In this document: positions 1 to 64,000 of the stretch, piece after piece | How positions within the stretch are numbered: the stretch's first letter is position 1 | Layout of the letters: each line of letters starts with the position of its first letter | DNA from: Clostridia bacterium | GTDB lineage: Bacteria > Bacillota > Peptococcia > DRI-13 > SM3-B62 | Direction of reading: 5' to 3' | Assembly: GCA_018433675.1 (NCBI GenBank) | Contig: JAHDQS010000014.1 | Span: forward strand, 1-64,000 | Length of the DNA: 64,000 bases | Program-made: the position numbers and the translations under genes | The notes under the pieces: generated by a model | Told to the model about the DNA's origin: nothing | Databases searched by the model: none | What the model saw: the letters and a program-made list of their open reading frames with translations, nothing else

Positions 1-68
1 TGGTTCTTAAAATATTTCCTTCTTCAATAAAAATTCAAAATTTCCTTTCTAGCATTACGGGAGGTTAT

Positions 69-98
69 TTCGCAAATATAACCAATCATATTTGCGAA
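69..98. repeat. Candidate tyrosine-recombinase crossover site (11-8-11)
   Basis: A perfect 11-bp inverted repeat, TTCGCAAATAT (69-79) and its complement ATATTTGCGAA (88-98), is separated by an asymmetric 8-bp spacer, AACCAATC. This is the geometry of loxP- or dif-like crossover sites for tyrosine recombinases, and a tyrosine recombinase gene begins 150 bp away. Both arms also have GGTTA just outside, offset by one base. Related half-sites follow: TTCGCAATAT at 159-168, TTCGTATAA at 195-203, the complement of TTCGCAATAA at 220-229, and TTCGTTATA at 245-253 over the recombinase stop codon. The repeat is seen directly; its role as a recombination site is inference from shape and position. Confidence 0.55.
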
Positions 99-248
99 GT
101 TAACCGGTAAGTCTCTCAGCAGCCTTTATGTCGCCATAACTACTTTTATCCGCACTGTTTCGCAATATCTCCCATACCAGATATTTATGCGTATTTCGTA
201 TAAACGGTATAAGAAGGAGTTATTGCGAACATGTTGCGGGTAATTTCG

Positions 249-1385
249 TTATAGCTGGTCGATACTGTTATTATCGTCAATACATGATTTGCTAAATGCC
301 CTGTCGAGTGGACTTTGTATTTTACTTAGATCCTTCTTACTTACATGTGTATATATTTCCGTGGTTTTAGGGCTATTGTGACCCAGTAATTCTTGAATAT
401 ACCGCAAATCTGTACCGCTTTCCAGAAGATGCGTTGCAAAAGAATGACGTAATGAGTGAACAGTCACTGTTTTTTTAATACCTGCCTTTTCCACGACGTT
501 TTGAAAAACCTTTTGTACTGTTCTTTCTGAAATATGCTTTCTCTCTGTTTCTCCGGGGAAAAGCCATTTCTGAGGATGATATTTTTTTACGTATTCTTTT
601 ATAATGCCCAAGCTAATATATGAGAGCGTAGAGTACCGATCCTTACTTCCTTTCCCCTTTCTAATATGTATTAATTGTCTTTCCGCATCTATATCTTCTA
701 ATGTTAGTGATACTACCTCACTAACCCTCAATCCCGCCGAATATGTTAAAGATAATATCGCCTTATGCTTAATATTTTTAACTGTATTCAATATAATACC
801 TATCTCTTTTATGCTCAGGATGGATGGTAGGCTGTTCTCTTTTTTTAAATGCGGCACCTTGTCCACTAATTCTTCATTGCCTATTATGTGTTTACCGTAG
901 AATTTCACAGCACTAACAAACTGATTGATATAAGTATTTGATACCTTCTTTTCATCTATCAAATACAATAAATAATCTCTAATTACTTCATTGTCAAAAC
1001 TATCATCATTTTTGTTTGTATATGCAAGAAATCTATTAATATGATTACTGTAAGCTTTAATTGTTTTGCCCCTGTACCCGTGTAGTTTCAGTTCATTTAC
1101 AAGGTCTTCTTTAATCTTAATTATCCTTGTTTTCTCTTTATCTGTTTTTTGCCCCTTTTTGATTCTTTCTATTGTTAGTTTTATAGTTTCATCTGCAAAT
1201 ATTTCTTTGTCTTTGAATGCTTGGCAAACGTTCTCGAGGAGCTGTTCACTATACATTCCGACCCAACAGCTTATTTCCTTATTCCATCTCATTCCGGTAA
1301 CGCTTCTTATTCTTCTCACATTCTCTTCTGAATAGGGAAACTGGATTATTAGATTGTTAGCATCTTGCTTAATATTCACAAACAT
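249..1385 (-). CDS. Tyrosine recombinase/integrase, XerC/D-like
   Basis: Site-specific DNA recombinase of 378 residues. The C-terminal catalytic domain (about 185-360) has the full active site: Arg220 in SAGLRVSE, Lys248 in GKGSKDR, His310 and Arg313 in HSLRHSFATH, His336 in LGHNSPKTT and the nucleophile Tyr345 in EIYTHVS. Residues about 90-170 form the SAM-like core-binding domain. The first 60 residues are an addition not found in plain XerC/D and contain a W-x6-W pattern (RWNKEISCW) that recalls the HARP fold; this is a weak impression. The gene stands alone, with an inverted-repeat-rich tract downstream of its stop. No excisionase or phage genes are adjacent, so whether it serves an element to the left of the window is unknown. 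Confidence 0.93.
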   Translation of the reverse strand: MFVNIKQDANNLIIQFPYSEENVRRIRSVTGMRWNKEISCWVGMYSEQLLENVCQAFKDKEIFADETIKLTIERIKKGQKTDKEKTRIIKIKEDLVNELKLHGYRGKTIKAYSNHINRFLAYTNKNDDSFDNEVIRDYLLYLIDEKKVSNTYINQFVSAVKFYGKHIIGNEELVDKVPHLKKENSLPSILSIKEIGIILNTVKNIKHKAILSLTYSAGLRVSEVVSLTLEDIDAERQLIHIRKGKGSKDRYSTLSYISLGIIKEYVKKYHPQKWLFPGETERKHISERTVQKVFQNVVEKAGIKKTVTVHSLRHSFATHLLESGTDLRYIQELLGHNSPKTTEIYTHVSKKDLSKIQSPLDRAFSKSCIDDNNSIDQL

Positions 1386-1572
1386 AAAACATCATCCCAA
1401 GCACACAAATTATCAGCGTTATAGCTCTTGTATACTATTCAACATATTTCTAATAATTTCCTTCTAATATTTGAAATTATTATTACAACCCTGATTATTT
1501 CGCTTTTTTTATTATCAGCGTGTACCACCCTTAGTTCTATTTAACCTATGATAGGATCTGCCATCCGGTTCT

Positions 1573-1746
1573 TTAATTCTTCTCCTCGCTGCTATTTTCA
1601 CTAACGTTAAGCAGATCATCTTGCCGATCCTTTTGTATTCCCATATGCTTTTTGATTATATCAATTTCATCAATAATTATTTTGGTATTGATCCAAGCTG
1701 CAACGGAAGTAACCACTAATACTGCAAAAACAATAAAACCAACCAC
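1573..1746 (-). CDS. Small single-span membrane protein
   Basis: A protein of about 57 residues with an N-terminal transmembrane segment (FIVFAVLVVTSVAAW) followed by a charged tail with many Asp, Glu and Lys residues. The GTG at 1746 is preferred over the GTG at 1755, because AAGAAGG lies 8 bases before the former and runs directly into the latter. No family is recognised. It is isolated between the integrase and the GntR operon and transcribed away from the latter. Confidence 0.5.
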   Translation of the reverse strand: MVGFIVFAVLVVTSVAAWINTKIIIDEIDIIKKHMGIQKDRQDDLLNVSENSSEEKN

Positions 1747-1887
1747 ATTTAACACCTTCTTCTCAACGTATTTTTACACATTTACCCGGCACAATAATGC
1801 CGATGATAATATCTTCATCTATTCCTATTATACGCTAACAGATTTTAAAACTCTTTAATTACACATCAACAAATTACAAATTTCTTC

Positions 1888-1942
1888 TTGACAATATCCT
1901 TTATTGATGTATTATTGTATTAAGGACTTAATACAATAATAC
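1888..1942 (+). promoter_or_regulatory. Promoter overlapped by a 34-bp perfect palindromic operator
   Basis: A -35 box TTGACA (1888-1893) and a -10 box TATTAT (1910-1915) are separated by 16 bases. The -10 box is embedded in a perfect palindrome: GTATTATTGTATTAAG (1909-1924), GA, then its exact complement (1927-1942). The GntR/YtrA-type regulator starts at 1956 after AAGGGGTGAT. Such palindromes are the usual autorepression targets of this regulator type, so it is read as the operator of the operon 1956-3816. Confidence 0.8.
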
Positions 1943-1955
1943 AAGGGGTGATACC

Positions 1956-2327
1956 ATGCCATGGGAACTAAAGCCTGACAGACCAATTTACACTCAACTT
2001 ATTGAGCAAATTGAGCTGATGATATTTTCCGGTGTTTATTCCTTAGGGTCCAAATTGCCTTCTGTGCGGGATATGGCACAAGAGGCAGCAGTGAATCCTA
2101 ACACCATGCAAAGGGCATTAGCAAAATTAGAGGAAGACGGTCTCATCATTACACACCGCACAAGCGGACGAACAATCACGGAGGATGCTAACATGATCGA
2201 AGAGGCAAAAACCAAAATGGCTGAAAGACAAATCCTGGACTTCCTGGAAAAAATGCAGTTAATGGGTTTTAAGCAAAAGGAAATCTTAGCAATTATTAAC
2301 GACATAGCAAAGGGGATGAAAGAATGA
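1956..2327 (+). CDS. GntR-family regulator, YtrA subfamily
   Basis: A 123-residue DNA-binding repressor. It has the compact YtrA layout: a winged helix-turn-helix from about residue 10 to 78 (SVRDMAQEAAVNPNTMQRALAKLE is the recognition region, with the wing ending in HRTSGRTI) and only a short helical C-terminus for dimerisation, without an effector domain. Its stop overlaps the start of the ABC ATPase by 4 bases. Regulators of this subfamily usually repress their own ABC transporter operon, often in response to cell-envelope antibiotics. The palindrome over the promoter fits autorepression. The inducer cannot be read from sequence. Confidence 0.9.
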   Translation: MPWELKPDRPIYTQLIEQIELMIFSGVYSLGSKLPSVRDMAQEAAVNPNTMQRALAKLEEDGLIITHRTSGRTITEDANMIEEAKTKMAERQILDFLEKMQLMGFKQKEILAIINDIAKGMKE

Positions 2328-3022
2328 GCGTTATTCTGGAATGCAACGGCCTTACCAAGAAATTCGGCAGCACGACAGCCGTCTCGGCCGTGGATTTAAA
2401 AATAGAACGCGGAAAAATCGTAGGCCTTCTAGGTCCTAACGGCAGTGGTAAAACCACTATTATCAAGCTGGCAAACGAGCTGTTGAATCCCACCGGTGGA
2501 AATATTCTCATTAACGGTAAGAAGCCAGGCATCGAAACTAAAAAAATTGTATCATACCTGCCGGAAAAAAGTTACCTGAACGATTGGATGCGAGTAGAGC
2601 AAATTATTGAGCTGTTCTCTGATTTCTACAGCGATTTCAAGCCGGAGAAGGCTTACAACATGCTGAAAAGCCTCAATATCAACGCTAATGACAGACTAAA
2701 AACCATGTCCAAGGGAACAAAGGAAAAGGTGCAATTAATTCTGGTCATGAGCCGCGAAGCCGAACTCTATTTGTTGGATGAACCGATAGGTGGAGTCGAC
2801 CCGGCAGCAAGGGATTATATCTTACAAACCATTCTATCCAATTACAATGAGAATGCAACAGTGGTTATTTCAACTCATCTCATTTCCGATATAGAGAATA
2901 TCCTGGACTATGTAGTTTTCATCAATCAAGGAAAGATAGTTCTGACCTCATCGGTAGATGACATTCGGGATGAGAAGGGTAAATCTGTTGATGTTTTATT
3001 CAGGGAGGTGTTCAAATGCTAG
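2324..3022 (+). CDS. ABC exporter ATP-binding subunit
   Basis: A 232-residue nucleotide-binding subunit at the inner face of the membrane. Walker A is GPNGSGKTT (about residues 35-43), the signature region is degenerate (MSKGTKEK instead of LSGGQ), Walker B is LYLLDEPIGG and the switch histidine is in STHLISD. The variant signature is common in drug and bacteriocin-type exporters controlled by YtrA-like regulators. It overlaps both neighbours by a few bases, indicating one operon with the GntR regulator and the permease. The substrate is unknown. Confidence 0.92.
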   Translation: MSVILECNGLTKKFGSTTAVSAVDLKIERGKIVGLLGPNGSGKTTIIKLANELLNPTGGNILINGKKPGIETKKIVSYLPEKSYLNDWMRVEQIIELFSDFYSDFKPEKAYNMLKSLNINANDRLKTMSKGTKEKVQLILVMSREAELYLLDEPIGGVDPAARDYILQTILSNYNENATVVISTHLISDIENILDYVVFINQGKIVLTSSVDDIRDEKGKSVDVLFREVFKC

Positions 3023-3816
3023 CCAAGCTTTTAAAGTACGAAATCAAAGCTACCGGAAGAATATTCCTGCCCCTTTTCCTCGCATTATTGCTGTTTGCTA
3101 CAATCACAAAAATCATCTCTTCTTTCAGCCCCGGAAATTGGAGCACTTCTGCAAGCATCAGCATGTTCATCTATATCATTATTATGGTGGGAATGTTCGT
3201 AACAACCTTTCTGATGATGATTCAGCGCTTTTACAAAAATCTGCTTTCTGACGAGGGTTATTTAATGTTTACACTTCCCGTCAAACCATGGCAGCATATA
3301 GTCAGTAAGCTACTGATATCAATGTTGTGGATTGTAAGTAGTTCAGTTACCGCTTTTATTTCTATTCTGATTATCACCCTGAAAAAAGGTGATATCGCTA
3401 CAATAGCTGAGGGAATCACACTTTTCTATACCCAGGTTTTTGAACAATTAGGTATTTCGATGTACGTCCTATCCAGCGAAATCATTGTGTCTGTACTAGT
3501 CCTTCTAGCTTCATTCATCCTGATAATATATGCCTCTATCGCCGTCGGTCATCTCTTCAACCGTCATAAAATGTTGTCATCTTTCGGAGCCTTTATCGCC
3601 CTCACTACTCTCACACAAATCATTATTACGTTTGTCGGCTGGCTCTCCGGAAATACCCTTTTCTCCGATGTGCATGTCAATCCTAATGATTTTCTTGGTA
3701 TGCAACAGCTAATTCAATTGTCAATCGCTTATGGAATCGCTTTTATCGGACTTCTATGTGCAGCATATTTCGCTGTAACCAACTACATCTTGAGCAAACG
3801 TCTGAATTTGGAATAA
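3016..3816 (+). CDS. ABC exporter permease subunit
   Basis: A 266-residue integral membrane protein with about six hydrophobic segments (near residues 17-40, 50-70, 95-115, 145-180, 190-212 and 230-258), typical of an ABC-2-type half permease. It is the partner of the preceding ATPase, whose stop it overlaps by 7 bases, and it ends the operon before a clear terminator. The family is often annotated only as a hypothetical ABC permease. Function by context: export of an envelope-active compound, not established. Confidence 0.85.
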   Translation: MLAKLLKYEIKATGRIFLPLFLALLLFATITKIISSFSPGNWSTSASISMFIYIIIMVGMFVTTFLMMIQRFYKNLLSDEGYLMFTLPVKPWQHIVSKLLISMLWIVSSSVTAFISILIITLKKGDIATIAEGITLFYTQVFEQLGISMYVLSSEIIVSVLVLLASFILIIYASIAVGHLFNRHKMLSSFGAFIALTTLTQIIITFVGWLSGNTLFSDVHVNPNDFLGMQQLIQLSIAYGIAFIGLLCAAYFAVTNYILSKRLNLE

Positions 3817-3862
3817 GGAAATCTTTCCCCCTTTATCAGAAACATTGCATTTCATGAATTTG

Positions 3863-3889
3863 GCCAGGATAGAAATATCCTGGCTTTTT
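3863..3889 (+). terminator. Rho-independent terminator of the GntR-ABC operon
   Basis: A 9-bp stem, GCCAGGATA and TATCCTGGC, with a GAAA loop is followed by five T residues, 46 bases after the permease stop. Confidence 0.85.
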
Positions 3890-3939
3890 CTGTAGGAATA
3901 ATTCACCGTATACCTGCAAAGATTAACTAAAACACAGAA

Positions 3940-4329
3940 ATGGAAGTAGTACGCATTTTTAAACATAAAAAAATTCTTCTCCATCCGGTTGGGGTAGAAA
4001 AACCTAAACCCAATTATGCCGCCATGCTTCAAGAACAACTAGGCGACCCTCAGGGCGAGCTTAAAGCCGCTCTTCAGTACATCTCCCAAAGTTTCCGCAT
4101 CAATGATCCTGCCATCAAGGATGTTTTTTTGGATATTGCCGCGGAAGAACTCGGTCATATGGAAATGGTAGCAACTACAATCAATCTCCTCAACGATCAT
4201 GAACTGCAGGCCCTAAATGCTGCAATCGGTAATATTGAAGCTCATGTCCTTTCCGGTTTGAATCCAATACCGATCAATGCTTCCAAAGAATTCGAGATAC
4301 CGGTTCCAATCGAGATTGAGGGTAGATGA
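3940..4329 (+). pseudogene. Truncated manganese catalase / CotJC-like fragment
   Basis: The first ~110 codons match the N-terminal half of Mn catalases and the spore coat protein CotJC. Visible are the FKHKKILLHPV entry, the GELKAALQYISQ metal-ligand helix and the EELGHMEMV (ExxH) helix. The match breaks off after GLNPIPINAS and the frame ends 20 codons later. Full-length members have about 190-290 residues and two more ligands (Glu and His) in the missing half. No good ribosome binding site precedes the ATG. It is read as a decayed gene without activity; a minimal protein cannot be excluded. Confidence 0.7.
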
Positions 4330-4432
4330 AGATATCCCTCTCCCCCCGATTTTGATAATCCGCCAAGCCCGACACAACATTAACATGCTTCTTTAAACAC
4401 TTAGGGGCTGCGTCTGATCCAGTGTTTGTGGC

Positions 4433-5848
4433 TTACATGTCGCTTACTCTCTTATATACCTCGCAGCCCTGAAAAGGATTGGCTGTTCCTAAATAGAGGT
4501 CTTTGTCTTGTGAAACGAACAGCTTCCTGACCCCATAATTATAGTTATTGCCTAACCCATTCAGTGTAACCGGCGACCAGTCCTCGCCGTTTTTCGTTTT
4601 CCAAAGGTCAAAGCCATAGAAATTCTTGCCTGCCCTGAAAACAAGTTCACCCAGACACTGCCAGAAATCATCCATGCTTTCTTTTAGCATCTCATTATTT
4701 TGAACGATTCTACTATTCTTAGCGTTTACCAATCTTTTGATGATCGCCGGCAGCAAGGGAAGGAATACGGGTACGAAGATGGCCCAGCTAAAGGTCCCCA
4801 AATACATCTCATCACCGTAGGTCTCAATCTGCCAGCAGTAGGCATTAGAAATATCCCCAAACCCTGAAGGGAAGCCGCTTAACGGACACCCCCTGCTTCC
4901 GGTGGTAGGGTCAGTGGGCACCACCGGCGGACCGCCGACTATCAATTCCCAGTTATCATTCTTATCGACTCTTATAACGTCAAAACCCTTGGGAGGTACA
5001 AACTGTTTTTCTGTGTCAAGGCTCATAACAGCGGCTTCGATCGCTGTTCCGATGTATATATGATCCTCGAATACCGTAATTGCCCAAGGGTGTTCATTGC
5101 GTGCATCTCCGGCGCCCCGGTCGACCACTAAGGTCCAGTCGTCCTTGACAGGTAACGACCCGTTTGTCCGCCATAATTCAAAGCCGGTGGGCCTTCCTGT
5201 TCCTACGTATATATGGTCATTGAAGCTCAGCAGAAGATCAATATTCCCCCGGGGGTTCTTATCAGGATCACCATTAAGATCTATCTTAGTCCAGCCGTCC
5301 TTCTGTGGATCAATGCTGTAAAAAAGCTGTGATTCCGTGAGTCCCATAACCTGGAGTGCCCCAAGATAAAGTATCCCCTTGTGTTCGATCATGGTTCTCG
5401 TAGCCGAGCCTTGTATATCCGAAAGTAAAGGATACCAATTCTCGCCATCCTGTGATTTAAAAATGATAAAGTCGGGGGTCAGCGTCATCAATCCGGCATA
5501 TAAAGCTGTTTCATTCTCCGGAGTTGTATATCTTTTCATAAAACGAAAGCCGATACTCAATGGTTTAGCCGGGGCTTTATAAACCCGTTCCCAGTTCTCG
5601 GGGGAAGATTTCTTACAGCGCCAGATTTCGCCACGATTATCAACATTTTCAGGAGTCAGGATATCCGGTATGGGAACATCCCCGAATATTTTGTTGCTGA
5701 TAATTGAATAAGGTATATTGCGGGCAGTTCCCACATATAGATACTCTCCCATCTCCTCCATTGACCAGCAGTAATTGTTTTGCATGGCATTGTCAAGATT
5801 ATCGGGATCAAAACCGTTGACGGGAGTTATTTTTTTAAAGTTTTCCAT
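4433..5848 (-). CDS. Putative beta-propeller-like protein, function unknown
   Basis: A 471-residue protein from the ATG at 5848, chosen because GAGGGG lies 8 bases upstream; an in-frame extension to 5911 lacks this. The sequence has repeated blocks of the form YLYVGTAR, ILYLGALQV, HIYVGTGR, HIYIGTAIE, EMYLGTFSW and LYLGTANP, each followed by a W-containing strand such as ELWRT or DLWKT. Six to seven such units suggest a beta-propeller. There is no signal peptide. A hydrophobic Pro-rich segment (IFVPVFLPLLPAIIKRL) interrupts the repeats near residue 370. No enzymatic motif was recognised. It is transcribed toward the catalase remnant. Confidence 0.75.
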   Translation of the reverse strand: MENFKKITPVNGFDPDNLDNAMQNNYCWSMEEMGEYLYVGTARNIPYSIISNKIFGDVPIPDILTPENVDNRGEIWRCKKSSPENWERVYKAPAKPLSIGFRFMKRYTTPENETALYAGLMTLTPDFIIFKSQDGENWYPLLSDIQGSATRTMIEHKGILYLGALQVMGLTESQLFYSIDPQKDGWTKIDLNGDPDKNPRGNIDLLLSFNDHIYVGTGRPTGFELWRTNGSLPVKDDWTLVVDRGAGDARNEHPWAITVFEDHIYIGTAIEAAVMSLDTEKQFVPPKGFDVIRVDKNDNWELIVGGPPVVPTDPTTGSRGCPLSGFPSGFGDISNAYCWQIETYGDEMYLGTFSWAIFVPVFLPLLPAIIKRLVNAKNSRIVQNNEMLKESMDDFWQCLGELVFRAGKNFYGFDLWKTKNGEDWSPVTLNGLGNNYNYGVRKLFVSQDKDLYLGTANPFQGCEVYKRVSDM

Positions 5849-5917
5849 GTGGCATCCCCTCGTTAAGTCGATTTGTACCACATAATATGCGGGAAGGGCT
5901 ATACATGCCACCTTTTG

Positions 5918-6274
5918 TTATCTGCCGATAGCCAGCCAATAATAGTTTACCTCCGCAAGCTCGGCCAAGGCGCTATCCTTATCCTCCGCGTTAATAACTC
6001 CTTGCAGACGGGCCAAGCTTCGACTTAAGCTGTTTATTTCCTCTCTTTCCGCCCCAAATTGAATCCTGTTAACGACCCTTTGCCACTCTATATCCAATAA
6101 TAAAAGCCTTGCGGTAGCAGAATCCCAATTCTCTTCCGCAACATCTCGGGTAAGCCTATTGATTTCTTGGTGTACGTCTTGCCCTTTGAAATAAGATGGG
6201 CTAAGCATAATCACAAGGAACAGGATTATTGCCGCTATCGGAAGCAAATAAGCTACTGCTTTTTCACTATTCAT
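5918..6274 (-). CDS. DUF4363-type membrane-anchored protein
   Basis: A 118-residue protein with one N-terminal transmembrane helix (AVAYLLPIAAIILFLVIML) and an extracytoplasmic, mostly helical domain, as in DUF4363. Its start overlaps the stop of the DUF421 gene by one base (position 6274), so the two are translationally coupled. In clostridia and bacilli DUF421 and DUF4363 genes often pair; the function of the pair is not established. Confidence 0.85.
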   Translation of the reverse strand: MNSEKAVAYLLPIAAIILFLVIMLSPSYFKGQDVHQEINRLTRDVAEENWDSATARLLLLDIEWQRVVNRIQFGAEREEINSLSRSLARLQGVINAEDKDSALAELAEVNYYWLAIGR

Positions 6275-7011
6275 TACTGTCCCTCCTTGGGGTTGTAACG
6301 CTCACTGATATCTGCCGGATTAGCTACATAATCTCTATATTTATCAATGTATAGTTCACCCTGTGTATTAAGCTGGGCCAGCATAACTTCAGACGGGTCA
6401 TTTATTCCGTTTGCCCGCAACTGTTGTTCCAGCCAATTGCGGTCAAGATTGACCTGATTTAGGTTCTGCTCGATAACGACCCCGTTATATATAAGTTCGG
6501 CAGATAAACCTTCATAATCAGTTGAAATATTTAAATTCTTAGGTGTGACCGGTTGATAAGACGACTTTTTCAAGACACTGAGCTTACCGTTCACCTCAAA
6601 AACAGCAAACTCAACCTGTGAAATGTCAAAAATGCTTTTCTCCCTTAGCTGTTCCAAAAGCTCGCTCATTTGATAGCGCATTTTCTTCATAGTAGCTTCC
6701 ATGATTTTTCCGTTCATTATGACCACGATTGGTTCTCCATTAATGTATTTCGAGATGTATCGTGATTTGACGGTAATAACCTGTAAAGCAAATACCGCCC
6801 CCGTCCAGACGCCCAATCCTACCCATTCGGTCAAAGCTCTGCTATTTAGATTTGTAGCCAAAGATGCCGCAATCGACCCTATGGTGATACCGTTGATATA
6901 ATCGAAAAAGGTCAATTGACTTACTTCCTGTTTACCCAAAATACGTGTAAAAATCAGTAGCGTAAAAAAGGCTATCAGGCTGCGTACTATTACAACCAAC
7001 ACTTCATTCAT
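6274..7011 (-). CDS. DUF421 (YetF/YdfR-type) membrane protein
   Basis: A 245-residue protein with three N-terminal transmembrane helices (to about residue 85) and a soluble C-terminal domain. The pattern FTRILGKQEVSQLTFFDYI near residues 20-38 and GEPIVVIMNGKI near residue 92 are characteristic of this family. The role is unknown; members are found in spores and envelopes of Firmicutes. It is the first gene of a two-gene unit with the DUF4363 gene. Confidence 0.92.
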   Translation of the reverse strand: MNEVLVVIVRSLIAFFTLLIFTRILGKQEVSQLTFFDYINGITIGSIAASLATNLNSRALTEWVGLGVWTGAVFALQVITVKSRYISKYINGEPIVVIMNGKIMEATMKKMRYQMSELLEQLREKSIFDISQVEFAVFEVNGKLSVLKKSSYQPVTPKNLNISTDYEGLSAELIYNGVVIEQNLNQVNLDRNWLEQQLRANGINDPSEVMLAQLNTQGELYIDKYRDYVANPADISERYNPKEGQ

Positions 7012-7094
7012 AGCAAATCACCTTTTGGTATTCTATCCCTACACTTCGAAAACAATTCAATCGGTCAGGAGGCTGACCAGGTGACTATTTCCGT

Positions 7095-8495
7095 TTAGTA
7101 CACCTCAAATTCACCTTCGGCAATTTTAACTCCATCGACATGACATATAGTTTTATAGCTTCCCGGAACCGCACAGCCATTAATATCCCTCACTACCAGC
7201 ACTTCTTTAAATAAGTATGCACCTTCCCAATGAGGCTTACACAAGCTATAAAAAGTCTCTGAATAAATCTCTTCGTAACCATCATCCTGTTTTAAGAAAT
7301 GAGTCACTGTAAGTTCATAGAAGACCAATTTGTTAGGTTGTTTGTAATTAAAAACCACACAAAAGAATATTTCCCCATTCGACTTGGAAATCCTTGATTT
7401 AAACTCCGTATCCAAATGCAGGTCATGCGCATCAGTAAACTTTACGATCGCTGCAGCCGACAATTTAAAATATGAGCCTTTACCTTCTTGTAATATTTCC
7501 AATGGCACGCCAATGTCTTCGCCAAAGTTATTAGCAACTATCCATCTCGCTACATCGTCTACAGGTATGGCAAAATTCAAATCCCCTATCAAAAACCCCA
7601 TTGTAGTAATCCCTACGAGTTTGCCATATGAGTCAAAAAGAGCTCCGCCGCTGCTTCCAAACGAAATCGGGGTCGATACTTGTAAGAGATTATATCCCTT
7701 TTCACTTCTTTTTCCGCTTAAAATACCGCTAGATACGGTGTTCTGTAAATCTAACGGATTACCTATAGCGATAACATCCTGCCCTATACTTAGCTTATCC
7801 GAATCGCCAATTACAGCAAAGGGTAATCCCAACGCATTAATTTTTATCAATGCGAGGTCATAATTATAATCTACTTCAAGAACCTCGAATTTATATTTAC
7901 GACCATCCCAAAGAACGACTTCGCCTGTTTCATATTCATCCAATACGTGGGCATTGGTAATGATATGCCCTACAGAACTCAGAATAACACCACTACCTTG
8001 CAGCATTTCATCTCCTTCTCCACAAATTACACTTACAACAGTGTTACCGTGCTTAGATACCTCTTCCGTCGTAAGTTTTGTGACGCGACTGTCTATTGTC
8101 ACTCTCTGAGACGCTTCATCCCATTTCACTTCAGCACCAAAAGCCTCACTGATAAACCGCAAGGGTACTAATGTCCTGTTCTCAACAACTTTTGGGGGAA
8201 CATCTAAGATAACTTCTACGCCATTTTTTACAGCTTTGTTTCGCCCGATAGTGAGTATAATCTGAATATCCCCTTTTTTTGAGATAATTTTTTGTGCGGC
8301 TTCATCCCATTCGACAGAAGCTCCCAAGGATTCAAATATTGCCCTGAGTGGCACCAAGACCCTACCATCCTCAATTATAGGCGATGTGTCAAATTGAATG
8401 TAGTTATGATTTAGCATTACTGCCGGTGCTGCGTATGATTCCTTCGCTATCAACAGCAATAAAAAAAAGACGGCAAACCCCAAAAACTTTCGCAT
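7095..8495 (-). CDS. Secreted trypsin-like serine protease with copper-amine-oxidase-like N domain
   Basis: A 466-residue exported protein. After a signal peptide (about residues 1-22, ending ESYAA) come two halves of a copper-amine-oxidase-like N-terminal domain (PLRAIFESLGASVEWDEA and its second copy PLRFISEAFGAEVKWDEA, up to about 140), a wall- or matrix-associated module common in Clostridia. A chymotrypsin-fold protease domain of the HtrA type follows, with the triad His in ITNAHVL, Asp in YNYDLALI and Ser in FGSSGGALF. About 130 residues without a recognised family follow instead of a PDZ domain. Likely a surface protease. The gene stands alone. Confidence 0.9.
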   Translation of the reverse strand: MRKFLGFAVFFLLLLIAKESYAAPAVMLNHNYIQFDTSPIIEDGRVLVPLRAIFESLGASVEWDEAAQKIISKKGDIQIILTIGRNKAVKNGVEVILDVPPKVVENRTLVPLRFISEAFGAEVKWDEASQRVTIDSRVTKLTTEEVSKHGNTVVSVICGEGDEMLQGSGVILSSVGHIITNAHVLDEYETGEVVLWDGRKYKFEVLEVDYNYDLALIKINALGLPFAVIGDSDKLSIGQDVIAIGNPLDLQNTVSSGILSGKRSEKGYNLLQVSTPISFGSSGGALFDSYGKLVGITTMGFLIGDLNFAIPVDDVARWIVANNFGEDIGVPLEILQEGKGSYFKLSAAAIVKFTDAHDLHLDTEFKSRISKSNGEIFFCVVFNYKQPNKLVFYELTVTHFLKQDDGYEEIYSETFYSLCKPHWEGAYLFKEVLVVRDINGCAVPGSYKTICHVDGVKIAEGEFEVY

Positions 8496-8569
8496 ATCTC
8501 CACTCCATTTCCTTATTATTAGCTCACCCCCCCAATATTACCATTTATATTCCTGTCAATCTATATATA

Positions 8570-8824
8570 CTATGTATCGCCTACAAAATTATGTATCGCC
8601 TCCATCGCCTTTCCTTCATCTTCCTTACTGACATAAATATCATAAATACGGTTTTGCTGCGTATAACAATTTTGGCTTCTAATATCGAATGGCGATTTCG
8701 TCGAAAATTTAATACCATTGCTTGCCAATCTGTCAACAATCTGAAAATACTGTTCCTGCCCAATGGCAGTATAGACAAGCGTTTTATTAAAAACAAATTT
8801 TTTGATTATCCCGGATAGTACCAT
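8570..8824 (-). CDS. Small protein, possibly DUF2007-like
   Basis: An 84-residue cytosolic protein without signal or membrane segment. The pattern (KTLVYTAIGQEQYFQIVDRLASNGI then YDIYVSKEDEGKAMEAI) is an alternating beta-alpha arrangement resembling DUF2007/ACT-like signal-transducing proteins; that resemblance is an impression only. An upstream GGAGGTG precedes the ATG closely. It lies between the serpin and the protease on the same strand and may be co-transcribed with the serpin gene, which ends 37 bases upstream. Confidence 0.6.
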   Translation of the reverse strand: MVLSGIIKKFVFNKTLVYTAIGQEQYFQIVDRLASNGIKFSTKSPFDIRSQNCYTQQNRIYDIYVSKEDEGKAMEAIHNFVGDT

Positions 8825-8861
8825 AAATTCACACCTCCTATAGCTTACAGCTTACACACAC

Positions 8862-10079
8862 TTATTTTATCAACTTACCCATAAAAAGGATAGTATCGGT
8901 TTCATCATCTGTAATAACGAACATAAAAGGACGGTCCGCAATAAAGGTCAACGGCTCAAGCGCGGCCGCTTTCTGCATCTCTACCACGGTAGCTGCCGCT
9001 GCTTCGCTTCCTTCTTCGTTAACTTCAATTACAGCCTTATGAAGGACCCTGCTGATAAAAACACCCTCACGGATACCGGAAAAATCGGCCGCACTCGTAA
9101 AAGCTTCTCCCATGCCCAAAGCACTCAGGCTTTCGTTTAAGTTCTTGATCCCATACTCCAGTTTAAAACGGGGCAACTGTAATAAAGCATCATCTTCCTC
9201 CGAAATGCTGTCTTGAATAGTATTCCAGCGTTTTTCATCAAAATCCGCGATGAAATCGTTGATCGTCATGTCTTCTTTCGGCAAAACACAGTACATGGCC
9301 ACATTCCCACTCCCATAGGGGAGTCTGACAGCCTTAAAATCATCTCCCTGCCCGTACTCGATTTTCCCTTTTCTGCTCATCATCATGACTTCGTTGGTGC
9401 TGCCGTTTCCGGCATGAAATTGGGTTGGAAAAGTATTCTTTTTTTCAAATTGCTTGGCCCAATCTCCCTTGAAGTAGATCGCATTAATCAAATACATGAC
9501 GATATCCGATGGTATTGGGGAATCGACCATCTTTTTTATTTTCTTATTCGTAGCCTCAGATATCCATTGATTGATCTTGTCCGCCGCATCTTCCTTTGCA
9601 AAATCGAGAAATGATACGGAGGCATCGAATATCTCTTTATTGGTCGATAAGAAGTCTTCTTTAATTTCCTCCCCTTCTCTTATCCATAATGAATTCCCAA
9701 TGTTTAACTCAACTTTTTTATCTAATTGCTCAAAATACTGAAGCAGATTATGATAGCTTCCATTAAGCACTTCATCGTCAATCCCCCCATATCCCAAGGT
9801 CTTTGCCATAGCTTCCTTTGTCGTGGTTTCGGCCCCTTGATATGTCATCGTCAAAGCAGCAGAGATAGAGAGCGGAGATATGAAGATATTTTTATCCCTA
9901 TCCTCCTGATTTAATTGCTTGAACACATCAAAAGCAAACTGAGAATTTCCCTCGACAACCTTCGTACTGAGGTTATCATCAAAGGACACGCCCCCACCGG
10001 CACAACCGGTCATTAACCCCATTGACATTGTTATACACAACAGCAAGCATAACAATTTTTTCTTATGCTCATCTCTCAT
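8862..10079 (-). CDS. Serpin-family protease inhibitor, lipoprotein
   Basis: A 405-residue suicide inhibitor of serine or cysteine proteases, anchored outside by a lipobox (LMTGC, Cys26). The complete serpin fold is visible: DKNIFISPLSISAALTMTYQGA near residue 65, SNxLW-type GNSLWIREG, NAIYFKGDWAKQF, and the reactive-centre hinge EEGSEAAAAT near residue 360, followed by FIADRPFMF. The Ala-rich hinge is the hallmark of inhibitory serpins. Counting from P15 Gly puts the scissile bond at Ala-Ala (K-A/A-A-L), suggesting elastase- or subtilisin-like targets; this position is inferred. Serpins are sporadic in bacteria and often acquired by transfer. Confidence 0.95.
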   Translation of the reverse strand: MRDEHKKKLLCLLLCITMSMGLMTGCAGGGVSFDDNLSTKVVEGNSQFAFDVFKQLNQEDRDKNIFISPLSISAALTMTYQGAETTTKEAMAKTLGYGGIDDEVLNGSYHNLLQYFEQLDKKVELNIGNSLWIREGEEIKEDFLSTNKEIFDASVSFLDFAKEDAADKINQWISEATNKKIKKMVDSPIPSDIVMYLINAIYFKGDWAKQFEKKNTFPTQFHAGNGSTNEVMMMSRKGKIEYGQGDDFKAVRLPYGSGNVAMYCVLPKEDMTINDFIADFDEKRWNTIQDSISEEDDALLQLPRFKLEYGIKNLNESLSALGMGEAFTSAADFSGIREGVFISRVLHKAVIEVNEEGSEAAAATVVEMQKAAALEPLTFIADRPFMFVITDDETDTILFMGKLIK

Positions 10080-10426
10080 TTCTTTACCCCTTGTTTAATA
10101 GAATACCTTTAATGCTATAGACGCCAAAAACAGCCCGATAGTTCCTTCCCACAAAACACCCCTTTGTGGTAAGAATAGCGTTCTTTTTAAACGTTATTGC
10201 ATCGATCAAAGATACCGGGGGTAGCGTCGAATTTGTGTAATACCTGGCAAGGTGGCCTTTTCGGGCCACCTTGCTATAAACGATCGTTTCAAATTTTCGC
10301 CCCGGTATGTTAAACTGATACAGGATGGGCGTCACTGTTTGTTTGGCCCTTTTACTGAAAACTTAATCGACATATGGCATAGCCTTATCCAGACTGAAGT
10401 AACAATACGCTATGGAGAGTAAATCG
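10080..10426. other. Intergenic region with an inverted repeat
   Basis: These 347 bases between the divergent serpin and HAD genes hold no convincing gene. A perfect 11-bp hairpin, GCAAGGTGGCC (10247-10257) and GGCCACCTTGC (10264-10274), has no T-run on either side, so it is not a typical terminator. An 83-codon minus-strand frame crosses the hairpin and is considered spurious. The promoters of both flanking genes should lie here but none is clear. Confidence 0.6.
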
Positions 10427-10897
10427 ATGATAAAAATCGAAATACCGGGTGCTAAAACCCTTAAATTGACAAAGCTGGTTTTGGACTTCAACGGCACAAT
10501 AGCCTTGGATGGAGTCTTGATAAAAGGAGTAAAAGAAAATATTGTAAATCTTGCTGATCATCTTGAAATATACCTTCTTACTGCTGATACCTTTGGAACT
10601 GTAAGGCAGCAATGTAATTCACTACCATTGAAAATAGAGATACTTAAAACAGATGACCACGTAAAAGAAAAAGCAGCTCATCTCTGTCAATTAGGCAGTG
10701 AACAAGCTGTGGCAATCGGTAATGGTGCTAACGATATCTGTATGCTGCAAGAAGCCGCACTCAGCATTTTAGTTATCGGCCCGGAGGGCTGTTCGGGAAA
10801 AGCAGTTTCATCAGCAAATATCGTCGTCAACAGCATCTTTGATGCATTTGGTTTGTTAAAAAATCCCCAACGAATCGTTGCGACACTTCGAAGCTAA
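10427..10897 (+). CDS. HAD-family phosphatase, soluble P-type-ATPase-like
   Basis: A 156-residue cytosolic hydrolase of the haloacid dehalogenase superfamily. The nucleophile motif is degenerate: LDFNGTIALDG instead of DxDGT, keeping the first Asp but with Asn for the acid/base Asp. The last motif is IGNGANDICML (GxGxND), as in the P domain of P-type ATPases (COG4087-like soluble proteins). The ATG at 10427 is chosen because GGAGAG lies 7 bases upstream; the ATG at 10412 overlaps that site. The Asn substitution may lower phosphatase activity. Substrate unknown; no operon partner. Confidence 0.85.
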   Translation: MIKIEIPGAKTLKLTKLVLDFNGTIALDGVLIKGVKENIVNLADHLEIYLLTADTFGTVRQQCNSLPLKIEILKTDDHVKEKAAHLCQLGSEQAVAIGNGANDICMLQEAALSILVIGPEGCSGKAVSSANIVVNSIFDAFGLLKNPQRIVATLRS

Positions 10898-10935
10898 TGA
10901 TGCTAGGTTTTACCCTGCTGAAATCTATTGTTTAA

Positions 10936-10965
10936 TATCAATCTGGTGCTTCAGAACTAGTCTGT
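10936..10965 (-). repeat. 30-bp direct repeat, left copy
   Basis: This copy matches 15365-15394 at 28 of 30 positions; on the minus strand both contain GACTAGTTCTGAAGCACC followed two bases later by ATTGATA. The left copy covers the stop codon of the LysR gene; the right copy is the 3' end of the membrane-fusion gene. Together they bracket a 4.4-kb LysR-transporter-hydrolase-racemase module. Confidence 0.85.
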
Positions 10966-11901
10966 TGCTCTGACATCTGCCAAATGAAAGCTTCCTCTTT
11001 CTTTGTACGAACATAAAAAGTTCTTTAAATCCGGGGAAGCTCCCGGTATATCCGAAACAATATTTAACAGTCTATATGTGGACGTAGAAAATACTGAATT
11101 TTTAAAAACCACATATATATCAAGTTCTAATTTGGGTGCTTCAAACAACTGAACCAATGTTCCGTTAAGCAAATTTTGATTGATAAGTGTTTTAGGAAGA
11201 AAAGAAATGCCTAACCCGCCAAGGATTGCTTGTTTAAGGGCTAGTGCATCACTGTACTCAATTGATGATCTAATATTTGCTTTTTTCAGTAATGTATCAA
11301 ACTTATCGCGGAAGACAGTACCCGGCGCAAAACCAATAAAGGGATATGCCCATATGTTTTGAATGTTATTGTTACTTGATATCAGTTCCTTGCTACCCAC
11401 CCAAATCAATTCATCGCTCATAATTTTGTACTGCAACAAACGTTCGGATTTCACTTCATCATGAATTAGCCCTACATTAAATTTATTATTCAACAACGCA
11501 TTTATGGTTTCTTTAGTATTCATGTAAAATTGAATGCTAATACTCCCATTCGGCACACAGTTCTGGTAAGTATGTATTACATGAGGTAGGAGATCATTTA
11601 TTATATGCGTTGATACACCAATACGCAAATTTGTATATTTGTTTTTGTAATAAGAAAGTTCATTGATGGTTTGTTCCCAATAATCTATTATTTGCTCAGC
11701 ATGAATAATAAATTCTCTGCCTGCTTCAGTAATATGTAGTTTCTTTCCAACGCGCTCAAACAACAACACCCCTAACGTCTCTTCCAATGTCTGAATCTGG
11801 AAAGTGATCGATGGTTGAGAAAAATTAAGTTCTTCCGCAGCCTGGGTAATATTCTCTAATCTTGCTACTGTTAAAAAACTTTTTAGTAACTTTATGTCCA
11901 T
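10957..11901 (-). CDS. LysR-family transcriptional regulator
   Basis: A 314-residue regulator from the ATG at 11901, chosen because GAAGGTGAG lies just upstream. The N-terminal helix-turn-helix (residues about 3-60: SFLTVARLENITQAAEELNF then SQPSITFQIQTLEETLG) is followed by a periplasmic-binding-type effector domain of CysB/CbbR kind. It is downstream of, and on the same strand as, the transporter, hydrolase and racemase genes but separated by a terminator, so it has its own promoter. It probably controls that module with an amino acid or organic acid as effector. The last codons and stop lie in a 30-bp repeat, and the end of the protein may have been altered there. Confidence 0.92.
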   Translation of the reverse strand: MDIKLLKSFLTVARLENITQAAEELNFSQPSITFQIQTLEETLGVLLFERVGKKLHITEAGREFIIHAEQIIDYWEQTINELSYYKNKYTNLRIGVSTHIINDLLPHVIHTYQNCVPNGSISIQFYMNTKETINALLNNKFNVGLIHDEVKSERLLQYKIMSDELIWVGSKELISSNNNIQNIWAYPFIGFAPGTVFRDKFDTLLKKANIRSSIEYSDALALKQAILGGLGISFLPKTLINQNLLNGTLVQLFEAPKLELDIYVVFKNSVFSTSTYRLLNIVSDIPGASPDLKNFLCSYKERGSFHLADVRATD

Positions 11902-12046
11902 AAACTCACCTTCAGTTGTTAATATCAATAATTAGGATAAGGCTGCATATTGTATATATAATATTAAGAAGTCATAATTTATTATAACTTTATTGTTTGA
12001 AATTATCAATATATGGCCGCCAGTGTCGGTTCCTCCATATATCACC

Positions 12047-12076
12047 AAAAAAGACCTCGCATATGAGGTCTTTTTT
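12047..12076. terminator. Bidirectional rho-independent terminator
   Basis: Stem AAAAAAGACCTC and GAGGTCTTTTTT with loop GCATAT. It lies just after the stop of the DAACS transporter gene on the minus strand and separates it from the LysR gene. The A and T runs make it usable in both directions. Confidence 0.9.
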
Positions 12077-12102
12077 GGATGCATCTAGCTTCGGATATAT
12101 TA

Positions 12103-13332
12103 TTATGAAACACTACTTCCTATATTAGCATTAGCGAGTTGTTTCTTTTCACTTTTTTCGATTAGAACAGCAGCAACAGCATCCCCGGTAATATTAAGAG
12201 TTGTCCTGGCCATATCCAAAATTCTATCTATGCCGGCAATCAAAGCAATGCCCTCAAGAGGTAGTCCTACAGAAGTAATGACCATAGTTAACATAATCAA
12301 ACTGCCTCCGGGTACTGCGGCTGTACCGATAGAAGCCAGGGTTGCTGTCAGAATTACGATCAATTGCTGTCCTATAGTAAGATCAATACCGTAAACCTGG
12401 GCAACAAAAAGTACGCAGACACCTTGGTATATAGCAGAACCATCCATATTAATAGTAGCCCCCAAAGGTTGTACGAAACTAGCCACTTCCTTACTTACGC
12501 CCAGATTTTCTTCGGCACACTTCATGGAAAGCGGCAAAGTAACAGCCCCGCTACAGGTTGAAAAAGCGAGGGCCATTGCAGGTAAGAATCCCTTAAAGAA
12601 CTTCGCAGGACTCATTCCCCCCATAGTTTTGAGTACACCCGTATAAACGACTCCGACATGAATAATAGCTGCAATATATACAGCTGCTATTACTTTAGAT
12701 AGCGGAATAAGAACGGCGGGGCCATTGGCCTGTACTACAGGTACTATTAAGGCAAATATGCCTATTGGAGCTACTTGTATGATAAGACCAACAATTACAT
12801 ATGTTACTTCGGCAAAACCATCAAAGAATTTGGCCACATATTCGGCTCTCTTTCCTACTATAGTGATTGCAACACCAACAAATAATGCAAAAACAATGAT
12901 TTGGAGCATGTTTGCATCAACAAGTGCCTTCAGGGCATTACTGGGAATAAGGCCAACTAAAACATCTGCAACGCCCACAGCTTCAGCCCCTGCAAATTCA
13001 GCGCCTTCCGGTAAACTCAAACCCGTACCGGGCTTGATTATATTACCTAATACCAAACCGATAGTTACGGCACAAAGTGTCGTACACAGATAAAAAGCAA
13101 TAGTTCTTACGCCCATCCGACCCATTCTTTTGACATCACCGACAGATGAAGTGCCAACAACAAGTGATGCAAAAACCAATGGTGCAATAATCATTTTGAT
13201 AGAATTGATAAACATGGTGCCAATGGGTTTACAAATATTTGTTAATAAAGGTGCATCAGGAATAATTATACCGACAATAATACCAAGAACAAGACCAATC
13301 ATGATTTTTGCAGACAACGATATCTTCTTCAA
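12103..13332 (-). CDS. Dicarboxylate/amino acid:cation symporter (DAACS family)
   Basis: A 409-residue membrane carrier of the GltP/GltT/DctA type importing glutamate, aspartate or C4-dicarboxylates with Na+ or H+. Family signatures include the Ser-rich re-entrant loop region FSTCSGAVTLPLSMKCAEE, the NMDGSAIYQGV motif of TM7 and SIGTAAVPGGSLIMLTMV of the second hairpin. The start is TTG (13332) with GGGGGGAT 9 bases before. A 19-codon leader frame with an excellent ribosome binding site ends 16 bases upstream. With the neighbouring racemase, aspartate or glutamate is the likely substrate. Confidence 0.95.
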   Translation of the reverse strand: MKKISLSAKIMIGLVLGIIVGIIIPDAPLLTNICKPIGTMFINSIKMIIAPLVFASLVVGTSSVGDVKRMGRMGVRTIAFYLCTTLCAVTIGLVLGNIIKPGTGLSLPEGAEFAGAEAVGVADVLVGLIPSNALKALVDANMLQIIVFALFVGVAITIVGKRAEYVAKFFDGFAEVTYVIVGLIIQVAPIGIFALIVPVVQANGPAVLIPLSKVIAAVYIAAIIHVGVVYTGVLKTMGGMSPAKFFKGFLPAMALAFSTCSGAVTLPLSMKCAEENLGVSKEVASFVQPLGATINMDGSAIYQGVCVLFVAQVYGIDLTIGQQLIVILTATLASIGTAAVPGGSLIMLTMVITSVGLPLEGIALIAGIDRILDMARTTLNITGDAVAAVLIEKSEKKQLANANIGSSVS

Positions 13333-13348
13333 AATAATATCCCCCCTT

Positions 13349-13408
13349 TTATATTTTGGGTTCTTCAGATATGACCTGATTGTCCATAATTGTAAACCTA
13401 GCTCCCAT
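13349..13408 (-). CDS. Short leader ORF before the DAACS transporter
   Basis: A 19-codon frame (MGARFTIMDNQVISEEPKI) starts with ATG at 13408 after a near-perfect AGGAGGTGAT and stops 16 bases before the TTG of the transporter. The strong site before such a short frame, contrasted with the weak TTG start of the transporter, suggests translational coupling or a regulatory leader. No run of one amino acid typical of attenuation is present. Confidence 0.45.
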   Translation of the reverse strand: MGARFTIMDNQVISEEPKI

Positions 13409-13502
13409 ATATCACCTCCTGTCTTGCTGAACAGTTACCAAACATTAACCTCAACATCCCTATTTTATCATTTCTCGTTTCGCGAAACAGAGACCGGTTA
13501 AT

Positions 13503-14339
13503 CTACTCTCCCTCTTGCACCATTCCAACATTACAGAAATAAAAACTGTTGGGAAAATCCCGTGCCAGACTGTAGGAAGCTTTTGCCCCTGTACAATGAG
13601 AAACACCAAGACGTACGATATTATACTTTTTAAGTGCCTTAATGCTTTCTTCTCTCTGCTCATCACTTACCATCCCCAGATGAGTTCCTCCGATAACTGT
13701 ATGAATCTTTTCTTGCCCTGTCATCTTAATAGCATACTCCAAAGTATTAATAATTCCCGAATGAGCGCACCCCAGAACTACAAACAGTCCCTTAGACGTC
13801 TCAATGATTATAGCCTGGTCATCCGACAGCGGATCTTGTATCATTCCGTCGGCGCTATTTATGACCATATTTTCTTCCCCTTTTTCAAATGGTGTTACCC
13901 GAGGAATTTCACCTGTAAGATAAACTCCGGGGACAATTTCTCTGAAATTAACTGAGAAATCAAATTTTGCCCCTTTCCTTTCAATCAACTCACGTTTGAA
14001 GGGCATCCCTGAGTATCTAATGTTACCATTTTTAATATTATAACTATCTTTAAACAGTTCGGGATGAGCATAGACAGTGATTTCACCAGTTGTCTCCAAT
14101 ACATCTAACAGCCCGCCGGTATGGTCATAATGATGATGACTTAATGCTATAGCTATAAGCGATGATAAGTCTTTTTTGAGGATGCGGGCATTATTAATAA
14201 TTGTCATACCTTGCCCGGTATCAAAGAGTATATTTCCAAACTCTGTTTCTATAAAAGCCGCCCATCCATGCTCAGCAAGAACCGCTTTCCCAGGACAAGC
14301 GACTGTATTTTCACATAAAACTGTAACCTTAACCTTCAT
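13503..14339 (-). CDS. MBL-fold metallo-hydrolase
   Basis: A 278-residue enzyme of the metallo-beta-lactamase superfamily with the zinc motif SHHHYDHTGG (His68-His70, Asp72, His73) and further ligands in LGCAHSGI and GGTHLG. The overall pattern (FDTGQGMTIINNA, HPELFKDSYN, VVLGCAHSGIINTL) fits the branch named after the archaeal ribofuranosylaminobenzene phosphate synthase, in which most bacterial members have no known substrate. It lies between the racemase and transporter genes and is presumably co-expressed with them, perhaps as an amidase- or lactonase-like step; that is speculation. Confidence 0.9.
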   Translation of the reverse strand: MKVKVTVLCENTVACPGKAVLAEHGWAAFIETEFGNILFDTGQGMTIINNARILKKDLSSLIAIALSHHHYDHTGGLLDVLETTGEITVYAHPELFKDSYNIKNGNIRYSGMPFKRELIERKGAKFDFSVNFREIVPGVYLTGEIPRVTPFEKGEENMVINSADGMIQDPLSDDQAIIIETSKGLFVVLGCAHSGIINTLEYAIKMTGQEKIHTVIGGTHLGMVSDEQREESIKALKKYNIVRLGVSHCTGAKASYSLARDFPNSFYFCNVGMVQEGE

Positions 14340-14443
14340 ATTAACCCTCCTCAGTTCTAAATATATAATCTTATTAGTCTTAGGATTTTTTGAGCAGTTG
14401 TCAGAATCATTAAATTAACAAGGCAACTGTTAACCTGAAAGTA

Positions 14444-15139
14444 CTAATAATATTTAATAAGTGCGTCTGCTAATATATAAACAGGATCTAATAGTGGGAC
14501 TGAAAAATGCTCTGCTTTTAGCACTAACGGTATTTCCGTACAACCCGCAATTAATAATTCCGCCCCCTGATCAATCAATTCAAGACCTGCCTCTATGAGC
14601 AAACTCCTTGGAATATCACCAAGATTTCCTTTTTTAATTCCATTCACACCGTATATTGCCTTCATAACTTTCTGTTCCTGTGTTGAATATTGGGGATAAA
14701 TTATTTCATACGAAGAAAAGTAATTATTGAAAATTTTCGTTTGAATTGAACCTGTTGTTGCTAATATTCCAATCCTTTTAGTAAGCGGATATTCATCATT
14801 TATTTTTTTTCTTAATACCTGCAATATATTGAGTAGGGGATAAGACAGGGATTTTTGTATGTCCTCGTAAAAATAATGAGCTGTAATGCAAGGCATACCG
14901 GCTACTGTTGGTCCAACATGCTCAAGACCCTTACCTGTCATAATAATTGCATCTGTTGGAATGGGCCCTTTACCGAGTATTGCGGCTGTTCTATCGGGAA
15001 TTGAGGGATTACAGTCTATCACAACACGAATATGATCCTGGTCTTTATCTGCTTTGGTTTGTTTAATAATACTTGTGAACAAGTACGCTGTCGCCTCGGG
15101 GCCCATCCCACCAAGTATTCCTATTATTTTTTTTTGCAC
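14444..15139 (-). CDS. Aspartate/glutamate racemase family protein
   Basis: A 231-residue cofactor-independent racemase. Both catalytic cysteines are present: Cys84 in GMPCITAH and Cys200 in AGCTEIPL. The N-terminus IGILGGMGPEAT binds the substrate carboxylate. The sequence fits aspartate racemase (interconversion of L- and D-aspartate) better than glutamate racemase MurI. It is the first gene of the unit that continues with an MBL hydrolase and a DAACS carrier, so the module likely imports and converts an acidic amino acid. A terminator of the preceding operon ends about 150 bases upstream. Confidence 0.92.
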   Translation of the reverse strand: MQKKIIGILGGMGPEATAYLFTSIIKQTKADKDQDHIRVVIDCNPSIPDRTAAILGKGPIPTDAIIMTGKGLEHVGPTVAGMPCITAHYFYEDIQKSLSYPLLNILQVLRKKINDEYPLTKRIGILATTGSIQTKIFNNYFSSYEIIYPQYSTQEQKVMKAIYGVNGIKKGNLGDIPRSLLIEAGLELIDQGAELLIAGCTEIPLVLKAEHFSVPLLDPVYILADALIKYY

Positions 15140-15288
15140 AACCAGTCTTCCTCTCTAAAATCAATCATCCTCATATTTATTATATAAAACGACATATACC
15201 CTGTGAAATCAGTAATACTTATTAAAACATAAAGGAATTTTATTTAGCAGAATACAAATAAAGGTATTAAAACAGATTCCGTAATAAA

Positions 15289-15334
15289 TAAAAAAAGCAG
15301 CCTGTCTATGTCAATTTGACAAAGAACAAGCTGT
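15289..15334 (-). terminator. Terminator of the SipW/TasA-like operon
   Basis: On the minus strand an imperfect stem (CAGC/GCTG, then TGT/ACA, then TGTCAA/TTGACA, between 15298 and 15333) is followed by a run of T residues (15291-15296). It lies 33 bases after the stop of the membrane-fusion gene. Confidence 0.7.
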
Positions 15335-15364
15335 AACGATTGTTACATGTTTACTCTTTACTTT

Positions 15365-15394
15365 TATCAATCGGGTGCTTCAGAACTAGTCCGT
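15365..15394 (-). repeat. 30-bp direct repeat, right copy
   Basis: The partner of 10936-10965 (28 of 30 identical). Here it encodes the last residues RTSSEAPD and the stop of the membrane-fusion gene, and continues two bases past the stop. A repeat at the 3' end of a gene with a copy 4.4 kb away is the arrangement left by site-specific integration, but no recombinase lies between the copies. Confidence 0.85.
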
Positions 15395-16803
15395 ATGAAG
15401 TGGATTAAATTAATTACAAAGATGCGAATGGGATTATAGAAAAACAGTATAACAGCCGGAACCAACAGCAAGACAAACCTGCCAAAAACGGTGTTGGCAG
15501 AGAGAATCAAGACGCCCAACCAACGGTTTCTGTGAGTGTAGATGCCATAAATCGCTTCCCGCGAAATGGTTTTTTTCATCGCTCCTACCTGTGACATAGG
15601 AGGATAGTTGTCAATATCCACCGTATACTGACCGTTTTCTTCGGCATTCACCCGTTCAACATAAACCACCTTATTGTCCTGGAAAAGCACGATATCCCCT
15701 ATATTTATTGGTTCAATATGATCTATTCTCCTGAAATAGGCAAGATCATTTTCCATAATGTGAGGCTCCATCGTATTGGATTGAAAAACATACGGAACGA
15801 CATTAAATATAGTAATCTCTTTACCTGGCTGGGTGGCAGAGGATATGAGAATAAAAGCATTGACGACAAGCGTTATGCAAATAATACCAACAAATAAAGC
15901 TGTTATAGCAAAGTCTATGATATTGTTGCTTGCTACGGACTTCTCTTTGTGAGTGAGTAGATGAATTTTCTTCGCTGGGTCTGCAATTTTAAATACGGAT
16001 GTTCCTTCCGGTATCACGTAACCGTAAGTCTCCTCCGGCATGTTATAATACTTGGCAACGCTTTGTGCTTTAAAAACACATATTAGCGTACAAACAAAAA
16101 CAATTGCAGCCGAAAAAAGCAAATATTTCGCTTGTGAAGAATCCACAAGATTTAAAGCATTTTGCATCATAATCCTGTCAGATGTAAGTGTAAAATATCC
16201 CGTAACAGATTTGACCACAAGCAAAACAATTGTAAAGATGAAAATAAAGTAACGTGCATTCTTTGTATCACGTATATACAAGGACGAAGTAATAGAAACA
16301 ATCCCTATAACAAGTATATCTATTAGACCGGCTATATATAGCGCCGGCATATATTCATGAATAAATGTGTACTTTATCAACAGTGTCAAACCTATAGTAA
16401 ATAAAAATCCACCGCTATACATCATCCAAACTGAGTAAAGGAATGCAAGCAGTTTAGAAAAAATCATAGATAGCGGCGAATAACCCATTTTTGTGAGCAA
16501 ATACCACCGATTCTTTCTGATTTCCACAAAGGAAAGGTATTCATAATAGATTATAAAATATAGTACATACAAGAAAAACGCTACTGTGACATATGTATAC
16601 AAAGTGGAGAAGTAACTCGTTTGAATGAACTGAGGAAACATGTCGCCCAGTACACTTCCCGACATAGTACGCATAAAAAAATGTACGGCAAAGGAAACGA
16701 GTCCCGCTAAAATCGCAAAGGCATTTTTTCTTTTAGAACTGATAGAGTTTTCAATATAAGCATGCCGTAATTCTTTTTGAAAGTAGCTATTTTTATAAAT
16801 CAT
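15367..16803 (-). CDS. ABC-2-like membrane protein fused to a catalytically altered S26 signal-peptidase-like domain
   Basis: A 478-residue protein. Residues 1-245 carry about six transmembrane helices in an ABC-2-permease-like layout (an early pair, then helices near 67-90, 115-145, 155-175, 186-204 and 228-246). Residues 290-425 resemble SipW-type peptidases: a membrane anchor (about 298-322), then VVPYVFQSNTMEPHIMEND, aligned with VVQSGSMSPAFEVG of the adjacent SipW, and PINIGDIVLFQDNKVVYVERV. The nucleophile Ser is Thr344, and the general-base His falls on Tyr or Val (about 381), so peptidase activity is doubtful. A last helix lies near 440-460. It is the final gene of the SipW operon and overlaps the ATPase-like gene by 11 bases. 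No described family with this fusion is known to me. Confidence 0.75.
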   Translation of the reverse strand: MIYKNSYFQKELRHAYIENSISSKRKNAFAILAGLVSFAVHFFMRTMSGSVLGDMFPQFIQTSYFSTLYTYVTVAFFLYVLYFIIYYEYLSFVEIRKNRWYLLTKMGYSPLSMIFSKLLAFLYSVWMMYSGGFLFTIGLTLLIKYTFIHEYMPALYIAGLIDILVIGIVSITSSLYIRDTKNARYFIFIFTIVLLVVKSVTGYFTLTSDRIMMQNALNLVDSSQAKYLLFSAAIVFVCTLICVFKAQSVAKYYNMPEETYGYVIPEGTSVFKIADPAKKIHLLTHKEKSVASNNIIDFAITALFVGIICITLVVNAFILISSATQPGKEITIFNVVPYVFQSNTMEPHIMENDLAYFRRIDHIEPINIGDIVLFQDNKVVYVERVNAEENGQYTVDIDNYPPMSQVGAMKKTISREAIYGIYTHRNRWLGVLILSANTVFGRFVLLLVPAVILFFYNPIRIFVINLIHFIRTSSEAPD

Positions 16804-17821
16804 AATCTCTTATTATTTCCTCATACGCATTTTTTACCTTTTGGGGGTTAATTTCTATTCTCGCGGGCTCAAACCCTGCTTCCACTATTTTATTACAGAT
16901 GTGTTTCGGGTTTACTGCCACATCTTGGTCAGTACGAACAATTAGGCTATTATCCTCCAGACTATATTGATAACAAGGAAGCAATATTCTGAGCGTTCTA
17001 GCCATTTTCTCAATATTACTGTCCTGTATTTTAAGAACGATTCTGTCGTACTCACGGCAAAAATCACGCACAGTGCCCTGGTAAAAGACATTGCCGTTCA
17101 TTAGAAAAAGTATATGACTACAGACCTTTTCAATGAGTTCCGGAGTGCTTGTTGCTATAACGAGAGTCTTCCCTCTTTCAATAATGAGTTTTGCGATTTG
17201 CTGCATGGCGTCGATTAGTACGTCGTCAAAAGAATAATCAGGGAAATTATGAACAACCAACTGGCTTTCCGAATAAGCGGCCACAAGCATGATGATAACC
17301 GCTTTTTGCTCCCTGGAAAGCATATAAATGGGAGTCAGGGAAATTCGTTTAAGCCCGATGCTGATTAAGTACTCTAGCACCCGTTCTTGATGCTCAACCT
17401 TATTTCCGGAAAGTTTAACCGTGGCAAACATTAAAAATTCCAAGACGTTCATGTTATTGTAAAGCATCTCGGAGCTACCAATATAAAAGACATGGGGAAG
17501 GGTAATACGTTTATGCCTCATCATACCGCGTTCGATAAGAACACATTTTCCGGAGCGATAAGGCTTAATATTGGCCATTATTTCTGCTAGTAGTTTAATC
17601 TCAAAAAGGGAATTTCCGGTTATACCCCATACCTGACCTTTTTGAAAAGATAGCCCAATGTCATGCAAAACCGGTTGAGGAGGCTTCCCATCTTTAAGAA
17701 AGAACTCACCAGAGGAAAGATGCTCCATGAATACTACGTTTTGGATGTCTTTTTGTTGTTCATTCTTTTGCGTATTAAGAACTTTCTTACGCAATATTTT
17801 TTCTCTCCTTTTGATAGGCAC
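16793..17821 (-). CDS. Degenerate ABC-type ATPase (pseudo-nucleotide-binding domain)
   Basis: A 342-residue protein with the overall strand order of an ABC ATPase (VLHDIGLSFQKGQVWGITG, then NVLEFLMFATVKL, then HILFLMNGNVFYQGTV) but with every catalytic motif altered. Walker A reads GITGNSLFEI at 67-76, lacking the Lys-Ser/Thr pair. The signature reads LSREQ (168-172). Walker B reads LVVHNFP (188-194), with His-Asn for Asp-Glu. The switch His is replaced in IATSTPEL (about 222-229). ATP hydrolysis is therefore unlikely. Residues 250-342 form an extra C-terminal domain. The GTG at 17821 overlaps the SipW stop (TAGTG); a TTG at 17794 with AAAGGAG upstream is an alternative. It pairs with the downstream permease-like fusion. 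Confidence 0.75.
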   Translation of the reverse strand: MPIKRREKILRKKVLNTQKNEQQKDIQNVVFMEHLSSGEFFLKDGKPPQPVLHDIGLSFQKGQVWGITGNSLFEIKLLAEIMANIKPYRSGKCVLIERGMMRHKRITLPHVFYIGSSEMLYNNMNVLEFLMFATVKLSGNKVEHQERVLEYLISIGLKRISLTPIYMLSREQKAVIIMLVAAYSESQLVVHNFPDYSFDDVLIDAMQQIAKLIIERGKTLVIATSTPELIEKVCSHILFLMNGNVFYQGTVRDFCREYDRIVLKIQDSNIEKMARTLRILLPCYQYSLEDNSLIVRTDQDVAVNPKHICNKIVEAGFEPARIEINPQKVKNAYEEIIRDYDL

Positions 17822-18324
17822 TACTTTAACGGGACCTTGGCAACAAACTTAGCTAATATCTGTTGCGGCTCCAAAAGCTCCCGATCCGGTGAATTTATTG
17901 GATTATCACCTTTGGTACGGTATTTGATCTGCCCATCCTCTGCCTTTATGACTTCAATAATTCTATGGGTGACGGTCGCACCATCTTTTGTTTTGAATGT
18001 TACAATGTCATCCACCTTCAACTTAGAACTGTCTTTAGGAGTTCTAGATATAATAACTGTCCCAACTTCAAACGCAGGCGACATACTGCCGGATTGAACC
18101 ACGTAGAACTGATAGCCAAGTAGGCTGGGTGTTTCTCCCTTGCTTTTTGCCAGCAATACCGAATAAAGTGTAAAAAGCAAAGTCAAAACTATTATTGCAA
18201 AGACAAACAGTCCGGTAGCTTTTAGCAACAGACTTTTCTTTTTCCCTTTCCCCTTTTTTGCTTGCCGTAGTTCCTCACGCATCATTTCAATTTGTTCATC
18301 TGTTGTAAAAGCAGTCTTTTGCAT
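17821..18324 (-). CDS. sipW: SipW-type signal peptidase I (S26B)
   Basis: A 167-residue membrane peptidase from the ATG at 18324, chosen because AAGGCGG lies upstream and the in-frame extension to 18351 is Arg-rich and lacks one. One transmembrane anchor (about 36-58) precedes the catalytic region with Ser80 in VVQSGSMSP, His120 in ATVTHRI and Asp in TKGDNP, the Ser-His arrangement of the ER/archaeal type used by SipW. SipW enzymes cleave the special signal peptides of TasA-like fibre proteins. Two, perhaps three, such substrates are encoded just upstream, and two degenerate transporter-like genes follow. The stop overlaps the next start. Confidence 0.93.
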   Translation of the reverse strand: MQKTAFTTDEQIEMMREELRQAKKGKGKKKSLLLKATGLFVFAIIVLTLLFTLYSVLLAKSKGETPSLLGYQFYVVQSGSMSPAFEVGTVIISRTPKDSSKLKVDDIVTFKTKDGATVTHRIIEVIKAEDGQIKYRTKGDNPINSPDRELLEPQQILAKFVAKVPLK

Positions 18325-18440
18325 GATGCACCGCCTTCTTCGTCCTTGCAAGGCAAAGCTTGATACTCTTCAAGAATAAACTATGACAAGACAGGTGATT
18401 ATTCGCAGAATAACAGCCGCCGTTTCCGGCAGCTGTTATC

Positions 18441-18977
18441 CTATAATTCTAATTCTTGGGTTCCGGTTACGGACACCGTAAGAGCCGTTCCATAGCCAGC
18501 ACCGGCATAATTGATATCCACGAGATCGTTGCTGGGCCAGTTGATTTCAACGGTGTATGTATGTTCCTGTCCGGTAGTATTTAGAGCAAACCCATCGTCA
18601 ATTGTTATCGTGCCGGTCCCGGTATTTGTTCCTAGGGCAGTGGTGCCCTTCTTTACCGTAACAACCAACGGTTCAATGGCACTTTTCCCCGAAGCAGCAG
18701 CAATTGCAACAGTAATATCAAGATCCATAGCGGTTTCGCTAATAACCTCACCATTATAGTTCTTTACGCTAAAACTCATGGTCTTGGTTTCTGTCGGCGC
18801 TATCTTAACATTCTCCGTAAAAGTGTCGGTTCCTCCCTCTAAAAGTATGAACTCTTTCGCCACAACACTACCTTCAGCAAGATCATCAATGGTGGTTGTG
18901 TACAAAGCAAGAGTGGCGGAGTTGACGGAAAATACTATTAGCACCAAGAGTATAAGTATTACCAGTGTTTTTTTCAT
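18441..18977 (-). CDS. TasA/camelysin-like secreted protein, SipW substrate
   Basis: A 178-residue exported protein from the ATG at 18977, with AGGGAGGT upstream. The signal region ends in NSATLALYTTTIDDLAEGSV, the hydrophobic-then-A-x-LA-x-Y type seen in SipW substrates. The mature part is a Thr/Val-rich beta-sandwich with KEFILLEGGTDTF and NVKIAPTETKTMSFSVKNYNGE, closely repeated in the paralogue at 19888-20811. TasA relatives form extracellular fibres or are surface proteases (camelysin); no protease motif is visible, so a fibre or matrix role is favoured. A c-di-GMP riboswitch lies directly in front of it. The sipW gene follows after 116 bases. Confidence 0.85.
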   Translation of the reverse strand: MKKTLVILILLVLIVFSVNSATLALYTTTIDDLAEGSVVAKEFILLEGGTDTFTENVKIAPTETKTMSFSVKNYNGEVISETAMDLDITVAIAAASGKSAIEPLVVTVKKGTTALGTNTGTGTITIDDGFALNTTGQEHTYTVEINWPSNDLVDINYAGAGYGTALTVSVTGTQELEL

Positions 18978-19023
18978 TTTTATACCTCCCTGCAATTTTT
19001 AATGAAATATGCAATATATTTGT

Positions 19024-19114
19024 GGCAATGGCAACTGGCTGTCATATCCAAAACGGACTTAGACCCTATAGCTTTGTGCTCCAAACTTTCGCTTGGTTTA
19101 CCCTTGCACTGCAT
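19024..19114 (-). promoter_or_regulatory. Cyclic-di-GMP-I (GEMM) riboswitch
   Basis: On the minus strand the tract reads, in order, the conserved elements of class I c-di-GMP riboswitches: GCAAGGGTAAACC, a GCGAAAGT tetraloop-capped stem, GGAGCACAAAGCTA, GGGTCTAAG, a short second hairpin (GTCC/GGAT region), ATGACAGCC and the closing strand AGTTGCC, which pairs with GGGTAA. It ends 46 bases before the ATG of the TasA-like gene, with no clear terminator between, so control may be at ribosome access or by an unseen structure. Whether c-di-GMP raises or lowers expression cannot be read from sequence. Confidence 0.88.
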
Positions 19115-19119
19115 TTTCA

Positions 19120-19146
19120 ATTATATCGCATGGAGTAAAACATCAA
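19120..19146 (-). promoter_or_regulatory. Promoter of the riboswitch-led transcript
   Basis: On the minus strand a perfect -10 box TATAAT (19120-19125) is preceded after 15 bases by TTGATG (19141-19146). Transcription would begin near 19113, exactly at the 5' edge of the riboswitch, so the second TasA-like gene, sipW and the two following genes can be expressed independently of the first two genes. Confidence 0.65.
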
Positions 19147-19213
19147 TTGAAAAATATCGAGCAATTAATACGCTACAATATACACCCCCTCTTTTTAGTC
19201 ATCAGAATTTGCA

Positions 19214-19858
19214 CTATTCGATGTCGGTAAGTATTTCCGGATTGAACTCCTCTTCATCAGGGCTATTTTCTGTATCCTCAAAGGTATCCTCTTCTTCATC
19301 AAGGTTAGTTTCCGTATTTTCTGAGATGTCATCCTCTTCATCAAGATTGCTTTCTTTATCCTCTAATTCAACCACCTCTTCGTTGGGGTTGTCTGCATCT
19401 TCCGGTGAAGTATCCGCCGCTTCTGCGGGAATATCCATCGGATCGTTGGGCTGCCCAAGGATGTCATCTGTATTTTCATCTGCAACCGACTCGTTGCCGG
19501 ATTTCTGCTGATTCCCATCATTCTCGACTGCTTCAGTCGATTCACTGCCTTTTATGTCAGCTATGGAACCATCAGCGACCGTCGTGTTACCGTCTTGTTC
19601 CGCTAACGGCAACTGTTGCTCCAACGCCAGTTGCTGTTGCTCTAACAGTTGTTCCTCAAGCAGCTTTTGTTCCAGCAACTGTTGTTTCAGTAGCATTTCT
19701 TGCTGGTACGCGTCATATCTGGCTTCAATAATTATGGAATTCGGTGTCACAGCTACTGAAGAACCGGAGGATGTATAGTATCCGGAAAGGGTTTTCCCGG
19801 TAGCAGATATCAGAATGGAAGAAAAAAGGAAAACAATAATAAGGATTTTTTTTCTCAT
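19214..19858 (-). CDS. Secreted acidic coiled-coil protein in the SipW operon
   Basis: A 214-residue protein with a signal peptide (KKILIIVFLFSSILISATG) continuing into KTLSGYYTSSGSSVAV, which resembles the signals of the flanking SipW substrates. Residues about 50-85 form a Leu/Gln/Glu coiled coil (MLLKQQLLEQKLLEEQLLEQ). The rest is strongly acidic and disordered, ending in three degenerate 14-residue units (NLDEEDDISENTET, NLDEEEDTFEDTEN, SPDEEEFNPEILTD). No family recognised. It may be an accessory or anchoring protein of the fibre system, analogous in position to TapA of Bacillus but not visibly homologous. Confidence 0.7.
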   Translation of the reverse strand: MRKKILIIVFLFSSILISATGKTLSGYYTSSGSSVAVTPNSIIIEARYDAYQQEMLLKQQLLEQKLLEEQLLEQQQLALEQQLPLAEQDGNTTVADGSIADIKGSESTEAVENDGNQQKSGNESVADENTDDILGQPNDPMDIPAEAADTSPEDADNPNEEVVELEDKESNLDEEDDISENTETNLDEEEDTFEDTENSPDEEEFNPEILTDIE

Positions 19859-19887
19859 TTTATGTCCTCCCTGCGTTTATCAGCTGT

Positions 19888-20811
19888 TTAAAGAATACAA
19901 TCGCGTTCATGGGTAACTTCCGCAGCTTGGCCATTCACTGTTACGGTTGTCATCAGGTTGGTATCCGAACCAATCGCATTTCCACCAAACTGCACGCTAC
20001 CGCCTGCAGGAATGTCCTGGTTCCAGGTTGCGGGATGCAGGAAACGATGCTGCCCTCCAGGCAAACCAGCGCTGTCATCCACGGCGTTCCAAACTTGATA
20101 TATTTCAGCAGCCAACAAAAACTCAAGAGCCCAGTTTGTTATAACTTCATCGGTGTTGTTTGTAATTGTAATAGAAAAGGCGTATCTATCGGTCCCGCCT
20201 TGTTGCCATGGTGTTCCCGTCTGGAATAAGACTTCAATGTCACTTGGTTCCGGAGGGTCTGGTGGATCGCCCCCTCCGAGCGGCAACTGCGATGCAGCTG
20301 CAGAAACATTGATAGTAGTACCAAAATTATTGCCTGCATAATTAATATCGATTTCGTCATTGCTGGGCCAAAATATTTCTACTGTAAAAGAAGCACTTTG
20401 CCCGGTTGCTGATAGCGGGAAAGCTCCTGATACATCAACGGAGCCCGTTCCTTCCACTGTATCAATTACAGTGCCCCCCATGTCCTTGATCCTGATTATC
20501 AGAGGCTCAATGGCACTTTTCCCTGGTGTTGGCATAACATCAAAGGTAAGATCGTAGTATAGATCAGTTTCTGTAACCAGACTGCCTTCGAAATTCTTCA
20601 CGGCAAATTGCCAGGTTATGGTCTCGGTGGGCGCAATCTTAATATCATTTTGAAACGTATCCGTACCATCTTCCAGGAAAATAAACTCTTTACCGACAAC
20701 GCTACCCGATGCCATATCATCTAGCGTGACAGTATAACTTGCTAGCGTTCCGGCTAAAAGCGAACTGCATATTGCTAATATTAACATTAGCACAACAAAT
20801 GCTTTTTTCAT
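19888..20811 (-). CDS. TasA-like secreted protein with C-terminal CBM2-like cellulose-binding domain
   Basis: A 307-residue protein with two parts joined by a Gly/Pro linker (GGGDPPDPPEPS, about residues 183-194). The N-terminal part has a SipW-type signal (LLAGTLASYTVTLDDMASGSV) and a TasA/camelysin-like domain similar to the protein at 18441-18977 (KEFIFLEDGTDTF, IKIAPTETITW). The C-terminal ~110 residues look like carbohydrate-binding module family 2: ITNNTDEVITNWALEF, QVWNA, TWNQDIPAGGSVQFG, with Trp at strand positions used for binding crystalline polysaccharide. It is the first gene of the operon. The combination suggests fibres or surface tips that bind cellulose or chitin. Confidence 0.82.
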   Translation of the reverse strand: MKKAFVVLMLILAICSSLLAGTLASYTVTLDDMASGSVVGKEFIFLEDGTDTFQNDIKIAPTETITWQFAVKNFEGSLVTETDLYYDLTFDVMPTPGKSAIEPLIIRIKDMGGTVIDTVEGTGSVDVSGAFPLSATGQSASFTVEIFWPSNDEIDINYAGNNFGTTINVSAAASQLPLGGGDPPDPPEPSDIEVLFQTGTPWQQGGTDRYAFSITITNNTDEVITNWALEFLLAAEIYQVWNAVDDSAGLPGGQHRFLHPATWNQDIPAGGSVQFGGNAIGSDTNLMTTVTVNGQAAEVTHERDCIL

Positions 20812-21161
20812 AATATTCCACCCTTAATTTTGAAAATTATTTTTTTGCAAAATGTCGTGTGTAGCATAATGCAATCGTAATATCTATTAATATTCTAAAT
20901 ACTAGAAAAACTTACCGAGTAATTATGCCATAAAACTTCCAAAATATCAATACATTTTGATGTTTTTTGATGAGTTTTTTAAAGTTTTTTTTAATTCATT
21001 ATACAATTCAGGACTATTGCCCCGGGTCTTTATCCAAGGTAACTATTTTATCCCCAGCCATTCCCAACACCAGCCACGGTCCCAACGGCAGGTCTATCTT
21101 TTCTTTTCTGGAGGTTTAAACAAGGGTATAGCATGTTTGACCTTCCGAATACTTGACAGCC
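20812..21161. other. AT-rich intergenic region before the SipW operon
   Basis: These 350 bases hold no credible intact gene. On the minus strand a 34-codon open stretch without a start (roughly 21110-21010, containing IDLPLGPWLVLGM) may be a gene remnant, vaguely like the end of a prepilin peptidase. The part near 20820-21000 is very AT-rich with long T and A runs and should hold the promoter of the operon; a TATAAT occurs near 20998-21004 on the minus strand but without a good -35 box. No riboswitch was recognised here. Confidence 0.45.
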
Positions 21162-22415
21162 TTAAGCATCACATCCCTTTGCCATAATGACCAAAAAGAA
21201 GGCAACAATTCTACTGATAGAATAAACCAGTCCTGTGCAAACAGGAATAATCATCATAACCCCTATCCATGAAAAAGCTTGAAAGACCGGTATAAAACTT
21301 ATTACCAGAATCCCGGGGAGTGTCATTAGGAATAAAAACTTTCTCAAGGCAAGATGCTCCTCCTCGTTCTGCCGGCAAAGCAGTTGAATGAACTCTGAAC
21401 CCAAACATTCCTGCCAGTACAAGCCGACAAAGCCGGCAAGAACAAAGGATAACGTTAGCCAAACAAACAATTTCCCACTGTCTTGAACGTCAATAATCAC
21501 AAAACCGCAAATAAATACAAACAGGAGATATTGGCCTACACGTCGACTATCCCTTAGTATTGATTTAAGACACACCTCAACCAAACCATTGATCGCATTA
21601 CGTTTTCTAAAAATAATATTTGATCGGGGAAACAGCCAGGGACGTTTCCTCTGTTTTTTGGGCTTTTTGACGCTTGCCCCGGAGAGTCCCAACAAGAAAC
21701 TTACATGTTTTAATTTCTCACCCTGTTCCCGCTCCACGTCTGCAAAAAAACTGTGTATATGGTTCAGCCTCCTTATACTTAACAATACGGAAGCGATGGA
21801 TAACAGCAAACTTACGGTTAGAAACACTGGAAAGTTACCAATAATGTAAGGAAGCAGGATAATAAAACACATGCTCCCCGCAACCATCATACCCCATAAA
21901 ATGATGAACAGCCGCCAACCACAAAAGCGTATGGATAAGAACTGCTTTGCCAGTCCCAAAAATACTTTGACCAGAAATGTTATGGTAAAAAGCAGGAACA
22001 GTTCCCTTTGGGAAAACTGATGATGACTAAGGATCAACGGAGCCAACAAAAGAAAAAAGAACCCGGTAAAAAGGAAACTACGAAAATACGAATAGATAAG
22101 ACCGTACTGCATAATCTTTTTAATCCACTGCCTTTGACCCAGCAAAAAAAGCTGATCAGCTTCCTGAAGGAATATTCTCACCGATCCCGACCATGCCAGT
22201 AAAAAACAGACGGCAAAGAACAAGCTCACCGGTAAAAACTCAAGCCAATCAGGAGTATTCCTCCACCAAGATAAATATTGATTTATCCCCAAAGCAATGG
22301 CAGGAATCACAATATATAAAGCCACGGTCCAGTCAATGACCATTCTCCAAATGCCGACCTGAAATTTTAATTCTGCAAAGAGGCGTTTAAAAAATACTCT
22401 AAGCGGTGTAATCAT
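21162..22415 (-). CDS. ecsB: EcsB-like ABC transporter permease
   Basis: A 417-residue membrane protein with about nine transmembrane segments, fitting the EcsB family: an N-terminal RLFAELKFQVGIWRMVIDWTV stretch, DWLEFLPVS between the first helices, and IFLQEADQLFLLG near residue 83. It overlaps the ATPase stop by 4 bases, so the pair is translationally coupled. In Bacillus, EcsAB affects protein secretion, intramembrane proteolysis by RasP and biofilm formation. The neighbourhood of a SipW/TasA-like operon on the same strand is suggestive but not proof of a link. Confidence 0.88.
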   Translation of the reverse strand: MITPLRVFFKRLFAELKFQVGIWRMVIDWTVALYIVIPAIALGINQYLSWWRNTPDWLEFLPVSLFFAVCFLLAWSGSVRIFLQEADQLFLLGQRQWIKKIMQYGLIYSYFRSFLFTGFFFLLLAPLILSHHQFSQRELFLLFTITFLVKVFLGLAKQFLSIRFCGWRLFIILWGMMVAGSMCFIILLPYIIGNFPVFLTVSLLLSIASVLLSIRRLNHIHSFFADVEREQGEKLKHVSFLLGLSGASVKKPKKQRKRPWLFPRSNIIFRKRNAINGLVEVCLKSILRDSRRVGQYLLFVFICGFVIIDVQDSGKLFVWLTLSFVLAGFVGLYWQECLGSEFIQLLCRQNEEEHLALRKFLFLMTLPGILVISFIPVFQAFSWIGVMMIIPVCTGLVYSISRIVAFFLVIMAKGCDA

Positions 22416-23122
22416 GCTCTCTTCTCCAAAATAAAATCAAAGCAATCAAAAAGTGACGCTTCGGGCAGACAACACTCTGCCCTGATCCCGGCCAGGGTTC
22501 CTTGGGTTATCAAGCGACCGTCGGCAATCAAGATAAAAGAATCACATATCCTCTCTGCAATATCAAGTTGATGAGTCGAAACAAGCACGCCGGCCCCCCG
22601 CATCCTTTCCTCCTTCAACAATCCCATGAACTCCTTTGTTGCACGAGGATCAAGTCCAACAAAGGGCTCGTCTATGATATAGACATCCGGTTCAAGCAAA
22701 AGCCCGATTATAATCATGAGCTTTTGCTGCATACCCTTGGAAAAGGTCGTTGGAAAATGGTGTTTTACTTCCTGCATTCTAAATGTGCTGAGCATCTGCT
22801 CGGCCTTTTTTAAAAATTTTTTTCTTTCAAGCTCATAGACAGCTGCCGCCAATTCAAGATGCTCCCACAAAGTTAGTTCCTCATAAAGAACCGGCTGTTC
22901 AGGTATATAGGCATAATTCTTGTTTTCTCCCAGAAAGTGCACACCTCCCACCATTTCAGGCAGCAAACCGACAATAGCCTTGATGACAGTACTTTTACCG
23001 GCACCGTTAGGGCCGATGATACCAACTAATTCGCCCTTTTTCAGCAATATATTTATATTATTGATTGTATCTTTTTTACCCATATATCCGGCCTGTTTGA
23101 TCTCAACCCGTAACAAACCCAT
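22412..23122 (-). CDS. ecsA: EcsA-like ABC transporter ATP-binding protein
   Basis: A 236-residue ATPase with Walker A GPNGAGKST (about 36-44), signature region FSKGMQQKL, Walker B VYIIDEPFVGLDP and switch His in STHQLD. The EYELERKKF linker and the modified signature match EcsA. It is the first gene of the EcsAB pair and energises the partner permease. Confidence 0.9.
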   Translation of the reverse strand: MGLLRVEIKQAGYMGKKDTINNINILLKKGELVGIIGPNGAGKSTVIKAIVGLLPEMVGGVHFLGENKNYAYIPEQPVLYEELTLWEHLELAAAVYELERKKFLKKAEQMLSTFRMQEVKHHFPTTFSKGMQQKLMIIIGLLLEPDVYIIDEPFVGLDPRATKEFMGLLKEERMRGAGVLVSTHQLDIAERICDSFILIADGRLITQGTLAGIRAECCLPEASLFDCFDFILEKRA

Positions 23123-23222
23123 CGACTGTCATCTGCTCCTTATCCTTAACAAAAACATTCTAGGCATAATTTTATCATTTTGCACAGCATTGTTCCATGC
23201 TCTGTTTTAACAAACGATATCA

Positions 23223-24659
23223 TCAATGGTTTTCTTGTGCACGATAGGCTTCCCGCACAGCTAATCGGTAAGCCTCCTCCTTTTCAAACAAAGCCTCTGT
23301 CTGCCCTGCAGCCTCATACATAGCCATGATCGCTTCGTTTGTATAGGCCAGCATATTCTCCCAGCCATGAAACTCTTTTGATACCCGCGAGGAAATGTTA
23401 GCAGGCAAACCCCGTTCAAGAATCTCTTTCCGCAACGCTTCGGGCGGAGCATTATGTGCCTCATTCAAAGGTAGTACATAATCCTCAAGGTCTTGATACG
23501 TCCACTGGGACAAATCCACATCCTCTAATTCAGGATATATATTTCTGACATGGCAAATACCGTCCTCGCTTATCAGCCAACCTTGCTCTTCCTTCTCAAA
23601 ATCCAGACTATCCATCCCGGCAATAGTCTCGCTGCTGTATCCCCTTTCTTCCAGTTCTCTTACTTGTTCCGCATGCAAAGAGAAATACCTCGTGTATTCT
23701 GCTTCTAATTCCTCCGGCATTAAAACAGCTACCCGCTCCTGTACAGTGAGTCGGGCTAATTCTTCCGCTGCCCGGTTGCTTTCTGCTTCTTCCTGGGCAT
23801 ATATCACAATAGCCTCTTGCGCATCAGCCCAAGCGACCTCTTGTCCACTTTCAGTGTCATAATACACCGACTTGATCTCACCGGAAGAAATGTGCCAAGA
23901 ACGGCGCAGGGCAAGATAACCCTCTTTGATCCTTTCTGCCCAAGGTAAATAAATTTCCAGGGTTTGCTTATCCTCCTGCCAATTGATTTCCGCATATTCA
24001 CCGTTTTCTTCAATTGGTAAACTGTTAACCGCGCAACCGTGATCTATCTCCAGAACGCAAACAGTACAAGTTCTGTCTCTTCCAAAACCGCTGTAGCTTA
24101 AATATGCCAGATACCGCCCGTCTTGGCTAAATTTCTGGCCGTAGAAGTTGTTCCAATCGTAAACAGACCTTAAATTATATCTGGCTTCATTGATCTCTTC
24201 TTCAGTCAAAAGCGGCTGCCTCAAACGCTGGATATAATCAGCCTCTATCTCGGCAAAGGAGCTTGTCCTCCGCCTCCCGTCCGTAAACAATACCTTTGGC
24301 GCTAAAGTCTCATCTGCTCGGTATTCCTCAACCGTGGGGAAACGTACTAAAATAATACTGCTTCTTTCTTCATAGGCGTAATAACGGTTATCAGGGCTTA
24401 AGTCTCCACTCCGATGCAAAGGGTGATTTTCCAGCATTTGAATAAAAATATCAGGTGCCAGGTCTGTTGATTGTTCAACTGCAACCTGATTGTCCTGCTG
24501 TACGTCTGCCTCCTCAATAACAGCCGGCTCGTTCTGTTGTTGGGGCATAGTACTTCCTTGCTCTGTCTTATTCTTCTGCCCGTTACACCCCAGTATAGTC
24601 AGAAATATGAAAAGCATTAAAATAATCGAGATAATAGCGTTTGTCTTTCGCACCATCAT
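23223..24659 (-). CDS. Lipoprotein of unknown function with beta-propeller-like segment
   Basis: A 478-residue protein with a lipoprotein signal (FLTILGC, Cys25) followed by a Gln/Glu-rich linker. Residues about 80-260 contain propeller-like phrases (LSPDNRYYAYEERSSIILV, FSQDGRYLAYLSYSGFG, INWQEDKQTLEIYLP) similar to TolB/WD40 blades. The C-terminal half is acidic and helical. No catalytic motif recognised. A single gene with its own ribosome binding site GGAGTGAGGG. Probably surface exposed. Confidence 0.75.
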   Translation of the reverse strand: MMVRKTNAIISIILMLFIFLTILGCNGQKNKTEQGSTMPQQQNEPAVIEEADVQQDNQVAVEQSTDLAPDIFIQMLENHPLHRSGDLSPDNRYYAYEERSSIILVRFPTVEEYRADETLAPKVLFTDGRRRTSSFAEIEADYIQRLRQPLLTEEEINEARYNLRSVYDWNNFYGQKFSQDGRYLAYLSYSGFGRDRTCTVCVLEIDHGCAVNSLPIEENGEYAEINWQEDKQTLEIYLPWAERIKEGYLALRRSWHISSGEIKSVYYDTESGQEVAWADAQEAIVIYAQEEAESNRAAEELARLTVQERVAVLMPEELEAEYTRYFSLHAEQVRELEERGYSSETIAGMDSLDFEKEEQGWLISEDGICHVRNIYPELEDVDLSQWTYQDLEDYVLPLNEAHNAPPEALRKEILERGLPANISSRVSKEFHGWENMLAYTNEAIMAMYEAAGQTEALFEKEEAYRLAVREAYRAQENH

Positions 24660-24790
24660 TCCCTCACTCCTGAGTACTCCTTAACTGTATCTATCCTATG
24701 TATAATTAGTACCAATTGCAAGGAATTTATTACATAAACAGACTTCTTTAGAACACCTCACAGCAAAAATGCTCCCGCCCTTAATTCGCA

Positions 24791-25900
24791 TTATCTATTT
24801 ATCTTTAACAGCAACCCAGAAATAACTGCGGTGATTGGTATCGCTAAAATCAGACCGCTGCTTCCGGCTAAGGCCCTGACAAATTCCGTCACCAGATAGT
24901 CGGTATTCATTAACTTAATAAAAGGCGGTTTAACAGCCATATAATATAAAAGCAAGGGTAAAGAGGTTCCGGTGTAAGCAAGAATGAGGGTATTAGACAT
25001 GGTTCCCATGATGTCTTTACCTACATTCATACCTGAACGGATGAGATTAAACGTGCTCATCCTACCTGCCCGATTGATTTCTCCCATACTGGAAGCAATA
25101 GACATGCTTACATCCGTTATTGCCCCTAGCGCCCCGATAATGATGCCGGCAAATAAAAGACCACTGAAATCAATCTGCAATACCTGGGGTGTATTCATCA
25201 GTATTTGAACCTCTTCTTCACTCACTCCCCGCAGGTGTGCTGTTTTTCCAAAGAACATGGATATTTCCGCCGCTGCTATTAAGCCGCCGGAAGTCCCAAG
25301 AATAGCCGACAAGGATTTAATGGAAAACCCACCTATAATTAATATCGCAATTGCTGTTATGGCCATGCTTGCAAGAAGAGCCAGCAAAACCGGATCATGA
25401 CCTTGATAAAGTCCGGGCAGCATAAATTTACCCACAATAAAAACGGTAACGCTTAAGCTTATTACCGCTTTCAATCCCTGACCGCGACCAACCAGAATGA
25501 GGAGTAAAACAAAAAGAAGTATTAAATAGTAAACATTTTCATCTCTTTCATAGTCATCGACACCATAATTGATGACTTCCCCATTTTGAATTTGTAACGC
25601 CAGTATGACCTTTTCCCCTTCGCTTACCCAATAACCGTAAACCGGATTCCCTGAACAATTGTTTTCGAGCGTATATTCTTTACCCTTATATGGTCCGTCC
25701 GTTATTCTTACCGTAAATTTCTGCCTTCCGACAGGAAATTTGCCATCGTTGCTTTTTATTTCTTCCTGCAGGATTCCAATTACTTGTCCTCTGGCATAAT
25801 AGGCTTGTATTTCTTCGCCAGTGGCTTTTAAGTCATCTTGCGCCAACATAATAACCGGAAACAATAAGCCCATGAGGATGAATAATAGTACCCTTTGCAA
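24791..25900 (-). CDS. YibE/F-family membrane protein
   Basis: A 369-residue protein with a signal-like N-terminus, an extracytoplasmic domain of about 100 residues (GPYKGKEYTLENNCSGNP) and eight predicted transmembrane helices carrying the family motifs LLILVGRGQGLKAVISL, IIIGALGAITDVSMSIASSM and GMNVGKDIMGTMSNTLILAYTG. YibE/F proteins are predicted transporters without established substrate. A second member, of the same length class and reading the same motifs, is encoded at 41445-42611. Confidence 0.93.
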   Translation of the reverse strand: MQRVLLFILMGLLFPVIMLAQDDLKATGEEIQAYYARGQVIGILQEEIKSNDGKFPVGRQKFTVRITDGPYKGKEYTLENNCSGNPVYGYWVSEGEKVILALQIQNGEVINYGVDDYERDENVYYLILLFVLLLILVGRGQGLKAVISLSVTVFIVGKFMLPGLYQGHDPVLLALLASMAITAIAILIIGGFSIKSLSAILGTSGGLIAAAEISMFFGKTAHLRGVSEEEVQILMNTPQVLQIDFSGLLFAGIIIGALGAITDVSMSIASSMGEINRAGRMSTFNLIRSGMNVGKDIMGTMSNTLILAYTGTSLPLLLYYMAVKPPFIKLMNTDYLVTEFVRALAGSSGLILAIPITAVISGLLLKINR

Positions 25901-26125
25901 AACAAGCTCCTTTCGAAGAAAGTATTAACTACACCCAGACTGTATACAACAACGTGTTTTGGACTAGTTTAGTAATTAATACGCAAGGATACCATATAAT
26001 ATTCATCTTGAGAAAACCATTTACGATAAAGAGATTTTCTCATCTCTTCCGGGATGGTGGTAAAACAGCGGACGGTATAATCCTCTGTTTTACTACCCCT
26101 GCCAAAGCTTTTGTATTTCCGTTTT

Positions 26126-27295
26126 TTATCCTTTTGCACCCTGTAGATTAACCATATTACTTCCCGCATAAAGTTGTTCCTTGATAACAGGTATTTTTTT
26201 AGCTATCAATTTCTGAATATCCCTCAGATATCCCTTTTCCTCACTGTCGCAAAACGACATCGCGGCCCCCCTCATTCCTGCTCTTCCGGTTCTTCCTATC
26301 CGATGGACGTAGGTTTCAGGTATATTAGGCAGATCGAAATTAATCACGCAAGACAGCTCCTGTACATCAATTCCTCGCGCTGCAATATCAGTAGCGACAA
26401 GTACTCTGGTGCGTTTCTGTTTGAAATCTTTCAAAGCGATTTGCCGAGCCATCTGTGACTTATCGCCATGAATGGCTTGAGCTGCTATTTTTGCCTTCGC
26501 TAAGTCCTTAACTACCTTATCGGCTCCGTGCTTAGTCCTGGTGAATATCAAGGCTGAGTCAATTGTTTTATTCCCCAACAGTCGGATGAGCAATGCCTTC
26601 TTATCCTTTCGTTCCACAAAATATACTGATTGCTCGATGCTATCCACTGTCGAAGAAACCGGAGTCACCTTAATATTGACCGGGTTTGACAGAATATCAT
26701 CTTTTAGCTTGGTAATCTCCTGAGGCATGGTTGCGGAAAACAAAAGTGTTTGTCTCGTTGCCGGCAGAAGGGCAATGATTTTTTTCATATCATGGGAAAA
26801 TCCCATATCAAGCATACGATCAGCTTCATCAAGTATAAACGTCTTTATCTGTCTCAAATTAATGTATCTCTGATTTATCAAGTCAAGCAGACGACCCGGC
26901 GTGGCCACGAGGATATCTACTCCCGACTTTAACGCTTTTGTTTGGGGAAATTGCGACACCCCACCATATACAACAGTGTGTTTAAGTCCAGTGTGCCTTC
27001 CGTATGAAGCAATGCTCTCGTTGATCTGTATCGCCAATTCCCGTGTCGGGGTCAGTATTAAGGCTTTGATTGCCCGCGGCCCTTTTTCGTATTTCCGTTC
27101 TTGATGAAGCATCTGCAGCAACGGTATCGCGAAAGCCGCTGTTTTTCCTGTACCTGTTTGTGCACACCCCAGCAAATCCTTTCCTGCCAATATGACGGGA
27201 ATCGCCTGCTCCTGTATGGGAGTAGGTTTGGTATATCCTTCAGCATTTAAAGCCTTCAGGATAGGTGTAATGATGTTCAGTTCTTCAAAATTCAA
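26126..27295 (-). CDS. DEAD-box RNA helicase, RhlE/SrmB-like
   Basis: A 389-residue ATP-dependent RNA helicase with all family motifs in order: Q motif (YTKPTPIQEQAIP), motif I AQTGTGKT, Ia PTRELAIQI, Ib TPGRLLD, II DEADRML, III SATMP, then the second RecA domain with RGIDVQ and VI HRIGRTGRAG. The C-terminal tail is only about 25 residues, without a basic or RNA-binding extension. Expected roles are RNA remodelling, ribosome assembly or cold adaptation. No operon partners. Confidence 0.95.
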   Translation of the reverse strand: MNFEELNIITPILKALNAEGYTKPTPIQEQAIPVILAGKDLLGCAQTGTGKTAAFAIPLLQMLHQERKYEKGPRAIKALILTPTRELAIQINESIASYGRHTGLKHTVVYGGVSQFPQTKALKSGVDILVATPGRLLDLINQRYINLRQIKTFILDEADRMLDMGFSHDMKKIIALLPATRQTLLFSATMPQEITKLKDDILSNPVNIKVTPVSSTVDSIEQSVYFVERKDKKALLIRLLGNKTIDSALIFTRTKHGADKVVKDLAKAKIAAQAIHGDKSQMARQIALKDFKQKRTRVLVATDIAARGIDVQELSCVINFDLPNIPETYVHRIGRTGRAGMRGAAMSFCDSEEKGYLRDIQKLIAKKIPVIKEQLYAGSNMVNLQGAKG

Positions 27296-27406
27296 TTCTT
27301 TTTCTCCTTCTTAAGTGGGTAACCACTTTCTTAGTTTATTTTTTGCATTTCTATGCCTAAATTCGTACTCTGTTTTGCCCCTTTATGTTATGCAGCCAGA
27401 TACGCA

Positions 27407-27442
27407 TAAAAAACCGGGAAACTCATAATCATTGAGTTTCCC
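27407..27442 (-). terminator. Terminator of the cobalamin-regulated operon
   Basis: On the minus strand the stem GGGAAACTCA/TGAGTTTCCC (27416-27442) with a 7-base loop is followed by a T-run (27407-27413). It lies 110 bases after the stop of the ChlD-like gene. Confidence 0.88.
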
Positions 27443-27551
27443 GCCATCGGACTCAGGCAATTGAAAAACAATACTACCACCGCAGTTTACCACACATTAA
27501 GAAATATAGCAAATTTTTCTGGCAGGTATTGTGTTCTGGCAGGTATGTTAC

Positions 27552-29411
27552 TCATCCCATTTTTATCAGTTGCTGCACATTGTTTTTAATTTCTGTCTGG
27601 GATAAGTTCCCCAGTTTTATATATTTGCTGTCCATCCTCTTTGCCAGTTCCCTGGCAAAACCGAATTGAATATAGGTTTTTTCCGTATCAAGCACCATGC
27701 TTTTTATGCCTTCATTATGAATCCTTTCAGCCATAAACAGTGAATCCTCAAAGGGATCATCACTTTTTATAGCCATATTGGCCTTGCCGTCTGAAACAAG
27801 GATAAGATATTGCAAAACCTCAGGATTTTTGATCCTTTCTGTTTTTAATATTTCAAAGGCCCGTTGCAAGCCCAAAGCCAAAGGAGTTTTCCCTCCCGTG
27901 GGCAAGCTTTTGAGACATTTTTGCGCCAGCTCGACGCTTCTTGTAATATTCAGCAATACTTCCGCCTTATCTTCCCTAAAAGCAATTATCCCAACGCTAT
28001 CACGTTTTTGATAGGCATCATGCAAAAGGGAAAGCACTGCCCCCTTGACCGCACCCATCCGTCTTTTGGCCCCCATTGAGCCGCTGGCATCCACGGCAAA
28101 GAGGATAGTGACACCCGTCCGCTTTTCCCGTACCTTTTCCCTGATGTCTTCCGCCCTTACGTTTAGAGCAAGCCTTCCTCCCTTCCGGTTCTTCTGACGG
28201 CAAGCGGCCATCCTGAAGGTTGCGGCCAAAGCTATATCTCCTGTCTTACCCTTTGGCAACCGGTATTTCACGCACCTGCCCTGCCTGCTGTCGGTCTTGA
28301 CCCTGCTCCTTTTCCCTGAACCTTTGTCCTTTGCTTTGCTGCCAAAGGTTACCTCTATTTTTAAACTCTCCCTGACAGGATTGATGTTCTCGGTCTCCTC
28401 TGCCGTCTCTTCGCCTTTGCCTTCTTCATTCCCGCTCTCTTTTTCATTATTCGGAGGTTTTTCCTTTTTTCCCTCCCTTTCATCGCCCCGGTTTATCTTG
28501 TCTTCCTCCGTTTCCATATCAACATCCCCACTATCCTCCTCAAACTCTTCCAAGACTAAGGCTTCCTTGATCCGATGAGGGAGGGCTAAGGCGGCAGCTT
28601 CCAATACATTGTTTTCTGTGATATTGTCTTTTCCCTCATAGGCGGCCAGAGCTTTGGCCGTTTCAAGCAGAACGATTTCCGCCCTGTGTCCGGCACAGTT
28701 CCCCTCTGCGGCTAATTTAGCCGCAAATTCATAGTTCTCCCCAGTTATGAACACCTTTTTTAAGTTTTCTTTTCCCCTTTTTATTGCCGTTTTAATCTCC
28801 TTACTCTCACGCTTCCATTTCAAGCAAAAAGCGGCTGCATCCTTTTCATATTCCAAACGTCTTGCTATGATCTCTTTCCTGAAGTCAATATCCTTCTCCC
28901 CATTTGCTTCAACATACAATCCGAATCTATCGATAAACTGTGGCCTGAGCAGACCCTCCTCAGGGTTCATGGAGCCAACCAAGACAAACCTGGAAGGGTG
29001 GCTGTAGGAAAGTCCTTCCCTTTCAACTATGTTCACACCGAGAGAAGATACCTCCAAGAGGATATTGACAATATGCTCACTGAGCAGATTTACCTCATCC
29101 ACGTAAAGGAAATTCCGATGGGCCTTTTGCAAAAGACCCGCCTCAAAAGCTCTCTCCCCCTGTTTGATGGCTTTTTGTAAATCCAGGCTTCCCACCAACT
29201 TGTCTTCGGTTATGTTGAGAGGTAAATCTATGACCCGCATATCCTCCGTAAGATCGGCCAAGCCCCTTACCAGGGTGGATTTTGCAGTGCCCTTTTCACC
29301 ACTGATAAGCACTCCCCCAATCCGGGGATTGATCACATTGAGAAGCAGGGCTTTTTTTATTTTTTCTTGTCCCACTATCGCTGAAAAAGGGAAACAACTA
29401 TTCGTCTTCAT
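27552..29411 (-). CDS. Chelatase subunit D-like protein (AAA+ plus VWA)
   Basis: A 619-residue protein. The ATG at 29411 follows the preceding stop by one base and has AAAGGA upstream; a longer frame to 29477 lies inside the upstream gene. The N-terminal AAA+ domain resembles subunit I (GEKGTAKST Walker [12 protein letters not shown] Walker B). An acidic, Lys/Glu-rich linker (about 310-370) follows, then a C-terminal VWA domain with the MIDAS motif DASGS (about 441) and VSDGKAN. This is the ChlD/BchD layout, also found in class I cobalt chelatase partners. It works with the I-like ATPase and the CobN-like subunit to insert metal into a tetrapyrrole. Confidence 0.88.
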
Positions 29412-29412
29412 C

Positions 29413-30450
29413 TTATATATCCTTTGCTGCTTCCACAAGCTCGTAAATGCTGTCAAAATCCACCGCGTTGTCCTCAAAGGGTTTTCTTCTCATCCTGTGG
29501 GGAAGCGCCAGTTTAGCGGCAAGAAATAAGTCTTCCTTCTCCACCTCTCTTCTTCCCCGGTAGGCCGCATGAGTCAGAGCCGTTTTGACAAAGGTAATGT
29601 CCGCCCTGTGCCCGTCCACACCCATGGCAATGGCGATTTCCGCCGCCAGTCTCAGGCAACCCTGAGAGTACGTTACCTCTTTAAGTGTTTTCTGAGCTTC
29701 TTTTATCTGTCGGGCTAATTCTTCCTGTTCCTCTGCATAACTTTCGGCAAATTCTGCAGGGTTGTCTTCATAAGCGAGTCTCCGCATAATAACCTGCATC
29801 CTTAGGTCACTGTCCTTTTCACCGTTTACATCCACAACCAGGCCAAATCTGTCGATCAACTGGGGTCTGAGATCCCCTTCCTCCGGGTTCATGGTACCGA
29901 CCAAAACGAAACGTGCCGGATGCGTATATGAAACCCCTTCCCTTTCCACCGTATTCACTCCCATCGCCGCGGCATCCAAAAGCACGTCTACCACGTGGTC
30001 GTCCAAGAGATTAACCTCGTCTACATAGAGGATATTTCTGTTGGCCTCGGCCAAAATACCCGGTTCAAATCTCTTTTCCCCCTTCTTCAAGGCCAGCTCA
30101 ATATCCAGCGAACCGACCACCCTGTCCTCCGTGGCGCTTACAGGAAGATTCACAACCCGCATCTTTCTCTGTACTGTTTCCCCCTCTTCCCTGTGGAAGT
30201 TCTGCCTGCAATGTTCGCACCAAAAGCTGTCGTCCTCCGGGTCGCAGGAAAACATACAGCCCTTTATCTGTGTCATTTGGGGCATCACGTCGGCCAGGGC
30301 TCTAACAGCAGTTGACTTTGCGGTTCCCTTTTCCCCTCTGATCAATACTCCTCCCAGCAGAGGATTAATAACATTCAAAAGCAAAGCCTTCTTCATGTCC
30401 TCCTGCCCCACTATGGCACAGAAAGGATACACCTTAGTCTCTTTTCTCAT
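29413..30450 (-). CDS. Chelatase AAA+ ATPase subunit (ChlI/BchI-like)
   Basis: A 345-residue AAA+ ATPase with Walker [10 protein letters not shown] (39-47) and Walker [11 protein letters not shown] (140-149), and the arginine-finger region [11 protein letters not shown]. An insertion with four cysteines (Cys65, Cys69, Cys78, Cys81), suggestive of a zinc site, separates the Walker motifs. It lies 2 bases after the CobN-like gene and 1 base before the D-like gene, so I, D and CobN/H form one chelatase set, here expressed from a cobalamin-riboswitch operon. Confidence 0.92.
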
Positions 30451-30452
30451 TC

Positions 30453-33400
30453 TTATGCTCCTTCAATACTGTTCTCCAGTTCCAGGTATACTTGTTTAAT
30501 CTTATCAATTTGCTCCTCTGTTGCCTGCCAATAGCCCCTGTTGTAGTACTCCATCATCTGCTCCAAGATATCCATATAGGCGTGGGGATTATTCTCCTTA
30601 AGCCTTTGGCGCAGCACCTCATCCTCCACGTAGCAATTATGCAGATCATCGTATATCCATTCCTCCACGCTGTTGGTGGTAGCGGCAAGCCCCATGACGT
30701 TTTCAAACCTTTCTGCCATCTTTTGTACCCCGTGGTACTTGTGTTCTAACATGCCGTCAATCCACCTGGGATTAAGCACCCTGGTTCTTATTCCCCGGGC
30801 AATACTCTTTTCCACACTTTCGGTAATTACTTTCTCTCCGGCGGTATCCGTGATGTACATCTTGACCTTTTTCCCCTTGACCATCTCTACGGATTTGGCC
30901 AGCCCGCCAAAATATTCGTAATAGTGGTCCAGATCCGTTATTTCATATTCGTTGTTGCACCTTATTTGTGAGACGATCTCCACGCTTTTCAGGTTCTCTT
31001 CATAAAGCCCCGTTACTCTTCTGCCGTGCATTTTCCTGTTGTATACATGCTGAAGACTGTCGATGAACATGCTGCCGATCTGTTCTTCCTTTTCCCAGTT
31101 TTTTGTCTCAATGATTTTGGTGATTCCGGTTCCGTATTCGCCTTCCTTAGGACCAAAAATCCTGGCTACGGCAAGCTCCCTAGCTTCTTCTTCGCTGTAC
31201 CCTTCCTCTCTAAACTTTTGACAATTTTTCCTGGAGTTGGCCTTGAAAAAATTTTCTTCATCGCTTTCCTCCAATTCATAAAGCATATGAAAAAGATCGT
31301 TGAGGTTTTCAATCAGATTACCGAACATATCCCGGAAAAAACCGCAGATATTGATGGTCACATCAATACGGGGACGCCCCAGCTCATGTAAAGGAATGAT
31401 TTCATATTGCGGCTCCCATTGGTTTTTCTTTTCGGCGGGCCTGACTCCCAGGTAAGAAAGGATTTGCGCAAAGGTTTCCCCCTGTGTTCTGGAGGTTTCC
31501 AAGCCCCAGAGGATGACCGCCGTAGACAAAGGGTAGGCCCCATTCTCTTTTTTGTAGGTCTCCAGGGTATTCCGACAAATCCTCGTTCCCCTGTCGTAAG
31601 CCGTTTTCGTCGGTACAAGCCGAGGATCAAACTGGTACAGATTATATCCGGTGGGAAGTATCTCGGGATTTCTGTAAATATCCCCCGCCAGCTTGGCCGG
31701 GTTATACCGCCCTGCCAGCGTGCCAAGCAACCCGGCCATTTCGTCATTCCCTAAGGATGCCTCATAAACGTCCCTGCCGTATTGAAGGATTTTGCGAAGG
31801 TCTGCTTTATCTTGCTCGCTCCCACACCTGTCTATCGTCACTTCGCCCTGCTCCATGTAGCAGTAAAAGACTTCCTCCGCTTCCCGGTCTACTTTTCTGA
31901 TTTCTTCGTATTCCCCTTTCGCTTCCAACGCCTCTATTTCCCAACCCTTTTGGGCGGCAAGCAATTCCCGCAAAGAAGCAACCCCGTTTCTGCTGTAACG
32001 CAACAACCCCTTGGCGTACTCCCGGGCTTCACTTTCACTAAAGCCCTTCCCGAACACATGCAGCCCTCGGGGAATAAGGCTGACCTCCATTCTGTACAAT
32101 TCAGTCTCTATTTCTTCCAGGTTTTGAGACAAGTTCAACTCCCTGGCCGCCGCCATAATATCGGCCAGGATGTCCTTGCCGGTCTGGGGGGCCAGAGAAA
32201 GAGCTTGATGATAATTGTCAACCAGGGACTTGAGCTTGGAGTACTCCCCATAAAGCTCTCCCGGTACGAATACCAGCGGCTGGTAGCCTACCAGATTAGC
32301 ATAAGCCCTTCTTTTGGCGATCATGGCCTCCGCAGGATTGCCGCAATAGTATAAATACGTATGGGGCACATCCCGTAGAAGTATGTCGGGATAGCAATTG
32401 CCGCTGATTCCACATTCCTTACCCTTTAAGAACTCCAAAGTACCGTGTGTCCCCACATGGATAACGGCATCGGCCCGGAATTCATCCCGTAGCCATTTAT
32501 AGAATGCCAGATACTGATGATGGGTCAGCAAGGTCTTATCATGATAGACCTTCTCGGGTTCCTCATGAACGCCCCGTGAAGGCTGAAGACCGATAAAAAC
32601 ATTACCCTGTATGGTACCGGGGATAAGGAATTCATGCTCATCTGTACTCATGATCCGTCCCGGCACTTCCCCCCACTGTTCAATGATTTCTTCACAATCG
32701 GGAAGACCTGCCAGCTCCTTAATATACTCCTTGTCGTGATATTTAATCATTTCTTCCCATTCATCGCCGTAGTTACCCGAATTCACGGCTTTCCCCGCCG
32801 TGAATATTTCCATCAACTCTTCTTTATTGAGGGCGCATACCCCGTACCCCTGAGCCTTTAAGCCTGCTAAGATGTTTTCTACAGAGGCAAAGGTATCCAA
32901 AAAAGCGCCGCCAAAGAGATTACCTTCCCCTGGTGGGTAGTTGTAACAAATGATGGCTATTCTTTTGTCCTCATTCTTCTTACTCCTGAGGTTAAGGTGC
33001 TTTGCAACTCTGGAGGCCAGTCGCTCAACCCGCTCCTCGATCAATTCCAGTTCATCAGTGAAAATATCATATTCGCTGTCGTATTGAGGCTCAGTCATAG
33101 CTCCCACGGGATAGGTTTCAATAGCACCGTCCAATTCCGGCAACATCACGGAAATCATCGCCTCAGAGGTGGTCGACCCCTGCACGGACTGCTCCCACTC
33201 CTCTTTTGTCCTGCGGGACATGAAATAGGGATGAAGATAAGGCACTCCTGCCGACTTTAGGAGGTCTATCCCGCTCTGAAACTCCCCTCCCATAGGGCCA
33301 CCTGCCAATCTGAAGGACATGAAATTTATGATTAAATCCACTGGCCTTGGCATCGTGTGTAAAATGTATGCGGCAAGCTTTTCCCTATTGTCTGCAAAGA

Positions 33401-34172
33401 CACCCGAAACAGCCACAGGCAAAACATTGGCCAGTTTCTCAAGCCTACTCTTTATTTTAGCGACACATTTTGACGTATCCACCGGATAGATATGTCCGTA
33501 AAAAAACAAGGCAAGGGTCGGCTTGTTCTCAGCAAAGGGAAAGGCTTTTTCGTATTCCTCAAAGGAGTCATAAAAGGTCATTGTCGCCGGGTCACACAGG
33601 TTTACGCCCTCCACTTCCCTGGGTTTTTGGGGCTTGGGAATTTCCTTGGCACCTCCGTATTCCCGCAGGATCAGATACAGCATATTGAAAATGTTTTCTT
33701 TATCCGCCACCCTGAAATATTTCATGATAAGGGAATAGTTCCGCATATCCCGCATTTTTCCGGGCATGACCTTGCCCACCGTTTCTGCGGTGCTTCTCAT
33801 TCTTTCCATGGCCTGCATGTTCATCTTCCGCTCGGTACCGGTATCACTTTTCATACTTTCCATGGTAAACCGACCCAGTCTGAGGTACTCTCGTGCCGAA
33901 TTGCCATAAGGAACCACATTCCCCGCACATTCTTCCAGGCCTTGCCGTACTGCGTTAACAACCTCCGGCGGGCTGCCCATCAAATCAACAAAAACGAGAT
34001 CGCTTTCGATGATATCCCGGATCATGTCCTCACTTTTTTTTACTCCCAGCTCGCCTTTCGCGTAATACAGCTTTAATTCAAGGACGTGAGGATACTCTGC
34101 TGCCATGTGTTTCCCCGCCTCGGTAAGGTATTTGACGGCCGGTGCCGATACGGTGATGTATGTTGCTTTCAT
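30453..34172 (-). CDS. CobN/BchH-type metal chelatase large subunit
   Basis: A 1239-residue subunit that binds the tetrapyrrole in class I chelatases. The ATG at 34172 is preferred over the GTG at 34184, which sits inside the ribosome binding site AGAGGTGG. Characteristic stretches are [16 protein letters not shown] at the N-terminus, [18 protein letters not shown] in the middle and [19 protein letters not shown] near residue 950. The family includes CobN (cobalt into hydrogenobyrinate diamide) and BchH (magnesium into protoporphyrin). With the cobalamin riboswitch and Btu-type importer in the same operon, a corrinoid or cobalt role is favoured over chlorophyll; the metal cannot be proven from sequence. 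Confidence 0.9.
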
Positions 34173-34223
34173 TACCGCTACCACCTCTTAATCTTTGATA
34201 TACTTCATTTAAAGCATCTTTCT

Positions 34224-35015
34224 TTACACGACCTTTCTGGCGTAAAAAATCGGCTTGTTCGTTTCCTTGTCCCTCGTTATTTCCGTCTCAACGCCAAAAA
34301 CCTCCCTTAAAACGTTGTCTTCAAGAATTGCCCAGGGGGTACCCTTTTTAAAAATCTTTTTGTTTTTAATTACTATCAACTCATCCGAATACCTGGCCGC
34401 ATGATTAATATCATGCAGCACCATCACAATTGTGATGCCTTCTTCCCTGTTTAAATGTGAAACCAGCTCCATGATTTCCAACTGGTGAGCTATATCCAAA
34501 AAGGTAGTAGGCTCGTCCAAGAGAAGTATTTTAGGCTTTTGCGCTATGGACATGGCCAGCCAGGCCCTTTGCCTTTCTCCCCCGGAAAGGGTATTAATTT
34601 TTCTGTTCTGCAAAGCCTCCAGACTGGTCGTTTTAATAGCCCATTCCACGATTTTGCTATCCTCACTGTTTGAGCCCCTCCACCACTCCTTGTGAGCGAA
34701 TCTTCCGTACTGTACCAGGTTTTTCACGGTTACATCGCTCATGGTGTGGTTGTTCTGGCAAAGTATTGCCATTTTACGGGCTGCTTCTTTGGTATTCATT
34801 TTGAAAATATTTGTATCCTCCAATAACACCTGGCCTGTTTTAGGTTTAAGGCTTCTGCTTATGGCACGCATCAGAGTGGTTTTGCCACTGCCATTAGGGC
34901 CGATAATAGAATAGATCTTGCCTTCTTCTATCTCTAAGTCAATATGCTCTATTACCTTGACATCCTTATAGCTTATGCTCAGATCATTGATCTTTAATAC
35001 AAATCTTTTATCCAT
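34224..35015 (-). CDS. btuD: Corrinoid/iron-complex ABC transporter ATP-binding protein (BtuD/FecE-like)
   Basis: A 263-residue ATPase with Walker A GPNGSGKTT, signature LSGGERQ, Walker B ILLLDEPTTFLD and switch His in VLHDINHA. It belongs to the BtuD/FhuC/FepC group. It follows the permease by 8 bases and precedes the CobN-like gene by about 50. Corrinoid as substrate is inferred from the riboswitch; a siderophore or haem substrate is the alternative. Confidence 0.88.
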   Translation of the reverse strand: MDKRFVLKINDLSISYKDVKVIEHIDLEIEEGKIYSIIGPNGSGKTTLMRAISRSLKPKTGQVLLEDTNIFKMNTKEAARKMAILCQNNHTMSDVTVKNLVQYGRFAHKEWWRGSNSEDSKIVEWAIKTTSLEALQNRKINTLSGGERQRAWLAMSIAQKPKILLLDEPTTFLDIAHQLEIMELVSHLNREEGITIVMVLHDINHAARYSDELIVIKNKKIFKKGTPWAILEDNVLREVFGVETEITRDKETNKPIFYARKVV

Positions 35016-35023
35016 TTTTAATC

Positions 35024-36019
35024 CTACCTTCTTAACAGGTATAAAAAGAACGGCGCACCCAGTACGGCCATCACTATACCCACCGGAATTTCTGTCGGAC
35101 TTAAGATTGTCCTGGCAAAAGTGTCGCTAAACATCACGAGTACTGCGCCCAGCAAAGCTGAAGCCGGAAACATGTATCGATAATCATTTCCTATCAGCAG
35201 TCTGATGCTGTGAGGCACGATCAGCCCCACAAAGCCCAAGAGTCCCACCACACTGACGGCACTGGCCGCAAGGAAAGCGGCCAAGGCCGTAAAACTAAGT
35301 CTTACTGCTTCCACATTCAGGCCAAGGCCTCTAGCCACATCATCGCCTAAGATAAGAATATTAAGCTTTTGTGAGAAGATAATGACCAGTACAAGCCCAA
35401 TCACAGTATAGGGCAAAATAGTCTGAACCTCAGGCCAGCTCCTGGCAGACAAGCTTCCATTCATAAAGGTAAGGGCACCATGAACGCGGTCACTGTAAAA
35501 AACCAGTGTTCCGGAAATTCCCGCCCCAAATAGCGCAGATACTGCAACACCCGCCAGGATCACACGTATGGGCTGTATTCCGCCCTTCCAGGCCAAGATA
35601 TAGATTATCACTGCAGCCAGCATCGCGCCAAAGAAGGCTGCAATCGGGACAAGCGCCTGATACTGGGGTAGGACCACCAGAATAAAGATACCAAAAAGAC
35701 CGGCCCCACTGCTGATCCCAATAATACCGGGGTCTGCCAGAGGGTTATTCATTACCCCCTGTAATACAGCCCCTGCTAAGGCTAGATTGACCCCTGCCAG
35801 AGCTGCCAAAATCATCCTCGGCAGCCTGATATTCCAGACGACCATCCTCTCAGGACTTCCATCGTCGTTCAACATCACTTCAAATATCCGCTGTATGCTT
35901 ACCTCCATACTCCCTTTGGCGTTTCCCAGGACAAAACCCACGATGAGCAATACGATGATAATGGCTATGATCAATAACTTGTACTCTTTGCTATCCTTAA
36001 ATAAAATCTCATTTTCCAT
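35024..36019 (-). CDS. btuC: Corrinoid/iron-complex ABC transporter permease (BtuC/FecCD-like)
   Basis: A 331-residue permease with about ten transmembrane helices and FecCD family motifs: NIRLPRMILAALAGVNLALAG, NPLADPGIIGISSGAG, FVGLIVPHSIRLLIGNDYR and PTEIPVGIVMAVLGAPFFLYLL. The GxPFF end loop docks the ATPase. The start overlaps the binding-protein gene by 11 bases, so the importer is a tightly coupled unit. Confidence 0.92.
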   Translation of the reverse strand: MENEILFKDSKEYKLLIIAIIIVLLIVGFVLGNAKGSMEVSIQRIFEVMLNDDGSPERMVVWNIRLPRMILAALAGVNLALAGAVLQGVMNNPLADPGIIGISSGAGLFGIFILVVLPQYQALVPIAAFFGAMLAAVIIYILAWKGGIQPIRVILAGVAVSALFGAGISGTLVFYSDRVHGALTFMNGSLSARSWPEVQTILPYTVIGLVLVIIFSQKLNILILGDDVARGLGLNVEAVRLSFTALAAFLAASAVSVVGLLGFVGLIVPHSIRLLIGNDYRYMFPASALLGAVLVMFSDTFARTILSPTEIPVGIVMAVLGAPFFLYLLRR

Positions 36020-37073
36020 ACCAATCTGTCACCTTGCCGTATATTTCTGGATAAACGCTTCTGGCCATATATTCTATAGCTTCACAATAATAGGGTCCTG
36101 AGTTGTATAAATAGTATTCCTGAGGAAGATAGACCACGCGTCCTTCGGCAACTGCCTTAACTCCCTTCCAGGCGGGGCTGCCGGCAAAATTCTCCTCCAT
36201 GGTCTTTTTGGCCGCATCATTGTTGGAAATCATACTAGTCACCAAAACATAGTCCGGGTTCTTTTCCACAATGTACTCAATATCCAGCGGTGTGCTCTCA
36301 GAACCAATCGTATCCGGAGGGAGATCAGAAGCAATGTTATTAAGCTTTAGAATTTTTGCTACATCTCCGGCAATGCTGTTATCCAACTTAACCGAAAGGG
36401 ATTTTGAGGTCACATACAATATGACCACAGACTTATTCTCATCCGGCAGCTTAGCAACTATGTCTCCTTGCCTTTTTTCCAAGGCGGCGATTTTCTTTGC
36501 AGCCTGATCCTCCGCATTCAGTATTTTGCCAAAAACCTTGTACGTAGAAATAACATCATCATATCCCCGGATGTGAGTGTTGATTACCTTAAACCCCATA
36601 TCAGCCAGCTTTTTGGACTGCGTGGACTGAGTCCCCACCTGCGATATTATCAAGTCGGGCTGCTGCGCTATGACAGCCTCCATATCAATAGCATAAACTT
36701 TTCCGATACTCGGCAACCCGAGTATCTCTTCTTTATATTCGGGTATCAATTTAACATTTTCCGAAATATCAGACGTACAGACAGATTTACCACCGAGATC
36801 ATACCAAATATTCAAAGGCGTACCCGACAGCACGGCTGTCTTTAGAGGTTTTTCTTCAATCACAATTTCGTTTTTTAAATAGTCCGTTACCGTCAAGGGA
36901 TAACTTTCACCTGTAACCGTTATCGATTCTTCGTTGCCCTCCACCTTGTCGGCACCTTCTGTATTGCTTAAACCGCCGAGACCTGATGTACTACTGCAGC
37001 CTAGTAAACTAATTGCTAAGAAAACCAGCATTACAAAAACTAAAATCTTTTCAAATCCCTTTTTGCTTTTCAT
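36009..37073 (-). CDS. btuF: Corrinoid/iron-complex ABC transporter binding lipoprotein (BtuF/FepB-like)
   Basis: A 354-residue extracellular binding protein. Signal and lipobox end in ISLLGC (Cys26). The class III binding-protein fold is visible: TVTDYLKNEIVIEEKPLKTAVL at the start, LPSIGKVYAIDMEAVIAQQPDLIIS and EYIVEKNPDYVLV. First gene of the operon, 30 bases after a terminator hairpin controlled by a cobalamin riboswitch, which supports corrinoid uptake. It has AAAGGAAG upstream of the ATG. Confidence 0.9.
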   Translation of the reverse strand: MKSKKGFEKILVFVMLVFLAISLLGCSSTSGLGGLSNTEGADKVEGNEESITVTGESYPLTVTDYLKNEIVIEEKPLKTAVLSGTPLNIWYDLGGKSVCTSDISENVKLIPEYKEEILGLPSIGKVYAIDMEAVIAQQPDLIISQVGTQSTQSKKLADMGFKVINTHIRGYDDVISTYKVFGKILNAEDQAAKKIAALEKRQGDIVAKLPDENKSVVILYVTSKSLSVKLDNSIAGDVAKILKLNNIASDLPPDTIGSESTPLDIEYIVEKNPDYVLVTSMISNNDAAKKTMEENFAGSPAWKGVKAVAEGRVVYLPQEYYLYNSGPYYCEAIEYMARSVYPEIYGKVTDWYGK

Positions 37074-37100
37074 ACAAATCTTCCTTTCTGAAATAAAGTA

Positions 37101-37137
37101 AAAAATAAGAGTTCCTTAGTATTTCTAAGGAACTCTT
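37101..37137 (-). terminator. Riboswitch-controlled intrinsic terminator
   Basis: On the minus strand the 13-bp stem AAGAGTTCCTTAG/CTAAGGAACTCTT (37137-37107, loop of 5) is followed by ATTTTTT. Upstream, GAACTCT (near 37146-37152) can pair with AGAGTTC of the first arm, giving a competing antiterminator. This is the expression platform of the riboswitch. Confidence 0.88.
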
Positions 37138-37202
37138 CCCATCTTAGAGTTCTTCCCTAATAAACGAAACAACCCCCCTTCATTTATTGAGCACTACTTT
37201 CT

Positions 37203-37353
37203 CAAGGCAGGTCTCCTGACTCACGGCTTTTCCTCCTCCCTGCCTTCCCAGATTAATCCAGTGGCACCATGGGGATTTGTATCCGTTTACAGTGGTGGGT
37301 CCGTGCCGGATTCTCACCGGCTTCCCTCTTCACCCTCTAAAAGGGCACCTTGA
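37203..37353 (-). promoter_or_regulatory. Cobalamin riboswitch
   Basis: On the minus strand the standard elements appear in order: AAGGTGCCC, GAAGCCGGTGAGAATCCGGC, ACGGACCCACCACTGTAA, the conserved core ATGGTGCCACTGG, and the closing GTCAGGAGACCTGCCTT that pairs with the 5' end. It precedes btuF by about 130 bases with a terminator in between, so adenosyl- or other cobalamins should switch off the whole transporter-chelatase operon. Confidence 0.96.
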
Positions 37354-37410
37354 AATATATTAACTTATCATTGCCATTATAGACCAGAAAAAAAGAGTCT
37401 GTCAATTGAT

Positions 37411-38238
37411 TCATTCATTTATATATATTAACAACCTATGGGCTTTTTTAGCAAACGTAAATAAATTTGCTATTCCAAACATAATTCTTGTACCTGTGTT
37501 TACGCTATTTTTAGTTTCTTCATTTATTGTAAAATACCGCTCCTCAATGAATTTAATTCCCAAGTCCCGCTTTACGAGTTCCTGCGGATCATCAATGCCC
37601 CAATGAATCTTTGCACCTGTTTTCTTTAGCGATGGATGGTTTTTAGTGTTCTTTGCCGCCAAAACGCTGAAAGCGTCAAAAATCAAGGTATAACCACCAA
37701 TTCTCTCCTTAAGACGACTTAGCAGGGTTTTTATTTCTTCTTCCTTCAGGTACATGAACAGCCCTTCGGCAATAACGATATACTTCTTCTTTCCCCTTGG
37801 TATCTTTTCTATCCATTCAGGGTCAGTAACAGAAGAACCGATTAAATGATAATTATCCGTTTCCTGATAAAAATGTCTGCGAATAACAATAACCTCTTCA
37901 AAATCTACATCGTACCAGTCGACACTGCTGTTTTCTATTCTGTCATACCTGCTGTCGAGCCCACACCCCAAATGCAGAGCAACACTTTCACCACAGTCAT
38001 CTGCCAGATAGTCCTTGACGAAGTCATCGATCATTTTAGCCCTTATACACATCATGATATTCGTCTTTTCGGGAATCTTTAACGACTTGAAATCATAATC
38101 AATTTGTTTGACAACCTCTACAGCCTTCTTATCAACGAGCAACGGTACTTGCTTTTCGATTTCCTTTGCTTTGCCATATAGCGGAATCAATAATGTTTCT
38201 TTCTCTTCGGTCAAGACAACCTTATCCATTGTCTGCAC
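37411..38238 (-). CDS. LCMT-family SAM-dependent O-methyltransferase (copy 1)
   Basis: A 275-residue cytosolic methyltransferase of the leucine carboxyl methyltransferase/Tcmp family. The SAM-binding motif I is ALHLGCGLDSRYDRI, followed by VDWYDVDFEEVIVIRR, which is diagnostic of this family, and GLFMYLKEEEIK. Substrates are usually polyketide or small carboxylates but unknown here. A paralogue lies immediately upstream with 10 bases between, so the two are co-transcribed. They end next to the cobalamin riboswitch but are not under its control. Confidence 0.9.
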   Translation of the reverse strand: MQTMDKVVLTEEKETLLIPLYGKAKEIEKQVPLLVDKKAVEVVKQIDYDFKSLKIPEKTNIMMCIRAKMIDDFVKDYLADDCGESVALHLGCGLDSRYDRIENSSVDWYDVDFEEVIVIRRHFYQETDNYHLIGSSVTDPEWIEKIPRGKKKYIVIAEGLFMYLKEEEIKTLLSRLKERIGGYTLIFDAFSVLAAKNTKNHPSLKKTGAKIHWGIDDPQELVKRDLGIKFIEERYFTINEETKNSVNTGTRIMFGIANLFTFAKKAHRLLIYINE

Positions 38239-38248
38239 TCCTAACTAG

Positions 38249-39079
38249 TTAATTTACGCCTTTTCTAATTCTTAAATGAACCAGATACTGAGCCTTAAAA
38301 ACATCCGACATGAAAGTTCCGATTTTGCTTTTGGTGCTCAAATATTTTCTCGCATCTTTAAACAGCGGAAACTCCCCAATTAATTCTACCCTGCTGTCCC
38401 ATTGCAGGATTTCCTTAGCGCTTTTAAGTCCCCATTTCAGAAACAGCTTTTCATCCATTCCGCTGTTTTTGAGGACCATTTTATTGGCCATTTTGATACC
38501 AAGGGGCGAACTCGCATCAAATACTATTTCGCTCCTTGGATATGAGTCGGCTAATTTATTAATAAAGCCTTTGACTTCGTATTCCGTGAAGTAGTAGAGC
38601 AAACCGGCCGCAATGAACATAATGTTTTCTGACTTTTTAACTTGGTCGAACCATTTATAATCTAGAAAAGAAGAAGCGATAAACCTTCTCCTGTCATTTT
38701 CCTGAATGAATTTTTTTCTAAACTCTATAACATCAGGCAAATCCAGATCGTACCAGCCAATGGTTCCGTTATCGACCCTTTCGAAAGTTGTATCACAACC
38801 GCAGCCAATATTGACAATCGTTGCTTGAGGATACCTTGCAATATATCCCATGATTATTTTATCAATCAATAAGCTGCGCATAACCCATCCCAATTGGCTA
38901 ATCTCACTGAGGTTCTTAGTAGTTTCGGAGAAATCATAATCGATCCTGTCGATAATCTCTCTTGCAGTCCGATCGATCAGCAATGGCTCTTCTTTTTGAC
39001 TCTCCACGGCACGCCCCCACAAGGGGAGAAGAAGTGTCTCTTGCACATCACCCAGTTCAACCGTATATTTTTCTGACAT
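38249..39079 (-). CDS. LCMT-family SAM-dependent O-methyltransferase (copy 2)
   Basis: A 276-residue paralogue of the gene downstream. The ATG at 39079 has AGGGAGGA upstream; a frame reaching 39136 would overlap the CDF gene. Motif I reads IVNIGCGCDTTFERV, then IGWYDLDLPDVIEFRK and GLLYYFTEYEVK. Divergence between the copies is considerable, so they probably act on different substrates or as a pair. Its start abuts the stop of the CDF exporter (39081), consistent with one transcription unit. Confidence 0.9.
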   Translation of the reverse strand: MSEKYTVELGDVQETLLLPLWGRAVESQKEEPLLIDRTAREIIDRIDYDFSETTKNLSEISQLGWVMRSLLIDKIIMGYIARYPQATIVNIGCGCDTTFERVDNGTIGWYDLDLPDVIEFRKKFIQENDRRRFIASSFLDYKWFDQVKKSENIMFIAAGLLYYFTEYEVKGFINKLADSYPRSEIVFDASSPLGIKMANKMVLKNSGMDEKLFLKWGLKSAKEILQWDSRVELIGEFPLFKDARKYLSTKSKIGTFMSDVFKAQYLVHLRIRKGVN

Positions 39080-39080
39080 A

Positions 39081-39986
39081 TTAAAAATCCTCCCTTTTTC
39101 GACAAGGCTCCACATGCACCATGACCTCACAGACATCAGCTACGGTTTCGATCGCCTTTATTTTTACCCGTTCAGCAATATCATGTCCTGCTTCAACCGT
39201 AATCTTAGGATCCACTTCAATATCCATATCAATGAAAAGAAACTGCCCCACATACCTGCCCTTTATCATTGGTATTGAAGCAACACCTTCTGTGTTAGTG
39301 ACCTCTTCTCTAATGGACCTGATTTTCTCATCCTCCGGCGAGCTATCCATCAATCCATGGAAGGAACGCGCCAAAACATCATATGCCACCTTAAATATCA
39401 GGCAAGCAACGGCCACTCCGGCTATCGGATCGAGATACTCGAGATAACTAATACCCAGCCTGCTGCCAACAATACCACCGAGAATACCCAAAAAAGCAGC
39501 CACCGAAGAAAACGCATCGGAACGATGGTGCCACGCATCCGCTATGATCGCTTCGCTGTTGATTCTCTTCCCGGCGTTAAAACTTATCCTATACATTGTT
39601 TCTTTTACTATTATGGATATAACGGCTGCAACCAAAGCCAGAAATGTAGGAGTCCCAAAAGAATGATCAACGATTGACTCCGTAATATTTTTGATGATTG
39701 AAACAGCCGCAAATATAAGCAGCACACCTACAATACCTGCAGAAATGGATTCCATCTTGCCATGACCGTAAGGGTGCTCACTATCGGCGGGTTTCTTAGC
39801 AATTCTTATCCCAACAAGCACGACTGAAGTTGCAACAATGTCCGAAGCCGAATGCAAGGCATCGGCAAGCATGGCTTTACTGTTCCCAAATATGCCGGCT
39901 AACAGCTTAAACAAACTTAACAAGATATTTCCGACAATACACGCGATAACCACCTTTTCACCATAGCTGTAATCTATTCTTTCCAA
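39081..39986 (-). CDS. Cation diffusion facilitator (CDF) metal exporter
   Basis: A 301-residue transporter exporting a divalent metal such as Zn, Fe, Mn or Co against protons. The TTG at 39986 has AAGGGAGGG 6-7 bases upstream, whereas the ATG at 40010 has no such site; the longer form is 309 residues. Six transmembrane helices carry the metal site motifs HSASD (TM2, in LADALHSASDIV) and HHRSD (TM5, in ADAWHHRSDAF), followed by the cytoplasmic dimerisation domain with ending VMVHVEPC. It is the first gene before two methyltransferases. Confidence 0.93.
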   Translation of the reverse strand: MERIDYSYGEKVVIACIVGNILLSLFKLLAGIFGNSKAMLADALHSASDIVATSVVLVGIRIAKKPADSEHPYGHGKMESISAGIVGVLLIFAAVSIIKNITESIVDHSFGTPTFLALVAAVISIIVKETMYRISFNAGKRINSEAIIADAWHHRSDAFSSVAAFLGILGGIVGSRLGISYLEYLDPIAGVAVACLIFKVAYDVLARSFHGLMDSSPEDEKIRSIREEVTNTEGVASIPMIKGRYVGQFLFIDMDIEVDPKITVEAGHDIAERVKIKAIETVADVCEVMVHVEPCRKREDF

Positions 39987-40022
39987 GACTCGCCCTCCCT
40001 TCGGCCTCATAAAACCACGGTA

Positions 40023-40874
40023 CTAATTGAACCTCTTTAAATCCTCTGCCTGAAAATTCCATTCGGGCGTGTTCAGCACATCCCCAAAATCCAAAGGGTA
40101 CCAAGGACTTATAGCCTTATCGTCAGGGTTTTTCAAGATATGTATGTCCTGAGCCGGCATATAGCTTTGGGCCAACATGAAGACCTTTTCTCCGGTCTTT
40201 TGGTCCTCGGCCATATCCACCACGATAACACAATGCCCCGGGCTTCCCCCTTGAATGAAAACGTCGCCAATCCGCATATCGGCTAACTCTACCGATCTTA
40301 GCTCTTTACTCAAAGAAAGAGTCCCGGCGTAAGCAAATACCATGTCTAAATATTTCCTGAAATCCTTATATTCGGTTGAAGGCGCGGCGCTTCTCACCCA
40401 GTTGACCGAATTGCCCTCAACCTTTATTCTGTAACCTTCCCTCCATTTGGAATATTCGGCATTGAAGCCACTGGTAAAATTAAAACGAATTTCATCGTAC
40501 CTCTTCTTCTCAAACAAGTACTTAGCCCGCAATCTCATAACGGCATCGGCACATTGCTGCAAATCACGTTCGCCGACATCTAAGTCTATCACCGCTTCAT
40601 ATACTTCCCGTCCTTTGATTCCTCCGTTATAATACCTTACTTTTGCTCCGAATGGTTTCAAAGGCAAGTTTTGCAAGTATTCTCCAAAAGAATGGTCTTC
40701 GGCATCAACCCTCTCGTATCCTTCAGGTGCTGAAAACCTTTCCTTCAATATGTTCGCCTCTTGATTCACTTTTAGTACATCCCCATTAACACTCGGATCC
40801 GCTTCAGACATTTGAACCGAACAACCGCTCAAGATTAAAACAGAAGCTAACATCCAGCCCCAGAAGCATTTCAT
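40023..40874 (-). CDS. DUF4846 lipoprotein
   Basis: A 283-residue lipoprotein with lipobox LILSGC soon after the ATG at 40874 (an in-frame GTG at 40889 lies inside the AAGAAGG ribosome site). The region GYERVDAEDHSFGEYLQNLPLKP and the later GSPGHCVIVVDMA with ISPWYPLDFG near the end match the DUF4846 family as I remember it. The His in GSPGHCVIV and the conserved acidic residues recall NlpC-like folds, but no function is known. Confidence 0.85.
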   Translation of the reverse strand: MKCFWGWMLASVLILSGCSVQMSEADPSVNGDVLKVNQEANILKERFSAPEGYERVDAEDHSFGEYLQNLPLKPFGAKVRYYNGGIKGREVYEAVIDLDVGERDLQQCADAVMRLRAKYLFEKKRYDEIRFNFTSGFNAEYSKWREGYRIKVEGNSVNWVRSAAPSTEYKDFRKYLDMVFAYAGTLSLSKELRSVELADMRIGDVFIQGGSPGHCVIVVDMAEDQKTGEKVFMLAQSYMPAQDIHILKNPDDKAISPWYPLDFGDVLNTPEWNFQAEDLKRFN

Positions 40875-41063
40875 TCTGCCAGCAACCACCCTTCTTAAAA
40901 CTGCCGTAGCATGACCTTCATATAATTTATGGTATTATCTATCATATTTGCCTTGATATTATAATATCATACATTGATTCACAACGCTCAGCAACTCTCA
41001 CATCGGCATTTTTGTAACTCATGAACTAAAAGCACAAATACCTTTAAGGAAAGGAGTTTCCTA

Positions 41064-41114
41064 ATGAGAAGAAGAATAATAAGCATAGATGAAAAAAGAC
41101 GGGAGAATAATTGA
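41064..41114 (+). CDS. Possible 16-codon leader ORF
   Basis: ATG at 41064 is preceded by AAAGGAG at good spacing and opens MRRRIISIDEKRRENN, stopping 3 bases before the DUF1294 start. It could serve translational coupling, or be chance. Confidence 0.25.
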   Translation: MRRRIISIDEKRRENN

Positions 41115-41117
41115 CGA

Positions 41118-41390
41118 ATGACGATAAAACTTTTACTGATAATCAATATCTTGGCCCTCTTAATAATGGGACTCGACAAAATGAAGGCTTGTTTTGGATG
41201 GTGGAGAATTCCCGAAACCATCCTCCTTTTGTTGGCATTAACCTTCGGAGCAGGCGGAATTCTTGCCGGGATGCTCCTTTTTCGCCATAAAATCAGAAAG
41301 CCAAAGTTTTATATTACCGTACCGCTGCTTTTCATCTTAAATATAGTCTGCCTTTATTACCTCGGCGACACCTTGACTCGCTTCCCTTGA
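41118..41390 (+). CDS. DUF1294 small membrane protein
   Basis: A 90-residue protein with three hydrophobic segments and the DUF1294 signatures MGLDKMKACFGWWRIPE and LLALTFGAGGILAGMLLFRHKIRKPKF. Function unknown; the family is widespread in Firmicutes and sometimes fused to cold-shock domains. The YibE/F gene follows on the same strand after 54 bases. Confidence 0.9.
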   Translation: MTIKLLLIINILALLIMGLDKMKACFGWWRIPETILLLLALTFGAGGILAGMLLFRHKIRKPKFYITVPLLFILNIVCLYYLGDTLTRFP

Positions 41391-41444
41391 AAAGATAATA
41401 TTGAATTGTTCATGTCTTTTTCTGTAAGAAGGGATTGATAGCCA

Positions 41445-42611
41445 ATGCGTCGCCTAGCAGCTTATCTCATATGTGCAGTCCTTGTTTGCACCGGTTATAT
41501 TTACAGCAACACCCTCCAAGTCGAGCAGCAATACGAATCGGAAACTATAGCCAAAGGTATTATCTTGGACATTCAAGAGATAGAATCTGAGGAAGAATCG
41601 GTTGTCTTTGATGATGAAAAGCAATGGCTCGCCTACCTTAAGATAACAACCGGACCCTACAAAGGACGTACCCTTGATACCGTCCACTATTCAGGCGGCA
41701 ATCCCGCTTACAGTTTTGAAGTTTACCCGGACGATGAGGTAATCTTAAGTCTAGAAGTCGAAGATTTTGTCCTAAAGGGTGCCTATATTTCCGACATTTC
41801 CCGGGACAAGTATCTCAAATGGATGCTTGCAATTTTTATGGCTTCAATCCTGCTTATCGGCGCCCGCCAGGGAGTGAAAACGATTTTCTCATTGCTCATA
41901 ACCGTAGGCTCTGTCATTAAGATACTTTTACCTGCCATTTTGGCAGGTAAAAACCCCATTGTCATTACTATCCTAATCTGTATTGGTATCACCATTGTGA
42001 CACATATGCTGATTACAGGATTCACAAAAAAATCCCTCGCCGCTATTGCCGGTACAACGATGGGAATAGTAATTGGAGGACTTCTGGCCAAATATGTTAT
42101 CACGCTTGGTCGTATCAGCGGTTTGGGTTCTGAAGAAAGCAGACTTTTCTTTTTCAGTTTTGCCGAAGGCAAAATGGATATAACCGGTATACTCTTTGCA
42201 GGCATTGTCATCGGCTCCCTTGGAGCCGTCATGGATGTAGCCATGTCAATCGCTTCCAGCATTACTGAGATTCATTCAGCAAATCGTAAGCTTTCCTTTA
42301 GTCAATTGGTAAAGAGTGGTCTCAATGTAGGCCGGGACATCATCGGAACAATGGCCAACACCCTGATCCTGGCTTACACCGGCAGCGCCTTGCCTTTAAT
42401 GCTCCTGATATTTGCCAACAATATACCTTTCCTGAAATATATCAACCTCGATATGATAGCTACAGAAATTATCCGTGCCCTCTCGGGCAGCATCGGCCTG
42501 TTTCTGGCAGTTCCGTTCACCGCCTTGGTCAGCGCCGTTCTTTATAAGCCTTTCTTTCTGAAAAATACCAAAGCAGAACAAGCCGACCCATCCGAAGATC
42601 ATCTGTTTTAA
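41445..42611 (+). CDS. YibE/F-family membrane protein, second copy
   Basis: A 388-residue protein with a signal-like N-terminus, an external domain (GPYKGRTLDTVHYSGGNPAY) and eight transmembrane helices. Motifs ILLIGARQGVKTIFSLL, IVIGSLGAVMDVAMSIASSI and GLNVGRDIIGTMANTLILAYTG are the same as in the protein at 24791-25900. The first domain is not identical in detail, suggesting distinct ligands. The stop overlaps the end of the convergent M28 peptidase gene by 4 bases. Confidence 0.93.
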   Translation: MRRLAAYLICAVLVCTGYIYSNTLQVEQQYESETIAKGIILDIQEIESEEESVVFDDEKQWLAYLKITTGPYKGRTLDTVHYSGGNPAYSFEVYPDDEVILSLEVEDFVLKGAYISDISRDKYLKWMLAIFMASILLIGARQGVKTIFSLLITVGSVIKILLPAILAGKNPIVITILICIGITIVTHMLITGFTKKSLAAIAGTTMGIVIGGLLAKYVITLGRISGLGSEESRLFFFSFAEGKMDITGILFAGIVIGSLGAVMDVAMSIASSITEIHSANRKLSFSQLVKSGLNVGRDIIGTMANTLILAYTGSALPLMLLIFANNIPFLKYINLDMIATEIIRALSGSIGLFLAVPFTALVSAVLYKPFFLKNTKAEQADPSEDHLF

Positions 42612-43648
42612 TAGGCAAACAACTCTCCCAACTCAGGCAAGGTGACCATTTCCAAAACAAACTCTCCTAGAGAGGCCATTTTAGCATAGTTTAAATCCTC
42701 AGGCACATCGAGGTGGGTATGATTGTTCTTCAGCCAGTTTTTAGCCAAAAAGGTTACGGCCGGTATCCTTTCATCCCAAAAGGGCCGGTGATCGCTGCTG
42801 TGCAGTCTATCTTCCTGCCCTGCCAATACAAGGGCGGAGTAATTCGCTATTTTTCTGACGGCAAGCCACTCCGGCAACCTTGCCAAATCATGGGCCCAAA
42901 AAACAAAATCCTTCTTTTCCCCGCTGCCAATACTGTCAAGGTTAATATTCATCCCCAGCTTATCTTTTGGTATCAGAGGATTCTGAAGAAAATGCCGCGA
43001 TCCGAGTAAACCCATCTCCTCCGCGCTCCAAAAAGCAATTAGGACAGAGTAAGGCAAAGCAGAATCCCCCTGGCAAAGTAACCTGGTTATTTCCAAAAGG
43101 GTTGCCACTCCCGAAGCATTATCATTCGCCCCGGGATATAGCTCGTCCTGCCATACACCCAAATGATCCAAGTGAGCCGATAATACCACATATTTATCAG
43201 GGAAAAGTTTCCCTTCTATCAACCCTAAAACATTCTCAGCAGACTGCTGGGAATTGTTATTTGTTCTGTAAAAAACAGCTCTTTTGTCTTTCATCATCAA
43301 AGCCATCTCCGGTATCAAAAAGCTTTGAAAAAAGGTTCCCTGATCACCGCAGGGTTCCACTCCCATTCTTTTTAATTGCTGGGCTAAATATTTACAGGTT
43401 GCGGCTTCTCCGCTTGTACCGGCTCGTCGTCCGCCAAAGCTTTTTTTTGTCAGAACTTGTACATGTTCCCTCAGTTTCTCCCATTCTATCCGTGTCCCTT
43501 TTTGTTCTCCTTCTTCTACAACCTCACGTTCTCCTTTAGTACCGCTATCCTTAAGATTAAGAAAGCCGGCCAAAGACAAGCAACCAACGGCACTTGCTCC
43601 GACCGCCAGGGATATGAACTCTCTGCGGGTCATCTTCATCCGATTCAT
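42608..43648 (-). CDS. M28-family metallopeptidase with Tat-like signal
   Basis: A 346-residue exported zinc aminopeptidase. The N-terminus has a Tat-like motif (TRREFISLAVGASAVG) followed by a possible lipobox LSLAG without Cys. Zinc ligands are visible: His and Asp in SAHLDHLG, Asp in GANDNASGV, the catalytic Glu pair in AEEMGLLGS, Asp in NLDSIGSG and the final His in SSDHRPFW. Probably releases N-terminal residues from peptides outside the cell. It stands alone, convergent with the YibE/F gene. Confidence 0.93.
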   Translation of the reverse strand: MNRMKMTRREFISLAVGASAVGCLSLAGFLNLKDSGTKGEREVVEEGEQKGTRIEWEKLREHVQVLTKKSFGGRRAGTSGEAATCKYLAQQLKRMGVEPCGDQGTFFQSFLIPEMALMMKDKRAVFYRTNNNSQQSAENVLGLIEGKLFPDKYVVLSAHLDHLGVWQDELYPGANDNASGVATLLEITRLLCQGDSALPYSVLIAFWSAEEMGLLGSRHFLQNPLIPKDKLGMNINLDSIGSGEKKDFVFWAHDLARLPEWLAVRKIANYSALVLAGQEDRLHSSDHRPFWDERIPAVTFLAKNWLKNNHTHLDVPEDLNYAKMASLGEFVLEMVTLPELGELFAY

Positions 43649-43721
43649 CCCTTCTTCCCTTAACCTTGACTCTCATCTATATTCTACAGCCGGGTACACC
43701 TCTCCTTTGCATAACCAAATA

Positions 43722-44777
43722 TTAATTATCCTTTATCGTCACAGCTCTTACTATATCGATCGAAACCTCCGCCCCAAGTTCGTATAGGTTCCTCGTGTCG
43801 GTCTGAACGTATAGCACCCTTTTTCCTGCTATTATTTCATAATCAATAGCATTGCCCCGGTATGTGGCCTTAGCAACCGTGCCAATTATCTCCCCTTTCC
43901 CACTTTTTATAATTACATCTTCAGGGCGAACGCTCAGCAGGTTTTCTTTATTCCGGAATTCATTTTTGTTTTTATTTTCCGCGGCTCTGACCGCCCTTCT
44001 CCATAACTTGCTTTCCGTAAGATCATCCAAACTTTCGGAAATGAAATTGGCAGTTCCTATGAACCCTGCAACAAACTGTGTCACAGGGTATTTATATACC
44101 TCCTCCACGGCACCGACCTGTTCGATTCGTCCCTTGTTCATGACCGCTATCCTGTCAGCCATACCCATAGCTTCGTGTTGATCATGCGTCACATGCACTA
44201 TCGTCAGGCGCAATTCTTGCTGTATCTTCTTGATCTCCCTCTGCATTTTCTCCTTCATCTTAGCATCAAGGTTTGATAAGGACTCGTCGAAAAGCAGCAG
44301 GTCCGGCCTTATTACAAGAGCCCGGGCCAAGGCAACACGCTGCTGCTCCCCACCGCTCAATTCATGAGGGTAACGCTTCTGTTTACCCTCAAGCCGCACC
44401 ATTTCCATTGTTTCCTTCACTATCTTTTCGCATTTGCTTTTTTCTACCCCCCGCACACGCAGGGCGTAAGATATGTTCTGCCAAACGTTATAATGGGGCC
44501 AAAGGGCATAATTTTGAAAAACCATCGCTATTTTGCGTTTCTCGGGCAAAACAGAAATATTTCTTTCAACAGACAATAACGTCCTTCCTGCCAGAACAAC
44601 ACTTCCCTTTTCTGCTCCCGTCAATCCGGCAATTATTTGTAAGAGCGTGGTTTTACCGCATCCACTTGGTCCCACTACCGCCAGTATTTCTCCTTTGTTG
44701 ATTTTTAAACCTAAATCGTTGATAACGATTTCTTTCCCGTATTTCTTGCTGAGATTAGCTATTTCAGCTTGGATCAT
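43722..44777 (-). CDS. Ferric-iron-type ABC importer ATPase (FbpC-like)
   Basis: A 351-residue ATPase from the ATG at 44777, which has AAAGGAGG 7 bases upstream. Walker A GPSGCGKTT, signature LSGGEQQ, Walker B LLLFDESLSNLD (Ser for the usual Pro) and switch His in VTHDQHE, followed by a TOBE-type C-terminal domain (LLSVRPEDVII). It belongs to the FbpC/PotA/CysA class. Its start overlaps the permease end by 14 bases. The FbpABC order next to FeoB and a DtxR regulator makes iron the likely substrate; phosphonate or thiamine transport is an alternative for this class. Confidence 0.9.
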   Translation of the reverse strand: MIQAEIANLSKKYGKEIVINDLGLKINKGEILAVVGPSGCGKTTLLQIIAGLTGAEKGSVVLAGRTLLSVERNISVLPEKRKIAMVFQNYALWPHYNVWQNISYALRVRGVEKSKCEKIVKETMEMVRLEGKQKRYPHELSGGEQQRVALARALVIRPDLLLFDESLSNLDAKMKEKMQREIKKIQQELRLTIVHVTHDQHEAMGMADRIAVMNKGRIEQVGAVEEVYKYPVTQFVAGFIGTANFISESLDDLTESKLWRRAVRAAENKNKNEFRNKENLLSVRPEDVIIKSGKGEIIGTVAKATYRGNAIDYEIIAGKRVLYVQTDTRNLYELGAEVSIDIVRAVTIKDN

Positions 44778-46464
44778 TCGTAGCCTCCTTTCTTGGCTTG
44801 CCAAACTTTCCAATCAAAACATTACCGGCAACGATCAAAACTATCAGAATAACCGCAACCGCGGAAACGGTTTCCAATCCCCCCGTATCTGAACGCATGC
44901 TGTAAAGAAGCACCCCTATAGTCTCGGCTCCGGCAGAATAAAGCAAAATAGAGATGGGTATTTCCCTCAAAACCAGCAGAAACGCTGTTATCCATCCGGC
45001 TTTGATTCCAGGTGCTATCAAAGGCAAGGTGATATCCTTAAAGGTCCTAAGCCAAGACGCTCCCGATACCCTGGCCGCATCTTCCAGCAAAGGATCCATG
45101 CCCTGTAAGAGCCCATTGATATTTCTTACACCAAAAGGCAGACAAGCCACAATATATGTGATTATCAATATCCATGGTGTTCCATAAATCCTCAGAGGAG
45201 CATTTATCCAAGCCAATACAGCAGCAACCGCTAACACAGTACCGGGAACAGTCACGGGCCAGGTTGCCACAAATTCCAAATGTTTTCTCCCTTTAATTGT
45301 CGTTCTGGTAGAAAGATAAGAAATGATCGTCCCCATTATGGCTGTAACAGTAGCTGCTATAAATGCAAAGGTAATGCTGTTGAAAAAGGCTCTGAAAGCA
45401 ATTGTCTGCCCACTAAAAATGGTAAGATAATTATTTATCGTCATATTTTCAAACCTTAACGACAGACCCCAGCTCTTTAAAAACGAAGTGGCAACCACAC
45501 TCCCCAAAGGAATGATAGTAGTAACCGATAGCAAGAGAAAAACGCTGATAAGCACAGGCATCTTCCAGCTGCCTAAGGATACTGGTTCTGCTTTTCGGGA
45601 TTGAGAACTAATATTAATATACCTTTTACTACGTAAACTGTAATTATATAAACAGAATACCACCCCGGAGCATAGCAGCAAAATCATAGAAGTCGAAGCA
45701 GCCGAAGGCAGATCTAATCTACTCATCGCACTGTATATCCTGGTGGTAAGCACATAATTACTCGTTGGCAAACCTATAACGGCCGCAACCCCAAAGCAAG
45801 CCATAGTCTGCTGGAATATCAACAGGCCCACCGACAAAATATTCGGCAGCATTAACGGCAGGGTAACGGTAAATAGGGCCTTTATCCGGCCTGCCCCCGC
45901 AAGCCGGGCCGCCATTTCTAAAGTTTTGTCGTTCATTTTAAGCGCGGATACCAACGCCATAAAAACCAAAGGAAATGAATGCAGAGCCATAACGAGAATT
46001 ATACCTTCCAAAGAGTAGATATCCAGCGGCTCTGCGATAAACTGCCACTTTTCATACAAGAGCCGGTTGATAAAACCGTTTCGGCCCAGCAACTGGATCC
46101 AGGCCACTGCTAAGATATACGAAGGAATGGTAAAGGTTAAAAACACGATTATCTCAATCAACCTTTTATAGGGAATATCGGTACGTGCAACCAACCACGC
46201 CAGGCCACCCCCCAACAGTATTGCTGCTGCCGTCACCCCACCGGCTACATACAAGGTATTTTTTAAGGCCACCATCGTTTTGATATCCGACAAGGCTTGC
46301 AGATAATAAGCCCCGGTTATATTTGGATCATGCAGATTTATTCCCAAACTAAACAAAAAAAGCATGAGCAGTGGATACAAAACCAGCCCTAATACAATTA
46401 AAATAACCGGTCCGCTAATAAACAGCGGACCTTGACTACGTTCTTTTCCTTTTCGCAATTTCAT
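44764..46464 (-). CDS. Ferric-iron-type ABC importer permease (FbpB-like, duplicated domain)
   Basis: A 566-residue permease made of two fused BPD-transporter halves with about twelve transmembrane helices. Each half has the EAA-type ATPase contact loop: MAARLAGAGRIKALFTVTLPLM near residue 185 and EDAARVSGASWLRTFKDITLPL near residue 475. This two-in-one form is typical of FbpB/SfuB. It lies 14 bases after the binding-protein gene. Confidence 0.92.
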   Translation of the reverse strand: MKLRKGKERSQGPLFISGPVILIVLGLVLYPLLMLFLFSLGINLHDPNITGAYYLQALSDIKTMVALKNTLYVAGGVTAAAILLGGGLAWLVARTDIPYKRLIEIIVFLTFTIPSYILAVAWIQLLGRNGFINRLLYEKWQFIAEPLDIYSLEGIILVMALHSFPLVFMALVSALKMNDKTLEMAARLAGAGRIKALFTVTLPLMLPNILSVGLLIFQQTMACFGVAAVIGLPTSNYVLTTRIYSAMSRLDLPSAASTSMILLLCSGVVFCLYNYSLRSKRYINISSQSRKAEPVSLGSWKMPVLISVFLLLSVTTIIPLGSVVATSFLKSWGLSLRFENMTINNYLTIFSGQTIAFRAFFNSITFAFIAATVTAIMGTIISYLSTRTTIKGRKHLEFVATWPVTVPGTVLAVAAVLAWINAPLRIYGTPWILIITYIVACLPFGVRNINGLLQGMDPLLEDAARVSGASWLRTFKDITLPLIAPGIKAGWITAFLLVLREIPISILLYSAGAETIGVLLYSMRSDTGGLETVSAVAVILIVLIVAGNVLIGKFGKPRKEATNDPS

Positions 46465-46478
46465 CTCTCAATTCCCGT

Positions 46479-47552
46479 CTACTTGCTTGTCATAATTTTG
46501 TCAAATTCATTTCGCAGTTCACCGGCCTCTTCTACTGCATTGTTCCAATCGATACTTACCCCTTTTACATCCTTGGGTACCCCTGCCGGCAGGCTCTGGT
46601 CATTTCTTACGGAAATGAACCCATATTTCGCGGCAATCTTTTGTCCTGCCGGTGAAATCACAAAATCAACAAATTCACGGCACAGCTTAGTATTTACTTC
46701 CGGTCTGGACTCATTAGCAATTATGGCAATCGGCCTTTGTACACTGAGTGCCCCTTCTTTTGGCCAAGCAATGGCAAGTTTACTATCTATCCCGGCCTTT
46801 TTATCTTTTTTTATCAACCTTAAAACACCGTCATGGGGAACTATTGCCGCATCTACCTCTCCTGCAGCCACCTTTTCTATTGCTTGGTTATTCTGCTGCG
46901 TAAGCATAACCCCATTGTCTTTCAAAGCCTGTAGATAAGGCCATCCGCACTCCTCCATCTGAACAAGTCCGGCAACCAAAGCTAAAGCCATCGCCGACTG
47001 CCCCGCATCCGCTATGACTAAGCGATCCTTCCAGTTCTCACCTGCCAGTTGCTGCCACGATACCGGCACCTCGGAATCCGCTATTCTTTCACGATTGTAA
47101 ACGATTACTCCGTAACGTGCGTTGCAAAGCGTATAGAAACCGTCGCCTACCGCATACTCCTTTTTTAACGCCGCGGCTTCCGGAGAAACATATTGCTGCA
47201 AGATGCCTTTGGATTGCAATTCGATATATACTATCGGCTCTGCGCCCCAAATAACATCAGCCTGCACATTCCCGGCCTCAGCCTCGGCATTGACCTTTTG
47301 GGCTAAAGGACCGCATCCCATCGCCAGTACATCCAAAACGTCTCCATGAGTCTCTTCAAAACCCTCTTCAATGTCCTTCAGCATTTGATCGGGTCCGGAA
47401 ATATACGCTGTAATGCGGCCCTCTTTACCTGCATAAGCCTGTACTTCCTCTTTTTTTCCTTGCACACCGGTTGTGGCGGGCCCACCACAACCGCTAAACA
47501 AAAACACACAAACCAAAACAATGCTAATAATACTAATTACCTTTTTTTTCAT
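46479..47552 (-). CDS. Ferric-iron-type ABC importer binding lipoprotein (FbpA-like)
   Basis: A 357-residue lipoprotein from the ATG at 47552 (GGAAGGT upstream); the in-frame extension to 47666 lies within the feoB end. Lipobox FLFSGC, then a class II binding-protein fold: GRITAYISGPDQMLKDIEEGF, VLAMGCGPLAQKVNAEAEAG, DVIWGAEPIVYIELQSKG, YARYGVIVYNRE. Residues in the YARYGVIVYN region line the ligand site in FbpA. It is the first gene of the FbpABC set, directly after feoB, in an apparent iron regulon. Confidence 0.88.
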   Translation of the reverse strand: MKKKVISIISIVLVCVFLFSGCGGPATTGVQGKKEEVQAYAGKEGRITAYISGPDQMLKDIEEGFEETHGDVLDVLAMGCGPLAQKVNAEAEAGNVQADVIWGAEPIVYIELQSKGILQQYVSPEAAALKKEYAVGDGFYTLCNARYGVIVYNRERIADSEVPVSWQQLAGENWKDRLVIADAGQSAMALALVAGLVQMEECGWPYLQALKDNGVMLTQQNNQAIEKVAAGEVDAAIVPHDGVLRLIKKDKKAGIDSKLAIAWPKEGALSVQRPIAIIANESRPEVNTKLCREFVDFVISPAGQKIAAKYGFISVRNDQSLPAGVPKDVKGVSIDWNNAVEEAGELRNEFDKIMTSK

Positions 47553-47569
47553 AACCTTCCACTCCCATC

Positions 47570-49615
47570 TTAAAAGCCCAATAGGCTCCCTACTTGATAA
47601 ATAACAAAGGCAACAAGCCAAGCCACAGCCGTTTGAAATCCTACCGCAAACCAAGTCCACTTCCAAGAGTTCATTTCGCGTTTAATAACACCAAATGCGG
47701 CAATACACGGCATATACAAAAGAGTAAAAGCCATAAAAGCGTATGCCTTCAACGGGGTAAAATAGGTCTGCATAGCACCAATCAGGCTTGTAGAGCTCTC
47801 TGTTACCTCCCCGAGCCCATGTAAAATCCCCATTGTCGTCACTACTGCTTCCTTGGCTAGCAAGCCTGTAAAGATAGCGACTGCCGATTTCCAATCTCCA
47901 AATCCTAAGGGAGAGAAAATTGGCGCTATACCCCGCCCAATAACGCCTAAGATGCTGTTGGCAGGATCCTCAACCATTTTTAAAGAGAAGTCGAAGGTCT
48001 GGAAAAACCAGATAAACACAGCGGCAGCAAAAATGACTGTACCGGCCTTTTTAATAAAGGCCTTTCCCCGATCCCACATATGTATCAGCAACCCTTTACC
48101 GGTAGGTATCCTATAGGGCGGCAATTCCATTAAGAAAGGTGCCGGTTCACCCTTTAAAACAGTTTTTCTCAGTATAATACCGGAAAGTATAGCGATGACG
48201 ATTCCTAAAAGATAAACAGAAAACACTACCAGCGATTGATTATTAGCAAAAAATGCGCCAGCAAACAAAGCATAAATCGGTAGCTTTGCTCCACAAGACA
48301 TAAACGGTGTAAGAATAATCGTTAGGCGCCTGTCCTTTTCATTCTCCAAGGTCCTGGTTGCCATGATGGCTGGCACACTACAGCCAAATCCCATCAACAT
48401 GGGAATAAACGACTTCCCACTCAAGCCCAGTCTTTTAAAAAGACGGTCCATGATAAAGGCCGCCCGAGCCATATACCCGCTATCCTCCAAAAAGGCCAAG
48501 AACAAAAAGAGTATCATGATTTGAGGCACGAAAACCAAGATGCTGCTTAAACCCGCCAATATTCCGTCAATGATCAGGGCATAAAGCCACTCGGTAGCCC
48601 CGGCTGCTTCCAGCCAGCCGCTAATTGTCCCAGCTATTGTCTCATTTATTAGTACGTCAACCCAATCAATCGTAAAAGAACCCAAAGCCCCAAATGTTAT
48701 CTTGAAGACAACAAACATCACGGCAAGGAACAAAGGAATAGCCAGCAATCTGTTGGTAACAACTTTGTCGATCTTATCTGAAGTGGATAACGCCCCTTGC
48801 GAACGTTTACGCTCGATTGTCTTTTTGACAATACCGGAAATGAAATCATATCGTGTATCGGCAATTATGGTTTCCGCATCACTGCCATATTCTTCTTCAA
48901 GCATATCGCGGCGTTGCCCAATCTCTTGCAGCAATTTGCCCGGAAGATTTAACCTATCAATAATCTTAAGATCCCCTTCTAATAGCTTTAAAGCAACCCA
49001 CCTTGGGTTGAACGGAATATCCTGTAAATGAGCAGCTAAAGCGCTCTCTGTTTCTGAAATATATTTTCCAATTCCCTTATTAAAAATGTCTAAAGATTTT
49101 CCTGTCGTTGAGCCAACCGCGGCTGTTTGCGCAATTTGCAGAGACTTTTGCATCAACTCATTGACACCTCTGCCTTTGGTGGCAATCGTCGGAATAATGG
49201 GAATTCCAAGAGACTTTGCCAAAGCATCGATGTCAATCTTATCCTCAGCCGCTTCAACTTCATCCATCATATTTAATGCTATAACCACCGGCAATCCCAA
49301 CTCAACCAGTTGAGTCGTCAAATATAGATTTCGTTCAATATTGGTAGCATCGATAATATTGATGACAACATCAGGTTTTTCATCAACCAAATAGTCTCTG
49401 GCAATGATTTCTTCCAGGGTATATGGTGACAAGGAATAAATCCCGGGCAGATCTATTATTTTTACATCATCTTTTATTTTCTTTGCTCTACCCTCTTTTT
49501 TTTCTACGGTAACACCCGGCCAATTTCCCACATACTGGGTATTACCGGTTATTTCATTGAAAAGACTTGTTTTACCGCTGTTGGGGTTCCCCACCAGTGC
49601 AAATCTAAATGACAT
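47570..49615 (-). CDS. feoB: Ferrous iron transporter B
   Basis: A 681-residue Fe2+ transporter. The N-terminal G-protein domain has G1 GNPNSGKTS (8-16), G2 Thr in VTVEKKEG, G3 DLPG and G4-like NMMDE. A helical linker (about 165-275) leads to the membrane domain with the two gate motifs (VPQIMILFLFLAFLEDSGYMARAAF and CSVPAIMATRTLENEKDRR) and Cys residues of the second gate (MPCIAAFGVIKRE). It follows feoA by about 30 bases. Confidence 0.97.
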   Translation of the reverse strand: MSFRFALVGNPNSGKTSLFNEITGNTQYVGNWPGVTVEKKEGRAKKIKDDVKIIDLPGIYSLSPYTLEEIIARDYLVDEKPDVVINIIDATNIERNLYLTTQLVELGLPVVIALNMMDEVEAAEDKIDIDALAKSLGIPIIPTIATKGRGVNELMQKSLQIAQTAAVGSTTGKSLDIFNKGIGKYISETESALAAHLQDIPFNPRWVALKLLEGDLKIIDRLNLPGKLLQEIGQRRDMLEEEYGSDAETIIADTRYDFISGIVKKTIERKRSQGALSTSDKIDKVVTNRLLAIPLFLAVMFVVFKITFGALGSFTIDWVDVLINETIAGTISGWLEAAGATEWLYALIIDGILAGLSSILVFVPQIMILFLFLAFLEDSGYMARAAFIMDRLFKRLGLSGKSFIPMLMGFGCSVPAIMATRTLENEKDRRLTIILTPFMSCGAKLPIYALFAGAFFANNQSLVVFSVYLLGIVIAILSGIILRKTVLKGEPAPFLMELPPYRIPTGKGLLIHMWDRGKAFIKKAGTVIFAAAVFIWFFQTFDFSLKMVEDPANSILGVIGRGIAPIFSPLGFGDWKSAVAIFTGLLAKEAVVTTMGILHGLGEVTESSTSLIGAMQTYFTPLKAYAFMAFTLLYMPCIAAFGVIKREMNSWKWTWFAVGFQTAVAWLVAFVIYQVGSLLGF

Positions 49616-49646
49616 ACTTAACCCTCCTGTCTCAAATAGTACTTTA

Positions 49647-49877
49647 CTATGATAGCTCTACATCTACGTTTTCCGCATCGGCTTTCCTGAGGCTAAGCTC
49701 ATACCCTCGAACCTTGACCTCGACAGGATCGCCCAAAGGTGCAACTTTACGCACCAGCACTTCCGCCCCTTTTGTTATTCCCATATCCATTAGTCTCCTT
49801 TTTGTTGCAGTTCCTCCCGAAACCTTGGTAACTATACCTTTTTCTCCGGGTTTTAAGCCCTTAAGCGTCTTTGACAT
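49647..49877 (-). CDS. feoA: FeoA-domain protein (copy 2, next to feoB)
   Basis: A 76-residue SH3-like protein with the FeoA pattern LKGLKPGEKGIVTKVSGGTATKRRL then MGITKGAEVLVRKVAPLGDPVEVKVRGYELSLRKADAENV. FeoA stimulates FeoB. A GTTAG-6-CTAAC inverted repeat lies about 36 bases upstream of its start and may bind the DtxR-family regulator. Confidence 0.93.
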   Translation of the reverse strand: MSKTLKGLKPGEKGIVTKVSGGTATKRRLMDMGITKGAEVLVRKVAPLGDPVEVKVRGYELSLRKADAENVDVELS

Positions 49878-49912
49878 TCACACTGTCTCCTTTCATTTTT
49901 GCACACGATATT

Positions 49913-49928
49913 GTTAGTCCAGCCTAAC
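49913..49928. promoter_or_regulatory. Candidate DtxR-family operator before feoAB
   Basis: GTTAG (49913-49917) and CTAAC (49924-49928) form a perfect 5-bp inverted repeat with a 6-base centre, resembling the TTAG...CTAA ends of IdeR/DtxR boxes. It is in the 68-base gap between the two feoA genes. Binding is inferred. Confidence 0.45.
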
Positions 49929-49945
49929 TTTGCTGCAAAAAAATT

Positions 49946-50191
49946 TTATCCTTCCTCTACCATTATTTTTAAAGCCATGCCTCGGCCAAGCGCCAATCTG
50001 CTTTCTTTCACAGAAAGAATCAAAGGCCCCCCTGCATTGTTGCTAATAACCCTGACTCGCGAACCGCAAGTAATCCCCAATCCAGCCAAACGCCGGCACA
50101 TATTGTTTCCCCCGTGCATTTCTTTCACAGTCCCTTCACACCCTGACTGTAAGAACCCGAGAGGCATCTTTGCTTTGTTCATTTCCGGCAC
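49946..50191 (-). CDS. FeoA-domain protein (copy 1)
   Basis: An 81-residue FeoA-like protein (GFLQSGCEGTVKEMHGGNNMCRRLAGLGITCGSRVRVISNNAGGPLILSVKESRLALGRGMA). It is the more divergent member and contains extra Cys residues in the loop. Its start overlaps the end of the DtxR-like gene by 13 bases, so regulator and FeoA are translationally coupled. Three FeoA-type domains (two genes plus the regulator C-terminus) occur in this cluster. Confidence 0.9.
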   Translation of the reverse strand: MPEMNKAKMPLGFLQSGCEGTVKEMHGGNNMCRRLAGLGITCGSRVRVISNNAGGPLILSVKESRLALGRGMALKIMVEEG

Positions 50192-50910
50192 ACCTCCACA
50201 AAAATCTGCTTCGCCTCTTCTTTTCTAAAACTGAGATTATATCCTTTCAAGGTCACCTCAATCGGATCTCCTAACGGAGCAATTCCCTTCACAACTACCT
50301 CACTTCCTGTCGCCGCCCCCATATCCAAAATTCGGCGATGAATTGCCCCTTTCCCGGCAATTCTGATGATATTTCCTTTTTCCCCGACCCGCAACTCGTT
50401 TAATGATTTCACACCAGTCGATCTTAAGCCCATTTCATCATCTGCCGTGCCAATCGTTATCCCACTTCCGGCATCCCTATATCTATGTGTTTTAGTCGTG
50501 TGTTCCTGTTCGATTCCATTCTCTTGATTAACAAATTCGGCAATCCTCTTCATTGTAACGGGACTAAGAATGTGTTCCATCAAACATGCGTCTTTTTCTG
50601 CAGTCTTGTAATCAACCCCTAATTCAATCAAAAATTTATGCAACAATAAATGACGCCCTCTCACCTCTTCGGCGTACTCCTTACCGGCGCGCGTCAATTC
50701 AACAGGCCCATAGCTTTCCTGAATAACCAAACCTAGTTTTTTTAACTTATTCACGGTTATAGTAGCAGTTGATTTAGCAATATTTAGCCTTTTAGCAATA
50801 TCGGTTACCCTGATCTCTTCTTTTTTTTCATCCAATTCCAAAATAACTTCCAGATAATCCTCCAGGGCTGAAGATAAATCGAATGTGTTCGTCAAGATAC
50901 TCAACCTCAT
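50179..50910 (-). CDS. DtxR/MntR-family metal-dependent regulator with FeoA-like C-terminal domain
   Basis: A 243-residue regulator. Winged helix at about 10-70 (SALEDYLEVILELDEKKEEIRV, DIAKRLNIAKSTATITVNKLKKLG), dimerisation and metal-binding domain at about 70-140 (RHLLLHKFLIELGV, DACLMEHILSP with Glu-His ligands) and an SH3/FeoA-like domain at about 165-243 (LNELRVGEKGNIIRIAGKGAIH). Located at the head of the feo-fbp cluster, it probably represses iron uptake when Fe2+ is bound. A CTAACCTAA half-site lies 12 bases upstream of its start. Confidence 0.93.
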   Translation of the reverse strand: MRLSILTNTFDLSSALEDYLEVILELDEKKEEIRVTDIAKRLNIAKSTATITVNKLKKLGLVIQESYGPVELTRAGKEYAEEVRGRHLLLHKFLIELGVDYKTAEKDACLMEHILSPVTMKRIAEFVNQENGIEQEHTTKTHRYRDAGSGITIGTADDEMGLRSTGVKSLNELRVGEKGNIIRIAGKGAIHRRILDMGAATGSEVVVKGIAPLGDPIEVTLKGYNLSFRKEEAKQIFVEVCRK

Positions 50911-50922
50911 TCTTTTGTTTTA

Positions 50923-50931
50923 CTAACCTAA
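50923..50931. promoter_or_regulatory. IdeR/DtxR half-site upstream of the regulator
   Basis: CTAACCTAA is an exact half of the consensus DtxR/IdeR palindrome. The other half is not conserved here. It overlaps the expected promoter of the regulator, fitting autoregulation. Confidence 0.4.
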
Positions 50932-51004
50932 CTTAATCATAATACTAAACCCCTTATTGGTGTTTGTCAAGCAAAAAACGCTGCAAAACACTCAGAATTT
51001 GTTC

Positions 51005-51038
51005 AAAAAGCTTCCCGTATCTCAACGGGAAGCTTTTT
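51005..51038. terminator. Terminator after the ParM-like gene
   Basis: Stem AAAAAGCTTCCCGT/ACGGGAAGCTTTTT with a six-base loop, usable on both strands; it ends the minus-strand ParM-like transcript. Confidence 0.92.
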
Positions 51039-51075
51039 CTATCCTTTCTTGCTTTATACCGCTTTGTCTAAACTT

Positions 51076-52116
51076 TCATTCTTCATCCTCTTTGCCCTGA
51101 GTGCCACTAAAGTTTGACCTATATAATGCACTGGCTAGGTTATAATAACCGCGAACATTCGCAAACTGAGGATTGCTTACCAGTATTGCCTGTGAAAACT
51201 TAGGCAGGAAATATTCGGCTATAGCTTTTCCCCCACCGCCCGTCAACATAATAACGTCAATTTCCTTCTTATCCCAGATGGAGTTAACTTCAGTGGCTAT
51301 TTTATCGGCGACCATTTTGAAAGCTTGCTCTTTAAAACCGCTAATGTCATTGGTGATTCCTTCAACTCTCAAACTTCCGCTCTCAATTATTTCATCCAGC
51401 TCATAATTTTCCTTCTCAATCTTATACTTCTCTTGTATATTCTGGGCTATTAAGCTATTCGCTGTTCCCAAAGCAATCTCACTGGATTTGCTTTGTTTAT
51501 CAACAAATTCCAACCCTTCGGCTAAAGCGAAGTCCGATGTCTTATATCCGACATCTACTATCCCTATCTTAAGGTTTTCCGCGTCCTCATCTCTAAAGCC
51601 ACCATCGCTTTCCAGGTATTGGCTATATAACGTACCGAAAGGCTGAGGAATAATTTGGAGCCTGTCCACTGTTATTGTCATTTCTTTTTCATTATTGACA
51701 TATCCGAAACTGATATTATGGGTTCCCTGGATTAGTTCTGCCAGATCATCTCTATATGATTGATAATAATCAACCGGAAGCCCCGTCACAACATTGAATT
51801 TTTGTCCGTCATTTTTCACAAATAAACCAAGAGCTGCTAAAAATAAAATTTTTGTATTGATATCCTCTACCCGGTATTTTCCAAGAAAACGGGACACAAT
51901 TTGACTTTGTCTTTTGGCCAACTCACCGACAAAATACTTCTTTCCGTCCACGGTAATAACAAGATTATCTGTCGGATTACGCTGGTTTATAAGCAACGAC
52001 TTAAATCTCAAATCACTGCCGACCCCAACAGTACTGGGGAAAATGTACTCATTTTGTCCATCATACGCTTTCACAAAGCCATAGCCCAAATCAATGCCAA
52101 TAATTTTTGAGAACAT
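51076..52116 (-). CDS. Actin-like ATPase, ParM/Alp-type
   Basis: A 346-residue actin-fold protein. Phosphate-1 loop IGIDLGYGFVKAY at the N-terminus, phosphate-2 region IGIVDVGYKTSDFAL near residue 178, and adenosine loop IMLTGGGGKAIAEY near residue 298 are clear. It is closest in style to plasmid ParM/StbA and the Alp7/Ta0583 group. No parR-like gene or centromere-like iteron array was seen on either side, so a partition role is uncertain; it may organise something in the cell or be a relic of an integrated plasmid. Single gene with its own terminator. Confidence 0.9.
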   Translation of the reverse strand: MFSKIIGIDLGYGFVKAYDGQNEYIFPSTVGVGSDLRFKSLLINQRNPTDNLVITVDGKKYFVGELAKRQSQIVSRFLGKYRVEDINTKILFLAALGLFVKNDGQKFNVVTGLPVDYYQSYRDDLAELIQGTHNISFGYVNNEKEMTITVDRLQIIPQPFGTLYSQYLESDGGFRDEDAENLKIGIVDVGYKTSDFALAEGLEFVDKQSKSSEIALGTANSLIAQNIQEKYKIEKENYELDEIIESGSLRVEGITNDISGFKEQAFKMVADKIATEVNSIWDKKEIDVIMLTGGGGKAIAEYFLPKFSQAILVSNPQFANVRGYYNLASALYRSNFSGTQGKEDEE

Positions 52117-52233
52117 GGAAACACCTCATTTACTATATTTTGTATAGAATATTGTCGAAATATCCAACGATTTCCTTGAGACTTTGGTCTCATTTTTGTA
52201 GGACCGTTGTCCTATTTTGGAGTTCCTGAGATG

Positions 52234-52262
52234 TAATAACAGCCCGCACGGGGCTGTTATTA
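52234..52262. terminator. Hairpin after the YjcZ-like peptide gene
   Basis: A 12-bp stem, TAATAACAGCCC and GGGCTGTTATTA, loop GCACG, lies 10 bases after the stop of the 41-residue peptide gene on the minus strand. The T-run is poor, so it may be a terminator or a stabilising 3' structure. Confidence 0.65.
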
Positions 52263-52271
52263 ATATCTTTC

Positions 52272-52397
52272 CTAATACCCATAGCCGCCAATGAAGCTCG
52301 GGAAAAGCAGGAGCAACAAGATAACTAAAAAGAATATCCCAAAACCGGAACGGAAATACTGATCATAGAATCCCGGTACTTGTTGTGTCTCGTACAT
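52272..52397 (-). CDS. YjcZ-like small sporulation membrane peptide
   Basis: A 41-residue peptide too short for most gene finders. ATG at 52397 follows AGAGGAGGAAAG. A polar Tyr/Gln-rich start (MYETQQVPGFYDQYF) precedes a single hydrophobic stretch (GIFFLVILLLLLFPSF) and a GGYGY end. This composition is typical of YjcZ/YrzQ-type spore-associated peptides in Firmicutes. The excellent ribosome site and the hairpin after the stop support expression. Function unknown. Confidence 0.7.
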   Translation of the reverse strand: MYETQQVPGFYDQYFRSGFGIFFLVILLLLLFPSFIGGYGY

Positions 52398-52566
52398 GCT
52401 CTTTCCTCCTCTGAATAAAGTATATTGTCTTAGCCTACTCTATTCTTATGTACTAAACGCCAAAAGGGTTACAATCATCAATAACCATCTCCACGGCTCA
52501 ATTCAGGGTAAAAGATTGTATTTTTTTCCCTTGAAGGTTAAAATAAAAATGGAGAAAGGGAAGGGG

Positions 52567-52773
52567 ATGCAAATGATGAATATGTCCATAAGAATTATAC
52601 CTATAGTACTACTTTTTATTGCGCTTTTCTTGCTAATAACTGCCTTACTGCAATGGCTTTGGAATATAACTATGCCGGAGGTGTTTAATCTAAAAAGCCT
52701 TAACTATTGGCAAGCATTTCGCTTGTTGCTGATAACCTCGATTCTTTTCGGTTCATCCAACATCAATCTTTAA
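52567..52773 (+). CDS. Small integral membrane protein
   Basis: A 68-residue protein from the ATG at 52567 behind GGGAAGGGG; an ATG at 52549 in frame is possible. One long hydrophobic helix (IIPIVLLFIALFLLITALLQ) is followed by the phrase WLWNITMPEVFNLKSLNYWQAF and a second weaker helix LLLITSILFGS. The W-N-x-MP...YWQAF-LL-LFG pattern occurs in many small Firmicutes membrane proteins of unknown function. It precedes the YkuK gene on the same strand. Confidence 0.65.
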   Translation: MQMMNMSIRIIPIVLLFIALFLLITALLQWLWNITMPEVFNLKSLNYWQAFRLLLITSILFGSSNINL

Positions 52774-52802
52774 AACGATAGTAATTGTTTAAGAAGGTGA
52801 TT

Positions 52803-53336
52803 TTGATTAAACCGTATCTTTCCCCGCCAAATGAAATGATTTTTCACAATACTCATCAAGAAAAATTAACTTTTGATGAAATGTTCACCCGTATTCTTAA
52901 TTTCATTCGGGATGACCCTGACAGTTCCTATCGAATCGCCATTGGTACAGACTCTCAGGTTAAACAGAAATCGTATTTTGTTACCGGCATTCTGGTTCAC
53001 CGTGTCGGCAGAGGAGCTATTGGCTTTTTAAGAGAAACGGTAATACCCCGCAACATTAAATCCCTAAGGGAAAAAATCGTCCTGGAAACTACATTCACAC
53101 AAGAAATTGCCTTTATGTTCACACCCCAGTACCTAGATAAATTGTATGAAGTTCTTTTCGCCAACGGTTATCACGACCACTTAAACCTGGAGATTCATCT
53201 TGATATCGGTCTACAGGGCCCGACTAAAGAATATATCAAGGAAATGATTCACAGAGTCAGCGGACTGGGCTTTGATATAAAAATAAAACCTTTCGCCGTA
53301 GCAGCGAGTAGTTTTGCCGACCGGTTCACAAAATAA
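52803..53336 (+). CDS. RNase H-like protein YkuK (DUF458)
   Basis: A 177-residue protein. The TTG at 52803 has AAGAAGG 5 bases upstream; a TTG at 52785 is the longest option. Acidic residues of an RNase H-like fold are visible in IAIGTDSQVKQK, and NLEIHLDIGLQGPTKEYIKEM is diagnostic for DUF458/YkuK. Nuclease activity has not been shown for the family to my knowledge. It follows the small membrane protein by 29 bases. Confidence 0.88.
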   Translation: MIKPYLSPPNEMIFHNTHQEKLTFDEMFTRILNFIRDDPDSSYRIAIGTDSQVKQKSYFVTGILVHRVGRGAIGFLRETVIPRNIKSLREKIVLETTFTQEIAFMFTPQYLDKLYEVLFANGYHDHLNLEIHLDIGLQGPTKEYIKEMIHRVSGLGFDIKIKPFAVAASSFADRFTK

Positions 53337-53342
53337 CCGCCA

Positions 53343-54290
53343 TTATTTTACTTTTTTATCATACAAGTCGTCATCAGCTTGAATAATCAAATCTAAAAAG
53401 TCCTCCTTCTTCTCGATGCAACCCGTTGCAACCCCCTCGGAAATGTAGCAACCCGTTTTGTCTAGAATCTCCTGCTTTATCCGTTTTGTAATAAGCCTTA
53501 CTTCTTCTCCATTGATATTCCAAAATATAAATAAAAACTCATCACCCCCATAACGCACCAGAATATCCTCGTTTCTTATATTTTCCTGTAAGATTCTTGA
53601 GACCTCAACCAAGATTCTATCACCGGCCGGATGTCCGTACATATCATTTTTTTTCTTAAAGTTATCCAAGTCAAATATTACAACCGAACATATTTCTTTA
53701 AACAAATCACTCCCAATGCGTTCATATAATTCTTCCAAGACATAGCGATTAAAAAGCCCCGTCAGCGGATCCCTGCTGGCTTTTTCTTTTAACGCCTCTA
53801 TTTCCTTTTTGCTGCTCCTGTCCCATTTCCTTAATATCTCAATTTCTGCATAGCAAATAACTCCAATAGTCATTACGTAGAATAACCATTCCCAAGCAGC
53901 TTCGCTCACTGCTGAGCATATTAAAACAATCATCAATGGTAAATAGAGTACCTTCAAAAAGGATATCTCTTCACCACCGGCAGCTAACATCCAGTTAAAA
54001 GGAGGAACCAGCAACAAAAACAGAAAAGGACTCTTATACCAGCCGGTCGGGATGATAACCCCAAGGATAAGCATAAGACCGCCAAACGTAGAATACTTCT
54101 CAAAGATTGCATCTTTCTTTTTGTGGCTGAATACCTGTCCAGTGATATAAAAGATTCCTCCCAGTAGGAAGAAAATGTTTGAATATACCATATTAGGATG
54201 GTTTCTATGAATTACTGAGACAATAATTATTATAATAGCAATAACAATCCGATATGCATGTATTTGTTTTGATTTTAGGTTTATTTTCAT
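53343..54290 (-). CDS. Membrane-bound diguanylate cyclase (GGDEF)
   Basis: A 315-residue enzyme making cyclic di-GMP. Residues 1-150 contain six short transmembrane helices without an added sensory domain; residues about 160-315 are a complete GGDEF domain with RDPLTGLFNRYVLEE, FDLDNFKKKNDMYGHPAGD and the active site RYGGDEFLFI. The inhibitory I-site RxxD is present (RNED, five residues before GGDEF), so product inhibition is expected. It could supply the signal read by the c-di-GMP riboswitch at 19024-19114. Confidence 0.95.
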   Translation of the reverse strand: MKINLKSKQIHAYRIVIAIIIIIVSVIHRNHPNMVYSNIFFLLGGIFYITGQVFSHKKKDAIFEKYSTFGGLMLILGVIIPTGWYKSPFLFLLLVPPFNWMLAAGGEEISFLKVLYLPLMIVLICSAVSEAAWEWLFYVMTIGVICYAEIEILRKWDRSSKKEIEALKEKASRDPLTGLFNRYVLEELYERIGSDLFKEICSVVIFDLDNFKKKNDMYGHPAGDRILVEVSRILQENIRNEDILVRYGGDEFLFIFWNINGEEVRLITKRIKQEILDKTGCYISEGVATGCIEKKEDFLDLIIQADDDLYDKKVK

Positions 54291-54400
54291 ATATTTTCAC
54301 CAAAGCTAGTACTTATTTACTAGATTCTATATGTTATTTTTCTTCTACAAATAATCATAATTTCCTGCAACAATTATAACATTGCAAATTCTATAAAATC

Positions 54401-54469
54401 AAAGCCCCACACAACAACGCAATCAAAGATTGCTCTTACATCTCGGAAACTTTGTTGTATACACAATAA
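54401..54469 (-). repeat. Intergenic repeat, copy A
   Basis: About 69 bases that in minus orientation match copy B (58401-58470) along most of their length, sharing TTATTGTG, ATACAACAA, GCAATCTTTGATTGC and GTGGGG. It lies just past the end of the MacB-type operon. Confidence 0.8.
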
Positions 54470-54492
54470 AAAAATAGGGCTTGCGCCCTATT
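54466..54492 (-). terminator. Terminator of the MacB-type operon
   Basis: On the minus strand AATAGGGC/GCCCTATT with a four-base loop (54473-54492) is followed by a T-run. The stem overlaps the last codons and stop of the permease gene. Confidence 0.88.
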
Positions 54493-55876
54493 CGTTACGA
54501 ATTGCGTTAATGGGACTCAGTTTTACGGCACGGTGTGCCGGGTACAACCCCGCCAAAATACCGATAAATACCGAAAACAGCAGCGCAAAAGCTACTAACC
54601 AAGGGGGAATTAAAGATATCTTTAATATTTCGTCTGTCGGCATTCCTCCGTTAATAAAACCCTTGCTAAGGTAATTGATAACACCCGAAACAGCGTAACC
54701 CAGCCCAATACCAAAAAGTCCGCCTAAAAAACCAATCATTCCGGCCTCGGCAAGAAACATACTATGTATATCAATAAATGTGGCTCCAATGACCTTCATA
54801 ATCCCTATCTCCCTGGTCCGCTCATAAATCGACATAATCATCGTATTGGTTATTCCCAGCGCAGCAACAAGGAGGGTTATACCTCCTATTCCACCTAAAA
54901 CTGCCTGGATAGTCCGGAAAGTTTTTTCAATGCCCTCCAGTTGATCTGCTATCGACCAACAGTTATAACCTAGTTCTTTGATTTTCTCGGAAATGACCTG
55001 CGTATCGCCTACATCTGCCGTACGCACAAGAATAAAGTCATAATCATCGCTATTACTGTTGCTGCCTGACCTGCTGCTGGAAACTACCATCCCACGTCCC
55101 GCAGAAACAACTTTCGTCATTTGTGAGCCGGAAGAAGAAGCTCCCCTAGACATGTAACTTTTCATTCTCTTTACATCCTCCAAGGGCACATAAGCATTAT
55201 AGGAGTGTTCCCCTCTCTCCCCTTCCAAGACACCCACCACCAGGAAATTAAACGGTTTCTGCTGACCCTTGCTGTTATGAATAGTCATTGTAATCCTTTT
55301 ATCCATTGCCTCCGCAGGATCAGTTTCTTCCTGCCTCATGTAATCCTTCTCCGTAAGCATTCCCTTCTCCATCCGCTGATAAAAGGATTCGTCGCGAAAG
55401 TTATTGATGACCTGGCGGCCAAGCACTATCACACCACGGTCTCCCGCCTGCATCAAACGCCCCAGTTCAGCCTCAAACTCCATAAAGGGCATTGTACCGG
55501 GATCGATTCCAATCAGATTAAGCCCGCCTCTTTTTCTCCCGAATTTAGCTTCGCCTCCTATATTGTAGGCTGGCGAAACTGCAACCACACCTTCGATCTC
55601 CTTGAATTCAGCCACGGCATCATCATCCAATGACTTCATCTCTCCAAGAGGGTTGCCTTCCGAATCATAAGACATGCCTTGTTGAACCCTGATTGAGGTT
55701 AAACTCCCCCAACTTTCCATACTTTTTGTTTGTGCCTCCTGTAAACCTATTCCTAAGGAAAGCATAACAACAATAGCAGTAGTACCGATGATGACCCCCA
55801 GTGTCGTCAGGAAGGTCCTGATCTTTCTTCTCCATAAATTCTGCCGGGCTAGTTTTAACAAATCCAGCTTATTCAT
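54488..55876 (-). CDS. MacB-type ABC transporter permease (FtsX-like)
   Basis: A 462-residue protein from the ATG at 55876 with GAGGAG upstream. Four transmembrane helices: one near the N-terminus (FLTTLGVIIGTTAIVVMLSLG), then a large extracytoplasmic domain of about 270 residues, then three helices at the C-terminus within the FtsX domain (TNTMIMSIYERTREIGIMKVIGA). The external domain holds a Ser-rich stretch (SSSRSGSNSNSDD). MacB-type systems act as mechanotransmitters or exporters. It overlaps the CARDB gene stop and ends the three-gene operon. Confidence 0.92.
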   Translation of the reverse strand: MNKLDLLKLARQNLWRRKIRTFLTTLGVIIGTTAIVVMLSLGIGLQEAQTKSMESWGSLTSIRVQQGMSYDSEGNPLGEMKSLDDDAVAEFKEIEGVVAVSPAYNIGGEAKFGRKRGGLNLIGIDPGTMPFMEFEAELGRLMQAGDRGVIVLGRQVINNFRDESFYQRMEKGMLTEKDYMRQEETDPAEAMDKRITMTIHNSKGQQKPFNFLVVGVLEGERGEHSYNAYVPLEDVKRMKSYMSRGASSSGSQMTKVVSAGRGMVVSSSRSGSNSNSDDYDFILVRTADVGDTQVISEKIKELGYNCWSIADQLEGIEKTFRTIQAVLGGIGGITLLVAALGITNTMIMSIYERTREIGIMKVIGATFIDIHSMFLAEAGMIGFLGGLFGIGLGYAVSGVINYLSKGFINGGMPTDEILKISLIPPWLVAFALLFSVFIGILAGLYPAHRAVKLSPINAIRNE

Positions 55877-57614
55877 CAAAGTACTCCTCGCTTTTTCTCT
55901 TTCTCCTGACCCGCCAGATGTATATACCTTCGACTAAGATTATTAAACCCAGGAAACCTGTAAGCAGCTTGCCTTTTACAGAGGTGCCCCCCGCACCATT
56001 GATTTGTCCCGGCATTACCTGTTTACCACCCGGCATTGTCACCCCCGGACCCCCTTCCTGACCCATTTCAGAAGCTGCCATTTCCGCTACTTCTATGCTA
56101 AAGGGTTCACTCACCCGTACATCCTTATTGTTGTTATCAATATAAGTAAAGACCAACTCTCCCTCCAGCGTCCCCACCTCCGTGGGAATAATCATAGCCT
56201 GAAAAATGTCGCTAGCGCCAATATCGAGGTTGCCCACATAATAGGTGTCGTTTTCTTTGTTGAATTCCCCCTCTAGAGCGACCATGAAATTGGAAAGTGC
56301 AACCTTACCTACATTTACGTACTCAGTGAATACATTGATAGGCTGTCCGACAAATCCGTTTTTCGGGATATCAGTCGAAATAACATTAAACTTGCATTCT
56401 TGGGTAACTGGTATATTGACCAGTTCTTCACATTCAAGCATTTTCCCAGCCCTGTCTTCATACTTGATCTCCACGGGAACGATATAGGTTTTGGCTGAGG
56501 CATTTGGATCAACATATAAATCAATAGCTTTCTCGATTATTGTCTTAGCAGGGATCGATTCAATATAAAAACTGGTACTGCTGTTGACGGGAGAAAACAC
56601 TGTACCTCCCGCAGTAGTATTTCCCGTACTATCCTCAATCTTTATCACACCCAACGATATCTTAACATTTTTGACCGGTCGCTGATTAGTATTTTCAATA
56701 TACAACTTTAAGCTAACAGTATTGCCCGCCAGCACCTGTTCCGCCGATAAGGTATATTTATTAACAATAACCCAAGGTGTTGCACCAATCCAACTATCCT
56801 CATGCGGCAAAGGCAGATTGATCGTTTCCGTTGTACTGTCGGTTTCGCTGCCCTGATAATCGAAGGAAGCAGTCAGTTTGACCACGTTGTTCACCTTCGT
56901 GTCCTTGGCTTTCACTGAATATGTTATGACCTGGGAATCTCCCTTGTCGATCCTTGCCACGTTCTTCTTGTTCGAAATATCCGTAACCTGAAAGTTATCT
57001 TCTCCCTCCAAAAGGTAAATCACATTATATGCATCTGTCGTCTTGCTTAAATTGCGAACTCTAAAATTGACTTTGAATTCATCCGACAAGTCAGGGTTAT
57101 CAGGTGTGAGCGATACGTCTTCCACCGACAGCACCGGTTTGGTTAAATCATAACTAATCGGAACATTGATAATAGTAGAAGCGCTGACAGTATTCTTAAA
57201 CTCCGCATTCTTGCCGTTTAGACTCGCCAATAGCTCATAGTTCTTATTCTGCGCATCCTCGGCAACATCAAAAGTATATGTAAGGGTTACGGTTTCATTC
57301 CCGGCAAGTTCATCAATTCTGGTAACTTGATCCGGTTGTAAAGAAAACGGCGCAAGTCCGTCCTCATCCTTGATCTTGAAAGCCATATCCAGTTCAAAAC
57401 CCGGATTATTACTAATATTGCGAACAGAAAGTGTCAGAGTAAATTCCCCCCCCGCTACCGCCTGCCCCATATTGGTTTTCTCCAGCATAATCACAGGATT
57501 AATACCACCTACTTCTATTATTGCCCCCTTGACCGGAATTACTAGCATCGTCAGTGTCACTACTAGAGCCAGCACCGGCAACAGGCCCTTTTTGCCAAAA
57601 ATACTCCTTGCCAT
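55869..57614 (-). CDS. Secreted CARDB/NEW3-like protein with C-terminal membrane anchor
   Basis: A 581-residue protein with a signal peptide (VLALVVTLTMLVIPVKG), four or so tandem Ig-like CARDB modules (phrases GGEFTLTLSVRNISNNPGFELD, LSDEFKVNFRVRNLSKTTDAYN, AGNTVSLKLYIENTNQRPVKN and VGQPINVFTEYVNVGKVALSN) and a C-terminal transmembrane helix (LLTGFLGLIILVEGIYIW) with a basic tail. Domains of this type bind proteins or sugars. Lying between ATPase and permease, it probably replaces the periplasmic adaptor MacA of Gram-negative systems. Confidence 0.85.
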   Translation of the reverse strand: MARSIFGKKGLLPVLALVVTLTMLVIPVKGAIIEVGGINPVIMLEKTNMGQAVAGGEFTLTLSVRNISNNPGFELDMAFKIKDEDGLAPFSLQPDQVTRIDELAGNETVTLTYTFDVAEDAQNKNYELLASLNGKNAEFKNTVSASTIINVPISYDLTKPVLSVEDVSLTPDNPDLSDEFKVNFRVRNLSKTTDAYNVIYLLEGEDNFQVTDISNKKNVARIDKGDSQVITYSVKAKDTKVNNVVKLTASFDYQGSETDSTTETINLPLPHEDSWIGATPWVIVNKYTLSAEQVLAGNTVSLKLYIENTNQRPVKNVKISLGVIKIEDSTGNTTAGGTVFSPVNSSTSFYIESIPAKTIIEKAIDLYVDPNASAKTYIVPVEIKYEDRAGKMLECEELVNIPVTQECKFNVISTDIPKNGFVGQPINVFTEYVNVGKVALSNFMVALEGEFNKENDTYYVGNLDIGASDIFQAMIIPTEVGTLEGELVFTYIDNNNKDVRVSEPFSIEVAEMAASEMGQEGGPGVTMPGGKQVMPGQINGAGGTSVKGKLLTGFLGLIILVEGIYIWRVRRKRKSEEYFDE

Positions 57615-57616
57615 AA

Positions 57617-58309
57617 TTAAACCTCTCCCTTCCTCTTTTCCTCAACTATCCTACCGTCAACCATTCTTATTACCCTGTTGGCATAATCCGCTATATCATT
57701 ATCGTGCGTAACCATAATCAGTGTCACGTTTGATTCCTTAACCTTTCTTGTCAAGATAGACATGATATCATGTGATGTTTTTGAATCAAGGTTTCCTGTG
57801 GGCTCATCCGCAAAAATCACCCGTGGACTACTAATCAATGCCCTTGCTATACTGACACGTTGCTGCTGCCCGCCGCTCATTTCCGTCGGTTTGTTCTTCA
57901 GTCTATCCTTCAACCCCATCTGTACCAGCATTTCTCGCGCCTTTTTTTCTCTTTCCTCCTTTTTCACCCCGCTAAACACCAAGGGCAAGGCTACATTTTC
58001 CAAAGCAGTCATTGAGGAAATGAGATTATAGGACTGAAAGATAAACCCCAAATATTTTCGTCGAAAACTCGCCCTGTCTTTTTCCTTTACTTTTCCCAAT
58101 GAAATGTCTTTGATTAGAATATCCCCTTTAGTTGGCGTCTCCAATCCTGCCATAATATGTAACAGTGTAGTTTTCCCGGAACCAGACGGTCCGAGAATAC
58201 ACATAAACTCACCCGGTTCGATAGAGATATCCAAGTTATCGATTGCCGTAATGATTTCTTTGCCAAGACGGTATTTTTTTATCAGACTCTTTACCTCTAT
58301 TTCTGCCAT
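57617..58309 (-). CDS. MacB/LolD-type ABC transporter ATP-binding protein
   Basis: A 230-residue ATPase with Walker A GPSGSGKTT (40-48), Q loop, signature MSGGQQQ, Walker B VIFADEPTGNLD and switch His in VTHDND. It belongs to the LolD/MacB/FtsE group that works with FtsX-like permeases. First gene of the operon; 2 bases separate it from the CARDB gene. Confidence 0.95.
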   Translation of the reverse strand: MAEIEVKSLIKKYRLGKEIITAIDNLDISIEPGEFMCILGPSGSGKTTLLHIMAGLETPTKGDILIKDISLGKVKEKDRASFRRKYLGFIFQSYNLISSMTALENVALPLVFSGVKKEEREKKAREMLVQMGLKDRLKNKPTEMSGGQQQRVSIARALISSPRVIFADEPTGNLDSKTSHDIMSILTRKVKESNVTLIMVTHDNDIADYANRVIRMVDGRIVEEKRKGEV

Positions 58310-58371
58310 TCAAAACACACCCCCAAACAAAGTTAGACGTAAAATATTATAAATAGTTCCCTTTGACCGAT

Positions 58372-58395
58372 AAAAAGTCCTTTTCAGGACTTTTT
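58372..58395. terminator. Terminator between thrC and the MacB-type operon
   Basis: Stem AAAAAGTCC/GGACTTTTT with loop TTTTCA; T-runs on both strands. On the minus strand it can end the thrC transcript about 190 bases after its stop. Confidence 0.75.
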
Positions 58396-58400
58396 TATCA

Positions 58401-58470
58401 TTATTGTGAATACAACAAGGTTCCCGGGACCCGACAGCAATCTTTGATTGCAATGTCGGGTGGGGTTCTT
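58401..58470 (+). repeat. Intergenic repeat, copy B
   Basis: The inverted partner of copy A on the other side of the MacB-type operon. It contains the stem CCCGACA/TGTCGGG around GCAATCTTTGATTGC and ends GTGGGGTTCTT, shared with copy C. Confidence 0.8.
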
Positions 58471-58582
58471 ATTGCACTGTTTAAGTTCATAGCCGGACTT
58501 TATGTTAATTTTTTATAGTATTTCTGCTGTTCTTCTTTATTTTTTTAATGCTATTGCATTTTTTGTTTATATTTTTTTTATT

Positions 58583-60079
58583 TTAAATGTTTAAGATGCT
58601 CTTTATTTCCTCTTGCACTTTCTCCTTTGTACATATTCTCCTATGAAGAACCGGTTTTTTATCCAGATCCCTTAACCCCGGATGCACCGGTTGACCCGTA
58701 TATTCACTCAACGCCTGCAACACTTCATATTCATCTTTCCCAATCAAGGCATCCGGCCCTGCTATTGCTTGTAAAACGCTGTAGTTAAACTTAAACGGAC
58801 TTGCGGTGGCATCGACAACAGTCAATGTACTGTCCCCTGTCTTTTCTAAATATTTTTCATATACCTTCATACCAACAGCAGTGTGTGTATCAAGGATATA
58901 CCCAGTTTCGGAGAAAATCCTTCCTATAGTTTCTTTTGTTTCAATTTCGTCGGCATAACCGGCGGCAAGTACCTCCCCAATTGCCTCCATAATACTTTTA
59001 TCAACCTGGAAACTACCCTTCTCTGCCAATTCCTGCATCCAGGCAGAAATTTTCTCGCCATCATGTCCGCTCATTTCGTATAAAAATCTTTCAAGATTAC
59101 TGGAGATAAGAATATCCATTGAGGGACTGGTTGTTTGTACAAATCCGCGGTTACGGTCATAACGACCCGTATTGAAGAAATCGGTCAGTACCTTGTTTTC
59201 ATTAGAGGCACAAATCAATTTGTTAATCGGCAAACCCATTTGCAGGGCATACCAGGCAGCTAGGATATTGCCAAAATTACCTGTGGGAACAACAAAGTTA
59301 ATTTTTTCACCAAAAGATATCTTGCCATCTTTCAACAGTTGCATATAGGCATTGATGTAATAGACAATCTGCGGAAGCAAACGACCCCAGTTAATAGAAT
59401 TAGCGGAGGATAGCTCTATACCGACCCTTTTCAGTTCATTGCCAAATTCGCGTTCACTAAAAACCTTTTTAACAGCGTTTTGGCAGTCATCAAAATTACC
59501 CTTAACTGCGACGACAAAAGTGTTGCTGTTGCTGGTTGTGGTCATTTGCAACTCCTGAATCTTACTTACACCTTTGTGGGGATAGAATACTATAATTCTC
59601 ACTCCCGGAACATCCTTAAACCCTTCCAGGGCTGCTTTGCCCGTATCTCCCGAGGTGGCGACCAGTATTACTGTTTCCCGCTCTTCTCCCACCTTTTTTT
59701 TGGCATATGATAGCAAATGAGGCATTAGCTGCAGGGCCATATCCTTAAATGCTGCCGTCGGACCATGCCACAGCTCCATTACATACGTTTTTTTCCGCAA
59801 ATGCTTTAACGGCGCAATCAGCGAATGGTTAAAATTCTTTTCATTATAGGCCGCTTTTACGCTTGTCTGTATTTCCTCCTCGGTATAATCATCCAAAAAC
59901 AAGGCGAAAACCCTTTGGGCAATTTCTTGATACGTTAACTCTCGTAAAGACATCATTTCCTGTAAGGAAAAACAGGGTATTTTCTCCGGAACAAACAAAC
60001 CACCCGCCGGAACCATTCCCAGCTTGATAGCCTGCGCCGCACTGACACTGTCGTAATTATTCCTGGTACTGGTATACAT
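58583..60079 (-). CDS. thrC: Threonine synthase
   Basis: A 498-residue PLP enzyme converting O-phosphohomoserine to threonine. The PLP lysine is Lys112 in GPTAAFKDMALQ, followed by the phosphate-binding and cofactor loops VATSGDTGKAALEGF and VVPTGNFGNILAAWYA. The N-terminal phrase MYTSTRNNYDSVSAAQAI and the length match the longer ThrC class of Clostridia. It is a single gene; no thrB or hom is nearby. Confidence 0.97.
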   Translation of the reverse strand: MYTSTRNNYDSVSAAQAIKLGMVPAGGLFVPEKIPCFSLQEMMSLRELTYQEIAQRVFALFLDDYTEEEIQTSVKAAYNEKNFNHSLIAPLKHLRKKTYVMELWHGPTAAFKDMALQLMPHLLSYAKKKVGEERETVILVATSGDTGKAALEGFKDVPGVRIIVFYPHKGVSKIQELQMTTTSNSNTFVVAVKGNFDDCQNAVKKVFSEREFGNELKRVGIELSSANSINWGRLLPQIVYYINAYMQLLKDGKISFGEKINFVVPTGNFGNILAAWYALQMGLPINKLICASNENKVLTDFFNTGRYDRNRGFVQTTSPSMDILISSNLERFLYEMSGHDGEKISAWMQELAEKGSFQVDKSIMEAIGEVLAAGYADEIETKETIGRIFSETGYILDTHTAVGMKVYEKYLEKTGDSTLTVVDATASPFKFNYSVLQAIAGPDALIGKDEYEVLQALSEYTGQPVHPGLRDLDKKPVLHRRICTKEKVQEEIKSILNI

Positions 60080-60167
60080 AGCATTTTCTCCTCTTTTTTG
60101 CTTTTTATCTTTATAGATCAGATTTTACTTTATCATTTTAGCACACCACTCGTTAATAACAAAGCAT

Positions 60168-61028
60168 TTACTGTTTGTATGGTATATCCAAAAGCTCAGG
60201 TACAGTCACAAACTGATAGCCTTCATTCTTTAAGACAACAATTATATCAGACAAGGCCGCGACCGAGCCTGTAAGATCCTCATCCTGGCTGCCGGCCGAA
60301 TGCTGTAGAATTATACTTCCTGCCCTCACATTCTCAAGTATATTAGTTTTAACCTGTTCTGCTGTTAAGCTTTTCCAATCCAAAGAATCTACATTCCAGG
60401 CGATTATTTTGTATCCCAAGTCTTCAATCACCCGAATTTTCTCGGCGTCTAAGGAACCGTAGGGAGAACGAAAAAGGGCTGTACGATAATCAAGAAAAGA
60501 CTGCAGCTCTTTCTCTGCTTCCAACACCTCTTGTCTGGCCTCTTTATTACCCAGCTTGATAATGTTTGCATGTGTCATACTATGATTTCCTATGATATGA
60601 CCTTCCTCTTTCATTCTTTCCACCACCTCAGGAAACAGACCAACACGGCTTCCTATCAGAAAGAAAGTAGCCTTTATTTTGTGTTCTTTTAATATATCAA
60701 GAATTTGCGGAGTATACGTGGCATCAGGACCGTCATCAAATGTCAAGGCAATCTTTCTCACATCAGTCGGCCCTTCACGATAAAAAAGACCCGGGAATTG
60801 AGCAGTAAGATCAAGAATTTCACGCTGGGGAAAACCGCGGTTTTCCCTTTCCGAACCACCGGCCAACGCGAATTCGATTGTCCTTTCTTTTGGATCCGGC
60901 TGAACGTTTTTCGGCCTCAATTCCGGTTCGTTTGGCACAAGCTTCAATTCGTAACCACCCTGGTACATGAAAAGAACCGTTAATCCTATTACTAGAACAG
61001 GCAAAAAAAGCATCCTTATTTTTTTCAT
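60168..61028 (-). CDS. Polysaccharide deacetylase (NodB/PdaA-like), membrane anchored
   Basis: A 286-residue enzyme with an N-terminal signal anchor (RMLFLPVLVIGLTVLFMYQGG). The NodB domain (about 95-280) has all motifs: TFDDGPD (catalytic Asp and metal Asp), HSMTH (metal His pair), RSPYG, DSLDW and ILQHSAG (catalytic His). Such enzymes remove acetyl groups from peptidoglycan or surface glycans, often during sporulation. The gene is alone. Confidence 0.95.
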   Translation of the reverse strand: MKKIRMLFLPVLVIGLTVLFMYQGGYELKLVPNEPELRPKNVQPDPKERTIEFALAGGSERENRGFPQREILDLTAQFPGLFYREGPTDVRKIALTFDDGPDATYTPQILDILKEHKIKATFFLIGSRVGLFPEVVERMKEEGHIIGNHSMTHANIIKLGNKEARQEVLEAEKELQSFLDYRTALFRSPYGSLDAEKIRVIEDLGYKIIAWNVDSLDWKSLTAEQVKTNILENVRAGSIILQHSAGSQDEDLTGSVAALSDIIVVLKNEGYQFVTVPELLDIPYKQ

Positions 61029-61143
61029 TTGACCACCTCGCTATTATACTTACCAAAGCAAGATAATCTTATTACCGGCAAAAGGCCTTATCAATACGGT
61101 ATTTAATGCGGCCTCCTTAGAAATACTATTATCAGGAGGTGAA

Positions 61144-61317
61144 ATGACAGATATGAATAAAAATAAGACCAGTTATATTGTCACTGGACTCGGAGCCGCA
61201 GTCACTGGGGTTGGGGCAGTTATCGGTGGAAGCGTAGGTGCCGGAATTGCTGGTTTTGGATTAGCGCACGTAGTTTTGGGTGTTTTGGACAATTTCAGGC
61301 CTACTACGCGGCGTTGA
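61144..61317 (+). CDS. 57-residue glycine-zipper membrane peptide
   Basis: ATG at 61144 is preceded by AGGAGGTGA. After a short polar start (MTDMNKNKTSY) comes a Gly/Ala/Val-rich helix with repeated GxxxG spacing (GLGAAVTGVGAVIGG, SVGAGIAGFGLAHVVLG) and a basic tail ending RPTTRR. Glycine zippers of this type occur in pore-forming peptides, bacteriocins and small membrane proteins. No processing protease, immunity gene or exporter adjoins it. A repeat hairpin that can terminate transcription follows directly. The role is unknown. Confidence 0.6.
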   Translation: MTDMNKNKTSYIVTGLGAAVTGVGAVIGGSVGAGIAGFGLAHVVLGVLDNFRPTTRR

Positions 61318-61320
61318 AAG

Positions 61321-61374
61321 GAAGAACCCCACCCAACAACGTAATCAAAGATTCCTGTTGGGTGGGGTTCTTCC
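61321..61374. repeat. Intergenic repeat, copy C, with strong hairpin
   Basis: An 18-bp perfect stem, GAAGAACCCCACCCAACA (61321-61338) and its complement ending at 61373, encloses the loop core AATCAAAGATT shared with copies A and B. It separates the glycine-zipper gene from the convergent chromate transporter and probably terminates transcription. Confidence 0.85.
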
Positions 61375-61393
61375 TCAGCTTTCTTGTTCCTTT

Positions 61394-61906
61394 TTATAGC
61401 ACAAGTCCAACTAATCCAAAGCCGAAAATGATGTACAGCGGATGTAATTTCGTATATCGCATCAGCAGCAAGGCAATAACAGCAATAATTGCGCTTTTTA
61501 TATCAACCAACGTATCCTTACCCAGGGTAACAGCCGTACCCACTACTAATGCTACCACCGCTGGGGCAAGTCCGCAAAACGCCGCCTTAACAACAGGATT
61601 TTCTCTATACTTCACCACCAGGCCCATCAGCGGTAGCAGCAGTATAACTGTAGGTAGTGCTATGCCCACCACGGCAGCAAGAGAACCCAAAATGCCCGCT
61701 AGATTATAACCGATATATGTGGCTGCATTTATACCTGCGGCTCCCGGAGCCATTCCTGTTACCGCAATGATATCTGCAAACTGATTCACGGTAAAAAATC
61801 CAAGCTTATCTACAAATTCATGCCTAATCAAAGGTAAAGAGGCGTAAAAACCACCGAAACAAAAAATTCCGATATAAACAAAGAGCAGGAAGGTTTTGAT
61901 AATCAT
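61394..61906 (-). CDS. Chromate transporter, half-size (C-terminal-type partner)
   Basis: A 170-residue ChrA-family half protein with five to six transmembrane helices. Family motifs FCFGGFYASLPLIRHEFV and ITGMAPGAAGINAATYIGY-type (AVTGMAPGAAGINAATYIG) match the CHR domain. Half-size ChrA proteins work as heterodimers; the other half is encoded just upstream with a 4-base overlap. The natural substrate may be chromate, sulfate or another anion. Confidence 0.92.
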   Translation of the reverse strand: MIIKTFLLFVYIGIFCFGGFYASLPLIRHEFVDKLGFFTVNQFADIIAVTGMAPGAAGINAATYIGYNLAGILGSLAAVVGIALPTVILLLPLMGLVVKYRENPVVKAAFCGLAPAVVALVVGTAVTLGKDTLVDIKSAIIAVIALLLMRYTKLHPLYIIFGFGLVGLVL

Positions 61907-62472
61907 GGAATAACCTCCTTTTCGGATTTTGGCCCTAACTTATTCCTTGCTATTCCGGCCAATGCCCCGATAAGGATTACCAAGAGAGGATGACATGCAA
62001 AAAACACCAACAGCACCAAACAAAAAAGGAAGAGCGCAAAATCAAAAAACGATTTCATACTATTCCTGCCCATGTTTAAACCCACACCAAGAATCAACGC
62101 CACGACAGTGGGACGAACGCCAAAGAAAAACTTATCTACAGTTTCCATACCCTGTCCGGAGCTTATCAGTGCGGCAAGAAGAATCATAATGAAAACCGAG
62201 GGCATACTCAGTCCCAACAATGCGGAAAATACGCCACCCAACCCCGCGACCCGGTAACCTAAATACACCGCAAACTTTATCGCTATAACTCCCGGCGCAG
62301 ATTGAGTTACCACCATCATCTCAATGAATTCCTCTTCACACAACCATTTGTGGTTCTCCACTGCCTCACACTTTAATACCGGAACCATTGCCATTCCACC
62401 GCCGAAAGTAGATATCGCCAGCTTCAAAAAGATAAAAAAAAGAGAAGACATTGTCTTTATTCCGTATGCCAC
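61903..62472 (-). CDS. Chromate transporter, half-size (N-terminal-type partner)
   Basis: A 189-residue ChrA-family half protein with the motifs STFGGGMAMVPVLKCEAVENH and VTQSAPGVIAIKFAVYLGYRVAG. It overlaps the second half gene by 4 bases, indicating coupled synthesis of the two subunits. Confidence 0.92.
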   Translation of the reverse strand: MAYGIKTMSSLFFIFLKLAISTFGGGMAMVPVLKCEAVENHKWLCEEEFIEMMVVTQSAPGVIAIKFAVYLGYRVAGLGGVFSALLGLSMPSVFIMILLAALISSGQGMETVDKFFFGVRPTVVALILGVGLNMGRNSMKSFFDFALFLFCLVLLVFFACHPLLVILIGALAGIARNKLGPKSEKEVIP

Positions 62473-62596
62473 AATTATTGCCTACCTTTCAAGAATAATC
62501 TACTCTCTTCTCTCATTCTCTCCACTTGCCATTATACTACCATTAGAATAAAGCCACAAGACAGGCACCATCATTATGTCTTTATCATTTTGCCCA

Positions 62597-63205
62597 TCAT
62601 TGACCCTCAGTATAATTTTCTTGTACTCGCTCATAAGTTTCTTGATTATCAATGTCTAAGTGGATACCGTAATCATCTACTTCAATCCATTCGATTTCAT
62701 CCCAGTGGTTTTGCAAAACACCCCTCGCTCCCGTATCGCCTTTTACAGTCAACAACTCAAAGAACAATTTGCTGTCGATTAAAACAGGATGTCCTCTTCT
62801 TCCCTTGTACCTCGGAACAACAATACGTGCGTCTGTTTTGTTGTATCCGGCTATAACCCTATTAATCGTTTCCTCTCTAATAAATGGCATATCGCCCGTA
62901 AATATCAATAAAGCACCAACATCTTTTCTCTTTTCCAAACATTCAACAGCGGTTTTCAAAGAAGTACTCATACCTTGTTGATAATCAAGGTTGTCCAATA
63001 TTGTTACTCCGCATCCACTTGTTTCCCTGCGGATCTTTTCCTTCTCGTGTCCAACAACGACGATAATCTCATCCACCTTTGATTTCCCGATGCATTCCAA
63101 AACCAGCCGGATAATTGATTTATCCCCCAGCTTCATAAGCAGTTTATTCTGTTTCATCCTACTCGAAAGCCCTGCCGCTAGGACCACAGCAACAACTCTT
63201 TTCAT
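62597..63205 (-). CDS. MobA/MocA-like nucleotidyltransferase for molybdenum cofactor
   Basis: A 202-residue enzyme from the ATG at 63205 (AAGGAGG upstream; a longer frame to 63244 lacks it). The nucleotide-binding motif LAAGLSSRMKQNKLLMKLGDKS and the metal site LIFTGDMPFI are those of MocA/MobA-like transferases, which attach CMP or GMP to molybdopterin. MocA (cytidylyltransferase) serves xanthine-dehydrogenase-type enzymes. It lies 38 bases after the YqeC gene, a combination typical of selenium-dependent molybdenum hydroxylase maturation. Confidence 0.9.
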   Translation of the reverse strand: MKRVVAVVLAAGLSSRMKQNKLLMKLGDKSIIRLVLECIGKSKVDEIIVVVGHEKEKIRRETSGCGVTILDNLDYQQGMSTSLKTAVECLEKRKDVGALLIFTGDMPFIREETINRVIAGYNKTDARIVVPRYKGRRGHPVLIDSKLFFELLTVKGDTGARGVLQNHWDEIEWIEVDDYGIHLDIDNQETYERVQENYTEGQ

Positions 63206-63243
63206 AGTTGCCTCCTTGATATATTGACGCATAACTATCCGCA

Positions 63244-63993
63244 CTAAGAAACCACTTTTACAGGCTTCATATCCTTTCCATACCCTGAAGTTACCACAAA
63301 CGAAGATATTTCGTTCCCTCTTCTCTTTATATCCTCTATCACCTCGTCCGCAAGTTCAACATCTTCATTTGTCCCTGCAGCCAGAAGCACGATTTTCCTG
63401 CCCTGATAGTTCTTAAATATACCTCTCTCATCTACTGCCAGAACAGCCAAATCCTCCGCCTTAATCGGCTCCCCGACCTTTTTATTCAATAGACCGGCAA
63501 CTGTCTCGAGCCGATGCACGATAGAAGCATCAAAGGCCTGACCAATTGATTTCAATGCTAATACGCCAATTACCGTACGGCATTTTGACGGTATAACCGG
63601 TTCGTAATCCTTAGGAGCTTTGAGAATCTTGCGATTTGCTCCATCCCCTTCAACGATTATCCTGTTCACAAGCCCGCTGTCGTAAATTTCATCTACCCAT
63701 TCCGGGGGTATACCCCCCACCTTCTCATTTTGAAGATTCTTAAACAAACCTGCATACCCGCACTCTCGCAGGTACTTGTTTATATAACCAATTCCCTGAT
63801 CGTATTGGTCACAAATGACGGGCGCAAAATCAACTACTTCATGTAAAAACATCTTTGTGGTGGTGGTCAGGAGAAAAGGTAGCTTCCTTTCCTGCCATTC
63901 AACACCCAGTGATTTTACTAATGAGGTCTTTCCTCCTGCCCCAACACAAGTAATGATACCCCCATCTACTCCAATTGCTTCACAAAACCGCAC
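63244..63993 (-). CDS. yqeC: YqeC-like selenium-dependent hydroxylase accessory protein
   Basis: A 249-residue protein with an N-terminal P-loop-like motif CVGAGGKTSLVKSL, TTTTKMFLHEV and the later VEGDGANRKILKAPKDYEPVIP, all characteristic of YqeC. Members accompany genes for selenium-dependent xanthine or purine hydroxylases; the exact step is not known. The frame begins with GTG at 63993, seven bases from the window edge, so an earlier start outside cannot be excluded. Confidence 0.9.
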   Translation of the reverse strand: MRFCEAIGVDGGIITCVGAGGKTSLVKSLGVEWQERKLPFLLTTTTKMFLHEVVDFAPVICDQYDQGIGYINKYLRECGYAGLFKNLQNEKVGGIPPEWVDEIYDSGLVNRIIVEGDGANRKILKAPKDYEPVIPSKCRTVIGVLALKSIGQAFDASIVHRLETVAGLLNKKVGEPIKAEDLAVLAVDERGIFKNYQGRKIVLLAAGTNEDVELADEVIEDIKRRGNEISSFVVTSGYGKDMKPVKVVS

Positions 63994-64000
63994 AACAATC

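What the first reader, a model, noticed from the sequence alone, without database searches (positions are those of the whole stretch)
15367..20811. SipW/TasA-like operon ending in a dead ABC-transporter pair: candidate new surface-assembly system
Seen: six minus-strand genes encode a CBM2-bearing TasA-like protein, an acidic coiled-coil secreted protein, a second TasA-like protein, an intact SipW peptidase, an ABC-ATPase-like protein without catalytic motifs, and a polytopic protein fused to an S26-like domain without its nucleophile. Known: SipW processes TasA-type fibre proteins. Inferred: the last two form a membrane platform that receives or holds substrates beside SipW, using a transporter and peptidase fold as scaffold rather than as enzymes. 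I know of no described system with this composition.
Basis: partly seen in the sequence, partly recalled or inferred. Interest (0 to 1): 0.85.

Follow-up and report, generated by a model that had tools for sequence, protein, structure and literature searches.

The report
Fibre operon with dead transporter pair
Some spore-forming soil and sediment bacteria carry a conserved operon for secreted surface-fibre proteins in which the protein-clipping enzyme SipW always comes with a transporter-like pair whose ATP site and peptidase site are both dead yet strongly conserved, which suggests an undescribed non-enzymatic platform for building surface fibres.

Summary
The pseudo-ATPase and the ABC-2/pseudo-SipW fusion are not decaying genes. 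They form one cassette with two TasA/camelysin-like proteins and SipW, kept in the same order in about 40 genomes across several lineages. In one class of 83 genomes the TasA pair, pseudo-ATPase and fusion occur in exactly the same 17. The ATP motifs are lost in every member checked. The fusion's S26 domain has an invariant Thr in place of Ser and no catalytic His. Ka/Ks is 0.05-0.11. Structure search matches the pseudo-S26 domain to S. pyogenes SipA, a catalytically dead signal peptidase homologue essential for pilus polymerisation, and the rest to ABC-2 exporters. New here: (1) the 'acidic coiled-coil' gene is the long form of a conserved mini-gene (SipW-type signal plus ~20 residues) resembling the minimal TapA donor peptide; (2) cassette SipW lost its C-terminal TM and gained a conserved cytosolic motif, while the dead copy kept the TM; (3) c-di-GMP riboswitches, apparently ON switches in four relatives, lie in or before the cassette in several lineages. 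Best reading: a c-di-GMP-controlled, ATP-independent membrane platform for processing and assembling SipW-dependent fibres. Platform function is inferred, not shown.

The parts
19888..20811 (-). CBM2-bearing TasA/camelysin-like secreted protein, 307 aa (SipW-type signal, camelysin-like domain, C-terminal CBM_2)
   Evidence: CBM_2 E 1.2e-11, 17/17 orthologues; hhalign to M73 set 96%
19214..19858 (-). Third SipW-type secreted gene, 214 aa: long acidic form of a conserved 40-55 aa mini-gene; candidate TapA-like donor-strand peptide
   Evidence: same position, ribosome-binding site and signal peptide as mini-genes in relatives; pS 0.59 vs pN 0.16 in the mature part of 13 mini-genes
19027..19112 (-). 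c-di-GMP-I riboswitch aptamer (RF01051) just upstream of the second TasA-like gene
   Evidence: 67.9 bits, gathering score 35, E 3.7e-11; one of 4 in the genome
18441..18977 (-). Second TasA/camelysin-like secreted protein, 178 aa (ATG 18977)
   Evidence: hhalign to M73 set 97%
17821..18324 (-). SipW signal peptidase with intact Ser/His/Asp; one TM only; cassette-specific cytosolic N-terminal motif TT.EQIE.MR.EI
   Evidence: NCBIfam SipW 1.5e-30; motifs; topology
16793..17821 (-). Pseudo-ATPase: ABC-2-exporter-type nucleotide-binding subunit with Walker A, signature and Walker B motifs lost (degenerate Walker A at 17588-17623)
   Evidence: Ka/Ks 0.09-0.11
15367..16803 (-). Fusion: six-TM ABC-2-like domain plus pseudo-SipW (S26) domain with C-terminal TM; start overlaps the pseudo-ATPase stop by 11 nt
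   Evidence: overlap conserved; Ka/Ks 0.05-0.11
16453..16524 (-). Conserved segment of the fusion (residues 94-117, EIRKNxWYLL..MGY.P..M..SK), read as the ABC-2 coupling helix that docks the NBD
   Evidence: among the highest conservation of the protein; invariant E94, W100, Y101, Y108, K117; coupling role inferred
15772..15774 (-). T344 codon: Thr at the SipW nucleophile position, invariant in the 25 aligned members
   Evidence: also 15 further members
20922..20950 (-). Promoter-like site upstream of the operon (TTGATA-17-CATAAT, extended -10)
   Evidence: consensus match 10/12 only; number in region near chance

Best explanation
The operon makes SipW-processed, carbohydrate-binding surface fibres. 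The two TasA/camelysin-like proteins are fibre subunits: one carries a CBM2 for binding cellulose or chitin-like surfaces, the other is probably the main subunit. The small third protein is probably a TapA-like starter that donates a short strand. SipW cuts the signal peptides. The pseudo-ATPase and the fusion form a dead ABC-2-type membrane complex that neither pumps nor cuts. It holds SipW, through SipW's cytosolic N-terminal helix, and the pre-subunits, through the substrate groove of the dead S26 domain, in one place so that cutting and polymerisation are coupled. c-di-GMP switches the cassette on in several lineages. Shown: composition, conservation, co-occurrence, loss of catalytic residues, purifying selection, riboswitches. 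Inferred: complex formation, platform function, donor-strand start, direction of the switch in the window itself.
For: Gene order is conserved in the window, 3 phylum relatives and 22 named loci, with no other recurrent neighbour. Fusion, pseudo-ATPase and TasA pair occur in the identical 17 of 83 genomes. Catalytic motifs are absent throughout. Ka/Ks is 0.05-0.11, no higher than SipW's 0.12-0.22. The fusion's best structural match is dead S. pyogenes SipA (4n31), then among others ABC-2 exporters NosFY and PmtCD; the pseudo-ATPase matches NosF and PmtC. Conservation peaks sit at the presumed NBD-TMD interface (pATP 121-132; fusion 97-108), not at the ATP site. Cassette SipW lacks the C-terminal TM in 22/22 while 14/15 ordinary SipW keep it, and cassette SipW carries a conserved cytosolic motif. 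Start/stop overlap of the pair is conserved. Mini-gene; in B. subtilis TapA residues 44-57 alone suffice for biofilm (PMC10151520). Riboswitches.
Against: No complex was modelled and no biochemistry exists. The fusion model is moderate (pLDDT 75) and its Foldseek E-values are weak (2e-3 for SipA, 0.1-0.4 for ABC-2 folds). In SipA the cleft-blocking mutation had little effect (PMC4049620), so the groove-holding step is doubtful by analogy. The window's own third protein matches the TapA peptide poorly (score 2, shuffle p 0.04). Fibre formation by these proteins is unproven. Some cassettes lack the third gene (L010, L030, L045) and the Desulfosporosinus cassettes lack the riboswitch.
Confidence: 0.6

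Rival explanations
1. Sensor or checkpoint: the dead ABC-2 pair reports secretion or surface state to the cell, with the pseudo-S26 domain binding uncut or cut signal peptides, rather than helping assembly.
For: Pseudo-enzymes often act as sensors; the pair spans cytosol, membrane and exterior; no extra regulator gene recurs nearby, so a built-in sensor would fill a gap.
Against: No output domain on either protein; c-di-GMP riboswitches already give regulation in several lineages.
Confidence: 0.15
2. Cryptic enzyme: the fusion is an active peptidase with Thr as nucleophile and another base, so one operon has two signal peptidases.
For: Thr is invariant in the 25 aligned members and a nearby Glu is conserved in nearly all, which looks like a kept site.
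Against: The catalytic His is gone in all members and the Glu is missing in L043 and L049; SipA is a precedent for a dead site that is kept without being needed (PMC4049620).
Confidence: 0.12
3. Real transporter with a borrowed motor: the fusion's TM domain pairs with an intact ABC ATPase from elsewhere, such as EcsA encoded just upstream in the window, with the pseudo-ATPase as the silent half.
For: Heterodimeric ABC systems with one degenerate site are known; EcsAB lies at 21162-23122.
Against: EcsAB is not conserved next to the cassette in relatives; only one ATPase gene is in the cassette and all its motifs, not just one site, are lost.
Confidence: 0.08
4. Decaying former transporter kept by linkage to the fibre genes, without function.
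For: All catalytic motifs are lost.
Against: Ka/Ks 0.05-0.11; invariant new residues across distant lineages; exact co-occurrence.
Confidence: 0.02

Closest known systems
B. subtilis tapA-sipW-tasA matrix-fibre operon
   Same: SipW plus camelysin-fold secreted subunits plus a small starter-like protein; subunit similarity supported by hhalign 97%
   Different: No ABC-like or pseudo-peptidase gene; TapA family model absent from this genome; no CBM2; SipW of that type keeps its C-terminal TM
Streptococcus pyogenes SipA (pilus polymerisation factor; PMC4049620)
   Same: Catalytically dead signal-peptidase fold needed for polymer assembly; top structural match of the fusion
   Different: Acts in sortase-built pili; not fused to a transporter domain and no pseudo-ATPase; Ser replaced by Asp, not Thr
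C. perfringens sipW-bsaABCRSD biofilm operon (PMC7395162)
   Same: Clostridial SipW operon whose product BsaA forms filaments
   Different: Encodes a two-component system and secreted proteins, no ABC pair described
ABC-2 exporters NosFY, PmtCD
   Same: Best fold matches of the pseudo-ATPase and ABC-type matches of the fusion's TM domain
   Different: Those are ATP-driven; here all ATP motifs are lost and the TM domain carries a pseudo-SipW

Membership tests
TapA-SipW-TasA type fibre system | ER-type SipW peptidase with Ser/His/Asp | tested here: met
   NCBIfam SipW hit; motifs SGSM, THR, GDN
TapA-SipW-TasA type fibre system | Camelysin/TasA-fold secreted subunits | tested here: met
   hhalign 97% and 96% over ~160 columns; no direct Pfam or PDB hit to TasA, so remote
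TapA-SipW-TasA type fibre system | TapA (YqxM) family protein | tested here: not met
   TIGR04087 finds nothing in this genome, B. subtilis control rings; only a short peptide resemblance in relatives
TapA-SipW-TasA type fibre system | Subunits polymerise by donor-strand exchange | not testable with these tools
   needs experiment or multimer model
SipA-like dead signal peptidase | S26 fold with catalytic residues lost | tested here: met
SipA-like dead signal peptidase | Located in a sortase pilus operon | tested here: not met
   no sortase or other gene recurs at the loci
Functional ABC-2 exporter | ABC-2 fold of both subunits | tested here: met
   (TM part weak)
Functional ABC-2 exporter | Walker A, Walker B and signature motifs | tested here: not met
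   absent from the 24 aligned members; no canonical Walker A or LSGG in 15 more
c-di-GMP-I riboswitch | Rfam gathering score | tested here: met
   67.9 vs 35 bits

The most novel reading that the evidence does not exclude
A new kind of surface-assembly machine: an ABC-2 transporter and a signal peptidase that have both lost catalysis and been joined into one ATP-independent membrane platform that couples SipW cutting to fibre polymerisation, switched on by c-di-GMP and started by a ~20-residue donor-strand peptide encoded by its own mini-gene.
Probability: 0.45. Interest if true: 0.9.

Novelty: new variant of a known kind. Interest (0 to 1): 0.8.

Why it matters
It would be a surface-fibre pathway in which two enzyme folds are kept only as scaffold, with exact gene co-inheritance that makes the role directly testable. 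It extends the SipA puzzle (why a dead signal peptidase is needed for polymerisation) to a second, unrelated fibre type. It also ties SipW/TasA-type fibres in several clostridial lineages to c-di-GMP, and gives a candidate natural minimal version of the TapA starter peptide.

Tried and rejected
No relatives in viral contigs. The SipW-cognate signal-peptide model TIGR04088 does not ring on these proteins, and TapA TIGR04087 is absent. A PDB profile search with the TasA-like set found no TasA, so the camelysin link rests on hhalign against an M73 set. EcsAB next door was considered as partner and rejected (not conserved). Decay was rejected. Promoter and terminator scans were near chance. A c-di-GMP expression platform was looked for in the window by folding: no terminator between the aptamer and the TasA2 start, so the switch direction there is open. 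The literature library holds open-access papers only; targeted searches found no description of this composition.

Full report
Observation. The six ORFs are present at the stated coordinates on the minus strand. CBM_2 is clear (E 1.2e-11). SipW is clear (NCBIfam SipW E 1.5e-30) and has its serine, histidine and aspartate. The 342-aa protein is related to ABC ATPases (HisP, GldA, PmtA/PmtC models; PDB profile search 6.5e-16). The 478-aa fusion has a C-terminal SipW/S26-like region (1.5e-08).

The cassette is real and conserved. Among 60 relatives only one full-length fusion relative appears, in another family (46% identity); a draw of 399 phylum members gives three full-length relatives. All three carry the same genes in the same order although the flanks differ. 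A scan of the GTDB collection adds 22 loci, among them several Desulfosporosinus species, Lutispora, Anaerobacterium chartisolvens, Mageeibacillus and uncultured Clostridia (L040 is the same locus as L010). In every locus with enough contig, SipW, pseudo-ATPase and fusion are consecutive; the two TasA-like genes precede them in most, lie downstream in L049, and one lies on the other strand downstream in L039. No other gene family recurs in the flanks.

Exact co-inheritance. In the class that holds G418, full-length fusion, TasA-like pair and pseudo-ATPase each occur in 17 of 83 genomes, and it is the same 17 genomes from five genera, with absences inside one genus. In the window's own order only the window genome has full-length matches to the TasA-like genes; its congener G001 lacks both them and the fusion. 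Ordinary camelysin/M73 loci in 150 phylum genomes are found in 18 genomes, of which only G054 has the fusion, so the pair belongs to this subfamily and not to SipW systems in general.

Dead but kept. In the 24 aligned pseudo-ATPases Walker A, Q-loop, signature and Walker B residues are replaced, commonly by a fixed pattern such as WGI.G.S..EIKLL; none of 15 further members has a canonical Walker A or LSGG. In the fusion the serine is an invariant threonine (T344) in 25 aligned members and 15 more, and the histidine is lost. Ka/Ks for three close pairs is 0.09-0.11 for the pseudo-ATPase and 0.05-0.11 for the fusion, against 0.12-0.22 for SipW. Decay is therefore rejected.

Structure. The fusion model (pLDDT 75) has S. 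pyogenes SipA as top PDB match and ABC-2 exporters NosFY and PmtCD among the further fold matches; E-values are weak, so this is supportive, not proof. The pseudo-ATPase model (pLDDT 83) matches NosF and PmtC. The most conserved segments are pATP 121-132 and fusion 97-108, which by established ABC-2 architecture are the NBD helical subdomain after the Q-loop and the TMD coupling helix; the assignment is inference. The pair's start and stop overlap in nearly all loci.

SipW anatomy. All 22 cassette SipW have one predicted TM and a conserved cytosolic N-terminal motif (TT.EQIE.MR.EI, relaxed in L043 and L049); 14 of 15 ordinary SipW from camelysin loci have a second, C-terminal TM. The pseudo-SipW in the fusion keeps a C-terminal TM. 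So the active copy kept catalysis and the dead copy kept the anchor, which fits a complex of the two; complex formation is inferred.

The third gene. Between the two TasA-like genes 14 of 17 loci carry a gene with a SipW-type signal, and all 17 Desulfitobacteriia-type loci examined have one. In most it is 40-55 codons, with a mature peptide near SYTSVSSFGTSIYPD. Substitutions are mostly synonymous (pS 0.59, pN 0.16 in the mature part), so it is a real gene. Placed right after the signal, it resembles TapA residues 45-57 (FHDIETFDVSLQT, PDB 6qay; shuffle p below 0.002 in four of ten; the anchoring was chosen after seeing the sequences and the peptides are related). In B. subtilis, secreting TapA 44-57 alone restores biofilm (PMC10151520), and TapA donates a strand to TasA (PMC10151520; PMC9674648). 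The window's acidic protein is a long form of this component; its own core matches TapA poorly.

Control by c-di-GMP. A c-di-GMP-I riboswitch lies at 19027-19112, before the second TasA-like gene, one of four in the 3.0-Mb genome. Relatives have one in or before the cassette: L010, L049, L039, L030 twice, L036, L046 twice. In L010, L030, L036 and L046 a terminator-like hairpin followed by U-rich sequence uses the 3' strand of the aptamer's closing stem (and sequences), the layout expected when ligand binding prevents termination, so ON; this is my reading, not a tested result. Fifteen Desulfitobacteriia-type loci have none.

Known work. Dead SipA is essential for S. pyogenes pilus polymerisation, has no peptidase activity, and mutating its former active site or its cleft has little effect (PMC4049620). 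C. perfringens SipW-BsaA makes filaments without any ABC pair (PMC7395162). Targeted full-text searches found no paper describing this composition, within an open-access library only.

Verdict. The composition, conservation, co-inheritance and loss of catalytic residues are shown. The platform mechanism is the best-supported explanation (about 0.6). Because the fibre core belongs to a known kind (SipW/camelysin), I file it as a new variant of a known kind, with a substantial chance that the accessory platform is categorically new.

Noticed in passing
   Followed up: yes
window 37189-37367 (-): Cobalamin riboswitch (127.9 bits).
   Followed up: no
window 21162-23122 (-): Intact EcsA/EcsB ABC pair directly upstream of the operon; not conserved next to the cassette in relatives.
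   Followed up: partly
L026 4990-8919, L027 5130-9332, L029 3661-5213: A GerA-type spore germination operon sits inside the cassette between TasA2 and SipW in G418 and G380, on the opposite strand; GerAB- and GerAC-like genes also lie next to the fusion in L029.
   Followed up: partly
L049 8464-12085: Rearranged cassette: SipW, pseudo-ATPase and fusion come first, then a c-di-GMP riboswitch and five secreted genes with SipW-type signals in a row, so the substrates vary while the processing core stays.
   Followed up: partly
L036 6670-7440 and L046 6850-7800: The third gene here encodes ~190-aa proteins with a folded-looking domain and no Pfam match.
   Followed up: partly
L143 3103-3735: 211-aa ORF of unknown family inserted between TasA2 and SipW in G476.
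   Followed up: no
L147 (G469) and genomes G444, G447: Weak fragmentary fusion matches, some with stops, possibly relics of the cassette; the open reading frame in L147 looks like an ordinary SipW.
   Followed up: partly
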